From contig MCFE01000002.1 of assembly GCA_002104905.1 (NCBI GenBank), positions 248,001-312,000 of the forward strand: a stretch of 64,000 nt of DNA, read 5' to 3'. Positions 1-64,000 of this stretch are shown one piece after another (position 1 is the stretch's first letter; each line of letters begins with the position of its first letter). The stretch comes from Basidiobolus meristosporus CBS 931.73. Its lineage: Eukaryota; Basidiobolomycota; Basidiobolomycetes; Basidiobolales; Basidiobolaceae. The position numbers were made by a program, and so were the translations under genes. A model generated the notes under the pieces. It saw only the letters and a program-made list of their open reading frames with translations, was not told the origin of the DNA and did no database searches.

Positions 1-2120
1 GTTGCTCATGTACGATGTGGACAAGGTGGTGATAGGCATGGACCTTGAGGTAATCGAACACCACACGCAGTGGCATTTGCTTCTAGTCACTGACTCGTTG
101 GATAGAAAGGAAATTACACCTGGGTGAGCAAAAAAACGATCCTTCAGGATTTACAAGTCAATGATGAACAGTTCCTGGACATTTGTATTCTCGCTGGCTT
201 CGAGTACAGTAGTACCTTCCCACCGCTGCAGAGTGATATGATGTCTTTCACGTTCAAGGGGGTCATTGATATGATCAAGCAATACAAGACTGGCTTCAAC
301 GCAGTCCAAGGGTTTGCCGACCATGCCGAAGTATGGCCAGAGCTGAAATGCTTCTTCATAAGCCAAGCACTAAAGCTCTCCGACTGTAGGTTATCAAGAC
401 TAAATATGTAGACCACTATTGTCGGATTCGCTGTGCCATCAAATATCATCCGATCCTTAACGAGGAGGGGCACGTTGAGCCTTTAAACATCGAAAACGCA
501 CCTACAGATATCCATGAGTTCATGGGCTACCGTCTACCAGACGAAGTTTATTTTTATCTCACCCAGTGTCTGATCAACCCTCAGGTAGCATGCTTTTGAT
601 GAGCTACTCCAGATCACTGCTAACGTAGTATTGTGCGAAAGGTGATCAACAACTTACAATCGGGAGTCTTGATTGAGCTTCCCCCTCTGTGTAACGGCGA
701 AACTCAAGAGTACCACCAGTTCCTTTCCAAATTACTGAAGATAAGAGTCCAGAGTCTTGGTCTTCTGGTCGAGCCCCTACATCAGTTTTATCATTCTCGC
801 AAAGTGGTAGCGTACACTAACAATCACAAATGCATCATTGAAGTTGTATGAAGATTTACTGGATAATGATCAGGTCTCTATCTTTTGGTTTGAGCCAAAC
901 ACCGAGCATCCCATGAGCCACAAGGACCTCGTTAAAGCCAGCGAATGGTCCATTCCTCAAAATGTGATTCAGCAAGCACAGAGAGCAGAGAATGTAAGTA
1001 CTTACGTCCCGGGACACAAAGCTTGGGCTGACATTTGGATACATCCCTATAGGGGCAGTTGGATCTGGGCCTAGCTCTATCTTCCTTGGCTACCTTCACT
1101 CAATCTCATAGCGCTAGCACTGTAAGTCATCCTTGATTTGCTGCCAACTCCCTCGGGACTGATTTTTATCATCGCACATAGCTTCTCAAAACCAAAGACC
1201 AAATTGTCCTGAATATTTTGCTCAAGCTGCTAGAGAGACGTAGGTTTGTATCCCGAGGAATTCAATTACCGGCGGGTTGACTCTAAGATCCGTTCTATCA
1301 TAGCTTCATTGAGCCCAATCGTACGCTGAGCAAATATGGTCGGGCTTATTTAGATGGTCTTAGACTAGGAGCAAATCAAAGATCCGAAGAGCTTTATCTC
1401 GCTCTGGAATTGATTCGTATGGATATATTGCGTGCGGAGCCCTATAGCAAGACATATTTCGGAGCTCCTACGGTTGGCACTGAGGAGGAAAAGAAGCACA
1501 TTACTCTTATTTGTAGAGTGGCTGGCTTGCTACGTATCCAGGCCAAAGCCCAGCCATGGGTTGGTAACCTCAACCGGGATCTATTGGTAATCAACGGATT
1601 CATCAAGAACCTATCGAAAAGTTTAAGAAATTTGATTGAGATGTCGACCCTCAACCTCTTCCTGACCAACCGGTGCACCAAAAGCCGAGATGATTATCTT
1701 GAAATAGCCTTCAGGTAACACTCGGTCTGTATGCTTCAACAGAAGCCAACTGCTAATTGGTTCAACAAAACAGCTTGCCGTTCTTGCATGATACCAACAC
1801 CGCGTTCAGTATTGTCACCAAGGCTTTCTTAGAGAAGAGAATTCAACTCGGTGGTGCAAGTGCCTCCGAAGCATTAGCATCGTTAAAACAAACGTTCAGT
1901 TCATGTATAGATTTGGAATCCGATCTGAAGACACTGTTCAGCTTCTGGGATCAGGTACTAATTACTTGTTTCTGGACCCCGTGCTCTTTCCTCATTTTGA
2001 CCCTCTTCTTGTTAGGTCTTCGCTGCTGTCAAGACATTGCATTCGGAGCAATCCTTGGAGGCCTCCAGATTCAATGAATATGTGAACGCCGATAAATGGC
2101 TGAAAGGATTCAGGCTTTAG
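1..2120 (+). CDS. MKT1: MKT1-like post-transcriptional regulator (5' end outside window)
   Basis: Family role: Mkt1 is an XPG/Rad2-fold protein without established nuclease activity that works with Pbp1 in translational control of certain mRNAs in the cytoplasm. Seen: the window opens inside the gene. Exon 1-49 reads LLMYDVDKVVIGMDLE, an intron runs to about 105, and the next exon carries VNDEQFLDICILAGFEYSS, the XPG-I type segment that follows the internal nuclease motif. Further exons follow at about 480-600, 633-840, 850-990, 1320-1700 and 1757-2118. The C-terminal block around 1470-1680 (VGTEEEKKHITLICRVAGLL) resembles the Mkt1 C-terminal domain. The stop is TAG at 2118-2120 after KWLKGFRL. 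It converges with the NSUN4-like gene. Exon edges are approximate. An alternative is another catalytically dead XPG relative. Confidence 0.75.
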
Positions 2121-2286
2121 TTATTTTCGTCCATAGGACCTCTCTATAGGGTGATGTTGAGTCTGTTAACAATAAACCACTGAAGCCCATTTGGTTGCCA
2201 AGCAATGTACACTATGTAGTTATAAAGGAATGTTGATGTTCATACTATATTTGCTAGTTGTTAGCGGGTACGAATGGGATAGGGCA

Positions 2287-3408
2287 TTATAGTTTCTTCA
2301 ACTTGGCGAAATACAAGGGGCCATATCCGTGGGCGGCATCTGGTAAACATATCCAACCATGCTTGGTTTTCTCACCCAACGGCCAGTTCTCTTGAACAAT
2401 CTCAAATGGAACCTTTGACTTGTTGAGCGCCCGTTCGATGACGCCATCATTTTCCAGTTCGCTCAATGCGCATGTGCTGTACACTATTGTTCCCCCAGGA
2501 CGTACCACTTTCAATGCTGACTGAAGCAAAGCAAATTGTCTTTTCGCTAGATTCTTCGACCTGGATGGGGTCCAAAGCTTGAACTCACTAGAGTCGTGTA
2601 AAATATGTCTATCAGATGAGCACGGCGCATCGACCAAAACCTTGTCATATCGATCCAGTCCGAAGAAAAGGAATTTCCATCCCTCTTCTCCCGTAATTCT
2701 CAAGTCAACATTGAATTCTTTCGGAATGTACTCTGCCATGACTCGACTGAGCGTCTTACGTCGTGTAGGTGAAGGCTCGTTACTGGTAAGGTGTCCGCCT
2801 ATTACCCCACTCATGCGCTGTAATATGCAGAGGGATTTGCCTCCTGGCGAGGCGCACATATCAAGAACATGTTCGCCAGGCTGAATATCTAAAGCCTCAG
2901 TAGCCAATACCGAACCAGCATCGAGTAAATAGTGAGTCAACAAACCCGTTGTCTCGTTCTTCTCCGGGCGCGGGAAGGAGTAACCACCTATATCCTCGGA
3001 TACTTGAAAGCACTCGAGGCTTTTGAATGGAAGTTTTTCTAACTTTAGCTCCTGCATGCTGTCCGGTATCGAAGGATTCTCTTCTGGCGAAGAGTATTTA
3101 TTTAGCAAACAACTATAGCGCTGAGGAGACTTCAGACTTGGGTGGAGCTGAGTCCAGCGAGCAGTTCCATAAATACTTTCATAAAATTCGCTGTATTCCT
3201 TTTCAACCTCGTCTAAAGTTTTTTGTGCTTTAGACTTACGATGTCGTTCTGTGGCTACGGGCTCCTCCGCTTGTTTTGCCTTCTGCTTACTTAACCACGC
3301 ATTTTGACTGAAAGAGCGCTCTGTTTGAGCTCTACAAGTCAACGCATTGTATACTCGTCCGATGCCAAGCGTGTATCTTCGGCTGATGAGTGACTGGTAC
3401 ATTCTCAC
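2287..3408 (-). CDS. NSUN4/NSUN3-like mitochondrial RNA m5C methyltransferase
   Basis: Single-exon 373-residue NOL1/NOP2/Sun-family protein that should methylate cytosine C5 in RNA using S-adenosylmethionine. Seen: the SAM-binding loop LDMCASPGGKS near residues 182-192; motif IV VLVDAPCSSDRH near 258, with one catalytic Cys; and motif VI IVYSTCALSELEND near 308, with the second Cys. The N-terminus is basic, rich in Arg and Ser and lacks acidic residues (MYQSLISRRYTLGIGRVYN), as in a mitochondrial presequence. Length and the DAPCSSDRH motif fit NSUN4/NSUN3 better than nucleolar NOP2. Two Met codons lie close together (residues 1 and 3). Inferred: it modifies mitochondrial rRNA or tRNA. It diverges from EXO1 across a 196 bp shared promoter region. 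Confidence 0.88.
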   Translation of the reverse strand: MRMYQSLISRRYTLGIGRVYNALTCRAQTERSFSQNAWLSKQKAKQAEEPVATERHRKSKAQKTLDEVEKEYSEFYESIYGTARWTQLHPSLKSPQRYSCLLNKYSSPEENPSIPDSMQELKLEKLPFKSLECFQVSEDIGGYSFPRPEKNETTGLLTHYLLDAGSVLATEALDIQPGEHVLDMCASPGGKSLCILQRMSGVIGGHLTSNEPSPTRRKTLSRVMAEYIPKEFNVDLRITGEEGWKFLFFGLDRYDKVLVDAPCSSDRHILHDSSEFKLWTPSRSKNLAKRQFALLQSALKVVRPGGTIVYSTCALSELENDGVIERALNKSKVPFEIVQENWPLGEKTKHGWICLPDAAHGYGPLYFAKLKKL

Positions 3409-3604
3409 CTACTGAAAGCCCTATGCACTTTATTATAATTCAAAATTTCTCGTATGTCATGTGACCAGATTGTTGGTGTTTATGAAAAGCAGGTTTGTTT
3501 ATTCGAATATCTATTCTGCCCAATAGCGTTTCCTCCAAGTTATATTCTCGTGCCGTCGAGAGTACATATATTCGTTATCCTTTTGTTGCGCTTTCAGTTG
3601 CATC

Positions 3605-6139
3605 ATGGGGATATCTGGACTACTACCACTACTGAAACCTATACAGAAGAAGACACACCTCTCTTCCTATGAAGGCCAAACTATCGCTGTAGACGCGTAT
3701 GTATGGTTGCATAAGGGCGCATTCGCATGTGCCAAAGAGTTATGTTTGAACGAACCTACCAAAAAGTAAATATTTATATTCTTACTGGTATTTGGTCGAA
3801 GCGCTTCACTATCATGTTTCAGTCAATAACCTTCATAAACGTATAGGTACATCACGTACTGCATGAATAAAGTGAAGATGCTACGAAGCTTCAATATCAA
3901 GCCACTGCTAGTGTTCGATGGAGGACTGCTTCCTTCCAAACTAACGACCGAATTTGAACGAGCAAGGTGAGCGTTGAGAGAGTGGTGTTGTCGATCCTTG
4001 ATATTGACGGGATTTTCGTGGATTTCAGCTCACGAAGCACCAATAGAATCAAAGCCATTGAACTGTACGAGAGAGGCAAGAGAAAGGAGGCAATGGACTA
4101 TTTCCAGAAATGTGTGGATATAACCCCGCAGATGGCATTTCAACTGATTAAAGTTTGTCGTTATTTCGCCATCAGGCTAACCTTGAATCAAGCTGACAGC
4201 AACTGTTAGGCCCTGCGAGAGGAAAACGTGGAATTCATAGTTGCGCCCTATGAGGCTGATGCACAACTAGCTTATCTTGACAAAATAGGACGAGTTTCGG
4301 CGATCATCACTGAAGATTCTGACCTCCTTGTCTACGGGTGTAAATGTGTAAGTTTCATGGAGAGCGTAAGAGATGACGTGGATGGTAACGATGTTGTAGG
4401 TGATTTTCAAATTGGATCACCAAGGCAATGGTATAGAGGTCAAGATAGAGGATATCTCGAAGATGAGCTCGATATTTTTGGACTGGTCACATTCACAATT
4501 TCGTCAGATGTGTATCCTATCTGGTTGTGACTACCTAAAATCCATTCCCGGCGTGGGCCTGAAAACTGCACACAAGTACTTCCAAAAATATCGCTGTTTC
4601 GAAAGGGTGAGGAGCTCCAGTAGCCTACGGAAGGATTCTTCGATTTACACGCTTTGTACGCTTGCACAATATATTAGGTTATCCGGATACTGCGGCTGGA
4701 GAACTCGTTAAAGATTCCTGCTGATTATGAGCAGAAATTCCAGCGGGCAGAGCTAACGTTTAGACATCAGCACGTGTACTGTCCTGAAGCCATGAAGTTG
4801 ATCCCATTGAATCCGATTGAGGCTGGCCTAGAAACAATGGTTGTGGATTTTATTGGCAAGTATGTATTCACTGCTGTTACTGTAGTTTGGCATCGACACG
4901 TGTTAACTCTGCATAGATCTCTGCCTTCAAACATTGCTAAGGACATCGCTACTGGTATCCTTGATCCAGCCACATACCAACCTTATATCGAATGCGTCAG
5001 CGTTCCTACACGGAGGATCAAGGTATGCATCCAGGTACCTTGGATCTTACTTCACTCCATCACACTTACCATGCCTATATTAGGTCATCAAATGTATCAA
5101 AAAACTGGATTTCTTTACTCCAAAACCAAAGAAATCCTCCAACCTGGAATCCACCGAATTACCGCAAAAGAGCAGCCTTTTTCTGGAGAAATCCCGCTCA
5201 GAACCTCGCTCTGCAGCCGTCTCTTCGTTTATTCAGGAAAGATCGAGAACGCTACTAGTCAGTACGCCAGAGCGTAGTTCTTTCTTCAAACCTGCGGGTA
5301 ATGAGGATCCGGAGATCACTACAACATTATTGCAAAATGAGAATCATATTCCACAAACCAGCTCAACCGACAATCTGATGGCGACAACTGAGCAAATACA
5401 GGCTGCGGAGGATGGTGTTGACTCGGAAATTAACCATGGACATATGGATCAAGCGCCAGAAACTCCGAACATTGGCTGTATCGCTGGTTATGATTCACCA
5501 ACACCTATTCGGACTAAATCCTGGGCGGAGTCACACCAAAGCCTGTCTCCAACAAAAGATTTGTTGGGGGCCAAACGCTGTATTACAGATGTGGACGCAG
5601 ATGATATATCCGACTTCGATAGAGCCCAACATCGTTTAATGCAAGTTGCGAAGAGCCTACGTGCCAAGTTCGCAAGAACAGAAAACGAACCAGTAAGTCA
5701 GGAGTGTAAACCTGTTGAGAGTACGGTAGCTGAATTCTCCATTACTTTAGCCATTATTGATGAAATGCCATTCTGTGATAACCCTGGATTCAAAGCCGAC
5801 CATATCGTTGACCAAATCAAAATCGACTTCGGAGTATGAACCATTCCTATCATTGACCAAATCAGAGCATGAACCATCCCCATCATTGACCAAATCAGAG
5901 TATGAGGGTACGTGTTTACCAAGGAATTGCTATGGCGTGAGGTAACCGAGATCTCCTTTATTTCAGATCAAACAGCAACATGTAGAGAAACGCCTCGCAC
6001 CCCGACTGGCAAGAGTACTAGATACAAAGAAACGCCTCGCACCCCGACCAACAAGATCACTCGATTCTGCGCGGATAGTCCTACCCTTCCAACCAGCGCA
6101 CAAAAATTGGAAGCATTCAGATTTAGAGCCAAAACGTAA
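3605..6139 (+). CDS. EXO1: Exonuclease 1 (Rad2/XPG family)
   Basis: 5'-3' exonuclease and flap nuclease of mismatch repair and double-strand-break resection, acting in the nucleus. Seen: the start [11 protein letters not shown] is the invariant Gly-2 N-terminus of the family. The N domain has [12 protein letters not shown] and [13 protein letters not shown]; the internal domain has [19 protein letters not shown] and [13 protein letters not shown] with the metal-binding Glu and Asp residues; then [20 protein letters not shown] gives the helix-hairpin-helix. About eight introns are evident (near 3766, 3960, 4155, 4350, 4605, 4860, 5022 and 5908). The C-terminus is low complexity with two short repeats, SLTKSEYEP-type at about 5815-5905 and ETPRTPT-K-TR at about 5985-6060, and ends [12 protein letters not shown]. 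The repeats differ from the mismatch-protein binding tails known in yeast and human. Confidence 0.92.
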
Positions 6140-6819
6140 GATTACATTCCAACAAATTGGAGGGCAAGAGGAGTGCATGCATCCGACCGTATATGTCCAT
6201 TAGCATCATGAACGCTTTCTCCCTTTCACGCATAGAACGTAAGCCCCTTGAAAGAATAAAGATTATAGTGTAATACAATCTCGATACATATATCCGAGAC
6301 AGCAGATCTCCCGAAACCGTGCTAACGAAGTGCAATAGTGACATTGATAGAATATCGGAGGGAGTTGTAGAGATAGGCAGAGTAAACCGCCACAGAGGGA
6401 GTGGTGCAAGATAGAAACCTGGCTGGCACTTACCCAATAATCCACAGCACCCATGCGCATCAACTTCCAACCCAAATAACCAGGATTTTCCTGCCTTTAC
6501 CTGCTTTTCACCACTAAAAATACTCCTATTATGCGACCTAACGGGTGATTCAGACACTTGCACTGATATACGCTAGCGCTGATTCAGACTGATATTTTAT
6601 CCAAATCAATTTAGATGATCTCCGAAAATTCCTATACCTGCACTCATTGATCTGCTGCTTGAATGTTTCGCACACAATTTGTCGCTCCTATACTTCATTT
6701 CAGGGGGGTCGGTATCGCCTGTTTCTCCAGCGAGAATATATATATATTCCTATCCCTGGGAGGCGGCCAGCGTAACACCTTTCGACCTCTTCCTTTAGCA
6801 GCCTACCTCTGTACATATA
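6140..6819. other. Intergenic region with TATA-rich promoter
   Basis: No gene is recognisable. An alternating TA run (6737-6747) lies about 75 bp upstream of the RasGEF start and is a plausible TATA element. ORFs here on the minus strand have no recognisable motif. Confidence 0.4.
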
Positions 6820-7850
6820 ATGACTCGACCGAATTCTAGGAAGAAACATATCCCCATCACTACCAAAGCGATCAGCAAGATCAAGTTTCTGGAAGTAGAC
6901 GGCATGGAGCTAGCTTGCCAGTTGACTATCTTGGATTCTTTTCTTTACAATCGAGTATCTCCAATTGAATGCATTTACAAGGCATGGTGCCAGAAAGAAG
7001 AGTGGATGGCTTCAAACATCAAAAACAGTCTTCGGGTCCATCGCCAGGTAAGCTTATTCCGCTTACTTGACTGGAATTGGAGACGCATACCAATGAACCA
7101 TCAATTGCCAGATCACCAACTGGCTTGCTAGAGTGATTCTACTGGAGAAAGATACTATCCGAAGGATTGCACTGATCGAACATATTATCAACATAGCAAA
7201 TGTAAGGACGTACCATCCAATACATCCCACTCTCGACTGATCTCAACAATTCTAGCGATGCAACTTACTACATAACTTCAACACTACGAAAGCCATATTG
7301 GATTGCCTCTCGTTGAAGCAGATCCAAAGCCTTGAACAGACATGGCAGGTAATCTACTCTCGAATCTGACATGGCCGTTCAAACTCTTCAAGCTAAACCA
7401 GTGGCATTATCAAGTTCGTGAATCCAAAGGCCAAGGCCACACTAGAAGGACTCTTTCGCCTCATGGACGTGGGCAGTAACTTTAGAGAGTACCGCGATAG
7501 ACTTAAAAAGTTGGCTAAAGAGAATAAGGTTGCCACTGTTCCTTATCTAGGTAAAGCATTTTGGCGTTCGTATGAGATATGTGCTAAGCTTTCTGGGTAA
7601 AGAGCTGATTTTACAGGACCATGAAGAGAAACTCGAGTTTGATGCATCAGACATGATCCAAGAGATTGAGATGTTCCAGCACACATACAGTATTTCCCCC
7701 ATTCCTGAGATCCAGGCGTTTATTGATCACTGCTTGCATGAGCATGGACATCAGAAGGACTTTGATCGGCTAGCGGTCACGTTACAGGAGGATGTGAACG
7801 ACGAAAATCTATACATATTTATGCTGGGAAATCCGCGCCTTAGCTCCTAG
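6820..7850 (+). CDS. RasGEF (CDC25-homology) domain protein, short; reading frame uncertain
   Basis: Guanine-nucleotide exchange factor for a Ras-like GTPase by family. Seen: after the start at 6820 the exons spell SPIECIYKAW, ITNWLARVILLEKDTIRR, HIINIANRCNLLHNFNTT, ILDCLSLKQIQ, NPKAKATLEGLFRLMD and ISPIPEIQAFI, the ordered blocks of a CDC25 catalytic domain. Introns at 7048-7111 and 7202-7255 join in frame. Two later joints do not: the exon beginning at 7402 and the one after PYLG near 7552 are each off by one base with canonical GT-AG sites, in opposite senses. The product would be only about 270 residues, with no REM domain. It could be a real small GEF with unusual splicing, a decaying copy, or contain assembly errors. 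The domain call is firm, the gene model is not. Confidence 0.7.
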
Positions 7851-8920
7851 AGAAGAACAGCTCGATGTGATATCAATTCCTAGAGAATAGCAGTTTGACT
7901 AGCTGAAACCACTCTAATCTATTCTTGGCGGCGGTACCAATAAACCTTGTCAACATCAGGAATTTCTTTTCAACGCTATGCCGATGAATGGACCCTTGGC
8001 GTTGAATAGGGCTTACTTATTCTATTTTCAGACTGATCAGTGGGTTGCATGAAGATTGGTCTGTAAGGTTCAGGCATGATAGATGTTTCAGCTGGAAGCA
8101 ATGTGGAAGGGTTGTAGAGAAACCTTTGGAGAGTGGCTATGACTAATACTCCATAACCAATGAATGGACTTCAAATAGCCTAGAACATGGTCTTGAGGAT
8201 CAAGAAATGATCCCATTGCAATGATAATCACCTTCCTATTAGTGTCAATTGTCATAGCAACACTAGAAACACCGTTTCATTGGTGGTATATCAGCGAAAT
8301 GTGGAGTGTTACTGGCAGTTAATCTTATTTGCCAATCCATTGGGGCTTCAGTTTCCGATCCCGATCAAGAGATAAGTAGTCACTTGTTGCTAATTCATTG
8401 GATCGCTCCAGTTGCGGTCACAAATGATAGTCATTCTTACAAAGATAGTAGGTATCCTCAACGGCTGAAAGAAGCGGGACCGGTCGATTCAGCAAGTTCC
8501 GAAGCTAGCGACTTGGGAGCATGTTCGAAAATGGATTACTCTCAGAGCAGATTAAGCCAATGATATCTCAGTACTCGGATCCGTACTTCTTACTCTCACC
8601 GATTGAGCTAATAAAAAGCAGTTCAATCCGTCTAGCAAGATGTACACAGCCCTTTTCACATCCTACCCGACCAAAGCATGGACTCCATTTGCTCAAAGCA
8701 TGCTCCAAGTGAAACTCGTTCGTTCACAGATACTGGAACCCCTCAAACCATCCCGATCACCATGCTGCTATCTTTAAACACACTAAGAACAGAACGATCA
8801 ACAAACCACAATCAGACATCAAGTTGCATAGTATATGACATTCACTACATTTCCGGAAGAAAGCCTATACTGATCCTCTCTCTATCTCTACAGATTCCTG
8901 AGCCCCAACCACAGCCATCT
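7851..8920. other. Intergenic region, no gene recognised
   Basis: Upstream region of the Zn2Cys6 gene. A pyrimidine-rich stretch ending in an acceptor-like CTCTACAG at about 8886-8893 suggests an intron in the 5' leader, so a small upstream exon may lie here. ORFs at 8306-8563 and 8678-8920 show no recognisable domain. Confidence 0.35.
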
Positions 8921-9424
8921 ATGAGAACAAGGCCGAACACTAGGGTTGCTCGCAGATGCAAAAAATATACTGCAAGCTGGAACCCCGTGTTAAGGCCCAT
9001 CCCCACCATTGAAATCTCCTACCCTACTCCGCCTCCTTCGAGACCAGATAATATCAAAAAGGTTTATGTACAGAAGGCTTGTATTAATTGTAAATCATCC
9101 CACGTAGCCTGTGATACTAGCCGACCATGTCTCCGTTGCCTTCGCAGCGGTAAATCCTCAACCTGTATTGATGCTAGTAGAAGGAAACGGGGAAGACCTA
9201 GTGCTAAGTCAACATCCTCTACCGATGACTCCGATACCAGCATCGATAGTCCAATCAAACTCCGGCCGATAGGAATGGTGAACCTGGAGGACAGAGACTC
9301 TCTGAGCTTGCCGGGGGTCTACGAAGCACCAGACACTATATATGAGAAAACATCCCTCAGAGCCATTCTACTTCATCCATCGGATTTAGATCGAAAAGAA
9401 CCACTCCACTATCCCCCATCATGA
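8921..9424 (+). CDS. Zn2Cys6 binuclear-cluster transcription factor
   Basis: Fungal-type DNA-binding regulator. Seen: the cluster ACINCKSSHVACDTSRPCLR continuing CLRSGKSSTC gives the spacing C-X2-C-X6-C-X5-C-X2-C-X8-C. It is followed by RRKRGRP, a basic AT-hook-like or nuclear-localisation segment. Known: the form with His in the first loop and RPC-x-RC in the second half is typical of the Ert1/AcuK/Rds2 gluconeogenesis regulators, but the PAS-like C-terminal domain of those proteins is not visible here. The start at 8921 (MRTRPNTRVARRCKK) is chosen because the upstream in-frame stretch from 8678 looks like leader and intron sequence. At about 168 residues it is short for this class. The Mig1-like zinc finger lies immediately downstream on the same strand. 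Confidence 0.8.
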   Translation: MRTRPNTRVARRCKKYTASWNPVLRPIPTIEISYPTPPPSRPDNIKKVYVQKACINCKSSHVACDTSRPCLRCLRSGKSSTCIDASRRKRGRPSAKSTSSTDDSDTSIDSPIKLRPIGMVNLEDRDSLSLPGVYEAPDTIYEKTSLRAILLHPSDLDRKEPLHYPPS

Positions 9425-9963
9425 TCCTATACAAGGTTGATTCCATGTAAGGCCAATGGTTGAATCATCGCCCTCACCCTTATACATTGTTGATTAATGT
9501 TGTGTACATGGAGGATTACCAACTGATTCCAAACGCCATAGACTAATATCAGAGTGCAAATCAAGTGCAGCTTCCGAAGCAAGAATAAATCGGAATTTAT
9601 TAAAGCATTTTTGCTATGCTCCCACAATAATAAGCAGATAATAGGTAAATAGCCTATGGTACAGATGTTGCGATCTAGCTGTGCATTTCCCGTATGTGAT
9701 CTTCAAGTAGGAAGATAAGCCGTTAATTCTACGGCGACAACACTAGGAAAGCCCGAGGACTGCATGAAAAAGCATCAAGATTGGCCGTTTACTTGCACAG
9801 TTACAACTGACATGGAGTATCGTGGTGGGTGGAGAGATGTCTCTTTTAGAACTTGTGGACAACGCAGCGGAGCGCATACAGGACTGATTTTATTCATAGA
9901 TTCCGAGGCGGAATCCACAACCAAGGGCATAACGCTTGGCTGATTCGGGTAAAGCCCCACATG
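9425..9963. other. Intergenic region, no gene recognised
   Basis: Holds the 3' flank of the Zn2Cys6 gene and the promoter of the C2H2 gene. ORFs on both strands here lack recognisable motifs. Confidence 0.35.
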
Positions 9964-9971
9964 TATAAATA
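9964..9971 (+). promoter_or_regulatory. TATA box (TATAAATA)
   Basis: A consensus TATAAATA lies 36 bp before the ATG at 10007, which supports that ATG as start rather than the in-frame GTG-type codon at 9974, which is too close to the TATA box. Confidence 0.55.
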
Positions 9972-10006
9972 TTGTGGGTGGGAATCTTCCCTTTATTTCA
10001 CACAAG

Positions 10007-10726
10007 ATGTTTTCGAAGAACACACTACTCTCCTACGCTGCCAGCGAGCCCAACACTGCGGAAACTGACAACAAATTGCCTCCTCTACGTCCCTACAAAT
10101 GTAAAACATGTTTCAAGGCGTTCCGAAGATTGGAACACCTTAATCGACACATCCGAATCCACACTGGTGAAAAACCCTACGCTTGCTCTTTCCTAGGCTG
10201 CGATCGAAAGTTCTCCAGATCCGACGAATTAGCTAGACACTCGCGAGTTCACACCAAGAAATGCTCCGACAAAACCAGAGTCCCCAAGCCGCTATCATTC
10301 CCATTCCCGTCGATGCCCTTCCCCCACCCATATCCCTACTCACCAGAACCGAGCCTCTATTCTCAACATCTCTCTCCACATCCCCAAATGTATTTCCAGA
10401 GGCCTTACCACTCTCCACCCAACTCTCAATATTTCCCTACTCGTCACGAATCCTTAGGCAGCCCCAGAGAGATGCTACCAGCATCAGGACCCGGCGTATT
10501 TGGCAAGCCAGCTGGGTTTGCACCTTTCAATGCATTTGACCGATATGCACAGCCTGCCAGTCCTGCACTTTCTTCAAATCCCTCCTCCAACACTGGTTCG
10601 GATTCTGAAGAAGACTCACTACCCAGAATCCAACTACCACAAATCGTCACCCAGTCCGAAAGCAACACCACAGGACGATCATACAAATTGGCCGACATTC
10701 TCAACGTGAGTTCCGTTTGTGAATAG
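10007..10726 (+). CDS. C2H2 zinc-finger transcription factor, Mig1/CreA type
   Basis: Seen: two adjacent C2H2 fingers near residues 28-80, [20 protein letters not shown] then [18 protein letters not shown] and [13 protein letters not shown]. The second finger has the four-residue Cys spacing of the Mig1/CreA/Wilms/EGR class, and the RSDELARH recognition helix predicts binding to a GC-rich GCGGGG-like site. The rest is rich in Pro, Ser, Tyr and His, with an acidic-serine patch [13 protein letters not shown] and a C-terminal segment [13 protein letters not shown]. That last segment recalls the short leucine-containing repressor motifs of this family. Known: Mig1/CreA proteins mediate carbon catabolite repression. 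Assignment to glucose repression here is inference, since early fungi hold several paralogues. Confidence 0.83.
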
Positions 10727-10895
10727 AGAGAAGCGGGTGGCTAAAAATTAGAGCATATATACAGATTTATTATTTATTATACTTATTTATTGAATTCCAA
10801 CAATACGGGTCTGCCCAATAAAATAGAGTCGAGGGATCATTGGCATAGATGTTTACATTGAACTTCCTTTGTTGGCTTTGGTCATCTTCTGTAAC

Positions 10896-12008
10896 ATGAA
10901 ACCGTCCAAGCGACACACAATAGCGACAGAAACGAATATGGATGTAGAGGTAAATCTTGTGGTTTTACATCTTGGCTTTTTCTGACGGTTTTCCAAAGTC
11001 GAAAAGTAGGCGATCGAGTAGAGTACAACAACGCCTTTTGTTATTCACCTTCCCCTTCGTCTAGAAAGTCCGCGAACAACAGTGGATTCTTCGCCAAGCC
11101 AAATGAATGCCTGTATGTACACATGTTATTTCACACTGTTGCCGCCGACTTTCGTAGCTAATGGCAAACTCTACACAGTTGAAATCCTCATGAAAAACTC
11201 AAATCGAAATGAGATCCCTTCAAAGAAAGAGAATCCATCAAGAAAGAATGGAAGTGCAGGCTGGAAGAATGTGCTGAAACCTTACACGGAACATCCCGAG
11301 AAGTACTCAGATTCTGTGGTATATTCCTTTGACGATGAAATGGTCGTCATATATGATCAATATCCAAAGGTGAGGCTAAGGTCTTAGTGAACCACCGATA
11401 ACCTTGCCACTGACGTATGATCAAATAACGCACATCCAGGCCAAAAAGCATTTTCTTATATTACCCCGTAATGGCATTGAATCTATTGACGCTTTGACAA
11501 AGGAGGATACTGCAGTCTTGTTGAAGTTGAGATCTAGAGGAAACGAATTGATTCACAAGTTACGGATAGAGTTCCCGGAAATCCGCAATTATCGCTTGGG
11601 ATTCCATGCAATCCCTAGCTTACAGTATGTTGGATCAATCTACTTTGTTAACCTCCGGTTAATAACGGTCATGATTTGGCTTGTCTCTTAAAGGCCACTC
11701 CATATGCATGTAATTAGTCAAGATTTCATCTCACCGTGCCTCAAGAACAAAACTCACTGGAATTCCTTCACTACTGACTTCTTTCGTGATGTGGATGTTG
11801 TATTGGAAGAACTGACATGCAACGGAGAAATTAAGGTGATTTGCATTCCTTCATCATTGGCATACCCCTTAGACTAATCCTTATCAAATCGCAGTACGAC
11901 AAATCACTCTACGAAAGCAAATTGAAAACCCCACTCCACTGTCATCTCTGTGATGTTGCACCAACGAACATGCCGAAATTGAAAGAGCATTTACTTGAAC
12001 ATATTTAG
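10896..12008 (+). CDS. Aprataxin-like DNA 5'-AMP hydrolase (Hnt3)
   Basis: HIT-superfamily nuclear enzyme that removes AMP from abortive DNA-ligation 5' ends. Seen: KNVLKPYTEHPEKYSDSVVY and VIYDQYPKAKKHFLILPRNG of the HIT domain; the histidine triad PLHMHVISQDF near 11695-11735, in the aprataxin form (HxHxh then Q); and a C-terminal C2H2 finger CHLCDVAPTNMPKLKEHLLEH ending at the stop 12006-12008. Introns near 10950, 11120, 11370, 11625 and 11835 join these blocks. The N-terminus, MKPSKRHTIATETNMDVE from 10896, is uncertain because the second exon can be joined in more than one way. There is no FHA domain, as in yeast Hnt3 and unlike human aprataxin. Confidence 0.87.
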
Positions 12009-12294
12009 AGCAATCACGGAAATGGCGTCACTAGAGTTACCTATCTAAATCTGAAGTAAATGTAGTGCTTCCATGACCCGATCATGGACATTTATTCAAT
12101 AGAGTAAACTCAAAAGGAAAGTGGTTGAAAGCAATGTTGAGGAAAGAAAGTGGATGTGTATATATACGACAGATTTACAAGAAACCTTCAGGTTAGAGTG
12201 AATTAGGCATGGGCTTCCTTTGATACACTATAAGGCAAGTAACGGATGCTGTATGTCTAGCAAGGACTTACGCACAAGTCCAGCATAGTGCAAG

Positions 12295-13388
12295 TTACAC
12301 GTCAGATGTTGATGGACGAAAAGCCTCAGCATTATTCTCAAAATATCTAGCTACAGTGTTCCCTCTAGTGCCTGTAAGCTTCATCATGTCTTCAGTGACA
12401 AAATTCATCTCGCGTCGCCTCACTAACTCACATAAATCTAGGTAAGTTTCTATTTGGTATGGTATATTCTCCGGGGTTTGGATCAAATCGAGGTCTTCTA
12501 TACTCCCAAGGTACTGACGGCACTCATCACGCGTAACTGGGTCGAATATAACAGGGGTGTCGAATATCTCACTTGCAACCCTCGCGATTTCTGCTCCGGT
12601 CAAAAGCTTGGGACCTGAGGAAAAGGTTAGCATGGTCAGTACGAAACTAGAAAAACCTGTTGCACTTATGTACCGGTCAAAATATAAGTATGGCTTTGAT
12701 GGCGATCAATCATCGTAGAGTATTCAATTATCTCGCCACAGGCTTGACATACATTGGAAACGTCGAGTGGTGCGAATTCCCCTTCTCCAAGTGGTATAGG
12801 GAGTACATTCTTTTCGAGCAATGGCTTGCGCCACCATACTAGTGTTTGCAAAAGGAAAGTTAATCTATCATAGGTTAGCATTAGTACGGTATATAAAAAC
12901 ATTGGCTACAGATGTGAAATAGATACAGGGAGGCATCCACCTCCAAATACTAACCTTAATATGCAAGTTTGAGCGGGGCTTTGAGTAACGCGCTCTTCAA
13001 GCTGCTTGAATTCGCGCAAGGAATCCAACTGTGAATCCACCCCAACATATGTGAAGCATATAATATTTGGCACGTGAACGATATCAGAGGCCTCAACACA
13101 TAGTAGAGCCAACTTGACTCGCTCTGGCTGAGGCCAAGGTAGAATGACCACCCAATCAAAGCCCTGAAAACAAGAGTTTAAGGCTTCCTGGTTCCCAAAG
13201 TCAGCCTTGACTACGCTACAACCGAAGCCTTCAAGCCTGTCATTAAGGTGGTTATCTTTCACCACTGCTTGAACTTTTTCGAAAGGACGATGGCTTCGAG
13301 ACAGTAGATACGAGCAAAGCCTTAGACCAAGAAAGCAGTCGGCTCCCACCACACATACTTTAGGTTTGTGGTTATCTGAGTGATTCAT
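12295..13388 (-). CDS. NmrA-like NAD(P)-binding atypical SDR
   Basis: Seen: the N-terminal Rossmann start KVCVVGADCFLGLRLCSYLL near residue 10 is a degenerate GxxGxxG (the second Gly is replaced by Cys). It is followed by VVKADFGNQEALNSCFQGFD and VNVPNII-type strands, then PIPLGEGEFAPLDVSNVCQA, TYILTGPKLLTGAEIARVAS and VARYFENNAEAF. This order of blocks is that of NmrA-like and azoreductase-like atypical short-chain dehydrogenases, which bind NAD(P) either for redox sensing or for catalysis. Two introns, near 12640-12670 and 12900-12960, are needed. No substrate can be named. The altered glycine motif leaves open a regulatory rather than a catalytic role. Neighbours give no functional hint. 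Confidence 0.72.
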
Positions 13389-14017
13389 TAGAAAATGAAG
13401 CGACCCGCGTAAGATTAAAATAGAAGAGACGGTTTATCAAAGGGCACTCCAAAATTGTCAAGCAGCTATCAAGAATATGAGGCTGTTGGGTTTTGGTATC
13501 TTTGAATAAATCATGCCACAAGTAGATGAATGTGCATGTTACCCAATCAGGTTACCCAGCAATTGGTTATGGGCATTCATCAACATTCATGTAGCTGATC
13601 CGGAATGAGGGAACTGGGTGAAACGGCATCATCTACTACGACAAAAATGTCAGACACCAAAGAACATCACTACTACCTCAGGTACATCTGCATACCGTTT
13701 CACAGTGGTTAATGAAACCCAAACGGGTTTCTGAGCGCATACACACTGGCTGGTGGAATAATGTAAGTATCGGTTGTTTGCTTAGCGCGTAATTTCTGAA
13801 TCACGAAGTATCTCATCATAAACCGAACTCGATGATTGATTGATCCGCCGCATTTTCTAGAAGTCGGCCATTCCGCCGATTTTTTTGCCCCGTTTCAACG
13901 GAATCCGATCATAAATCTCATATATTAGTCCATATACACAAATTGGCCATCACCAAAGGCATACTCACTGCACCTTTTTCTTATTGAAGCGTATACACCC
14001 AGTGCCTATTGAACACG
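13389..14017. other. Divergent promoter region between NmrA-like and NC2-beta genes
   Basis: No gene, RNA or repeat is recognised in this stretch between two divergently transcribed genes. Confidence 0.4.
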
Positions 14018-14891
14018 ATGAGCGATCGCGAAGGGGGAAATGGCCTCGATGACGATTTGTCCTTGCCCAAAGGTAGAGTGCTCTTTCAATCCCAAATGCT
14101 TTTCTACCCCGTTCAAATGTGATCCTTCCAACTGGTTTGCTAGTTGACACCATCAAGCCAAACCTCACCCCAACTTCAACAAGTTACGCGGGGAAGTCCT
14201 TGTAGTTTCGCTCCCACTCCATAACCCCCTTTTATGACGCGTGTCTCAATACACATCCATTGCCACCAGTACCAGCTAACTAACGTCTCTCTACCTTCCA
14301 CCAGCTACTGTACAGAAGCTCATCAACGAGATGATGCCTGACGACATCGTCTGCGCAAAAGATACCCGGGATCTTTTGATCGATTGCTGTGTGGGTAGGT
14401 TGACCTTTCAGCCTGTGTGTTATGGTCGTCCCTACGCTTCGCTTTGGCTAACGTTTGCTCGATTTTTGGCCTCGTGCAGAATTTATCCACCTTATAGCTT
14501 CGGAGGCTAACGAGATATGTGAGAAGGAGGCGAAGAAAACCATCGCTGCCGAGCACGTGATCGCCTCACTGCAGGTAAGTCGAGATAATCCTTTGTGAGG
14601 GAAGGGTTTGGTGACTTACAGAGTTCGATCTTTGTAGACTCTTGGGTTCGAAAATTATCTACCGGAAGTACAGGAGGTGTTTAAGGAGCACAAGAAGCAA
14701 CAGAAGGTAGGCATCAGCTCGTTGTACTTTCGAGGATTCAACTTATTGACATGATCATACATATATCTCAGGATCGGGATCGTAAGAGCTCGCGTTTGGA
14801 GAACAGCGGGATGTCCGAGGAAGAGCTTCTACGCAACCAAGCGATGCTATTTGCCCAAGCGCGAATGAAGTATGAGGCGCAGCAGCAGTGA
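14018..14891 (+). CDS. NCB2: Negative cofactor 2 beta (Dr1) histone-fold protein
   Basis: NC2-beta forms a histone-fold heterodimer with NC2-alpha (Drap1/Bur6) that clamps TBP on the promoter and blocks TFIIB. Seen: exon 1 MSDREGGNGLDDDLSLPK; then ATVQKLINEMMPDDIVCAKD, LLIDCCVEFIHLIASEANEI, CEKEAKKTIAAEHVIASLQ and TLGFENYLPEVQEVFKEHKK, a complete H2B-like histone fold. The tail RKSSRLENSGMSEEELLRNQ, AMLFAQARMKYEAQQQ is typical of Dr1. Introns at 14073-14304, 14394-14480, 14575-14638 and 14707-14770 (approximate) all keep frame. The total of about 140 residues matches the yeast protein. TBP is shared with Pol III initiation, whose repressor MAF1 is the next gene downstream. Confidence 0.93.
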
Positions 14892-15641
14892 ATTACCAAC
14901 CCGAGTAACTATCTTATGTAAATGGGGCTTGTTGGATGGCCGACCTCCAAGCAAAGCAACCACCATTTCCGGCTCTACCCAACCCAACCTAGCCTTAGCC
15001 TATATGCTACGGACTCGGGACAATATGTGCTTGTTAGACATTCTGTAAATATCTCTTGAATCTTCCCCAATTCCTCCATTTGTCATTTACTCGATTGACC
15101 TTCCATCCAACATCCAATTGAGGGGTTGGTATGGCCACGTTCGTTTGGTGGAGCTTGAATCCATTGTTGCGTTTCTGGTCATTATCTCTTTCTTAACCTT
15201 AGTGTGCAGTGCTCGAATCCAATATCTCTATTTCGGATGCTTGATAGAACTTCCGTCTACTTTATGTACCTTCTCAGGCAGATGCATATACCGATCTCTC
15301 TCCATTCCCTGATGTCGTACCTCGGTTGAATAAAGAACGTTGGTTTCATGTGTGAATTTTACTTCAAAGTGGAAATCCCTTCGATGAACGCAGTCGCGGG
15401 CAAAGTGAAACCTTTTATGAATAAAAACTGGAAATTCGCCAAACAACCATCACCCATTGGCAAGACGTTGGTAAAGTGAAGTGTCCGACAAGCTTGGATG
15501 TTGAGGGACAGTCTATCCACGTGATGCACGGATCCGATGGGGGGGGGTACAAATAGAACATGTTCGCTACGGAGATAGACTACCGAAGTTTGGCCAAATA
15601 ACAAATGAACGTTGAAAACCAAGTCTCTCGCGTGACTCGTT
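14892..15641. other. Intergenic region between convergent genes
   Basis: 3' flanks of NC2-beta and MAF1. It contains a G-run of nine bases at about 15539-15547. ORFs here (for example 15359-15706 minus) overlap the MAF1 3' end and have no homologous motif. Confidence 0.4.
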
Positions 15642-16669
15642 TTACTCGTCCATGTCCTGCATGACATAGTCTTCATACGCGTAGCCCCTACGGAAAGGAA
15701 TCGCATTAATTATGATGGGAACAAGGCGAACCCACGACGATCAACTCTGCTTACTTTTGGCTATCGACATCACTCCCAGACTCGGAGTTGTCGTCCTCGC
15801 GTACTGGCCCTTGATAGCTAGGGGAGAATATGGAGATATGAGTTTGGGCTTGGGCTTGGCGAGACGTCACCACCTGGGTCAACCCCGGCCTACCTTAAGC
15901 TACTGCAGGTGAAGAAGAGGATTCTTTTCAGTTTGCGGTTGAAAAAGAAGTAGTTGAATGACCAGCTGTTCGGATGCAACAAGGTTCGGTTAGACAAGAC
16001 TCCACGCTGGACTGGTGCAACAAGAAGCCTTACATGGAGCTTTCGTCGGCGAACGGATCCGAGTCATTGTCGGGTACGTAGGAGTACACATCGCAATCGT
16101 TGAGCGTGATAGCCTCGTCAAGAACATCCCAAAACCGATGGGTCTGAATCAAATCAGCCCGTCCAAGACTAAACAGGGTGGTGTTGATGGAGTTCATAAC
16201 CATAGGCAGAGAGGGCTGCTTACTAAACTGCTCTGGTTTCAAGTCGCTACGAGAGAAGGGAAGCAGTCAATACGAGCGGGGAGCAGTACAGCGCCAAGGG
16301 TTCCTCACCTGAATTCGTAATCAGGGAAGGATGCGTTCAGGGTGGAGATCAGATAGAACAGCGTTTTCCGGGAGGAGGGCTGATCAAGGGGACCGAACGG
16401 GGATACGATCAGGTGGAGGTTTTGTTCCGGGGATAGACTGTACGCGGTGAGCTCCTCTTGGTGACGGGTCTCCAGCTGTTTGTACAGCTTTTTCTCGGCG
16501 CCGGTGCTTTTGCCTAAACAAAACGTCAGTTCTACGGGTGGTGGAAAGCGAGGAATGGGCCACGCGTACAGGAAAACGCCTCGACTCTCCCGTAGATTTT
16601 GCTGTCGGGCGTCTCGAAGATCAGGTACTTGTTGATCACGTCCAGGGTGGGAAACTCGAGAAACTTCAT
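15642..16669 (-). CDS. MAF1: MAF1, repressor of RNA polymerase III
   Basis: Maf1 binds Pol III and stops it engaging Brf1-TBP when nutrients are short. Seen: the N-terminus [20 protein letters not shown] with [14 protein letters not shown] (motif A region); then [56 protein letters not shown] then [18 protein letters not shown]; and motif [21 protein letters not shown]. Two last small exons give an acidic tail, [15 protein letters not shown] and [13 protein letters not shown], ending at TAA (15642-15644). I found that tail by joining introns of about 80 and 65 bp. All signature blocks are present, so the gene is complete. Control is expected through phosphorylation of the linker after motif A, which cannot be judged here. 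Confidence 0.94.
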
Positions 16670-17218
16670 GGTGGTATGTTAAAGCGACCGCTGGGCTCGA
16701 AGGTTGGTTCTTCTCGTGTCTCTGGTTGAAAGACTTGTGAATCGTGGGTGGGATAAGATTAGTGGCGTATAGTATAATCCCGCCAGAAATATATAGAAAA
16801 TTTTTGGGACATTCGGTTAGCCGTATGCTCGTTCAAGTGAATTTCGATCTCAATGGTGGTTACACGTGAATTGATGATCTCTCTAAGGTACTTCAGTCTA
16901 GTTTCTGGAAACGATGGTCAGAAGTTCTCTATCGATCACATGATGTAGGACCGATTTACCCAAATATATCCAAGTACGTGAATATTATCTATGTAAATGT
17001 AGACGAACATCTTGTCATCAGTACATATAAGTGACTGGAGGCTACGATGGAATATTTATACGAGGAATGTATTTGAGGAGCATGCAGACTAAATGACCAA
17101 ACATAGTGACTGCAGATAACTAGGTCACCAGAGGAAATTGCCTAACCTATATTATACGAAGGATCGAGGTTGATTATACACAAGGTGCTGGAGGTGTCCG
17201 GGGTGTCCGGGGTGACAC
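16670..17218. other. Intergenic region, MAF1 promoter and APC1 3' flank
   Basis: No gene is recognised. A TA-rich segment around 16770-16800 lies 100-130 bp upstream of the MAF1 start. Confidence 0.35.
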
Positions 17219-20200
17219 TCAAGCTATGAGCGAAAGGATGGTATGGACTGCGTCGAGGGGTAATTGCGGGAGCACCCCCGAAAGGAGCAGCAGCGTTTGC
17301 TTGGGATCTTCGGACTTCTGGCTCTTGATCAACTCCGACATTTGCCTTAGCACGCACGGGTTTGGTATCTCGTTGTATATCAGATACCCACGAAGATAGC
17401 CTTGCGGATTCAGGGGGAACTCGAGCTGGTTGAGGTACTGTCGGATCGTCTGAGTTCGGTTGGGGTCGTCCACTTGGGTGAAGGCGGTGCTGAGTTGATG
17501 CTCGATGTAAGCCCGGAACTCTTGCTGGATAAGAGGCTCGTTGCGACTGTGGTAAGCCGGAGAGTTGTAGTAGTGAAGGATGATCTTGGTGTTCCATAAC
17601 GAATGGGACTCTACCCGGCTACGCAGAGATTGCAGGCTATGGTATAGCGCGAGGTAAGTGTGGAGGATTTCCGGTTTATCTTTGGTCACGCACTCGTAGA
17701 GTATCGATCGACAAAACTCGGACAACCCTTCGGTCCCAGTCCCGACCCCAACGCTGCTGGCGGTGTTGGCGTCCTGTATATCACAGAAGTATTGTGTGAA
17801 GGCCTGCAGCTGCGGGTCCGCTGAGAAGGATTTCATGTCTTCAGTAACTGCCGAGGCCCCCTTCATATGGCTCAATCTCGAGAAGCCCTGGGTCAGGATG
17901 CTTCTGTAACCCTTGGGGTCTTCATTGTATGACAGATGGCCGATCTTTCGTTTGACAAATATGGTTGGGTTGTTGGAGAGGGATTTGGCGTGGAACTCGT
18001 TCCCTGCGATATCCAACACGATGGGCCAATACCTCGGACTACTGATGGTAATGGAATGAACGATCTTAAGGTCGGGAAGCAGACATGGTGTAGTCAGCTC
18101 ATACTCCGATGTCTCCCCGTCTTCTTTGAGCAGTTTCACCGAGATGGGTATATGGCAGGCCTCTCGGGTATCTATATCCCGCGTGACCAAGCAGCGCGGC
18201 TCAATGGCCAAGACCCAGAGATGTCTGAGTGCTTGGAGATGGGATCGATTGTCGCCAGGGTCTTTCGGGTAGCGAGGGAACAGCGAAATCACAAGAGCCG
18301 CGATGGCTTTGTTTGACCTTCCCAATGTGAAGTTGCCGCCTCCTAGGAAGAGAAGGCCAAGTGCCATATGCGATGCCATGTGGTTTCCGTAGGTGACATC
18401 TGGCGTGATTCTTCCGTGTAGCACCCGTAATCTACGCATCACCTCCAGATTGCCAGTGCCCGCCATGACGAGGGCAACAGAAGTGCACACCACATCTAGA
18501 CAAGACTTCACCGTGCTCCTGGTGATATTCTCTTCAAACGCGGCTGACGGACCACCCGATGACAAGAGGATGAAATGGTCCAATTTGGCCAAGAGACACT
18601 GGAAGGCCGTCTCGTTTGCCGATCCAGCATACTTCAAGCCAATGCTGAAGCAGGCCCCAGCAACAATATAGTAGCAGAAGCGCTTCATGGATTCCCTGTA
18701 GGGCAAGCTTATGCTGGGGCTGCCCGGGGAGCTCTTCAACGCGGGCTTGATCGAATCGGGGATCTGGGACTGAATCCACTCCTCGGTAGGTTCAATGGAG
18801 CTCCATAGGATCAAGTTGCGGCTGATAACTCTCAAAGCTGTGAAATCAGGTCGAATGCTTTCAAGTTGTGCCCAGTTGTCCGGAATTCGAAGTTTTTCGG
18901 CAACAACCTGATTCTGCGTGCGGATATACATCAAGCCTAGAGCAAGCGTAGCTCCAGGGGCAGTAATGTCGGTGTTAATATACACGGACTCGTTTCCCTT
19001 AGACTCTGCACATCTCCCGAGGCCTAGAGGTTTTCCATTCTTGTTCAAGTGTCTTCCCCCGTTCATCAGGCGACACAGCTCTTCAACAATGTGCAAGTCG
19101 GTAAGCCCCGCCATATCATCGCCGCGACCTAGAGTGATTAGCCCAAGGGCAACTCCAGCCGAGAGTGCCACGCTCTCAGGCAGGTCGTGAGCTTCTGAAG
19201 ATGGCGTGTTTCTTTTTCCCAGTTCTTTGAGCATCACTTCAACCATTCGTCGATGAGACGATCCCAAGTAAACGAGACCCATTCCTAATAAGCTTGCCGA
19301 CTGGGTAAGCGGAGAAAGGTGGATATCCGAAGAATCAGGCGACAATAAGGGGGGGATGTGGATTGCTAGTAATTTAGTCACCGTGGTGTCCATCGTACCA
19401 CAGTAGGCGGAGGATAATCCAAGGAGCAAGCCTATCGACGTCATATCATGCTTATGGGTCAGGTAGCTAAACGAATGCCATGGGACCATTCTTCGGAGGT
19501 GACCTGTTAATCCAAGGGCATAAAGCAGCCCGGCATGCTTGCTATCCGGCTCATCAGGCCTGTTGTATACGATCCAAGAGCCATCGATCTCACTACAGTA
19601 TTGTGATATCCGTAAACCAGCAGCGACACCGTCATGGAAGGACGGCCATTCCTCGTATTCTGGAGGGAAAAGGGCAGTATCCAAGGCAACCACTGAATTC
19701 AGAGGGGGAATCTTCGCAGCAACGGTAATCCCCGGAATGGGGTATTTCTCAGCCAAATTCGGTTTAAAGGTGCCGAATGTTAAAATACCGCGACCCACCG
19801 GTAAGGCATAGGTGCGGCGAGAAAGAATTCCTATGTGGCCTTGTTGAACAGCGGATATCTCGTGCTCGCTGGTCTCAGCCAGATCCGAAATGAACAACTT
19901 CACCGGCTTTGTGGACTGCAGTAGCCTTTGGACTTCTTTGAGCCTCAGGTCGTCGCAAAATCGGAGCATCGGGATTTCGTTCAAGGTAATCTCTGCGCCG
20001 GTTTCGTCGGTGTTTGAGCCCTGGATTGGCAGTACAGATTGGCAAATGCTATGAACATCCGAAGGTTGATTTGCCTGTGATCAGCAAGGGGTTACACATT
20101 GGACTGTATCGATGTGGCGTGGTTGGCAACGTACCATTTGCTTTTTGGATGATTCAGGGGGCGACAGGTTGCTTTGAAGCTGCTCAGCCATGTCTTCTCT

Positions 20201-22903
20201 ACCTAATGAACAATCTTAGCACCCAATCAGCTCTTTCGATAAACGGTAAGCATACCTATCAGTCTGTAGGCGTCTATTGGCCAATTGGCTGAAGGCTTTT
20301 TGCGGCAATGATGGATTGCCTCGCGGAGCGGAAGCGAGATACCAAACGGAAGTTGTTCCAGGTCTCTCTGTTGAAAATCTTCATCGATCATCGTCTTGAT
20401 CAACGATTCAGGATTTTCTTGGCACGAAACCAGCGTATGGAAGAGTTTGCAGATTGCTCGAGTCTGTGTGCAGCAACGTCTGTTCAATACGAAGTCTTCA
20501 TCGCTACGGCCGAATATACTCGGGATTTGGTGAGGCGAGGGAAAGTCAGAGATTGGCTTCAAGCTAAGAATATCCAGCACCCATTGGTATATGTTGGGAG
20601 GACTGATAGCAATCAGCTCATATTCCGGCGGGGTTTCAATAAGCAGGCCTAGATGAAGGAAATTGTCAGCAATGTTTGCGTAAGAATTGGCGGTTACGTT
20701 CGGTGCTACCATTCGGAAGATCATAATCTACATCATTGTCTCGTCTGTAATAATCAATGTAGTTCTCCCATTGAATAATCGTTGCAAGTTGAACAAGTAC
20801 GGGGCAGAGATCCTTGGTAGAAGGTTGAGTAATCACGTTCAACTTCGCGTCTTCGTAGACTAGGTGAAGAGCAAAAAGCACTTGTGCGAGTAGGTTCGGA
20901 AAGCAGGATACCACTGGATGAGAAGTGTGCAGTCTTCGGGATTCCTCATAAAGCCTAGTATATTTGTGCTTCGATAAAACGGGTAAACGAGAATCACCCA
21001 AATATGCTTCGAAATTTTGGTGGAACCTCGCGTGATGCTCCGAGCCAAGCAGAAACTCCCAGTCATCCTCCGAGTCCTGTTCTGAGTTACTAACAGAATC
21101 TGGCTCGACTGAGCGCTCTTGAGCAGATGTTCCAGCGGGAAGTTTTGCTTGACAGAAATAAAGCAGATTAACAATGAATGTATCCCATTCGTCATCACTG
21201 CCTGCATATTGCCATATTGCAACGTCAAATAATGCGCCAAAAAGGTACTGTATGTGTCGATAGGAAGGGCGCAACTAAGCGCTTTGAGACAGCGACGGAC
21301 TAGCATCGATTTAGGAATAAAATCTAGCGCAACCCGAACTACGCTAGAGTCCGAGAGCATGAGATTGACTCGACTAGAGACCTGATCCTGGATATCAACA
21401 ACGTGAACATTTCCCGGATCACGGAACAAAGTTGGATTCTCGTCGAATGACATGTCATGGCTAATGTCCATCGACATGTCCATGTCCATGTCCATATCAG
21501 AATCAGAGCATGGTGTTGAAGAGAAGATCGGATGACTACGGGAGGGAGTGTGAGGCATCTCGGGCGGTTTCGCTACGTCCAAAATCTTTGTTGAGAGCGT
21601 GCACTCAAGTTCAACCTGGCCAGCGACTTGTAGTTGTAAAGTCGAATTGGGCTTTAATACAAGAATGTCCACCAAGTCCTTTCGAATCGCTTTGATGGGT
21701 ATTGCTGCGATTCCCTCAGTCTTCAGAACCTGCTTTGACTTGCCTAGGTTGTTCTGACTGTAAGCAATGTCAAACCCATACAACGTCTTTGTAGCCTTGA
21801 ATAGAAAACATAGCACCTCGTTGCCTCTTAAATCATGCGAAATGAAAACATTGTCGGCTTGGCTACATAGAATAAACCAACATCAGTATGTTTCTTGTAT
21901 ATGAATAATGGGGGCTTTACCTTGCAGATGGCTCGGACCATAGCAATTGCAAGGATATAGGAGATTTCATCTGTGCAGTGTAGCAATAAGATAAGGCAGA
22001 TGTTTGTTCAGGTTCGCCGGACCATACTCTCTCGAGTTCTAAACTTGACTCTCTGCGACTTTTTTTGTTGGGCACATATGGCACTTTCTCGTCTGTTGTT
22101 TGACTGATCTTGCTATAGGTCCAGATATAATGCTTACGGGTTGACTTGCTAAATGTAACTATAATCGGATGATTGTCCGTCCTGTCGCTTACAAATACCA
22201 CTGCATGATTCGCGTCAGCAAACGGCTGATCTAGAATCAAGGGTGGAGGAAGGGCTTTGTCAGGGCGTGTTGTAAGATACTTCATTTCTTCAAAAGGCTC
22301 TAACAGTGTGAAGAATATGGGAAAATTGTTCAACTCTGGCCGCGCCATATGGACCTTATCCTCAAGGCCGCGTTTGAAGAGCAAACCATTCGTTAAGGGC
22401 CAAGCTTCTGCGACAGGAAATGGTAGGTGGATGATATGTGCTTCCCCATTTTCAAAGTACACTCGCGCGGTGTCACGCAGTAGTACAAAGAGGATTTTCC
22501 TTCTAGCTGCAGTGTGTTTTGCACTTGAGTTGGATCCCTTTTCGGCATTCGAGTCCTCAGGAGCTTGGTTAATATTTTGACCAAGTTTATCCGCTTCGAG
22601 GATGTCACTCATTTGCTTTTCCTCAAAGCATGCCCAAAAGGCCTGCCGGATCGGAAGTAGCTCCTCGGGGAAAGTGAATTTTTTCTTCAATAATGAGCCT
22701 TGACTCCAGATGACACTGGTTCGAGTGAGGTAGATTTCCTCTTCCCCGCCGCCCTTTGCTTCATATAACTTGTAGTTGTTTGGTAAAGAATACCGAGGCT
22801 GGAAGGAAGGAAAATGCGGTAAGAATACGTCAGTTGGCTGTGTCGAAACACTTGAAAGTGTTGAGCCGTATGGTTTGAATTTCCCTAGATACTGGACTTG
22901 CAT
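17219..22903 (-). CDS. APC1: Anaphase-promoting complex subunit 1 (APC1)
   Basis: Largest scaffold subunit of the APC/C ubiquitin ligase. Seen: the start MQVQYLGKFKPYGSTLSSVS at 22903 leads an N-terminal WD40-like region (EEEIYLTRTSVIWSQGSLLK; LRDTARVYFENGEAHIIHLP). It is followed by a linker with an Asp-Met repeat near 21470-21500. The long last exon (17219-19984, 921 codons) carries the diagnostic proteasome/cyclosome repeats: LTGHLRRMVPWHSFSYLTHK, HDMTSIGLLLGLSSAYCG, SLLGMGLVYLGSSHRRM, SAGVALGLITLGRGDD, GATLALGLMYI and MALGLLFLGGGNFTLG. Four or five introns lie between 20000 and 21920. The predicted size of about 1,700 residues fits the family. A securin gene, the product of which is a target of this complex, lies 1.2 kb upstream on the opposite strand. 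Confidence 0.95.
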
Positions 22904-23168
22904 AACAACTCATGTATGGACACTCAGTCGGCACTACTCCACACCCAGTATCTGACCAAATGAGCAAACAACTTTGTGTTTTCTTTGTTTTGTTTTCTTG
23001 AGATCGATAATTCGAATTTCTCATCCAATTGCTACCCCCTATAGTTGGTCGATTTTTGTATGATTGTTGGAGGGCCATCTATGGATTTCTGGAGAAAAAC
23101 CAGTCTCCCGATGACCATATCATTGGTTTATTATATACAGTATTCACTTGTATGCTTTGCTCCTACCT

Positions 23169-23552
23169 CTACTCTTCATGATGGTAATACTCTCTAAAAG
23201 TGACATAACGACGTCTATGTGGCTGGCTATAGTGCCCTTCGAACTCCTCGATGATCGCGTTGGTGACCTCCTCCAACTCGGCACACATTTCATCAAACAG
23301 GTCAACTTCAGTGATCTTAGGGCCTAGGAAAAACGCTTCCAGCCACTCTTCGTCTGAATCGTCGTCAGAAACGTCGGTGTACCACTCTTCCCAAGATATA
23401 TCGTAACTTTCCACCGTGGGCAGAGAAGCATTCTGCTCGAGGGTAACCTCCTCAATAACCACAGAATGGCCAGGCGATATAATGGTTCTTTTGGAAGTAG
23501 TGGTACTGACACCGCTGTTGGGTGGCGAAACTGAATCTTTCTTGGAAGACAT
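23169..23552 (-). CDS. Small acidic protein of unknown function
   Basis: A 127-residue single-exon ORF not recognised as any family. Seen: a Ser/Thr-rich N-terminal third, then a strongly acidic, tryptophan-containing middle (ISWEEWYTDVSDDDSDEEWL), a hydrophobic-acidic stretch, and a basic-then-acidic end RRRYVTFREYYHHEE. It has no signal peptide, membrane segment or Cys motif. A TATA box (23638-23644, minus strand) lies about 86 bp upstream of the ATG, which supports a real transcript. It sits between APC1 and securin; no functional link can be claimed. It could be a lineage-specific nuclear or chaperone-like acidic protein. Confidence 0.55.
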   Translation of the reverse strand: MSSKKDSVSPPNSGVSTTTSKRTIISPGHSVVIEEVTLEQNASLPTVESYDISWEEWYTDVSDDDSDEEWLEAFFLGPKITEVDLFDEMCAELEEVTNAIIEEFEGHYSQPHRRRYVTFREYYHHEE

Positions 23553-23637
23553 GGTTGGATCTTTTATTCAAGAGCGCACGACAGCCTTGGGGATGATTAA
23601 TTTGATGTGTAATCGTTGTGATACCCACGTCTGATGG

Positions 23638-23644
23638 TTATATA
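23638..23644 (-). promoter_or_regulatory. TATA box (TATATAA) of the small acidic gene
   Basis: TATATAA on the minus strand about 86 bp before the start codon at 23552. Confidence 0.45.
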
Positions 23645-24052
23645 GTATTCACTGGGCCTCCAACGCCATTATGAACATCCAATTACGCGCATTGCCATCC
23701 CTCATGAAGCAGCTGTAAAAACAACGTCACCTTTCGGGATGTTATGATTGGGTAGCACGAGCTGTCATATCAGTCATTCAAGTCTAGATACCTCGCTGAA
23801 TGACACGATGCTCCGAAAGCCGGATCTTCCGGCCTGAGCCGAAAACACTGATTAAATAATTGATTAACTCCTCGAAAATTTGATGTCAACCATGTCAAGT
23901 CACCTCTCTTTCCTCATTGGCCATTGGCTGGAGTTATGTTTTTATATTCCTAGTTACCCTATTACCAGGGTGTCCCAAACATAAAGTAAATAAAGGGATT
24001 CGACCAATATCCCGAGACTAGCTTGAGCAGACTTCGCCCTACTCTTGTTATT
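23645..24052. other. Promoter region of the securin gene
   Basis: About 400 bp between divergent genes. No gene or repeat is recognised. Confidence 0.35.
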
Positions 24053-25040
24053 ATGCTGCGCTCAAGAAATACACATCTAGATAAGGAGAATGAGGTGCTG
24101 ATGTACCATAGAACCCCTGGACGTGGTTTGAAAAATTCTACCACCAATGCGATGAAAACCAAAACCCCACATCTCAACGCCAAAACCCCATTTCGTAAGC
24201 AACCAACTCAACAATCCACTTCGATTATTTTCACGCGTATTAACCCCCTCCTCCTCCCCCGACAGCCCTAACAGCCAAAACAAACACGCGCGTCGCCACC
24301 GAGAACAGGCCCGCACTTCAGGCTAAAGGAAAAAATTTGCTCGAAACTACGGCCAGAAAAGGGGGATTCCTCAAAGATATCACAAACAAGACACCCGCCC
24401 CAGGGAAGACCGCTCAAAAAACCACCAATACCAACAAAAAGGCACCTTTAGGAGGCTCCCTCAAGAGAAGCTTGTTAAAGGACAAGCTCCTTGCAGTCAG
24501 CAACAATAACAAAGCCGTCAGTATTGAGAAGACCGACTCCAATCCATTCATCGAGGATTGTGTGCCCGAAGAAGTACTGGAGGCACCAAAGGAAGAGGAT
24601 TTTGAGATTGAGTACATGCCTCCCAAACCCAAGGGTACGTCTAGTAGTATCAAAGGAAATGACGCGAACCTTGCTAACCTTGCTAACCTGGCACCCCACA
24701 AATACAGAGCTGCCCTACGATCCAGGCTTTGATCTCGACTTTGATGACCTACTTTCCCTTCCCACAGATAATTTCTACATGAGCAGAAATGCCGACAAGT
24801 ACGAACCGAAGTCCCCAGATTTTTCACTAGAGGATATTGGAAGTGGCTTCAGTGGTAAGCAATCATTCGCACTTTCAGCCAGACGCACCAAGCTAACGTA
24901 TGATATTAGATCTGCCAGACTTGCAATTTGACGACATACCCGAATCCAAATTCGAAGACATCGAAGTCCCAATGTTCCAACGCATGTCACTACTTCCGCG
25001 GCCAACACCCATCCAGAAGTTCAAACTGAGCTATAAATAA
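24053..25040 (+). CDS. Securin (separase inhibitor), Cut2/Pds1-like
   Basis: Known: securin binds and blocks separase until APC/C destroys it at anaphase. Seen: the ATG at 24053 gives MLRSRNTHLDKENEVLMYHR with a KEN degron at residues 11-13, followed by TPGRGLKNSTTNAMKTKTP. After an intron (24198-24271, approximate) comes a basic Lys/Thr/Pro-rich region with FLKDITNKTPAPGK. The key block EIEYMPPKPK joins across an intron to ELPYDPGFDLDFDDLLSL. It matches in kind the separase-binding segment of fission yeast Cut2 (IEYMPP) together with the LPY-P of budding yeast Pds1. Acidic C-terminal exons end KFKLSYK at the stop 25038-25040. Securins diverge so far that similarity searches often miss them, so the call rests on these motifs, the KEN box and the overall basic-then-acidic layout. 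Confidence 0.72.
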
Positions 25041-25854
25041 GTGGTTGTCATGAATGTATATGAATTGTATGTATTAAATAAATCTCCATGATCTATTACC
25101 GAATCTTTTGTTCAGAACTGGCTTCACACTCCTAGTCAGAGTGAAGGAACCTACATCAAGTATGCGTATATATGCATAAATGGTCGTGGTGAACGAGGAT
25201 GGCACACGACTCGGATCATCCTAGCAAAGACGTGGAGTGCTTGCATATAGCAACTATACTCTTATTATTGCTACCCGTGCCGGAGATTCTTCCGGAAACA
25301 CCACTGTCACACAACCATAATTACATGCGTAGCTGGGGACGCTAATTGCCTAAACCCTAAATTGAATTCTAATCCAACCCTAATTCATTCTTCACCTGAT
25401 TATTTTGCTCATTCGAGCCATATACTTGCTAAATATAGTTCTGATTCTTGGCAGATAATTGGTAGGCTGAAAGACAACTGACCTGTCGTTGTATTGTGAA
25501 GTGCGCATTTGTGACAGAGTAGATTATGATGGTTGGGATCTCTTGTACAACCCACTGACTACGAGCTGGTTACAGGTGGAGAATGCTCCAATTTCTCAGC
25601 AAGCGCCTGTCTGGAATTTAACCCCTTTTTCTGGATTGCTTTTAAATTGCCGCATGATTGCTGAACCTGCACTCTTCTATTACTCTGTTTCTTCTCTGGA
25701 ACCATCTGCTCTTTGTTTCGTGTAGAACCTGTCCCTGTCCTTCCAACGCACCCAACAAAGCCGGTCAACTAACTGGCCGGTCTAAAACTAAAAACATTAA
25801 AGCACTCCTTCGAGGAAGCTATCCCCACCACTTTAGTAGCACCCTTCCACCAAC
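25041..25854. other. Intergenic region, no gene recognised
   Basis: A polyadenylation-like ATTAAATAAA lies at about 25073-25082, just after securin. A pyrimidine-rich leader precedes the next gene. Two isolated CCCTAA-like hexamers near 25355-25375 do not form an array. Confidence 0.4.
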
Positions 25855-26739
25855 ATGAGGACCGAAAAATCGTTCAAGAGACTGCTCAATTCTGAAGTGG
25901 CCCGCCTGATCTACGCCGCCATCTTTCTTATTGTGGTTGCGTACTTCATGACCATGTTCCAGCAACTCTCCGACAGAAGGTGGCTAGATAGTAATACCAA
26001 GAGTCCTTTGAAGGATTTGGGCTTCGAAGCATTCCCATTCCTTTCCACGTTTTCCGTGGCGGATGCGCTGGTCATGTCACTGCTTGGCATCACCTTGGTG
26101 GGTATCACCATAGCCTCCCGTAAGCTTTCCAAGATCATAATCTTTTGGCGTCGGGTGTTTTGGCTGACAGGGCTGCTTTACTTCTATCGCGCCTTCACCA
26201 TCATAACCACCACACTACCCCCAACCAAAGATTGCGAGCCTGTGGTGGCCGATTCGTTTAGCGAGATGATGTTGGTAGGCACCTACATGATCGTAGGTGT
26301 TGACAAGGCATGTACCGATAATATCTATTCGGGGCACACGATGATTGTCACCTCAAGTGTCATGATGTGGAATATCTACACTCGTGTCCCATGGTTCAAG
26401 CTATACGCCCTGTTGCACGCTATAGCGGCAATCTACACCATTATCGCATCTCGACTTCATTTCACTGTGGACGTGCTGCTCTCTCTCTTCATCACGTATG
26501 CGATGTATTGTATATATTTCGGCCTGGTCAGGTCTGCCACACTGCAGAGCTATCGCGAGGCCCTTGGGGAGGTGGAGAGTGAGCGGGATGAGCAGTATCA
26601 AAGTATTGCCTACACCCCGCACATCCTAAATCGGCATCTGATCCGAATTGTACGCTGGATGGACGGTATCGACCTAAGAGTGCACGCCAAGGCCAATGAG
26701 ATGGCCCTGCCAACTACCACTAGCATGTCACAGATCTGA
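25855..26739 (+). CDS. Sphingomyelin synthase-related phosphotransferase (PAP2_C family)
   Basis: Integral membrane enzyme of the lipid phosphatase/phosphotransferase superfamily. Seen: a single exon of 294 residues with about six hydrophobic segments. D2-like block RRVFWLTGLLYFYRAFTIIT then TTLPP; D3-like CTDNIYSGHTMIVTSS holding one catalytic His; D4-like RLHFTVDVLLSLFITY holding the second His and the Asp of the triad. Known: sphingomyelin and ceramide-phosphoethanolamine synthases share these blocks. Dikarya instead make inositol phosphorylceramide with the unrelated Aur1. Inferred: transfer of a phospho-alcohol head group onto ceramide at the Golgi or plasma membrane; the head group cannot be predicted. 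All three catalytic residues are present and the length is close to normal. Confidence 0.8.
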   Translation: MRTEKSFKRLLNSEVARLIYAAIFLIVVAYFMTMFQQLSDRRWLDSNTKSPLKDLGFEAFPFLSTFSVADALVMSLLGITLVGITIASRKLSKIIIFWRRVFWLTGLLYFYRAFTIITTTLPPTKDCEPVVADSFSEMMLVGTYMIVGVDKACTDNIYSGHTMIVTSSVMMWNIYTRVPWFKLYALLHAIAAIYTIIASRLHFTVDVLLSLFITYAMYCIYFGLVRSATLQSYREALGEVESERDEQYQSIAYTPHILNRHLIRIVRWMDGIDLRVHAKANEMALPTTTSMSQI

Positions 26740-26881
26740 GGATTGCTTTGCAAGAACATAATGACCGAATCTATAGAGCACTGCTTATTAGCTAATCAAC
26801 ATTGCATTCATAAGATACCGATAATAAAAGCATCGTTTTTGAACCACCTCGGGGTTTATTAGTTGTGTTTGGCTGAGGCGA

Positions 26882-27938
26882 TCACTCTGTTGCCACGGTA
26901 TCACGCAGATCACTGAACAGCTTCATGGTGTTGCGCAGTCCAAACAGATACTGCTCGTCCGGCCCTGCGCCAACTGACCACCTGGAGTGAGCAAAATCGA
27001 TCACTCGGAAATCGAGAGAATGGCCACCTTCATCATCGCTTTCATCCTCCTCTTCCTTCTCCTTTTCCACCGGGCTCTCTCCTAAGGGATCCCCTTCGTA
27101 AATGAACAACACTGAGGCGGAGTACATACGCAGCTCCGATTTCTCCACCACACTCAGGTACTCGTTCATCTCCTCAAGGAATCCTTCGATGATGCTCAAT
27201 CGATACTTGCGGTCCAATGTTGGCGGGAAAAATTTGCATATGGCGTCGAATAGTGTGTCATCCTTCAGCTTTCTACCAAACTCTCTGGGGTATACGGTAT
27301 ATGCCTTTGTGTCTCTATCGAAAACCTATAGGGACGCCTCGCAAATAAGTTCCTTGGGCAAGTTGGGGCTTTTTCCTGCGCGACACTACCTTGAGTCCGC
27401 ACACTCTAACTCCTAAGCTGGCGGAGGTGGTTCCCTCGGCCTTGGCAATCATGCGAGCTCTCTTCTCGGGCGTGGCATCATCGTCATAGAGGCGTGTTCC
27501 AAGCTTGATGTCCAGAATACTGGGCTTTCGGAACCCGTGTGAAACATCCTCAATGCATATACAGAGTATGGCACCTAAGTTAAGGAATCAAAGGGCAATA
27601 GTTCGAGCGAGCAGAACCGGATGAAGCTAACAAAGGATATCTTGTTCCGGGTTGGGAACGTCCGTTGGGTTCTGGATGATGGTCTCGGCATCATCGGTGT
27701 TCTCAAGCATGGCCTTCTCCGAAGGGGTAGCTAAACGTAGGGTGCCGTAGAATCTTGGAAGAAAATTCTGGAATTCGGGAAAAGAGGCGCTTTGCTCATA
27801 AAAGGCGTACTCCATCTCGCAACAGGGCTTAGCTATCATCCCATTAGCAAGGGAGTAGACTCCACCGTGGCCTGCTACCTGATGCTCAAAAGCACGGGCT
27901 TCAGCGGTAGGTAGGTTGGTAGTCACTTGGGCGGACAT
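26882..27938 (-). CDS. Inositol polyphosphate multikinase (Arg82/IPMK type)
   Basis: Phosphorylates soluble inositol phosphates (IP3 to IP5) in the nucleus and cytosol. Seen: the N-terminal HQVAGHGGVYSLANGMIAKP; the substrate/ATP block RKPSILDIKLGTRLYDDDAT carrying the family PxxxDxKxG motif; SASLGVRVCGLKVFDRDTKA; SASVLFIYEGDP; and the C-terminal DFAHSRW, whose Asp binds metal. Three exons (27627-27938, about 27440-27575, 26882-27340). An acidic insert EKEKEEEDESDDEGG precedes the last catalytic block, as acidic inserts do in Arg82. IP6 kinases share PxxxDxKxG, but the short length (about 290 residues) favours IPMK. It converges with the sphingolipid gene across 142 bp. Confidence 0.88.
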
Positions 27939-28251
27939 TCGATTTGGTTAGAGATAGTGAGCAATCTGCGGTAGTTGGTCGTCCACCTCAATAAACCTGC
28001 ACACTTGCACTATCATAGGGAAAATTGATTGGTAACAATTTTTTTACTGTTGATTAAGGATTCAGCCACTAAGTCGGACATGAATATGATAAGGAGGTGA
28101 GAGACCAGGATGCGTGGTGAGCATGGGTTTGCTGATATATGGAGGGGGCCTAGGAATACGTTCATATCTACTCGAGTGGTGAAACCCAGGTTCATAGTTG
28201 TATACATATTTACAAAGAAGTGAAATTTGCAAGCGTCAAGGGCTAGCAAGA
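27939..28251. other. Promoter of IPMK and 3' flank of PTC7-like gene
   Basis: A 313 bp spacer; nothing further is recognised. Confidence 0.3.
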
Positions 28252-29607
28252 TTAGTTCGTGAGTTCGACACCACGGTCCTGTAGCTGCTCACCGACTTCT
28301 TCAGTGTCAACAACCAAAGCAACCAGCACACTGATGTCATCGATTTTCCCTCCTTGGTAATAGAATCCCTCTTGCATTGCTCTATCCTGGAACGGGCTAG
28401 GGAAGGTGGAGTCCTCGCTAACGATTTTGGCCTGTTTCGCAAGAGCATCGCTAATCTTCTGCGGGTTGGTGTTAACTAATGAGCCCGATGTGCTGCGTAG
28501 AACAATATCAAGAATATCTTCGTCCGATAGGTTGTCGTAGATACCATCGCTTCCTAATATCACAATATCTCCTTTCTGAACTTTGACCGTGAATGCTTGA
28601 GCATCTGATGGCTGGTCTAAAGAGCCGGTTCCCAATTGATATGGATAATTGAAGCAATGTTGCTGCTCCTCGGTGCGGAATACAAAATCTCCCTGGCGGA
28701 TGACTGACACACCACAGTCCCCAAGGTTTGCTATACGTAGCTCATCATCTCGCAACACCACAATGCATGCTGTGCTAGAGCCAAGGATCCCCTACAAACA
28801 CGCACCTATCGGTCAATATAACCAGTATTGTAGCCGCATTGATTCAATATTCAACCTACCTCCTTGGTCACGTCACGATTTAATAGCTCATAGCTCTTTT
28901 CCAGGATCTTAGTGGGGCTTACATCGTAGTAGTTGAAAAAAAGTTCGTCTTCAATGCTATCATACTTTTCAAGCTCCAGATATGCGTAGTGCATTAGCTT
29001 TCTCGAGAAGAGGGCAGGGTTAGCGCCTATACAGGATAGAGAGAAGGCGTTAAGACGAGGGCTATTCCAAGGGGGTGGTCTTTTTCGTTCAATTACCTTT
29101 CTTGCCTTTCCAACCCCCAACTCCATCGGCCACGCCCAAAGCGTCATGTCTACTGAAATACGAATCTTCGCCACAACCAACACTATAGTAATTCGGATTA
29201 TCCGACTCCACTGCGCCAGGGTTTTTGGGGATCCCTGAGGCGCCGTGAGTGAAGGTGTAAGAATGTTTGTTCACGGGGACCGATTTATCACTAAGACTGA
29301 ACAAAGCTTCCTTGTTATCTGACCAAGGATCAGACGGGTCAAATGGGAAACTTCGTAGAATAGAATGTGTAGGTAAGGCATGTATTGAGCGATCTTCATT
29401 TAAATCATATGGTTGAGGATAGTGACGTAAGCGAGGGACAACAGAGAAAACAGAAGCACGAGAAACGGTGTGGGGTGTCTTTGGTAGATAGGCGTGGGTT
29501 GAGGTTATGACCTTGGACGTCCTAAGGGAAGCGACATTGCCAGGTACGATTCTGAGATTACGGGCCTGAATTCTTACAGCATTAGTTAGCTTGGAAGCGC
29601 TTGCCAT
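28252..29607 (-). CDS. PTC7: PTC7-type mitochondrial PP2C phosphatase
   Basis: Metal-dependent Ser/Thr phosphatase; yeast Ptc7 activates coenzyme Q synthesis in mitochondria. Seen: a basic presequence-like N-terminus (ASKLTNAVRIQARNLRIVPG). Then the PP2C blocks: GEDSYFSRHDALGVADGVGG then W with the metal-binding Asp residues; LFSRKLMHYAYLELEKY; LRIANLGDCGVSVIRQGDFV; KGDIVILGSDGIYDNLSDED with the third metal Asp; and ISVLVALVVD near the end. Two introns, near 28795-28860 and 29025-29095, separate three exons. The form DGVGGW with FxxYxxxQxHxFNxPYQLG (here EEQQHCFNYPYQLGTGS) is specific for the PPTC7/PTC7 branch of PP2C. Confidence 0.9.
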
Positions 29608-30206
29608 GACGAAAAGCAGTTACAGTGGGCTGTCTAGTTTACAGAGTTTGTGAAAAACCAAGGCGGGATTTAAATATGCACTTTAACTTAGTAGAATATA
29701 CTTAAGGAAGATATGCTTGGTGGAAAGGAGAAGGGGAGAAAAGTAGACAGCAAAGGTTAGGTGGGTTAGCCTTTTGAACTTTATCCAATTTATTAGGCTT
29801 CATTAAACAGTTGAAAGTGGATAAAACAACGAATGCTCGGGTGAAAACGTAGGCTGATCAGAACAATTGCGGATGAATGGCCAATAGAATTTCGATCGTA
29901 TCCTGTGAATGCGGTATTATAAGCATGCGAGTGGATGTATATGCTGTTGGAATCTGTTGGACGATGATAATATATGGTAGATGGAGCCCCGGATCTGAGT
30001 AATTTGATTGAACCTACTGATCCACAAGCATTCCCTGTCTCTATTCACCACCATTGCATTGTCCCACCACCAATGATTGTTGATTATCCTAGGCTCAATT
30101 GTAAACGGGGAGGCTTTGAGGGTTCTCCTCCAATGCAACAATAGTCTGTTCAATCGAGCTTTTATTAGCATTAGGAGCAAGATGAAATATGCGTTCTATG
30201 GATAAT
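29608..30206. other. Intergenic region, no gene recognised
   Basis: PTC7 promoter and trehalase 3' flank. An ORF at 29917-30180 lacks recognisable motifs. Confidence 0.35.
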
Positions 30207-32526
30207 CTATGTGCCGAGCTTCTTAGGAATACCAATACATGACCGTGGTGCCTGAAGCTCGTCACCATATTGGTTCAATGCCCAAAGGGTCACTCCGTTA
30301 GTCCAGCCAAAGCCGTCTTGAACTGTGTATTCGCCACCACCACCTGGAAGGCCGGGCCTCGTTGCATCGTATTTTTCGAACAATTTGCCACTTTCAGTCA
30401 CGTTCCGCATCTTTGTCAGTATTCCGGGGATCTCTCCGCCAGTTAGTCGCCAACCACAATAGGTAGAGTTGATAAGGATCTGAGCAATCGTGACTGCCAA
30501 TTGGTGGAGCCTTTCTCGAAGCTGTCTGAACACTATTCGTCTTTCGACTTCAGTTATGGCCTTGAGAACCACAAATACAAGAGGTGGCTGGGAACGAAGT
30601 GTCGTAAGCAGGATATCTTAAGGGGGGTGGATGTATATTAAAGCTCACATTACCCATGAATTTGGGAAATCCCACTGCAGCGTGCTGGCGGTCATTGTGA
30701 TGGGAATCCCGCCTGGATACTCCTCGCCATAATCTTCTATAGCTTCGAAGGTTTTGATTATGTCTCCTGGTCGCTGGAAAAAGTCGTCAGGGAAAATCCC
30801 AGCCCTAAATCCCATGCACATAAGCGTCAATTCGTCGCAGAAGATCAGTAAACAGTATACCAGAAAGGCCAGTAGTTGGCTGGAGTGAGGCTTTTTTCAA
30901 TCGCGCGGCTTGTAAGATTGTAATCGTAGAAGACACGGTCCTTCTCGTCCCACAGGAGATTAATGATCGAACGGCGGCGTTTGCGAGCAGCATCCCGATA
31001 ATAGTTCTCCAGATTTTGCTTGCTTCCAGCTGACCTCTGAGTAACCAGGATCCGGTGAAAATCAGACAGTGCTTGCTCATTCATGTACATGATTGAGTTG
31101 AGGTCCACCGGGACCACCATTCGGGTGTTCAAAGTACGCAGTATTTCTTCAGGTGTTTCATCACCTTTGGGTATCAGGGTTACAAACCGCGTACTATAAT
31201 CCCAGCCTAACAGCAGGTGTCAGCGTTCAATCGACTGAGGACAGCATCACTTGAAATTACCAGTTTCGGCACCGGTGGCAATGTCAGCGTAAAGCTCTTT
31301 CTGTTTGGACACGTTGAAGCCTGCATATTCGACGGTGATAATATCCTCATGGTACGATTCTGGCCGGGGATATTTGTTGTCAACGCTGTATCGCGTCAGT
31401 TCGTGATTTCTTCCATGGTGATCCTGAATCTTGACCGAGTGTTTGGATCTCCAGTAATTGTATTCCCTGTCCAACGTAGGAAGAGCCCGTTTTAGCAGGT
31501 CCATGTCCTTAGTTTTGTCCATGTATATCTTGACCATTTGCGTTAGCAGAGGCGGTTGAGACCGGTTAAGATAATAAACACGAGCACCATTAGCTATACT
31601 CGAAAGGTTCGTAAGCAATGGTCGAAGATTCCACCCGCGACCTACTTACGCATGAAGCCGTACTCATCCACGATGTCTAGGAAATTGAGAATCATGTCCT
31701 TGGAGATGGTGTTTAGTTCCCCGAGAAGTAAGCCTTCCAGCACGAAATATGTATCCTAGACAATTGGGTAGATAAGAAAACACATCCAGGAGGATCCGGC
31801 AATTCCAGTTACCCTGCATAGAGATGGATAAGTCGGTCAGTTACCAAGCAGAGGATGAAGGTCATGAGCAAATACCAATAGTAGATCTCCTTGAATCTTC
31901 CACCAGGAATGATAAAGGGCCTAGAGACCTGGATCAGTGATGTAGCACAGCCTTCGCACGGCAGCGTTTGAGGCATAGTCCGGGTGAGGGTTTTCCAGAA
32001 TGAATGCACGTAGCTAGCAAACCCTCGAAGATACTGATCCTTGATATGTTGAAGAAATGTTGGATTTGGATTGAAATCAGGAAGCTCTGCGGCCTGCAGA
32101 TCATTCTCATTGTTGACAAAATTCTCCTCCACGAATTTTTTCAACGTCTTTCGGGTTGCATTTCTCGGTAATTTGAAAAAAGCAGTTAGCACTTCGTTTA
32201 CCGGTCGTTTTGTACCCTGCATGGGATAAACACTTAGCCAGGGAACTTTAGAGTCGACTAAGCGCATGTAGACATACTCGGTCAACAAATGTCTTCGAGT
32301 CGTCAAACAGTTTCGCTCTTTGGATTTTGTCTAGAAATGGACCGGGACAGTAAATAGGCGAGTCACAACTTTTGACATCGTCGTCTTTCAGCTCATCATC
32401 CGAGGCGGATGTCATGGTCGGTTGTCCAGTGGATTGTAGCCCATTTGTTCGAATCTCTTGACCAAGAACCGTCAGATACTTGCCGCTTACCAACCCTAAG
32501 TATAGGAAGAGTTTAATATGCTTCAT
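30207..32526 (-). CDS. GH37 trehalase with signal peptide (secreted)
   Basis: Splits alpha,alpha-trehalose into two glucoses. Seen: the N-terminus [20 protein letters not shown] looks like a signal peptide. Both family signatures become intact once introns are removed. Signature 1 is [11 protein letters not shown] joined to [14 protein letters not shown] across an intron. Signature 2 is QWDFPNSW joined to [10 protein letters not shown]. Also seen are RESGWDYS-region sequence near 31200, [18 protein letters not shown], and the C-terminal glycine-rich [20 protein letters not shown] with its catalytic region. About ten exons. The protein lacks the cytosolic calcium-binding N-terminal extension of Dikarya neutral trehalases and resembles animal-type GH37 enzymes. 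Inferred: use of external trehalose. It lies next to a peptide transporter on the same strand. Confidence 0.88.
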
Positions 32527-32988
32527 TCCCTACCCTGTACGACTGAACTATTGCCACTTGCTCTGTCGAAGTCAGGAGCGAGGCGAAGAAATGATCCCGC
32601 TACCTACTTTATTAGAACCTGGACATGGCTGACAGCATACTGTTTCATGCTGATAGTACGTTTCATTGGAGCTGTTACGCTTATTTCCAAGATATCACCA
32701 TCTGGGTCATCAATGAAACCCAGCCACGAATCTTGATGACATCACTGACACATCCAGTAAATGATTTTGAAACAACTCAGAAATGGATGATTGTTTAATG
32801 GTTTTTAGGGAGTTTTCACAAGACTCTGTGGTGTGTGCTGAGCAGTGTCAATGTATTGCGTTCAGCGCTGTGTTGTTCTCTCTGGCAGATAATGCTGGGT
32901 AATTAATGATCCGGAAAACACGTATAGTACATGATATGCTTCATAGCACAAGTGGGTATAAATCTAAATCTAAATCTAAATATCATTC
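32527..32988. other. Trehalase promoter and transporter 3' flank; short TCTAAA repeat
   Basis: Contains a short tandem hexamer (about four TAAATC units, 32958-32982) just downstream of the transporter stop codon. No gene is recognised. Confidence 0.4.
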
Positions 32989-34623
32989 TTATTTTTCTCC
33001 TACTCGTTCCTCCTTCAGCTTGTCATCAAGGTCGTCGTAGTGCCTGAACATAAGCCAGAAACCAATGCCAAACAAAAAGCATACGATGGCTATAGAGGCA
33101 TAGTTCCATGTGAGGTAAGGATCTTTGGAAACGGGAGAGAGGAAGATACATATCAACGCAGCTGCGGCATTAGGTAGTAATGAGAAGGCCGATACGAGAC
33201 CCTTTAAGGAGTCGGGTGCATGTGTGTACGAATACTCAATGGCAGTAATACTGGCGAAGATCTCCGAAATAGCGATCAGGATGTAAGCGGGGATTTGCAA
33301 CCAAACAGAAACCTTAGGCAGGCCAAGATCCTGGCGTCTGTATATCTCATTCTGGACCAAAGCAGAAGACATCATCGCAAGCGCGCCAAATATGAACCCA
33401 AGGGTGATACGTGCCATCGGACGGGGATTCATTCTTATCCGGCGAAGGAAAGGATAGACAAAAGTATCCATGATTGGAATGAAGATGATCAGAGCAATTG
33501 GGTCGATGTTATTAATGAGGTCGTCGGTAATGTGTGGAGGAAGATTCATATCCGCTGCTTGTGAGATCAAATTAGAGGTGATTTGATTGTACGAGACTTG
33601 ATATATGGTGATCGGAATGTAAATCTTGCATGCCATAAGGCACTGCTTCAAATCAGTGATGAACTGATCATCCCACGTTCTGGAAGCAAGTTCAGAGTCA
33701 GTCTCTGGAGATGCCTCTTCGTAGGTAGACAGACCAGCATCGAGAATGGACGCCGGTTTAACTTTGGCCTTTGAATAGCGTTTCCTACTGTATGTAAAGC
33801 ACTTGATGGCCTTCAACAGAGTAGACTCCCGGCTGGGTGGGACTTTCACATAGCGGCCGCGACCAAGGTAGAAAACAGATATAGCCATAGCAAACATCAC
33901 AGTGGGGACCAAGTAGGCTAGCCAGAACCCAATATGAGACTCCAGCTGCGGAGTGATGATACCACCGACTAAGGAACCAACATTAATTGCCCAGTAGAAC
34001 CAATTGTACAGATGCTGGGTATTCAACGCAGGATCAGCGACCACGCGCTCGCCTTTGATGACACGGACCTCGAGGTTCTTCTGTGTGTACTGATCAGCGG
34101 CCATAGGTGAAACAAGGGGCTTAATGCCGCCTGTGCCTAGGCCTATAACAATTAACGATACTATGTAGCCAGGATAGCCAGCCCCGGCTGCAAGTGAAGG
34201 AGGAATAGCTGTCAAGGTTAAGATCAACCACCCTATCATGTAGATGGAACAGAAAATCAAGATTGTCTTGAATTTCCCAAGATACTGGTCGGAAATGACA
34301 GCGCCAAATAGCGGTGTGAAATAACAGAAGAACGTGAAAAACTGTTTCCAAGCATTTGAGGTAGCCTGCCCCTTGTCAAGAGCGCCCGCCTGATCTGGAT
34401 TGCCGGCGGGGAACTGGACGTAATTTGTAAACGGCGCCGAGCCCCCGTAATACGCGAACCGCTCACAAAACTCGGTAACGATAATAAGCCAAGCGGCGGT
34501 GGGGATCCTATCGGCAACTCTCCTCAATTTACTGATATCCTCCTCCAAGTGAGCGCAACTGTCTATCGCGTCCTTGTCAAGCTCATCACTGGCATAGTTG
34601 GAGTTGATATCCTTTTTAGACAT
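32989..34623 (-). CDS. POT/PTR2-family proton-coupled peptide transporter
   Basis: Imports di- and tripeptides with protons across the plasma membrane. Seen: a single exon of 544 residues with about twelve hydrophobic segments. The first-helix signature ITEFCERF-type motif appears as LIIVTEFCERFAYYG near residue 46, carrying the ExxERF proton/peptide residues. PTR2 signature 1 occurs around LIVIGLGTGGIKPLVSPMAA and signature 2 around FYWAINVGSLVGG. ASITAIEYSYTHAPDSLKGL near residue 455 gives the late conserved Glu-Tyr motif. Length, topology and motifs are normal for fungal Ptr2. A TATA-like run lies about 120 bp upstream (34742-34752). Trehalase, another nutrient-acquisition gene, lies downstream on the same strand. 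Confidence 0.93.
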   Translation of the reverse strand: MSKKDINSNYASDELDKDAIDSCAHLEEDISKLRRVADRIPTAAWLIIVTEFCERFAYYGGSAPFTNYVQFPAGNPDQAGALDKGQATSNAWKQFFTFFCYFTPLFGAVISDQYLGKFKTILIFCSIYMIGWLILTLTAIPPSLAAGAGYPGYIVSLIVIGLGTGGIKPLVSPMAADQYTQKNLEVRVIKGERVVADPALNTQHLYNWFYWAINVGSLVGGIITPQLESHIGFWLAYLVPTVMFAMAISVFYLGRGRYVKVPPSRESTLLKAIKCFTYSRKRYSKAKVKPASILDAGLSTYEEASPETDSELASRTWDDQFITDLKQCLMACKIYIPITIYQVSYNQITSNLISQAADMNLPPHITDDLINNIDPIALIIFIPIMDTFVYPFLRRIRMNPRPMARITLGFIFGALAMMSSALVQNEIYRRQDLGLPKVSVWLQIPAYILIAISEIFASITAIEYSYTHAPDSLKGLVSAFSLLPNAAAALICIFLSPVSKDPYLTWNYASIAIVCFLFGIGFWLMFRHYDDLDDKLKEERVGEK

Positions 34624-36383
34624 GACAAGGTTGGTACTTCACAATGAAACGTAGGTTGGCAGATAGAAGGATGAGAATGAATAAATGGAAAAATGCCAAC
34701 TGTACTTCGAGCTGAATTTAGTTCCATGCCTGACTCGCCCACATATATATAACCCCTTCGGTTAATTTACCGGTAGATGCGCCGCTAACTATTTAGGAAA
34801 CCACCGCTACGATCTACCTTGCGGACTCCATCAATTACAACAGTGGATTCATTGCTCGCTCGAGACGATTTGAGACGATCCGCTCATCTTTCAATACGCC
34901 CTGCACTTTATGCGGCCGTGGCTCGGTGGTATCCAAAGACTTCTTACACACAACAGACAACACCTCTGTGCCGTATGTATTCCACACACACCCTTTGGAT
35001 CGATATCTCTAGTATTTTTTCTAGGATTCCTGCGAGCCATTCAGGTCTTATGATACCATATACAACTACCAAATCGGTTTTTTTTCAACAACCTATACGC
35101 TCTTACCTTGAGCCTCGGTAAAACTTCCTCCGAAGTTTGTGGTCTGTAGGTTTTGGGTTATGAGCAATACTCTTTAAGGATGATGCATCAGGTCACAATA
35201 TTTCCATTCGAGGGAATTTAGCAAAAATGTAGCCATGGTCCGTACTGCACCATCGCCATAACCCGGAGATATTCCTGTCACGAGCTAAGGAAGAAGATAC
35301 TATAGATGGGAAATGAGTTCTTCTACCACCCTTCCTTAGAACCCTTGTATGGTCCCAGCATGCATCTCAACCCGCAAAGATACGCTGATGTCCTAAGGAG
35401 CGGATGGTGACATTACCATACTATTTATACTTGGTAGCCTTGATTAGTCAATCCTCATCTTTGATGATCCAGGCAAGTCATCTAGGTGCACTGTTTCCAA
35501 TTAAGAGCTCGACATCATCAATTCGAGTACCGATTGGGGAACTGGACCAAGGTTATGGAAAATAGCCTTCTCCCAATAGATGTCGAGATGCAATCTTCGC
35601 CAATAGAAGTTGCTGCGAAGCTATTGGATGTAAGCTTTTAAGCATCAATGGATTTGGGAATTTGTTAAGCATCGAATGTGCTCTAGTCGAGGTTGCGAGT
35701 TACAATGTTTACCTCCAAGCTCTGGCTCTGTATGAGCACGTCAATCAGTTTTTGACAGGTTGGGAGTACGTCGCTCTGTAGTCCTCGATACGAATTGGTG
35801 TCACGGTAAACCTTGATTGTCGCTATGCCCCATTTACCTGGTCATTCCCAACCATTCAGCCATCACACAATCAAATCATTCGTCTCCCCTGGGATTATGA
35901 ATTCACAGACAGGGATAGACTCGGCATCTGGTTCTACAAAGGGCCATATTTGGTATTTCTATCACTATCACAACCATATATCAGGTATCCAATTGGAAAT
36001 TTCTCTCGCATAACGTCAGAGAACGGTTGAATCCACGGCCTTCGTATTCGCCACCCATCCAACGCTCCTATGGCATACCTCCAAGCACAGCGTACATTCT
36101 TGGGTTGAAACAAATACCGTGGAATTGTTCATCTGCCCCATGGCGAGATTCATAATGTACATTCAATCCTCTCGATTGATAAATAATCTCCGTCTAAACC
36201 ATGCCCATTAGTTACAGAGGCATCAAACAGACGTCGATGGTGATTATTTGTTGACGCGATAGAGGCTGCATATCGCATGCACCTATATAACGCTGCTATT
36301 GCTCGTTACGAATGAACCCACCGCTAACTCCCATTAATCACTAACGAGCTTCCGCCTCTTTTGTAAATTCATTTTTGGATTCT
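34624..36383. other. Long intergenic region (1.76 kb), no gene recognised
   Basis: Contains the transporter promoter (TA run 34742-34752) and the TATA box of the next gene (36284-36290). ORFs at 34819-35121 and 35813-36013 start at non-ATG codons or lack recognisable motifs. I see no tRNA, repeat or transposon here, so a spliced small gene or an RNA gene cannot be excluded. Confidence 0.35.
36284..36290 (+). promoter_or_regulatory. TATA box (TATATAA)
   Basis: Lies about 100 bp before the ATG at 36384 and supports the downstream unknown gene as transcribed. Confidence 0.45.
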
Positions 36384-36851
36384 ATGCTCTGTATTGTTGG
36401 CTATTGTTTCCTTGGGGAATCGGAGATGCCGCTAAAGAAAGAACATCACGTGAAGTTCTCTGAAATAAACCCATTTGACCACCGAATACTGGGCGTGGTC
36501 AGCCTGAATGGAGACTACCAGGTTCCCAAGAACGTAGGTTCGAAAGTACACCATCTTAAGGATGGCACACGGATGTGCGTGTTGGTGAAATCCGGTAAGG
36601 ACCAATTTGTCGGCTACCAGGAGCAGGATCCATTCCGGAGTCTGGTGAGATTCCCTATGGGATTGTGCAGGACCGATCCTAACTGGCTGGCTAAAAAATG
36701 GGCCCAGATATCACAGGACTCCGGCTACGAGGAAGACTATTCCTCCGCGAACACTGCTAGCGACCAATACAAATTGAACACAATGAATTATCCCACTTCC
36801 CCTCCGTCCGAAGACAACGCCCACTTTACGCAGGTCGATTTGACCGCATAG
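36384..36851 (+). CDS. Protein of unknown function, single exon
   Basis: A 155-residue ORF (ATG 36384), or 142 residues from the second ATG at 36426 (MPLKKEHHVKFSEINPFDHR). It is not recognised. Seen: a compact N-terminal half with mixed charged and hydrophobic residues (ILGVVSLNGDYQVPKN; MCVLVKSGKDQFVGYQEQDP) that could be a small beta domain, then a disordered Ser/Asn/Asp-rich tail ending DLTA. The first-ATG version would add a hydrophobic MLCIVGYCFLG start that weakly resembles a signal anchor. A TATA box upstream and an AATAAA-like signal at 36916-36923 support expression. It converges with the AUH-like gene. No function can be given. Confidence 0.55.
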   Translation: MLCIVGYCFLGESEMPLKKEHHVKFSEINPFDHRILGVVSLNGDYQVPKNVGSKVHHLKDGTRMCVLVKSGKDQFVGYQEQDPFRSLVRFPMGLCRTDPNWLAKKWAQISQDSGYEEDYSSANTASDQYKLNTMNYPTSPPSEDNAHFTQVDLTA

Positions 36852-36967
36852 ACATTCGATAACCATGATAGAAATTTGGAAATACCTTTACCGACTATGT
36901 ACGTATCTAACATAATAAATATTGCCCCAAGACTCACAGGTAATGGTGTTTATTGTATATTGTACAG

Positions 36968-38304
<1,337 letters not shown>

Positions 38305-38651
38305 ACTTTGAATGGGAGTGAGCTGTTGGAAAGTTTCTGAGCCTGCTTCTTCAACTATAAATCCGCCTTTTCCCCGTGGGAAAAACGTCTCATATGTACA
38401 CTAGTATTACTAACATCCGCCAATGAGCTTCCTGGAGGGATGGCATTCTTCGCTAAGCCATTAATTTCCGCGGAACGTGGGAAAATGGGCCTTGGATGAG
38501 TAGAGGATTTAATCACACTGCTAACATCTTGCCCAAAGTTGATAAAATGAGCATAAGATTGTCAATGACGTCATGAGGATCAGGCTTTTAATGTCTATAA
38601 CAAAGCGAGCCTTCTGTTGTACACACCAGCTTACTCCGTTAGTGACTAATA
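38305..38651. other. Divergent promoter region
   Basis: 347 bp between the AUH-like and SH3BGRL-like starts; nothing else is recognised. Confidence 0.35.
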
Positions 38652-39116
38652 ATGTATTATCCTTGCGAAACTCCCATTCCTGAAGACCGCGCCAAGGTTG
38701 TAGAGATCTATGGTTCCTCTATTTCTGGAAACATGCAGGTTTGTCATCAAGTTCCCCAAGTTTTTCTCCCCGTCGAATACTAAATCAACCGTTATCTGGG
38801 CTAGATTAAAGACAGACAACAGCGACTTGAGAGTATCTTAAACTCTCGCAAGATCCCCTTTGAATTCGTGGACATTGCTGCCGATGAAAAAGCCAGAAAC
38901 TACATGAAACGTAAGAACCTGAATAAGACTACCGAGTTGCCACAAATCTTTGTGGATGGAGAGTTTCGTGGGGTAGGCCCTTTACTTCTATACAGGTCGT
39001 TCTGCTCGTTTGCAGGGTACTCACATAGCTTTTGTATCGCCCCAACTTAGATATTCCAAGACTTTGAAGAGGCACACGAAGCTGAACAATTGAACAAGTT
39101 TCTTTACGATGAATAA
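38652..39116 (+). CDS. SH3BGRL-like thioredoxin-fold protein
   Basis: Small glutaredoxin-like protein. Seen: three exons join as MYYPCETPIPEDRAKVVEIY, GSSISGNMQ then IKDRQQRLESILNSRKIPFE, FVDIAADEKARNYMKRK, LPQIFVDGEFRG and IFQDFEEAHEAEQLNKFLYD. The SGN-x-IK-x-xQ turn in place of a CxxC redox site, the FVDIAADE strand-helix and the PQIF cis-proline segment are the SH3BGRL hallmarks. The glutaredoxin active-site cysteines are missing, so it is probably not an oxidoreductase. Introns are 38739-38807 and 38972-39049 (approximate), both phase 0. About 107 residues, normal for the family. The biological role of the family is poorly known; adaptor or regulatory function is inference. Confidence 0.82.
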
Positions 39117-39992
39117 AGTTGGGAGGGAAACCGCGCTATTGTCGCCATTTCCACCATTTCGAGAACTATGTTCATTAGGTAATCTCAATGTCGTATTTTC
39201 TATGGACAGACAATGTACTACTCCACCAATTGAGAAGGTACAGCAGATCAAGCCATTACAGACGTTATTGTGGTATGAACATTTAGAATGGTGCCATGAC
39301 TCATCCTACGAGAAGTTGCTTAGCTGCTGATGTCGTAGAGAATGCATGTACAAAATGACCAAGCCCTATTACGGGTTTGTGGCTTGTTGTTCGGCATCTT
39401 TACCAACTTTGATCACCATTCACTCTAAGCTGTCCATACCGGCACTAAATCATTTTAGCACTACTCGAGCGCGCCCAGCTATTTATGACGCTTGCCCCAC
39501 CTAGATGCCACCATTTCCGCATATTTCAACGGAAAATCAGCATGATTAGCAGGAAAATATTGATACATGCCACGTTTCAGGGGCTGAAACCCAACATGAA
39601 CTAATGTATGATTGCAACGTCTACCTAGGGCGATCAGGAAATAAACTATATCATCTATGCACAGGATGATCCATACATTGCACTGCCTGTCAATATATCG
39701 CGCATTGCATAGAGTTGACAATTTCACATGTGTTGGTGGTCAAAGGCAGTTGGAGGAACAGATCAGATGTCTAATACTAGAACTTCCGAAGTGCCGCGTT
39801 GTTTCGTGAAAATAAAGTTGATTCATTTGCATCGAAACTGTTAGTGAAAAACACCTAAACCTCCGAATGGTCCACATGAACACAAACAAACGAAGCTGTA
39901 CCCACATAAATATTCGCCTTCTGAGCGATGAATCTGTACTTTATCTTCTCTGTCCTCAGTGTATCCGAATCTCACATCAACATACTATTTCC
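39117..39992. other. Intergenic region, no gene recognised
   Basis: Between SH3BGRL-like and the secreted-protein gene. ORFs on both strands here have no recognisable motifs. Confidence 0.35.
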
Positions 39993-40919
39993 ATGAAATC
40001 TTCCTTCTCCCTCACAGTGGCTACTGCCTTGACCCTTCTTTCCAAGGCTCATGTGAGGTCAGCCCCCATCGAAGAATCTATTCATGAAAGATCTCTATTA
40101 GGCGGCGAGAATCCAAACAACATCGCCAACATCTTGAATCTATCGGGCTCCCAGGGAAAAGGGAAGAATCTACTGGGAAATGGGATCCTCGGTAACGGAA
40201 ACGACCCATCAGCTGATCAACTCAAAGGAAGTGAACGCACTCCACTTAAAGGAAAAGGCGGTAAACTCGACCTATTGGGACAGGTCCAGCAACTACTAAA
40301 TCAACCCAAAGGGAAGGCACTTCTGAAACGTGGCTTAGACAAGGGGCTCCTCTCCAAAGATGTGCTTAACCAACTTTTATCGAAGCCCAAAGTAAGCTCC
40401 GATGAAAACGAGACCCCAAACTCACGGGTACTGTCCACACCCTTGAGTGGTGCATCAAAGGGAGCTAATCCTTTATCCAACATATTAAACTTGGGATCTG
40501 GCGACAAAGGTGCCAATACTGGCAAGCCATTAAGTGGCTTGAATCTGCTCAAGCGCGACTTGCCGATAGATATTTTGAGCGGGTTGACAGGGGGCAAGTC
40601 TGCGTCCGGGAAATCTATTTTATCCGCTCCGGAGACTATAAATAGGGATGAGAGGGTACGAGAGCAAGAGGAAATCACAAGAATATTAGATGATAAAAAA
40701 GAGAAAGAGAAAGCAATCATTCAAGGCGCCACTAATTCAGACGCGCCCAGAGAAGCTGGCCTTTTACGTATCGTGAAGATATCAAGGGAGAAAGTAAATA
40801 GTGAGCCTGTCATATCTAGAATTCAAACTACCAAAGTCAAAGAAGAGAAGCAAGGCAATCTTGGCTTGGGAAAGATAGAAATCTTGAAACTGGGAACCAG
40901 CGGAAAGTCAATGATATGA
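39993..40919 (+). CDS. Predicted secreted Gly/Leu/Lys-rich repeat protein
   Basis: Not recognised as a known family. The ATG at 39993 is preferred over upstream in-frame ATGs because it gives an N-terminal signal peptide, MKSSFSLTVATALTLLSKAH, with a likely cleavage near VRSA-PIEE. The mature part is low complexity: NPNNIANILNLSGS recurs as NPLSNILNLGSGD; LLGNGILGNGN; several LLKRGL/LLKRDL stretches. These KR sites could be cut by a Kex2-type protease. The C-terminal third is charged and predicted helical (EQEEITRILDDKKEKEKAII). It has no cysteines, which argues against hydrophobin or cysteine-rich effector classes. About 309 residues. A cell-wall or secreted matrix or signalling protein is possible; nothing firmer can be said. 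Confidence 0.6.
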   Translation: MKSSFSLTVATALTLLSKAHVRSAPIEESIHERSLLGGENPNNIANILNLSGSQGKGKNLLGNGILGNGNDPSADQLKGSERTPLKGKGGKLDLLGQVQQLLNQPKGKALLKRGLDKGLLSKDVLNQLLSKPKVSSDENETPNSRVLSTPLSGASKGANPLSNILNLGSGDKGANTGKPLSGLNLLKRDLPIDILSGLTGGKSASGKSILSAPETINRDERVREQEEITRILDDKKEKEKAIIQGATNSDAPREAGLLRIVKISREKVNSEPVISRIQTTKVKEEKQGNLGLGKIEILKLGTSGKSMI

Positions 40920-41177
40920 AGTGAATTTATGACTACTCCTCACATTTGATCTATTTATTTTATTCCGAGATATCAATAGGATTGTTTATCTCTAGAACCG
41001 CGATATTTAAGTAAACCATCCATTACCAATAGCAGTCCCCATATCTCTCTTCCATGGAAGTAATAAATTTAATCATTTACAACGTTTTCTTTTTTTCCTG
41101 CTTTTTTTCAAGATTAAAATCCGTAGGTCAGATTCAATTTAACGAGAGGCTTGGACCACCCACAACACAACACTCTC

Positions 41178-42778
41178 ATGCTTGTTTGCTCTTGCGGTTC
41201 AACTGATATCATCGAGGATGCTCAGCTAGGCGCGAACATTTGCGCTTCTTGTGGATTAGTACTAGACGAAAATACCATCACCACAAATGACGGCGGGGAA
41301 TTTGATGGGCAAACACATGTCAACAATAAAGGTGTTCCATACAGCAGTGCCGCTACCGGGAGCTGGGTCCAACTACAACTGAGAGAGAAAAACCAATATC
41401 GTTTAGTAAGCAAAAATTTTCCCGAACACCACTGACTTTTAAGTCAGCAGATACGTTGGATCCCCTTGACTAACACTCGACTCTTAGTACCTTGTACATT
41501 TATTTATAGACAAACTCACCTCCATGTTGCATCTTAATTCATACTCTGAGAGAACAAAGCATTTATACGCATCTTACATTCAACAAGCGAAAGGTCCCCG
41601 ATACGGGCGCAAAGGAGAGCTCATAGGTGCGGCTTGCCTGTATATTGCCATACGTGAAGAGGAAAAAGGCCTTGGCTTGGATAAAGTAGCGGTATGTACT
41701 ACGGACTCTGATTTTTATTGTACGTCAGCCACTTATAAACTACTCTTGTAGAGCGCGGCGCAATGTAACGCTTTTCTTCTTGGGCGGATTTACTGCCAGG
41801 TCAAGACGCAGCTAAACATCGTCACCCCCGAAATCGATCCTTGTCTGTTTGTAGAGGCCGTACTAAGCCAGGTGTATCATCAAGTCAACGAATCATACAG
41901 GCGCTATAAGTTCCAAGAACTTTCTCTTCATAAGGTGCTGGAGTTGTGTGGAAATGCGCTGAACATACTTAAGGAGGCTGGGGTAGCAATTGGACGTCGG
42001 CCAAAGATGGTTGCATGTGCCAGCATACTCTTGGTGATCGAAGGGCTGGAGCAGGAGAATCTCGCCAAGAGCTTCCTGGATATTATTGTGATAGCATCTG
42101 GGTGCCCCGTGCAGGCAATCAAGCAGCGATACAAAGAAGGGATGGAGGTAATGATCAAGTACGCGAACCGTCTCCCTTGGGGCGGTGACATTACAAAGAA
42201 GAATATTTACCAACATCTGTTGGATGTAATCAATTACTTTGAGGTCATCAGCTCACAAAGCCCACTGCCCTCACCACAGCCTAGCGAGAGCACGGAAGAC
42301 ACCACAGAAAAGCGCAAACTTGACCAATTCATCGGCATTCCCTCGTATCAGCGCAGCCTTACCAAGAAGCAAAAGCGCCTACCGAAGATCACGTCTGCAG
42401 AGAACAGAATCAAAGATATCCTGTTTCCCACTCAACACAAGGACCCTGAGGACTCCGCTGCGTCCTACGATGAAGATAGCTTATTGATACAAAGGCTACT
42501 ACTTCATAAGATTCCTAAGGATCGGTTAACCTCAGATAGCTTGAAGAATCTGCGCTCACTAGCTCAGGGAATCGTGAACGATATACAGAAAGATCCAGAG
42601 TCTGATGAGCTCTTGAGCTCTTCTGAGCAGCTCGGATACTTCAGAACCGAACATGAGGTAATTTGACCCTACTATTAGCGTTTCCACGTGACTAAACTAA
42701 CACCTTCCAACTTAGATTCGTATGGTTTTGAAGGCTCAGCCCGACTGGTGTGCTTATGATTCAGCGCCTTCATTGTAA
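41178..42778 (+). CDS. TFIIB-family TFIIIB subunit, BRF2-like
   Basis: TFIIB-like factor for RNA polymerase III initiation. Seen: an N-terminal zinc ribbon CSCGSTDIIEDAQLGANI then CASCGLVLDENTI, in which the first knuckle is CxC rather than CxxC. Two cyclin-like repeats follow: SERTKHLYASYIQQAKG and GRKGELIGAACLYIAIREEE; then LELCGNALNILKEAGVAIGR and MVACASILLVIEGLEQ. The C-terminus SDELLSSSEQLGYFRTEHE joins, across an intron, IRMVLKAQPDW. That end resembles vertebrate BRF2 (acidic-Ser, then YLRTP-E-V), and the GRRPKMVACASILL helix corresponds to the BRF2 GRHPLP segment. The long C-terminal domain with homology blocks that marks Brf1 is absent. Four introns. The gene could also be a divergent Brf1 or TFIIB paralogue. 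Confidence 0.7.
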
Positions 42779-42868
42779 AACCTCACCTCTACATTGTACA
42801 TTAAACGAATAATCCCGAAATAAATGAATTTAACAAACGCTATTTATTGTACAATGAAAATGTTCAGT

Positions 42869-43878
42869 TTAGAGTGCTGTTCCTCTTTCAAAATTATCTC
42901 TAATCTCTTTGGTGTATTTGTCGTATGCACGAGAAATCTTGCGATTGAAATGCATGTTACGTTCGTTGATATACGTAACATCATCCTCCTCGTTGAATGC
43001 GCGACGACGTGACACTTTGGCACGTTTGTCAATTTGCTTTTGTACATCAGACACCAGTCGATCTACCGACTCTTGGTCAGGCTTGTTCTCGACAAAGCTT
43101 AATGAATTGGCGTCCTGGTAGAACTCTTCCGCATCCCCACTAGTGCTGGCCATTAACTTCTGCTCATTATATGCATTCAAATCAGGCTTCAGTTCATTGA
43201 TAAGCTTCTTGTACTTCTTATGTGCGACCTGATTATAATCTGGAGAAGGGTGAGCACGCCGCTGCAAAATACTCGGTTTTTAGAGCACACACTACCTGTG
43301 AATGCTGTGTCAGCCCTCTTAGCCTTCTTCTCTTGTTTCTTCTCCCAGTTCTCCACGCGTTCAACTGAATAGTCCCAGAATCTCTTTCTCTCGTAATCTT
43401 CTCCATTCTCTGTCGCTTCCTACATTTCGTATTATTTAGAAAGTTATAGCCGAGCGATCATCATAGTGTGCGCACCTTGCGGGCCAGTAATCTTTCTGCC
43501 TCGGCCTTCTTTCTCTCGTTACGAGCCTCCTCCTTTGGATTAGTTTTGTTTCTTTGGTGCTCCGCATATAGATCCTGCCTGTTTGCTTTTGTAGAGTCAG
43601 ACTTTGAAGATAAACGAGGTGAGTCAAAAGTTTAACGAGCGCGAAATACAACACATATTTACCAGGCGTTGTCTTAAAGCTTTGAGCTTTTCATATTTCA
43701 AGCGTAAGCTCTCTGGAGCTTTCTCAAGATCAATCTCCTCGCTGTCACTTTCGCTTTCGTAGGCTACGCCCTCTACGACTCTTCTCTTTTCCTTTACGGA
43801 ATTCTCGACCTCCTTTTGTGTGTCCTCATTTACTTGCGAATCGACTGTCTTCTCAGGGATTTCTTGATCCGAAGGCAT
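42869..43878 (-). CDS. SYF2: SYF2 pre-mRNA splicing factor
   Basis: Component of the Prp19-associated complex of the spliceosome, acting in the nucleus. Seen: from the ATG at 43878, MPSDQEIPEKTVDSQVNEDT, an acidic start; then LRLKYEKLKALRQRL; a basic coiled-coil region through the middle exons (NERKKAEAERLLARK-type sequence near 43490); and the diagnostic C-terminal block SPDYNQVAHKKYKKLINELK, VDRLVSDVQKQIDKRAKVS, RRRAFNEEDDVTYINERNMH and FNRKISRAYDKYTKEIRDNF ending ERGTAL. Four exons with introns near 43268-43300, 43420-43475 and 43610-43660. A start at 43986 would add a non-conserved leader. Length and end match the family. Confidence 0.9.
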
Positions 43879-44527
43879 CGCTCTTTGAATTCGGGGGGGG
43901 AGGATAAATCGGTAGGACTGAAGAACTGAGGGTGGAAGTAAATTAGAAATAAAAGGAAGCGATCCTCGTGAAGGGGATTTTTTCAAATTGTCTAAACATA
44001 ATCAGAAAACTAATCGGAAAACTCCAAAGGTGACTAAAACCATCATATGGCAATCATCATGCTTACCAGCTACAAGGGTTAGGCTGGCACGTTCACGATG
44101 GTTCCATTCATGGCGACCAAGTTTCTAATTGGTTTGAATATTGGAGTGTGCAATGCTATAGATTCTTCAATATCAAATTCCGGAATCGAGAAAGATAAAC
44201 ACATTATCCAACAGTAGAATTACAACGCTAAATTCAGCTCGCGTTTTGATTCGTCGAATTTATCACGATTCCTAGATTTACACAAATCATGTTAGGTTTC
44301 GTAGCATTTATTTAGATCCATTTAGAACTCCCTCTTTGGAAATCAATCACTGTATCTGTGGTAGTGCTTTTAAATATTCCTGGCTGGCTTCTTTCCTTTA
44401 CAAACCTAAAGTGTTGACGGCTCTTTCCTTGTGAGCAAGATATATTTTCTTTGCAGTGCCCTCTTCTCAGCCTTTGGTTCAGTTTTCTTATTAGCCTCCG
44501 TTCAACGGCACTAGTTTTCTCCTAATT
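43879..44527. other. Divergent promoter region between SYF2 and SEC61
   Basis: 649 bp; a pyrimidine-rich stretch precedes SEC61, as is common for highly expressed genes. No other gene is recognised. Confidence 0.35.
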
Positions 44528-46229
44528 ATGTCGTGTATGTATTTTACTAGATATATCGCTCTCATACCGAAGATTTCTTTTCTATTAAGACTCACCTCGC
44601 TTGTTTTTGAAATATAGTCAGATTTTTACATTTGATTCGGCCTTTTATGGCTGTACTGCCAGAAATTGCTGCTCCAGACAGAAAGGTAAGTTCATGCGTC
44701 AAGGGTTTTTATCGTTCTGCGTTCAATACTCATCGGTTCTTCTAGATCCCTTTTAGACAAAAGATCTTGTGGACTGCCATCACACTCTTTATTTTCTTGG
44801 TGTGCTCACAGATTCCTCTCTATGGTATCGTGTCCGCAGATACCTCTGATCCTCTTTATTGGATGCGTGTCATCTTGGCTTCCAACAGAGGTACTCTTAT
44901 GGAACATGGTATCACTCCTATCATCACTTCCGGCATGATTATGCAACTGTTGGCTGGTGCGAATATTATTGAAGTTGACTACTCCTTGAAGGAGGATAGA
45001 GTATTGTTCAATGGAGCCCAAAAATGTAAGCGTGGCCTTCCACTTTAACGAAGTGATATTTCATTACTAACCAACCGGACATGATTAGTATTCGCTATCT
45101 TGATTACATTTGGCCAAGCTACTGTTTCTGTTCTTACTGGTATCTATGGTACCCCCAAAGATCTTGGGGCTGGTATTTGCCTTCTTCTCATCATCCAGCT
45201 TTTCACCGCCGGTATGATCGTTATTCTTCTTGATGAGTTGCTCCAAAAGGGCTATGGCCTCGGCTCTGGTATCAATCTGTTCATTGCAACCAACATCTGT
45301 GAGAACATCATCTGGAAGGCTTTGGCTCCCACTACTGTCAACACAGGACGTGGTCCCGAGTTTGAAGGTGCTATTATTGCCACTTTCCATTTGCTCTTCA
45401 CCCGCGAGAACAAAGTCCGCGCCTTGTCTGAAGCTCTTTACCGTAGCAACCTTCCCAACCTCATGAATCTGTTTGCTACTATCGCCGTTTTCGGTGCCGT
45501 CATTTACCTGCAAGGGTTCAGAGTGGAGCTTCCTATCAAGAACAGCCGTGTTCGTGGATTCCGTGGTAGCTTCCCTATCAAGCTCTTCTACACCTCCAAC
45601 ATGCCCATTATGCTGCAATCTGCCTTGACCTCCAACGTCTTCATGATTTCCCAAATGCTCCACAACCGTTTCCCTGACAACATTCTCGTCCGCATTCTTG
45701 GTGTGTGGGAGCCATATGAGGGCACTTCTCAATTCTTTGCTACCAGTGGTTTGGCCTATTATCTTACCCCACCACACAACTTCACTGATGCCATGAAGGA
45801 CCCAATCCACTTTGTATTGTATCTTGTATTCATGCTTGCTGCCTGCGCTATGTTCTCTAGAACTTGGATCGAGGTTTCCGGATCTTCACCCAAGGATGTT
45901 GCCAAGCAGCTCAAGGACCAGAATGTCACATTGGCTGGTTATCGTGACCAATCCATGTATAAGGTTTTGAAGAAGACCATTCCTCTTGCCGCTACCTTGG
46001 GAGGTATCCTTATTGGTGCACTTTCCGTAGCCGCTGATTTGATGGGTAAGTTGTCAGTTGCCGAGTGCGGAGTTGGGTGGAAGGTCTGACTAACACGCTC
46101 TTGCGATATATAGGTGCTATTGGTTCCGGTACTGGTATTCTTTTGGCTGTGACAATTATCTACAGCTATTTCGAAATGTTCGTCAAGGAGCAGCAAGAGG
46201 CTGGAAGCTTGGACGCTTTGCTTTACTAA
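44528..46229 (+). CDS. SEC61: Sec61 alpha subunit, ER protein-conducting channel
   Basis: Ten-helix channel of the ER translocon. Seen: five exons. Exon 1 is only 7 nt (44528-44534, ATGTCGT). The others are 44618-44685, 44746-45025, 45089-46045 and 46114-46229; all joints are GT-AG and in frame. The protein starts [20 protein letters not shown]. It contains [20 protein letters not shown] with the plug region after it, [52 protein letters not shown] with the ribosome-contact loop, YFTSN-type [35 protein letters not shown] with the second cytosolic loop, and a C-terminus [16 protein letters not shown]. It resembles animal Sec61A more than yeast Sec61 in its N-terminus. Third-position C is frequent, suggesting high expression. 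Confidence 0.97.
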
Positions 46230-46825
46230 GCAAGGGGGTGGAAGCCAAACTAACAAGATATTCATTAATAGTATACATAGTACTTTTTAAATGATGAAAG
46301 CCCATATTCTTCCAATACAGTTCACCACCCAACCCTATTAGAGCATAACCCACTTTTCCGAGGGATCCCAGGCAACCAAGGATGCCCCGTAAAAGTGATC
46401 CAAGAAAGTGTATCCCAGCTACGATTCGTATTGATTTCACGGTTGTACTTGGGACTCTTTCTAGATTGTGTTGTGCTCATTTTCTCTTCGACCTACGCTG
46501 TTCACATAGCCATTCTAACTCCCTCAATCAATAAATACTTGCTATGTTTGTACTAAAACTCCAATCTATCCTATCCTGCCTGAGGATTGACGTGCACGTT
46601 GTAATGCTCGATAAATGCTGGGGTAAATGCCAGTTCGTCGAGAAATCATCGGATTCTTAATTTGGTAAGAAACCTCTGACCGAGCCCAAGTAAAGGAAAA
46701 TTTTTGGGATTTGTGAGGGGAAAATTTCCACCGGCGAGAGCAGTATATTTGTAGTAGTCAACGACGCACTTTTATCGTGTTTAAAAGATATCGACCAGCA
46801 GCTTCCACTTGGTAACGCTCGAAGT
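46230..46825. other. Intergenic region, no gene recognised
   Basis: SEC61 3' flank and mL45 promoter; nothing else is recognised. Confidence 0.35.
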
Positions 46826-47966
46826 ATGTCTTTCGTAAAAAGCTTCAGTACCGTTGGTATCCGTGCCCAGAGCATGAACACCTCCCCGCTCGCCATGCTG
46901 ACGGGATACCAAACCTTCAAAAACGTCGCTTCCCGCACATTGGTCCCCGCACAATCGCTATTGGTTAGACACTACTCGTCACCACAGGATAGATTCAACA
47001 TGAGGGTAATTATTCGCGACTATGGAGTATTGGGTAAGTTCCTTCCCTGGGTGCGAGCCAAATGCATTTGGTGCTTTGCTGACTCTGGTTTGCCGTGCAG
47101 ACGACTTCGTCCCTCTCAAGCGTCAGGATCGCCCTTCGCTTCTCAGCAAGAAGGGCTGGAAAGTGTCCATGGCCCACTGGAAAAACACAGTTCTGTCAAC
47201 CCTCGGGTATCTCAATCCATTCCATTAGCATATATCCATTCGAGCATCCTTGTGATACTGATAGATGTGGATACCATGGGAAGAAACATATTAATCCCCC
47301 TTTCCCCGTAGTGTTGGCATGGTCAAGTTCCACGTGAAAGGATTCAAGCCCAAGCAATTCGTCCAGGATGCCGAGGAGCTATACAACGAAATGAACACTG
47401 CCTTTGCTAGGTAATGCTTGTCTAAGATATTGGATGGATTTGTCGCATGTGCCGCCGATCAACGGCTAACATTCTCCCGGGTTTACAGTGGAAATTTGGA
47501 TGTATTGAAGGAAGTCTGCACAGAAACCATGTTCGCAGTAAGTAATTCGCAGTCCAAGGCGAGTGGAGGGCATGGACTCATCTATTTGCACCTAGAAACT
47601 CAAGGCCCAGATGAAGGGAAGATCCGGCACCTACAAATGGTTTACCAAAGGGGAGGTGGAGAAGCCACGCTTGGTGACCCTCCGTTTCGGACGTCTTGCA
47701 GATAAAATGATTCTCGCCCAGGCTACCGTCCGAATTCATTCCAAACAAGTAAGTTCACGGCACATGTTGATGCGGAAGGCATCCTACTGATCGCAATCCT
47801 TGTTCATTCACAGGGCATGGTGGTGCAAAACAAGAAGGGCCAAATCATCGGTGGCGACCGTAAGAAAACCCAGGATATCCTGGAGTACATCGTCCTGCAA
47901 CGTATGATCTCACAGCCAGGCACCAAGTGGCAAATCTACTGCAAGGTTCACGAAAAGCCCATGTAA
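46826..47966 (+). CDS. Mitochondrial ribosomal protein mL45 / Mba1 (Tim44-like domain)
   Basis: mL45/Mba1 sits at the mitoribosome exit tunnel and ties it to the inner membrane. Seen: a long presequence-like N-terminus (MSFVKSFSTVGIRAQSMNTS ... SLLVRHYSSPQDRF). Later exons give KGWKVSMAHWKNTVLSTLG; MVKFHVKGFKPKQFVQDAEE; GNLDVLKEVCTETMFA; GTYKWFTKGEVEKPRLVTLR then FGRLADKMILAQATVRIHSK; and GQIIGGDRKKTQDILEYIVL with WQIYCKVHEKPM at the stop (47964-47966). These are the Tim44-like/mL45 fold blocks. About six exons. It lies just before another mitoribosomal gene, bL32m, on the same strand. Confidence 0.84.
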
Positions 47967-48311
47967 TAGCGCAGAACCTGTCATCCTCCACAGCAATCAT
48001 GCTCATTCCATCCACCATTCTCATCAGCTAGTGAAATAAACTTCCTTGACACTGTATACTCGAGAAATCTCTGTATTTTCTATCAAATCACCGTCCCGGA
48101 TTAATTTAGCCCAATGTCGGTTATTCATGGGGTTGGGGCAGTCAGAAAAAATTCCGCACCGATCGGTGATTTGGAAAAACTTTGAACTTGAAAGATCAAG
48201 TGTACTGGTGTTCTCCTTGTTAGGTGATAGACAACCTCTAGGTAATACTTCTTCACCAGGGCTCACCTCTTCAGTTTCCTTCTAACCTGTGTCGTCAAGA
48301 TCTATAGAATT
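47967..48311. other. Spacer between two mitoribosomal protein genes
   Basis: 345 bp, nothing recognised beyond flanking UTR and promoter sequence. Confidence 0.3.
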
Positions 48312-48656
48312 ATGGCTACCAGAACCGGCTTGTTAACTTTGTTCCGTTCGAACGCACTTCGCTTCACCCCAGCCCTCACTCAGCCATTGAACATCGGGGT
48401 TAGAGCCATTGGGGTCGGGGCACAAACTATCGGCGAATTGATCGGCTCTATTCTGTGGGCTGTGCCCAAAAAGAAGACCTCCCACTCCAAGAAGCGCATG
48501 CGTGCCTCCAACAAGGCTCTCAAGAACATGACCAACATCATGCGCTGTCATTCCTGTGGACGTCCCAAACTTATGCATCACATCTGCAAATACTGCTACA
48601 AGGATATTCGTAAGAAGTTGTTGGGTATCTCCGATGACGGACCCACTCTAGCTTAA
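48312..48656 (+). CDS. MRPL32: Mitochondrial ribosomal protein bL32m
   Basis: Large-subunit mitoribosomal protein. Seen: a single exon of 114 residues. Residues 1-55 form a basic targeting region; in yeast this leader is removed by the m-AAA protease. The mature start is AVPKKKTSHSKKRMRASNKA, the invariant bL32 start. It is followed by the zinc site CHSCGRPKLMHHICKYC and then YKDIRKKLLG. Both CxxC pairs are intact. Length fits fungal MRPL32, though yeast has a longer end. Confidence 0.94.
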   Translation: MATRTGLLTLFRSNALRFTPALTQPLNIGVRAIGVGAQTIGELIGSILWAVPKKKTSHSKKRMRASNKALKNMTNIMRCHSCGRPKLMHHICKYCYKDIRKKLLGISDDGPTLA

Positions 48657-48976
48657 CCCCGTCACCTTGCACGTTTCATTGTTCGTCCCTACTTGCACCA
48701 ATTTTATTCACTTTAACTTGAAAAATTATAAAGATTCATTAGCATGCAGTTGACTTTTCTATGCAGACTGATAAGTTGAGGTCGTTGGTTTGGGTGAGAG
48801 AAAGCGGTAAAAATAACGAGGCTTGTTGCGAGCAAGAATAGAAAGCAGCCTCGTAGCAAACAAAACTAGTTATGGTAGATCTACTGTACAGGGTGGCGGT
48901 CGAGTGGCTAGGTCAATGGAAGTGAGCTTACGGCGATGGTCCTCTATCTTGCGTATCCGAGCAAAGGCAAACAAGA
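48657..48976. other. Spacer between convergent genes
   Basis: About 320 bp of 3' flanks, nothing recognised. Confidence 0.3.
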
Positions 48977-50395
48977 CTAATATCCCGAGTTGAGGGATTT
49001 CACGTAGTTCACGAAGGACCGTTCTTGCTGTGTATAGTCTACGGAGGTTTCATTCTGGGTGTTCAACAAGGATGATATTCGCATCACCGAGAGGTCCTGT
49101 TGAGCCTCTAAGTTCTCCAGGCCTGCAGGGGAGGGATGTGCATGGAATTAAGGAGAATTGACATGGCGTTGGTAACGGTTAGCTCGACAAACAACAAAAG
49201 GATATCTGCTGATAGATGGTTTGCAATGTAGCTTTGGTATTCCTCTATTGAAAATCGGTTATTTGTTTGGTGGATGCGCAGTAAAGAATGAGTGCTGAAG
49301 CTTACTTTGCTCTTCTAACGCGTCGAATTCTTTCTGAAGCAGGCGTTTCTTTCGCTGAATCATATCCATAAATGCTTGACGTAAAACCGCTCTTTCGGCC
49401 TGAAGAGAGGGATTAGAAGATGTCTCGGTTTGTCAGCGATCAAATGATGTCCGTGTACCACTAGGGTGTCCGTGGCTTGCTTCTTGGTGCCGTCAAATTG
49501 ATTTTGAATGTCGAAGCTGCGATACTGCTTTCGAATATCAGCCATCTTACGTCGCTTTCTCAGTCTTTCTTCGAGTTGGTCCTGTTGTTCACGATATTCG
49601 GGATGTACTCCGTCTAGAATCTCCTTTTTCTCGTTGTCCAGGTCCTCAATTTTCGATTCCATTAGTCTAGAACTTGGGTTAATATCCTGTGTTCAAAGCT
49701 TTGTGAGCGTGGTACCTACCTGGATTTTAGCGCCTCAAATTCTTCACTGAGCTCCACAAGTCGCTTCGTGCCATCTCGGTGCAAACGCTTCAGTGACTTG
49801 ACGTTCTCGTCGTCAGATGGGTCGCTGCCATCGGTAACGGATACCTTTTCTGCATCTAGACACAATATTACACGTGGGTTTCCATCAATGAGCCGTGCAG
49901 ATAACTTACCACTATCATCGGAGGAGGCGGAGCCGTTTAGACTGGCCTCAGATAGTTCACTGTCGGTCTCTTCGCTTATTTCCTTAAGTAAGTGTGGGTG
50001 TGAGGTGTGGCGCAACATATAATTTACGCGTATGCTACTGACTGATAATGAGTCTTTTGTTGATGGGCTAGGTGAGCCACCACGTGAAGAGCAAGGGGTC
50101 ATTTGAGAGTTCGACAACTCTGGGGTGTTTGGAACGCTACTATCGCCATTGACAGGATCATTCGGCTGAGGTTTGTTTCGTTGTTCCCAGAGTCTGACTT
50201 CTTGGAGGAATCATCGACTTCTCTATTTGTATTGTCACTTTTTTTCTCTTTCAGCTTCGTATCCAAATTATCCGGGCCTGCTTCTTTTGGGGTTGTGTGC
50301 TCCTCTTGTCCGGTCATGTCTAGTTCTACAGCGCTTCGCGATTTGTCGTCGAGTATAGTGTAGGTGGAGATGGTTGGTAGTGGTCGAAGAGTCAC
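48977..50395 (-). CDS. Sds3/BRMS1-like subunit of the Rpd3/Sin3 deacetylase complex
   Basis: Sds3-like proteins dimerise and hold histone deacetylase to Sin3. Seen: a disordered Ser/Glu-rich N-terminal half, then RDGTKRLVELSEEFEALKSR joined to MESKIEDLDNEKKEILDGVH then PEYREQQDQLEERLRKRRKM, the Sds3-like coiled coil with its (G/N)-x-HPE motif. It continues ADIRKQYRSFDIQNQFDG, then (after an intron) AERAVLRQAFMDMIQRKKRL then LQKEFDALEEQ, and an end LENLEAQQDLSVMRISSLLN ... YVKSLNSGY at the stop 48977-48979. The 5' part is uncertain. The ORF starting at 50395 runs into another frame near 50170, and no good intron explains the shift, so the true start may lie further downstream. Confidence 0.74.
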
Positions 50396-51018
50396 CAGAA
50401 GATTGCCAACTATTGCGATTCAATACTGGACCAAGAGACCAAGGGACTTCGTTGCGTTTCTAAACTGAAGTCGCACCTAACGTAAACCAGAACACCTTTA
50501 AAGCTCGCTGCCATTTGAAAAATCACTCAATCAAGGGTCCCACTGATCTCGGTAATTTATCTCATCATCGTGATATTTTAAAACAAGGATATGTGTGGTA
50601 AATTGGATGCACTGAAGTTACAAAGGCTACGGTGGGGAGTTATACATTAATCGCAACAGCACTTCACGGCATGCCAGTGTGTACATGCAATTTGCTCCTT
50701 TCAACCCAGCGCACATTCGTCCACTCCAATGCCTGATAATTGTGATTAGAACAATAATTTATCGCGAAGACACCGGCAAAGACCCGAACTATCCCCAGCA
50801 AGGATAGGCGTGTTGCAGGTATTTGAAACTTAATCCCTGTAGAGGTTATGAAGGGTGATGTAGCTGTGTCTCCAATATTTCAAAAACACAGGTAAAAAAA
50901 CCTTCAGGTACTGAGGCATAGAGTTAGTCCGGGTCAATGCGGGTGTGCCTGTGTGGATCTTACTTCAGCTGTAGACATCTCTTGTGGAGGAAAATGCCCA
51001 AGCCTAGATTTATTGCAA
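50396..51018. other. Intergenic region at the edge of the subtelomere
   Basis: No conserved gene is recognised. From here rightwards no conserved housekeeping gene appears. Confidence 0.35.
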
Positions 51019-51339
51019 CTAGAAGCTTGAAATCAACCAGGCAGCCAGCTCCAAGTACATAATTTTCCAGACAAAAGGATTATGAATGGTCCAGTCCTGC
51101 GCCGCGCAAATCAAGAAGGCAGGTGTAGCCAGGCGCAATACACATTGCCAAAAATTCACCAGCTTGTGTGTCAAGGCATACCTATGCTGATAAAACTCAT
51201 TTTCGCCCATGAGATCAAATAGTAATCCATTGAAAAGCGGGATGCTATCTACTGCAACATTCTGGAACCAAAGAAGTTGTACCTTATTTATTAAAGTATA
51301 GCTCAGCAAGCTGCGCACCTTGATTGGTCTATTGCACAA
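51019..51339 (-). CDS. Unknown ORF, hydrophobic, 106 aa
   Basis: Not recognised. Seen: an even, Trp- and Leu-rich sequence with a possible membrane stretch LRLATPAFLICAAQ and a hydrophobic end WKIMYLELAAWLISSF. It may be one exon of a larger spliced gene or a chance ORF. No promoter signal supports it. Confidence 0.25.
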   Translation of the reverse strand: MCNRPIKVRSLLSYTLINKVQLLWFQNVAVDSIPLFNGLLFDLMGENEFYQHRYALTHKLVNFWQCVLRLATPAFLICAAQDWTIHNPFVWKIMYLELAAWLISSF

Positions 51340-51500
51340 ACCTTATAATCGACTGAATCGGACTCTGTAGATTGAAATATACTCTTGTCTCAGTTAGTTG
51401 TTACGTTGCCTAGCTGGTTGATCTGGAAAATATCATGCAAGTCATCCTACATTAAAACTGCGCAAATTATTCTTAAAATTGTTAAGAAATACGCTGACCA

Positions 51501-51752
51501 ATGATTCCAAGTAATACAGGCAGAGAAGCTATGATGATATCATACGTCCATCACTATGGCATTAAACAAGCAGTGGAAGCCTGGTCAAGAGCAAACATGG
51601 AACATCGCAAAGACAATTACGGCAACGTTGAAGCCGGATACAAGGCCAAAGTTTTACTACTTGTGAAACGCCTAGTCATATGCCAGCATATTTGTGGTTT
51701 GTTGTATTCGAAATTCAATTACTTGTACTTTATAGATTTACCAGATAGATGA
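51501..51752 (+). CDS. Unknown ORF, 83 aa
   Basis: Not recognised. The N-terminal half is helical and charged (YVHHYGIKQAVEAWSRANME); the end is hydrophobic. The first half looks protein-like, and the second may be read-through into an intron from about 51667. It could be a first exon belonging with the ORF at 51858. Confidence 0.25.
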   Translation: MIPSNTGREAMMISYVHHYGIKQAVEAWSRANMEHRKDNYGNVEAGYKAKVLLLVKRLVICQHICGLLYSKFNYLYFIDLPDR

Positions 51753-51857
51753 TGTAAATCGTACGTTAACACTTGGAACGGCGCATTGCTTATGACAGAT
51801 CATTCAGTTATAGAGCGCCTATAAAAAGTAAGCATATGCCATTGTTCCATTATCAAA

Positions 51858-52091
51858 ATGACCTTCGAGGAGCAAGTCAGAAACGATTTAGAAAACATGA
51901 GCGAAGATTTTACTGGGATCTATGAGGTCAACGGCATCAAGAAGAAGTATGAATTCCAGCATACAGGCAAAAGTGGTGAAGGCGTGATATCAATGGATCA
52001 GATAAGGCGCGCAAAGAATAGTGGTTTTTTAGGACTTGCCGAGATAGAACACCAGACATGGCGTGTATACTACAAAGGACAAGTGGAGTAA
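51858..52091 (+). CDS. Unknown small protein, 77 aa
   Basis: Not recognised. Seen: a balanced, soluble, protein-like composition (MTFEEQVRNDLENMSEDFTG; a lysine-rich turn; GFLGLAEIEHQTWRVYYKGQ) with alternating hydrophobic residues suggesting a small alpha/beta fold. It has ATG and stop codons and no cysteine. It is the last non-transposon ORF before the retroelement region, a position where lineage-specific genes are common. Confidence 0.4.
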   Translation: MTFEEQVRNDLENMSEDFTGIYEVNGIKKKYEFQHTGKSGEGVISMDQIRRAKNSGFLGLAEIEHQTWRVYYKGQVE

Positions 52092-52311
52092 TATAACTCT
52101 TGCTTCAACATGTATCTTCTGATTACTAAATTGTTGCTACAAAATTGCTATTACATTCAAGCCCCAACAGTGTAGGTTGATGTTGCTGCAGTAAAAAAGC
52201 CTATAGTAAAGTGCTGCAACTAGTGTAAATCCATCTTACTATAAGTTGCTTTAAATAAACTTGAGCTCTCTTGTGCTTGTATTACATTTATGTAGCACCC
52301 AATGTGCAAAA

Positions 52312-52475
52312 TGTTGTAAAATCTGTAATTACACCTAAATATTCACTTGGTCACTTAGATTGTAATCTACAAATCTTAGAGAGTTCTGGCCAAATTCCTA
52401 ATTGGGACTCATGTGTAATATTTTACCAAAACATCAGGTACTTAGAACATCAAATTCCTCAAAGTTGTCCAGACC
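52312..52475 (+). repeat. Relic LTR of the Copia family (5' part)
   Basis: Begins TGTTGTAAAA and follows the intact LTR (55110-55458) through the 'cacttagat' and 'ccaggtac'-like blocks with many changes. It is cut off at about 52475, where a second relic begins. Confidence 0.75.
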
Positions 52476-52746
52476 ATTGTAAAATTTGCAATTACACCTT
52501 CATCTCCACCCAACTTAGTCACTTAAATTATTATCTCTAAATCTTACAGAATTCTGACCAAATCCTTTGTTGGGATTTACTTGCAGTATACTCACCAAAA
52601 TATCAGGTACCCATAACATGAGATTTCTCAGAGGTATCCAAGCAGCCCTGAAACTTGCACACATGTTTTTTAAACCTTCCTAAACATATTCTATATGTTT
52701 GTTTTGCCAAGACTATGTAAAAGTATAAATACTACTTTTACATTTG
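52476..52746 (+). repeat. Relic LTR of the Copia family
   Basis: Starts ATTGTAAAATTTG and runs through the LTR's TATA region (AAAGTATAAATACTACTTTT near 52720-52740). It is diverged and lacks the LTR 3' end. Confidence 0.75.
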
Positions 52747-52934
52747 TTGTTTAAAAATTAGCCTATTTTATTCCATTAGAAAATCTAGCACCCTAACTGA
52801 TCTTCCCTAACACAAACATAGCTAATCTCTGTTATGGTAATTTTATCACTTCTCAGAATCTATTTTTAGCTGTCACACCTGATCAATTTTCATGTGGTTG
52901 TTACATCCTCAACTAATCTGCTAAGCCTTTCTAA

Positions 52935-53266
52935 TGTTGTAAAAATTTGTAATTCCACCTAAATATTCACCTAACTTAGTCACTTAGATCATTACATTCA
53001 AATCCTAGAGAATACTGACCAAATTCCTTGTTGGGATTTACTTAGAATATTTACCCAGAACATGAAAATTAGATAAGTTGTCCAAACAGCCCCAAACTTT
53101 GCTCACATGCTCTTGGGACCTTTCTTAACCTATTCTAAGTGTTTGTTATGCCAAGACCATTTAAAAGTATAAATACCACTTTTACATTGAATAAATCATT
53201 AAGTGAAAGCCACATAATCTACTCATCCTCCCAATCACTTCCAATATCTCCAAGACTCTTAAAGCA
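52935..53266 (+). repeat. Older 5' LTR of a truncated Copia element
   Basis: 332 bp starting TGTTGTAAAAATTTG. It is clearly diverged from the young LTR, with small deletions, and includes the TATA region. It is followed by a decayed primer site (GGTTGTGAGCCCC) and a gag start, so it belongs to the broken element 53298-54321. Confidence 0.85.
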
Positions 53267-53297
53267 GGTTGTGAGCCCCAAGCGGTCGCTCTCTGCA

Positions 53298-54321
53298 ATG
53301 TCTACTACTGCTACTACTGGAATTTTTCCATCTGCTGAAAAGTTGGATGGATCTAACTACCAAGTGTGGAAGGTGAAGATGAAGATGCTGCTACAAGAAA
53401 GAGGCCTTTGTGATATTGCCATGGGCAAAGAATGCCCTCCTAAAAGTGTGGGAGCGGAAGACTTAAAGTACCAGAAGAAAGAACAAAGTGCCTTTAACTG
53501 CATTTGCCTTAATGTTAAAGACAAATTGCTCATTCAATGCTCAAGAGCAAAAATGGCAAAGAATGCCTGGAAGGCATTAGAAGACACCTACCAGTCATGT
53601 TCAGCTGCTAAGAAAATGTAACCAAGTCAAAAACTCTTTACTACAAAGATGCAGCCAGGAGAAGAAATGAAAAATCTAATTAACAGAAATACCCTGCCGG
53701 TAGATGAAATGGAATCTGTGGGTGTATCAACTACTGATGAGGTTGTGATAGTTACCATCCTGAATAACCTGACAGATGAGTTTCAGGGCCTTGTATCAGC
53801 CCTAGAGTCCAGAACTGAAGATTTGACCTTAATTTACATATATGGAAGGCTCTTGGATGAACAATTAAGAAAATCAAGCGCCAATCAGAAGGAAGTAGAA
53901 AATGCTTTAATAAGCAATGATAACCAACAAAGGAGGTACCCAAGACCCTACAATAGCAGCAGCAACCTGTTTTGCAACTACTGCAAAAGGAAAAGACACA
54001 CATCAGACTGGTGTCTCAAAAAGAGAGATAATCAGCAAAAGAAGCCTGAATATGGAAATGCAGCAACAACTGAAGATAGACTATACATATCTGCACTAAA
54101 TATGGCCACAAGCAAGGATTCTCAGATGTGGTACATTGACTCTGGAGCATCTCAGCACTTTACAAACCAAAAAGAGCTTTTTACCCAATTTCAACAAATT
54201 CCAATTAAGAAGGTTTTCCTGGGTGACAATGGAACACTTGATGCAGTGGAAGAAGGAACTAACCAAGTAAACCTTAGAAGCAGTGAAGGAAGCCATACAC
54301 TAACCTTGAAAGAAGTACTCA
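53298..54321 (+). pseudogene. Truncated Copia gag-protease pseudogene
   Basis: Parallel to the gag start of the intact element downstream and clearly related to it. Seen: a UBN2-type gag region; an in-frame stop at 53619-53621 after AAKKM; and a zinc knuckle CNYCKRKRHTSDWC in which the glycine of CX2CX4HX4C is replaced by Arg. The protease site WYIDSGASQHFT is still present. Similarity ends abruptly after the residues KEVL at 54321, where LINE sequence in the opposite orientation begins. It cannot encode a full polyprotein. Confidence 0.9.
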
Positions 54322-55109
54322 GCTTCTTCTTCACAACTGGTTGCATAGAAAGGGACCAGGCTGGGTGGTCAGAGGCTCTCAAGGATCCTAGCTCAGCTCC
54401 AGAGAATTGCTTAACTTCATTCACAAAGTAGAGGGCAGCAGCAGAAGGGCAGATCCAGTCAACACATCTTTTCTCAGATTGAGCACCTAGTGCTAGCAGA
54501 TGGCTTTCTCTCAGGAAGTTCAATAGGAATGTAGATCTTGGCTTCATTCTTGCAGTCAGAGTAGTCTTGTTCTCAGGATGGTGAATGTTGAGATCTCCAA
54601 GCAAGATAACAGGTGTTGATATAGATTGCTGGTATTGCTGAACTTTCTGGCATATAACTTGCACTTCCTGAAGGGCAAGACTTGGAGGCAGATAGCAGAG
54701 CACCAGACTGATAGTTGGCAACTGGAGAGCAGCACAGTAAGGGGAGTAAAGAGGAACACAGAGCTGAGGAGTATTGATGGTAGAAGAGATGAAGCAGATG
54801 GAGGAGGTATTCTTTGTTCTAGGAGTAGAAAAGTAATATAGATTAGTCAAAAGTATAGAGGGTAGCTGGACATCAATCAAACACAGGAGGGAAAGTTTTG
54901 AAAGAAGTCTCTCTAGAGTTGGTCTTGATGGCTGTATGCTGTTGCAGTTAAGCAACAGAACTTCAGGTAGTCAGGCAGAGGTTGTAGCTTCTTCAGAGGC
55001 AGCATTGACAATGTGACCTGCAGAGTCCCAGAGCTCTTCAAATGGTGCATCACTTAAGTCAGCAAGGAGAGAAATGGCATGATTCTTGAGGAAGTATGCC
55101 ACATCATAG
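54322..55109 (-). pseudogene. LINE fragment: ORF1 end and endonuclease part of ORF2
   Basis: Read on the minus strand, an ORF1 tail (SYDVAYFLKNHAISLLADLS ... EEATTSA, stop) is followed by an APE-type endonuclease. Motifs: LLLNCNSIQPSRPTLERLL; VILLGDLNIHHPE with catalytic Asp/Asn; VDWICPS; and RASDHPAW with the final Asp-His. The Glu of the usual LQET motif is not seen at its expected place (CLIDVQLPSILL). The reverse transcriptase is missing because the copy is cut at 54322. The same LINE continues at 59800-59876, the other side of the Copia insertion. Confidence 0.83.
55105..55109 (+). repeat. Target-site duplication CATAG (left)
   Basis: Five bases directly before the left LTR, repeated at 59795-59799 after the right LTR. 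Confidence 0.95.
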
Positions 55110-55458
55110 TGTTGTAAAAATTCGTATTTTCACCTAAATATTCACCTAACTTAGTCACTTAGATCATCATCTTCAAATCCTAGAGAATACTGACCAAATT
55201 CCTTGTCGGGATTTACTTAGAATATTTTCACCAAAATACCAGGTACCCAGAACATGAAAATTCTCAAAGTTGTCCAAACAGCCCCAAACTTTGCACACAT
55301 GTTCTTGGGACCTTCCTTAACCTATTCTACGTGTTTGTAATGCCAAGACCTTGTAAAAGTATAAATACTACTTTTACATTCAATAAATCATTAAGTGAAA
55401 ACCACATAATCTACTTGTTCTCCCAATCACTTCCAATATCTCCAAGACTCTTACAACA
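55110..55458 (+). repeat. Left LTR (349 bp)
   Basis: Starts TGTTG and ends CAACA, a short inverted repeat. The promoter TATAAATA lies at 55360-55367. Confidence 0.96.
55360..55367 (+). promoter_or_regulatory. LTR TATA box
   Basis: TATAAATA about 100 bp before the gag-pol ATG, also kept in the relic LTRs. Confidence 0.6.
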
Positions 55459-55470
55459 GGTTATGAGCCC
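55459..55470 (+). other. Primer-binding site for half-molecule initiator tRNA-Met
   Basis: GGTTATGAGCCC immediately follows the LTR. It is complementary to the anticodon stem-loop (GGGCTCATAACC) of eukaryotic initiator tRNA-Met, not to a tRNA 3' end. Known precedent: Drosophila copia and yeast Ty5 prime from a tRNA-iMet fragment cut in the anticodon loop. Confidence 0.75.
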
Positions 55471-58400
55471 CGAGCTGTCACTCTCTGCAATGTCTACTAC
55501 TGCTATTACTGGAATTTTTCCCTCTGCTGAAAAGTTGGATGGATCTAACTACCAAGTGTGGAAGGTGAAGATGAAGATGCTGCTACAAGAAAGAGGCCTT
55601 TGGGATATTGTCATGGGAGAAGAATGCCCTCCTAAAAACGTGGGAGAGGAAGCCTTGAAGTACCAGAAGAAAGAACAAAGTGCCTTTAACTGCATTTGCC
55701 TTAATGTCAAGGACAAATTGCTAATTCAATGCTCAAGAGAAAAAACGGCAAAGAATGCCTGGAAAGCATTAGAAGACACCTACCAGTCATGTTCAGCTGC
55801 CAAGAAAATGTATCTGAGAAGAAAATTCTTTACTACAAAGATGCTGCCAGGAGAAGAAATGAAAAATCTAATTAACAGAATTACCCTGCTGGTAGATGAG
55901 ATGGAATCTGTGGGCGTACCAACTACTGATGAGGATGTGATAGTTACCATCCTGAATAGCCTGACAGACGAGTTTCAGGGCCTTGTATCAGCCCTAGAGT
56001 CCAGAACTGAAGATTTGACCTTAAATTACGTATATGGAAGGCTCCTGGATGAAGAATTAAGAAAATCAAGCGCCAATAAGAAGGAAGAAGAAAATGCTTT
56101 AATAAGCAATGATAACCAACAAAGGAGGTACCCAAGACCCTACAAAGGCAACAGCAACCTATTTTGCAACTACTGCAAAAGGAAAGGACACACATCAGAC
56201 CGGTGTTTCAAAAAGAGAGATTATCAGCAAAAGAAGCCTGAATATGGAAATGCTGTAACAACTGAAGATAGACTATTCATATCTGCACTAAATATGACCA
56301 CAAACAAGGATTCTCAGACGTGGTATATTGACTCTGGAGCTTCTCAACACTTTACACACCAAAAAGAACTTTTTACCCAATATCAAGAAATTCCAATTAA
56401 GAAGGTTTTCATGGGTGACGATAGAACACTTGATGCAGTGGGAGAAGGAACTATCCAAGTAAACCTTAGAAGCAGTGAAGGAAGCCATACACTGACCTTT
56501 AAAGAAGTACTCTATGTACCAGAAATAGCCAAGAACCTACTCTCTGTAAGCAAGGCCACAGCAGAAGGACTCAGTTTCAGTTTTGACAATTCTGGATGCA
56601 GGATCACTGATCAAAATGGTGCCCATATTGCTTCGGGCATCAGAGATCAGAACCTATACAAGTTGACTTATATTCCATCATATCTGGAAGCCAATATAAG
56701 TAACTTAAATGAAGAAACACCAATGCTTTGGCACAGGAGATTTGGACACATCAATTTTGATTATTTGCGTAAAATGATCAAAGATCAGCTAATTTCTGGA
56801 GTGAAAATTGATCCCCCAGCTATTTTGGAGCACTGTGAAGCCTGCATATATGGGAAACAAGCCAGACAACCGTTCAAGAGCTCTGGGTTAATCAAAACTA
56901 AGAAAAAATTAGATCTAATTCACTCAGATCTGTGTGGACCTATGCAAAATTTATCCTTAGGCGGGATGAAGTATTTAATCACTTTTATTGATGATTATAC
57001 AAGATACACATGGGTCTACTTCATGGAGAGAAAGGAAGAAGCTCTGTCTAAGCTCAGGGAGTTCAAAGCCATGGTGGAGAGAGAAACTGGTGAAAAAATC
57101 AAGAAAATACGCTCTGACAATGGTGGAGAATATACCTCAAAACTCTTCATCCACTTCTGCAAAATTCATGGGATAAAGCAAGAGACTACTGTACCATACT
57201 CCCCACAGCAAAATGGAGTAGCAGAACGAGCTAACAGATCAATAATTGATATGGCAAGATCTATGATCCATGATCAAAAATTATCCTATGATTTTTGGGC
57301 GGAATCAGTTGCCACTGCTGTATATCTTAAAAATAGGAGTTATAACAGAATACTTCGTGATTCTACTCCATTTGAAGCATGGTATGGATACAGACCAAGT
57401 GCAGAACATCTAAGAATATTTGGGTGTACAGCATATGCCAAAAAACTGGCCGGAAATCAGTCAAAATTTGAGCCAAAAAGTGTAAAATGCATATTTTTGG
57501 GCTACTGCAATGAGAGTAAGGCATACAGACTCTACAATACCAAAGCAAAGAAGCTGATCAAGTCCAGGGATGTGTTGTTTGATGAAAATTCAAAATTTTC
57601 ACAAAAAATGACATCAGATGATGACGAAAATTTGATCTCAAGTCCACCAATTGTCAGGATTGAATCAGAGCAAAACAATGAAAACTTTTTCACTCCAGAG
57701 GACTCTACAACCGTGGTTCAGCCAGAATCAGTGCCCAGGAATATCCCAGAAGTGATCATTCCAGTATCAAATGCCCGGAGATCCAATCGGACAAGAAATA
57801 GCCCAAATTACTATATCAATGAGGGTACAAACTTAGCCTATGCCTATTCAGTCCATATTGATGAACCCCAGACTGTAAAAGAGGCCCTAAATAGCCCTCA
57901 GACGAAGTTTTGGAGATCTGCAATGACTGAGGAATATCAGGCACTGATGGAAAATCAAACTTGGGACTTAGTCAAATTACCAATCAACCGAAAATCAATT
58001 GGATGCAGATGGGTCTTCAAGACAAAATACAAGGCTGATGGTACAATTGAAAGATACAAAGCAAGACTTGTAGCCAAAGGATACTCTCAAACAAAAGGAC
58101 TTGACTATACTGAGACCTTTGCACTGGTAGCCAAGTTTAATTCCATCAGATTAATATTGGCTATTGCAGCCAAATATAAGTTTTTTATTCATCAAATGGA
58201 TGTAAAAACTGCATTTTTGAATGGAGAACTTGATGAGGACGTGTATATGGACCAGCCTGATGGGTTTGTGGACCAAGATAACCCCCATTTGGTCTGCAAG
58301 CTTAAAAAGTCACTATATGGTCTCAAACAATCACCGAGAGCCTGGAATTGCAAGATAGATTCTTATTTGGAATCTTTGAGTTTCAAAAGGAGTAATGCTG

Positions 58401-59434
58401 ACTATAGTATATACTATAAGCCAGATAGAGCAAATCCAGTTCTATTAGCTCTATATGTGGATGATCTTATTATAGCCGCCAATAACCTAGAAACATTGGA
58501 AGAGACTAAATCCAGCCTATCTAAGGAGTTCAAGATGTCCGATCTAGGAGAACTTAGTTACTACTTAGGGATTAAGTTCTCCATAGACAGAAGTACCCAG
58601 ACTATTACCCTAAGCCAATCCAAGTATATTCAAGATATACTAAAGAAGTACAAAATGGAAGACTGTAAACCGGCAGCTACCCCAATGGAGACAAACCTTA
58701 ACTTGGTCAAAACTCAACCAAATCAAGAGAGCTTGGTGCCATCTGAAAGCCCTGACTTTCCTTATCAATCTATGGTCGGCAGTCTGATGTATATCATGCT
58801 TGGAACACGTCCAGATATCTCATATTCAGTGGGAGTTGTCAGCCAACATAATCAGAATTATGGATCTGATCATATTGCAGCAGTTAAGCGGATTTTTAGA
58901 TACCTAAAAGGAACTGCTGATATCTGCTTAAGATACACTTATAAGGATTCAGAACAGGATCTTGTGGGATACTCTGATGCTGATTGGGGACGAAATTTAG
59001 AAGACAGAAGATCCACCACAGGATACACCTTTCTTTACTGTAAAGGAGCCATTTCATGGAATTCAAGAAAGCAACCAACCGTAGCACTTTCCACCACAGA
59101 GGCAGAGTATATGGCAGCCTGTGAAGCTACAAAAGAAGCAATGTGGTTAAGAAAGCTCTTTACAGATTTAGGCCTATGTCAAAAAACGCCTATTACTTTA
59201 TTTCAAGATAATCAAGGATGTATACAATTAGGTAGAAATCCAACTTTTCATGCTAGAACCAAGCACATAGATATTAGACATCATTTCATACGTGAAGCTA
59301 TAGAGAATAACTTAGTTAGCTTAGTTTACTGTCCTACAGATGAAATGATTGCAGACATATTTACCAAACCATTAGCTAGAGACAAGTTTGAATATCTTAG
59401 GTCAAAATTAGGACTAGTCAGTATGAACATTTAG
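55463..59434 (+). CDS. Copia gag-pol polyprotein
   Basis: One uninterrupted frame, open from 55331 in the LTR. The first ATG downstream of the LTR is at 55463 and a second at 55490 (MSTTAITGIFPSAEK) may be the real start. Seen in order (residues from 55463): gag with WKVKMKMLLQERGLWDI (about 30-210); zinc knuckle CNYCKRKGHTSDRC (about 235); protease WYIDSGASQHFT (about 288); integrase HHCC region with LWHRRFGHINFDYL then CEACIYGK, and DDE core HSDLCGPM, RSDNGGEYTS, QQNGVAERANR; reverse transcriptase with RWVFKTKYKADGTIERYKAR, QMDVKTAFLNG and LYVDDLIIAA (about 1000); and RNase H with GYSDADWG, STTEAEYMAACEA and RTKHIDIRHHFIRE. All catalytic residues that I can check are present. At about 1,320 codons it is full length. 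Confidence 0.95.
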   Translation: MSPELSLSAMSTTAITGIFPSAEKLDGSNYQVWKVKMKMLLQERGLWDIVMGEECPPKNVGEEALKYQKKEQSAFNCICLNVKDKLLIQCSREKTAKNAWKALEDTYQSCSAAKKMYLRRKFFTTKMLPGEEMKNLINRITLLVDEMESVGVPTTDEDVIVTILNSLTDEFQGLVSALESRTEDLTLNYVYGRLLDEELRKSSANKKEEENALISNDNQQRRYPRPYKGNSNLFCNYCKRKGHTSDRCFKKRDYQQKKPEYGNAVTTEDRLFISALNMTTNKDSQTWYIDSGASQHFTHQKELFTQYQEIPIKKVFMGDDRTLDAVGEGTIQVNLRSSEGSHTLTFKEVLYVPEIAKNLLSVSKATAEGLSFSFDNSGCRITDQNGAHIASGIRDQNLYKLTYIPSYLEANISNLNEETPMLWHRRFGHINFDYLRKMIKDQLISGVKIDPPAILEHCEACIYGKQARQPFKSSGLIKTKKKLDLIHSDLCGPMQNLSLGGMKYLITFIDDYTRYTWVYFMERKEEALSKLREFKAMVERETGEKIKKIRSDNGGEYTSKLFIHFCKIHGIKQETTVPYSPQQNGVAERANRSIIDMARSMIHDQKLSYDFWAESVATAVYLKNRSYNRILRDSTPFEAWYGYRPSAEHLRIFGCTAYAKKLAGNQSKFEPKSVKCIFLGYCNESKAYRLYNTKAKKLIKSRDVLFDENSKFSQKMTSDDDENLISSPPIVRIESEQNNENFFTPEDSTTVVQPESVPRNIPEVIIPVSNARRSNRTRNSPNYYINEGTNLAYAYSVHIDEPQTVKEALNSPQTKFWRSAMTEEYQALMENQTWDLVKLPINRKSIGCRWVFKTKYKADGTIERYKARLVAKGYSQTKGLDYTETFALVAKFNSIRLILAIAAKYKFFIHQMDVKTAFLNGELDEDVYMDQPDGFVDQDNPHLVCKLKKSLYGLKQSPRAWNCKIDSYLESLSFKRSNADYSIYYKPDRANPVLLALYVDDLIIAANNLETLEETKSSLSKEFKMSDLGELSYYLGIKFSIDRSTQTITLSQSKYIQDILKKYKMEDCKPAATPMETNLNLVKTQPNQESLVPSESPDFPYQSMVGSLMYIMLGTRPDISYSVGVVSQHNQNYGSDHIAAVKRIFRYLKGTADICLRYTYKDSEQDLVGYSDADWGRNLEDRRSTTGYTFLYCKGAISWNSRKQPTVALSTTEAEYMAACEATKEAMWLRKLFTDLGLCQKTPITLFQDNQGCIQLGRNPTFHARTKHIDIRHHFIREAIENNLVSLVYCPTDEMIADIFTKPLARDKFEYLRSKLGLVSMNI

Positions 59435-59436
59435 CT

Positions 59437-59445
59437 GAGTGGGAG
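59437..59445 (+). other. Polypurine tract
   Basis: GAGTGGGAG directly abuts the right LTR and is the expected plus-strand primer. Confidence 0.75.
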
Positions 59446-59794
59446 TGTTGTAAAAATTCGTATTTTCACCTAAATATTCACCTAACTTAGTCACTTAGAT
59501 CATCATCTTCAAATCCTAGAGAATACTGACCAAATTCCTTGTCGGGATTTACTTAGAATATTTTCACCAAAATACCAGGTACCCAGAACATGAAAATTCT
59601 CAAAGTTGTCCAAACAGCCCCAAACTTTGCACACATGTTCTTGGGACCTTCCTTAACCTATTCTACGTGTTTGTAATGCCAAGACCATGTAAAAGTATAA
59701 ATACTACTTTTACATTCAATAAATCATTAAGTGAAAACCACATAATCTACTTGTTCTCCCAATCACTTCCAATATCTCCAAGACTCTTACAACA
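59446..59794 (+). repeat. Right LTR (349 bp)
   Basis: Same as the left LTR except for one base near position 243 of the repeat. Confidence 0.96.
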
Positions 59795-59799
59795 CATAG
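59795..59799 (+). repeat. Target-site duplication CATAG (right)
   Basis: Matches 55105-55109. Removing the element and one copy restores an open LINE ORF1 frame (minus strand). Confidence 0.95.
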
Positions 59800-59876
59800 G
59801 AGGCTTGTCTCTTGATGCAGCAAAGAAAGACAGAATGCAACATGAGCTGGAGGCTTGTTGACAGTAGAGAGTCAGG
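59800..59876 (-). pseudogene. LINE ORF1 fragment, continuation across the Copia insertion
   Basis: The minus strand reads SLQLMLHSVFLCCIKRQASY straight into the sequence on the far side of the Copia element. Its 5' end meets TTAGGG at 59877-59882, so this LINE copy is itself 5'-truncated and capped by telomeric sequence. Confidence 0.7.
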
Positions 59877-59882
59877 TTAGGG

Positions 59883-61476
59883 AGGGAAAGTCACCAAGTT
59901 GGTGAAATCTTTATTTGGTTAAGAACTAATCTAAGTACAAATAAAGAAGCCAATTAAGGGTCTAGAACCTCTCTAATAAGTAATCTAATTTATGTTTTGT
60001 TTCATCTCTAATGTTTGTTTCAATAAAGTAAAGCTCATCAGGGGTAAATATAAAATTCAGGGGTTTTGGGGGAAGTACAAATTGTAGATATTTCTGATCA
60101 ATATAATCAAGACTGGAACCCAGCCTGGGATTAGGTGTAGTAGGAAAGGTGTGTGGACTTGTAAGTAGCTCTGCCACATAGATCTTAGATGGTCCTGAGC
60201 CAGTAGTCTTGGTTTCTCAGCTTTTTGAAGTTTTGAAGCAAGCTCTGTTACTACAGCAGAGCCAACCAGGGTGTGCCAGCAAGAAGATTTCAGGGAGGAG
60301 TTAGATTGAAGCCATTGTTTGATGGAGGGGTTATGTGATTTCTGAAGTTTGACTAGGAAGGAAGCCCGGAGATAGATCATTCGGATTTGGTATGGGTAGA
60401 ACCCAAAGGCTCCATTAGTTGCATGGATATAGGGAGATACTGGAAGATAAGGTACCAAGGATCTGATACACTGATGGAGAAATTTATCCAGGCGGTGAAG
60501 TTCTCTGGAGGTTAGGGGTATAATGTGGAGACCAAATTCAAGTACTGGCAGCACATACTGCTTCAGAAGTATAGGGATCTTTTGAATTGGAGTGTCTGGA
60601 GTGACTACTACCAGAAGCTTTTTGAGAGCCTGTTGGGCAAGACGGATCCTATTATTCAGGTGGAGCTTTGAGTCAATCCCATGTTGACAAAACGGCAGAC
60701 CTAGATATATTGCAGTTTGTTGTGGCAGAATGCTAGTGTTCTGTATAGTTGTAGTGCATCCAATTGGGACTGTCTTGGAAATTGAGAGTGAGAGGTTGTT
60801 GGCAGCCAAGTACTTCTCAATGATGGCAGTGTCTGCTATGGGATTAGGAGTAGCAATCTTGATATCATCCGCATAGAGAGTTAGTAGTGGATAGGGAGAG
60901 TCTGGTGAGGGGCCTTTTGGAAATAAAGGAAAGTCATGTAGGAATATCACAAATAGTAAGGGACCTAGTACAGATCCTTGGACTACTCCATTTTGAACCT
61001 CATAAGTCTCTGATGTGCAACTTGGATGCAAAATTTTGGCTGAGTTCTCACAAAATAGAGAACGTACAAGAAGGGTCATTGGTAGTGTGGTAACTGCTAA
61101 TAGCTTTCTCCAAAGCAGAGCTCTGTCCACAGAGTCAAAGGCTTTAGTAATGTCAAACAGAATGGTTGGCAATGAGAATTGAAGTGAATGATCATGGCTT
61201 AGCACTACAGCCATATCCAAGGAGAGTTTGGGCAAGAAGCCAAACTGAGAAGGATGGAATGGATATAGTTGAGATTGCAAGGATCTTGCTATCATAAGCT
61301 CAAAGATTTTCCGGCAGGTTGGTAGGAGTGAAACTGGCCGGTAAGAACCTGGGAGTGAGTGTTTCCCCTTCCCTTTGTATAAGGGTATTACATTTGCCTG
61401 TGACCAGGCCTTTGGGGTAGTCAATTGTTGGGCACAGATAGAGTAGAATGGGAGAAGTAAGTGACTCATTTTGGAG
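59883..61476 (-). mobile_element. Telomere-inserted LINE copy 1, 5'-truncated
   Basis: Minus-strand non-LTR element. Its 3' end abuts TTAGGG (59877-59882) and its 5' end abuts TAGGGGG (61477-61483). It contains the reverse-transcriptase ORF and a 3' UTR that ends with AATAAA, the stem-loop TCACCAAGTTGGTGA (plus-strand 59891-59905) and a short C-rich end. There is no poly(A) tail. Endonuclease and ORF1 are absent. Confidence 0.85.
59962..61476 (-). pseudogene. LINE reverse transcriptase, copy 1 (frameshifted)
   Basis: Seen: KAWSQANVIPLYKGKGKHSL; SYRPVSLLPTCRKIFELMIA; QFGFLPKLSLDMAVVLSHDH; FDITKAFDSVDRALLWRKLL; NGVVQGSVLGPLLFVIFLHD; LTLYADDIKIA with the catalytic YADD; and a long C-terminal region with HQCIRSLVPYLPVSPYIHAT. 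The frame opens inside the element next to copy 2 and lacks everything before the fingers domain. Near the 3' end the frame used up to QVHTPFLLHLIPGW stops at 60057, but homology to copy 2 continues in another frame down to 59962 (PPKPLNFIFTPDELYFIETN), which indicates a frameshift at about 60130-60160. Confidence 0.85.
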
Positions 61477-61483
61477 TAGGGGG

Positions 61484-63073
61484 AGACAGTCACCAACTGG
61501 TGAAATCTTTATTTCAGTTGAAACAAAGAAGCCAGCGCTACTGTTGTAGCTTTGATACAAGAGTGTGTAGCTGAGGGGAATTTGTAGGTAAGTTAATAAG
61601 AAGTGATGATAGCTCTTCAGTGCTCAAGACACTGTTCAGTGGGAAGGGGGGTAGCAAGAGAGGTAAGAATGACTTGTGAACAACATTAATGAAGGGAATG
61701 TGATAAGGATTGATATTCATCATAAATGGAGTGTGCTGCTGCAGATATTGCTGCCAAAGGTCTGTCAAGTACTTCAGGTAGGCCAGCTTGGGTTTTTCTG
61801 ACTGCAGAATAAAGTGAGCAAACTTCTTGACTTCAGGATCTCCAAGTATAGTTCTCCAGCAGGAGCCAGGTGTTGTGTGGTGTGTTCTCTTCCAGGCCTT
61901 AATCAGTGGGTTGTTGCAGTTGTGAAGTCTGAGGTATAATCTGGTTCTAAGGTAGAGAAGTCTGATCTTATAGGGCATAAACCCAAAAGCACCAAGAATA
62001 GCATGTCTGTAGGGGCATTCAGGCAAATGAGGCACCAAGGAGGTAATGCACCATACTGCAAACTTGTCAAGCTTAGTGCAGTCTCTAGAAGTAAGAGAGA
62101 GAAGTGGTAAGCCAAATTCCAGGACAGGGAAGACAAACTGCTTGAGTAGAAGGAGGCAGCTGGGAGCTGAAGTTGTAGGAGGAGTAACAGCCAACAGCTT
62201 GTGGAGTGCCTGTCTTGCAAGGATAATTCTCTTCTTCAGGTGTGCTCCAGAGTCTAGTCCAGTAGGAAGGAAAGGAAAGCCAAGATATGTAGCAGAAACC
62301 TGAGCAGGTAGAGTGGAGTTCTCCAAGATGATGGGAGAGCCCAAAGGTACTGTCTTTGCAATGGAAAGCTGGAGATTATTCTTCTGCAGATACTGGTGGA
62401 TGGTCTGGGAGTCTTGTTGCACATTGGAGGAGGATATTCTGATGTCATCAGCAAAGAGAGTAACCAGGCAGTCAGCTGAGAGTCTTGGGAAGTCATTCAG
62501 GAAGATGGCAAACAGTATAGGACCAAGCACAGAGCCTTGAACCACTCCATTAGGAACTGAGAACACAGCTGATTGCTCACTTGGGTGCAGAATTCTTGCT
62601 TGTGGATCCAGAAACAGAGACCTGACAAGGAGGGTGAGAGAGGTACTGGAGAAGCATTGCAACTTGGACCAAAGCAGATTTCTGTCAACTGAATCAAGGG
62701 CCTTAGTAATATCAAACAGAACAGAGGGATACTTGCACTGGAGAGAGTGATCTTGGCTAAGTATGACTGCATATTCCAAGAAGAGGCCAGGAACAAAGCC
62801 AAACTGTGCAGGATGAAACTTGAGGGAGTCAGAGTAGAGCTCCTGAGCAAGCAGAAGCTCAAACACCTTTCTGCAGGTGGGCAGCAGAGATATTGGCCTG
62901 TAGGAGCTAGGATCCAGGTGCTTTCCTTTACCCTTATACAGTGGCAGAACATTTGCAAAGGACCATTCCTCAGGAGTAGAAAGCTGGGCTGAGCATTGCT
63001 GAAACAGTGGAAGCAGAAGTGCAGACATGGCCTTGGTACTAGTCTTCAGAAGCTCATAGGAGATTGTGTCCAC
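61484..63073 (-). mobile_element. Telomere-inserted LINE copy 2, 5'-truncated
   Basis: Head-to-tail with copy 1. The 3' end abuts TAGGGG (61477-61483) and the 5' end abuts TTAGGG (63074-63079). The tail again has AATAAA and a stem-loop TCACCAACTGGTGA (61490-61503), a changed loop and conserved stem relative to copy 1. The coding part is well diverged from copy 1, so two LINE lineages share one tail. Confidence 0.85.
61538..63073 (-). CDS. LINE reverse transcriptase, copy 2 (5'-truncated, frame open)
   Basis: 511 codons open from the truncation point to the stop. Seen: DTISYELLKTSTKAMSALLL (domain 0/1 start); YKGKGKHLDPSSYRPISLLP; QFGFVPGLFLEYAVILSQDH; FDITKALDSVDRNLLWSKLQ; NGVVQGSVLGPILFAIFLND; VTLFADDIRIS with the catalytic FADD; CITSLVPHLPECPYRHAILG; and a C-terminal helical end LHTLVSKLQQ. 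No zinc knuckle or RNase H follows. The opening codon (GTG beside TTAGGG) is only the truncation edge, so no native start exists here. Clade cannot be fixed by eye; Jockey/R1/I-like RT motifs with an APE endonuclease upstream are the best guess. Confidence 0.87.
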   Translation of the reverse strand: MDTISYELLKTSTKAMSALLLPLFQQCSAQLSTPEEWSFANVLPLYKGKGKHLDPSSYRPISLLPTCRKVFELLLAQELYSDSLKFHPAQFGFVPGLFLEYAVILSQDHSLQCKYPSVLFDITKALDSVDRNLLWSKLQCFSSTSLTLLVRSLFLDPQARILHPSEQSAVFSVPNGVVQGSVLGPILFAIFLNDFPRLSADCLVTLFADDIRISSSNVQQDSQTIHQYLQKNNLQLSIAKTVPLGSPIILENSTLPAQVSATYLGFPFLPTGLDSGAHLKKRIILARQALHKLLAVTPPTTSAPSCLLLLKQFVFPVLEFGLPLLSLTSRDCTKLDKFAVWCITSLVPHLPECPYRHAILGAFGFMPYKIRLLYLRTRLYLRLHNCNNPLIKAWKRTHHTTPGSCWRTILGDPEVKKFAHFILQSEKPKLAYLKYLTDLWQQYLQQHTPFMMNINPYHIPFINVVHKSFLPLLLPPFPLNSVLSTEELSSLLINLPTNSPQLHTLVSKLQQ

Positions 63074-63079
63074 TTAGGG

Positions 63080-63602
63080 GGGGAGGAAAGTCACCAAGTG
63101 GTGAAATCTTTATTTACTTATGACAAGTATCTAAAGAAGCCAAGTTAATCTGAAGTAATTCCTAGAAAGCTAGGTCTGAGAGATATCTTCCTGGTAAGCC
63201 AGGTCTGAGAGTTGAGAAGCTGAGTGGTACTATATTTCCTAGTTAGCTAGGTCTGAGAGAGGTTTCCTGGAAAGCCAGGCCTGAGAAGTGAGAATCTGAA
63301 TATATCTGAGCTAAGTTTTACTGGTTTGCGGTAGCTGAATTGTGGCCGGAATGGCCAGTAGACTGGGGGAACTGAGATGAATTTCTGGGCGATCACTGGC
63401 CAAATTTACTAGGCAAATCTGACCAATTAGCATTTCAAGGATTTCAGCCAATCAGAGCCTTTACTTTGCCCGATGGTTGATCAAGCCATCTCCCAATGAG
63501 CACACATCAATTTATTGATCAAATTTTGCTGGATCCAGGATTTGAACCCACAACCATGGGTATGAAAGGGTTAGGGATAACCACAAGGCTAAGTGTTCTT
63601 GG
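63080..63602 (-). mobile_element. Telomere-inserted SINE-like element, long copy
   Basis: About 520 bp between two telomeric tracts. On the minus strand: a tRNA-like head with Pol III boxes (63538-63591), a non-coding body, four hairpins of the type CCTRG-CTNN-CYAGG (63161-63279), AATAAA, the stem-loop TCACCAAGTGGTGA (63091-63104) and a C-rich end beside TTAGGG. The last 45 bases match the LINE tails, the classic tRNA-SINE design in which the SINE borrows the LINE 3' end. There is no ORF. Confidence 0.8.
63538..63591 (-). promoter_or_regulatory. tRNA-like internal Pol III promoter (A and B boxes)
   Basis: Minus strand: A box TAGCCTTGTGG (63581-63591; one mismatch to TRGYNNARNGG), then 32 nt, then B box GGTTCAAATCC (63538-63548; full match to GGTTCRANNCC). 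The D-arm-like GTGGTTATCCC and a CAT in the anticodon-loop position suggest descent from a tRNA. Stems are imperfect, so it is not called as a functional tRNA. Confidence 0.7.
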
Positions 63603-63632
63603 TTAGGGTTAGGGTTAGGGTTAGGGTTAGGG
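63603..63632 (+). repeat. Telomeric repeat (TTAGGG)5
   Basis: Five perfect TTAGGG units on the plus strand. G-rich strand running rightwards means the chromosome end is to the right. Confidence 0.97.
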
Positions 63633-63809
63633 GAGGAAAGTCACCAAGTGGTGAAATCTTTATTTACTTATGACAAGTATCTAAAGAAGCCAAGTTAATC
63701 TGAAGTTATTCCTAGAAAGCTAGGTCTGAGAGATATCTTCCTGGTAAGCCAGGTCTGAGAGTTGAGAGGCTGAGAGGTACTATATTTCCTAGTTAGCTAG
63801 GTCTGAGGG
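63633..63809 (-). mobile_element. 5'-truncated SINE copy B
   Basis: Near-identical to the 3' third of the long SINE, with the shared stem-loop at 63641-63654. It is cut just after the third hairpin and joined to TTAGGG, so the head and promoter are lost. Confidence 0.9.
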
Positions 63810-63830
63810 TTAGGGTTAGGGGTTAGGGGG
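63810..63830 (+). repeat. Short telomeric tract between SINE copies
   Basis: TTAGGG, TTAGGGG and TTAGGGGGG-type units, slightly irregular. Confidence 0.9.
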
Positions 63831-64000
63831 GAGGAAAGTCACCAAGTGGTGAAATCTTTATTTACTTATGACAAGTATCTAAAGAAGCCAAGTTAATCTG
63901 AAGTTATTCCTAGAAAGCTAGGTCTGAGAGATATCTTCCTGGTAAGCCAGGTCTGAGAGTTGAGAAGCTGAGTGGTACTATATTTCCTAGTTAGCTAGGT
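63831..64000 (-). mobile_element. SINE copy C, runs off the window
   Basis: Same sequence as copy B with the stem-loop at 63839-63852. It shares with B the T in 'gaagTtatt' that the long copy lacks. It stops at the window edge inside the third hairpin, within a few bases of where copy B is truncated. Confidence 0.88.

What the first reader, a model, noticed from the sequence alone, without database searches (positions are those of the whole stretch)
59877..64000. Head-to-tail array of telomere-directed non-LTR elements in a fungus
Seen: five successive elements (LINE 1, LINE 2, SINE A, B, C), all on the minus strand, each with its 3' end joined to a TTAGGG unit or TAGGGG remnant on the centromere side (junctions near 59882, 61482, 63079, 63632, 63830). 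Known: Drosophila HeT-A/TART and silkworm TRAS/SART target chromosome ends. MoTeR elements of Magnaporthe are the fungal precedent I know, but they are of the restriction-enzyme-like-endonuclease type, whereas the LINE fragment here carries an APE-type endonuclease. Inferred: a distinct telomere-specific retroelement system that may take part in end maintenance.
Basis: partly seen in the sequence, partly recalled or inferred. Interest (0 to 1): 0.92.

Follow-up and report, generated by a model that had tools for sequence, protein, structure and literature searches.

The report
Jumping genes stacked at chromosome ends
The chromosome ends of an early-branching fungus (Basidiobolus) are stacked with over a thousand one-way copies of several related jumping genes, including protein-coding ones and short parasites of them, all attached to the telomere repeat by the same short tail; the nearest fungal examples use a different kind of DNA-cutting enzyme.

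Summary
The window is the right end of C424 (312,558 bp), a contig with telomere repeats at both ends, in a Basidiobolus assembly (species inferred: B. meristosporus). Genome-wide the tail pattern matches 1,521 times (lower bound); TTAGGG+tail matches 1,415 times (some copies twice), CCCTAA+tail 0 times. In the 11 contigs over 100 kb whose tails are fully listed, 37 of 37 tails lie within 22.2 kb of an end with the 3' end inward; 85 of 85 identifiable neighbours are head-to-tail. C424 has mirror-image arrays at both ends, which argues against chimera. At least five families share a 3' stem-loop tail: LINEs A and B (B with an APE-like nuclease and RT), two ORF1-only elements (D, E) and a ~528-bp SINE-like element (C). 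In B, ORF1 and ORF2 share a frame, split by UGA-CUA (99 of 100 listed copies), with no AUG before the nuclease: probable stop-codon readthrough. A telomerase domain is encoded and ends are TTAGGG-capped, so replacement of telomerase is not supported; rescue of short ends is open. I read it as target-primed insertion onto the telomeric G strand: MoTeR- and TRAS-like behaviour, separate APE-type lineage.

The parts
54320..55109 (-). Family B LINE fragment: end of ORF1, UGA stop (54971-54973 on the + strand) followed by CUA, and start of ORF2 with APE-like nuclease (open frame 54191-54970)
   Evidence: 98.5% to a long B copy; Exo_endo_phos_2 E 1.8e-5, just under Pfam's cut-off; TGACTA context
55110..59794 (+). 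Copia LTR retrotransposon inserted into the B copy; LTRs 346 of 347 compared positions equal; 5-bp target duplication CATAG
   Evidence: not one of the telomeric families
59798..59875 (-). Rest of the split B copy (ORF1 part), ending at the junction
59877..59882 (+). TTAGGG unit joining the B fragment to the 3' end of family A
59883..61476 (-). Family A LINE (LINE 1), 5'-truncated; RT open frame 60057-61508
   Evidence: 94% to an A copy on C1; RVT_1 E 1.3e-21
61477..61483 (+). TAGGGGG junction
61484..63073 (-). Family B LINE (LINE 2), 5'-truncated; RT open frame 61538-63073
   Evidence: 98% to a long B copy; RVT_1 E 8.5e-23
63074..63083 (+). TTAGGGGGGG junction
63084..63602 (-). Family C SINE-like element (SINE A), full length by comparison with other copies, box A/B-like 5' head
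63603..63632 (+). Five TTAGGG units between SINE A and SINE B
63634..63806 (-). Family C SINE, 5'-truncated (SINE B)
63807..63831 (+). GGGTTAGGGTTAGGGGTTAGGGG-type junction
63832..64000 (-). Family C SINE (SINE C); continues about 350 bases past the window to the TTAGGG cap at the contig end (312,558)

Best explanation
A set of telomere-specific non-LTR retroelements. Family B (and probably A) encodes the machinery: ORF1 (zinc-ribbon-like motif, coiled coil, C-terminal domain) and, by readthrough of a leaky UGA-CUA stop, ORF2 with an APE-like nuclease and reverse transcriptase. The enzyme recognises a 3' stem-loop tail (UCACC-loop-GGUGA, then a C-rich end) and copies any RNA that carries it, so ORF1-only elements (D, E) and a short SINE-like element (C) are moved in trans. 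The 3' hydroxyl of a telomeric TTAGGG strand (a nick or the natural overhang) primes copying, which fixes the direction: element 3' end toward the centromere, 5' end toward the tip. Often the copy is cut short at its 5' end; telomerase then re-caps the tip with TTAGGG, and the next element lands near the base of the new cap. Repetition gives head-to-tail arrays at chromosome ends. Shown: orientation, junction sequence, shared tail, end-confined position, coding content, UGA-CUA in the copies, a TERT domain. Inferred: trans-mobilisation, priming, readthrough, re-capping.
For: Junctions: 120 examined on 37 contigs; 100 have a complete TTAGGG before the element's 3' end, 19 only AGGG or TAGGG (some may be chance), 1 the variant TTTGGG; genome-wide 1,415 TTAGGG+tail matches versus 0 CCCTAA+tail. 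Position: 37 of 37 tails in 11 contigs over 100 kb lie within 22.2 kb of an end (median 4.1 kb), 37 of 37 point inward (from the list). Mirror arrays at both capped ends of C424. Head-to-tail: 85 of 85 identified neighbours, 35 of 120 not identified. Caps start on truncated elements in phases (TTAGGG, TAGGG, AGGG) like those of inner junctions. Hairpin in 14 of 14 tail variants folded. Recent activity: 36 pairs of family-B ORF2 copies, dS 0.01-0.12, dN/dS 0.19-0.84; one E pair dN/dS 0.26, nonsynonymous deficit p 3e-5 under an assumed neutral share of 0.76. UGA in 100 of 100 listed copies (133 matched), CUA after it in 99; first Met of ORF2 at residue 142, after the GDxN motif at 125. UGA CU(A) is an efficient readthrough context in fungi (PMC4207609, passages read).
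Against: The APE domain scores below Pfam's curated cut-off (25.0 against 27.4 bits at best seen for Exo_endo_phos_2) and gives no hit to solved APE structures by sequence; where LINE nucleases have a catalytic Glu (recalled) all 8 B copies that cover the site have Asp, as do relatives P0123 and P0124. No structure could be predicted. The B copies are young, so a kept UGA is weak proof of selection, and the pattern asked for exact flanks; relative P0123 begins with Met just before the nuclease, so readthrough may not be used there. No transcript, protein or insertion event was seen.
Confidence: 0.8

Rival explanations
1. End-healing: elements do not cut DNA but add themselves to critically short or broken chromosome ends (endonuclease-independent priming), perhaps with the single TTAGGG supplied by the RNA's own 3' end. 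The arrays would then be a back-up to telomerase, close to HeT-A.
For: 35 of 120 junctions follow sequence assigned to none of the families. Asp for Glu in the nuclease.
Against: Short tracts have another published reason: in MoTeR arrays tracts of three or more TTAGGG break, and stable ones hold at most two (PMC7367193, passages read). GDxN and SDH are kept in the B copies that cover them. TERT domain present.
Confidence: 0.25
2. Arrays were multiplied mainly by recombination or break-induced replication between chromosome ends, with few true insertions.
For: C22 and C25 carry a D copy cut at the same base (715) just before the cap; on C96 five SINE junctions follow each other at 526-534 bases (list). 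Such events are described for MoTeR.
Against: The 5' break points of the 37 B neighbours are all different, G runs at junctions vary from 3 to 10, and the order of families differs between the ends listed.
Confidence: 0.12
3. Non-specific elements that merely survive best at gene-poor ends.
For: Copia copies lie there too.
Against: A TTAGGG-type junction in 119 of 120 (19 of them short) and one orientation throughout; tolerance alone gives neither.
Confidence: 0.02
4. Assembly chimera.
For: Contigs of only 16-20 kb carrying such arrays are common in the sample. Raw reads were not seen.
Against: C424 is capped at both ends with mirrored arrays; the same junction recurs on 37 contigs.
Confidence: 0.01

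Closest known systems
MoTeR1/MoTeR2 (Magnaporthe/Pyricularia oryzae) and FoTeR (Fusarium oxysporum)
   Same: Fungal, embedded in TTAGGG, 5' end toward the tip, head-to-tail arrays with tracts from half a unit to more than 20 (MoTeR), a defective partner sharing the ends (MoTeR2), an LTR element inserted into arrays (PMC7367193 passages, PMC12857005 sections 16, 18, 19)
   Different: Those are CRE/SLACS-related with a REL nuclease; here no REL motif, an N-terminal APE-like domain, two ORFs split by UGA-CUA, ORF1-only and SINE-like partners
TRAS and SART (Bombyx, R1 families)
   Same: LINEs that insert into telomere repeats beside telomerase-type sequence (PMC10088271, passages read); APE-type nuclease is recalled
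   Different: R1-clade membership not testable here; host is a fungus; SART1's ORF coupling by UAAUG is recalled, not UGA-CUA; SINE-like and ORF1-only partners not named in the passages I read
HeT-A, TART, TAHRE (Drosophila)
   Same: Same direction on the chromosome and an element with ORF1 only (HeT-A) beside RT-bearing ones (both recalled)
   Different: Drosophila lacks telomerase; here a TERT domain and TTAGGG caps are present
Zepp (Chlorella), Tx1-1_ACar (anole)
   Same: Other telomere-associated LINEs
   Different: No sequence comparison was possible
Tail-sharing SINEs (LINE/SINE pairs; recalled)
   Same: SINE shares its 3' tail with LINEs of the genome
   Different: Here the pair is aimed at telomeres; no listed title or abstract start named such a SINE

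Membership tests
Telomere-specific non-LTR retrotransposons (functional class) | RT of non-LTR type | tested here: met
   RVT_1 E 2.2e-25; profile to LINE-1 ORF2p E 1.4e-21, to R2 3.2e-8
Telomere-specific non-LTR retrotransposons (functional class) | 3' end fused to telomere repeat, one orientation | tested here: met
   100 of 120 full TTAGGG, 19 a shorter stretch, 1 TTTGGG; 0 wrong-way
Telomere-specific non-LTR retrotransposons (functional class) | Confined to chromosome ends | tested here: met
   37 of 37 within 22.2 kb in 11 contigs over 100 kb; other contigs not examined for distance in this way
MoTeR/FoTeR (CRE clade) | REL nuclease with zinc knuckle and RHD/N | tested here: not met
   0 of 6 proteins match the motif; motif taken from PMC12857005. 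Not a member
TRAS/SART (R1 clade) | APE-type nuclease | tested here: inconclusive
   Exo_endo_phos(_2) E 1.8e-5 to 0.023 over five proteins, all under the cut-off; GDxN and SDH present; Asp where Glu is usual
TRAS/SART (R1 clade) | RT groups with R1 clade | not testable with these tools
   No named R1, Tad or Jockey RT at hand; own clade 100/100 on a 1.87 stem
HeT-A/TART/TAHRE | Elements replace telomerase | tested here: not met
   TERT domain and TTAGGG caps
tRNA-derived SINE | tRNA-related head | tested here: inconclusive
   Box A 9/11 and box B 11/11 to consensus recalled by me (5 of 2000 shuffles, 2 of 798 genomic windows reach it), but no Rfam tRNA match and no ARAGORN gene at the SINE
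LINE-dependent SINE | 3' tail shared with a LINE of the same genome | tested here: met
   36 nt at 92% to B, 58 nt at 84% to the D tail in one segment
Stop-codon readthrough | Leaky stop context with an essential in-frame domain after it and no other start | tested here: met
   UGA 100 of 100, UGA-CUA 99 of 100 listed of 133; no AUG before the nuclease motifs in the copy on C47
Stop-codon readthrough | Readthrough product made | not testable with these tools
   No protein or reporter data; relative P0123 starts with Met near the same place

The most novel reading that the evidence does not exclude
Basidiobolus runs a mixed end-maintenance system: TTAGGG from telomerase plus an APE-lineage LINE whose RT, made only by UGA-CUA readthrough, caps critically short or broken ends with its own RNA and with two kinds of passenger RNA (ORF1-only and SINE-like), each carrying a common telomere-docking stem-loop; a fungal counterpart of HeT-A/TART that arose beside a working telomerase.
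Probability: 0.22. Interest if true: 0.92.

Novelty: new variant of a known kind. Interest (0 to 1): 0.75.

Why it matters
The fungal telomere elements that I could read about (MoTeR, FoTeR, Cnl1) are placed in one REL-type clade. A separate APE-type lineage doing the same in an early-branching fungus would mean that the niche was entered independently in fungi. The passengers (SINE-like and ORF1-only) are natural minimal substrates that point to what the enzyme needs: some 36-60 bases of tail. The puzzle of why nearly all tracts keep only one or two TTAGGG units makes the question whether such elements cut telomeres or rescue short ones testable in a fungus with a telomerase gene.

Tried and rejected
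Rejected: REL/CRE (MoTeR-type) membership, no motif; telomerase replacement; chimera; random placement. Led nowhere: Rfam and ARAGORN on the SINE head; APE domain against solved structures by sequence; naming the RT clade, because most protein hits are unnamed. The RT tree used 46 rows, 8 of this lineage and 38 picked by me from the hits; its tool warns that a long branch (P0126) joins the clade. A structure of ORF2 was never obtained.

Limits of the counts. The genome's pattern counts are lower bounds by the tool's own statement, and where there are more than 100 places only the first 100 are listed. TTAGGG+tail matches count a copy twice where two units lie within the gap. The A-like count is of a three-base loop and holds a few other loops. 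The 120 junctions come from tail copies with at most two mismatches, in 41 loci (L010-L030, L033-L052), with at least 60 bases of upstream sequence; near-identical chromosome ends were not collapsed, so they are not 120 independent events. In one search pairs with the C32 frame include unrelated frame ends, which inflates some values (dS up to 0.124). Right contig ends were read in 18 cases (11 capped by more than 60 bases); of five left ends fetched, two begin with CCCTAA repeats and three do not. Recalled and from no call: the box A/B consensus, the LINE nuclease motifs and their Glu, HeT-A's content, SART1's UAAUG.

Full report
Setting. The window is G000:C424:248001-312000 of an 89.0-Mb assembly in 1,311 contigs. 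A window gene is 85% identical to a Basidiobolus ranarum protein, the best named hit, and the RT frame of LINE 2 matches proteins named Basidiobolus meristosporus CBS 931.73, one at 98% over 47% of the frame; the species is inferred from this. C424 ends 558 bases past the window in about 204 bases of TTAGGG and begins with CCCTAA repeats, so it is capped at both ends.

Observation. The five elements and junctions are as described, except that the APE-like piece lies outside the interval, in another family-B copy at 54320-55109/59798-59875 that a Copia element has split (LTRs 346 of 347 equal, CATAG duplication).

Genome-wide tests. The pattern GTCACCAA-N1-6-GTGAAATCTTTATTT occurs 1,398 times forward and 123 reverse, 0 for the reversed control. 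With TTAGGG within 14 bases on the centromere side: 1,324 and 91, some copies twice. With CCCTAA instead: 0. By family tail pattern: B 631, SINE-like 358, D 211, A-like 170, E 34; lower bounds. In the 11 contigs over 100 kb among those fully listed (up to C91), 37 of 37 tails lie within 22.2 kb of an end (median 4.1 kb) with the 3' end inward. The left end of C424 has five minus-strand tails at 652-2911, each with a TTAGGG-type junction, the mirror image of the right end.

Junctions. Of 120 junctions on 37 contigs, 100 have a full TTAGGG, 19 only AGGG or TAGGG and 1 TTTGGG; 8 match the telomere for 11 or more bases past the G run; G runs are 3-10 long. Of the neighbours on the centromere side, 85 belong to the families and all 85 are head-to-tail; 35 were not identified. 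The 37 B neighbours are cut at 37 different 5' points; 24 of 30 SINE-like neighbours reach within 22 bases of the reference's 5' end. Of 18 right contig ends reached, 11 end in 96-240 bases of TTAGGG, 1 in about 42, 6 in none. Where the base of the cap could be assigned it is fused to truncated B, D or SINE-like copies or to a full-length SINE-like copy, in phases like those of the inner junctions.

Families. B: about 4.57 kb (long copy on C3); ORF1 of 502 aa from its first Met with a CPNCG zinc-ribbon-like start, a coiled coil and a C-terminal domain (no Pfam match over a cut-off); ORF2 of 922 codons with RVT_1 and sub-threshold APE-family matches. ORF1 and ORF2 share a frame, separated by UGA-CUA: 5 of 5 fetched copies that cover it; genome-wide 133 matches, of which the 100 listed all have UGA, 99 with CUA. 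The first Met of ORF2 is at residue 142, past the GDxN motif, so the nuclease can hardly be made from an AUG; UGA CU(A) is leaky in fungi (PMC4207609, passages). Against this: the copies are young, and relative P0123 begins with Met near the same place. Only one paper held all my terms on readthrough and non-LTR elements, a general recoding review that I did not open. A: RT frame of 483 aa in the window; database protein P0006 is 70% identical to A and 52% to B. D and E: at least 0.90 kb and about 0.94 kb, one frame of 242 and 266 aa from Met, homologous to the C-terminal part of B's ORF1 (E 4e-21 and 2e-17; 42% to each other), the tail following within about 120 bases. The E copies on C45 and C23: dS 0.17, dN 0.045, nonsynonymous deficit p 3e-5, which suggests selection on a protein in an element without RT; it is one pair. 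C: about 528 bp, with box A/B-like sites but no tRNA model hit. F: one copy, not studied. The 14 tail variants folded all form the same small hairpin.

Lineage. A, B and five unnamed database proteins form one clade (100/100) on a long stem; A groups with P0006 and B with P0003, so the two lineages split before these sources did. Against solved structures the profile fits LINE-1 better than R2. The Asp in place of the usual Glu is shared by P0123 and P0124, hence not decay of single copies.

Mechanism. First-strand synthesis from a TTAGGG 3' hydroxyl explains direction, junction and phase together. The TERT domain (two pieces, one with an in-frame stop that may be an intron) and the caps argue that telomerase closes the tips. 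The short inner tracts can be read as rescue of short ends or as survivorship, since in MoTeR arrays stable tracts hold at most two units and longer ones break. I prefer insertion near the cap base plus loss of long tracts, and leave rescue at about one in four.

Known. The fungal telomere elements that I found in print are MoTeR, FoTeR and relatives, REL-type. No listed title or abstract start in the searches pointed to APE-type telomere LINEs or telomere-directed SINEs in fungi. Of these results I opened parts of PMC12857005, PMC10088271, PMC4700185 and PMC7367193 only; subscription journals and Repbase are not held, so priority is not proven.

Noticed in passing
whole assembly: TTAGGG triplets are 8002 forward against 103 reverse, and tails 1398 against 123: most telomeric contigs are written with the telomere on the right. 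Perhaps a habit of the assembly; unexplained.
   Followed up: partly
window 54971-54973 (minus strand) and 133 matches genome-wide: UGA-CUA between ORF1 and ORF2 of the family-B LINE, a probable readthrough site in a non-LTR element.
   Followed up: yes
L019 4873-5670, L029 3496-4293, L025 4413-5138: ORF1-only elements of about 0.90-0.94 kb with open frames, comparable in content to HeT-A (recalled).
   Followed up: partly
window 55110-59794: Young Copia element (LTRs 346/347, TSD CATAG, one long open frame) inserted in a telomeric LINE.
   Followed up: partly
C22 and C25 right ends: Two ends carry a D copy cut at the same base before the cap, a sign of exchange between chromosome ends or of haplotypes.
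   Followed up: no
L030 1363-1434: A tRNA-Thr gene within 7 kb of a chromosome end.
   Followed up: no
C880:173109-173423: TERT RNA-binding domain in two pieces, one with an in-frame TAG, perhaps an intron.
   Followed up: no
SINE A, 63156-63299: Two internal units of 65-68 bp, 84% alike, made of short hairpins such as CCTAGCTAACTAGG.
   Followed up: no
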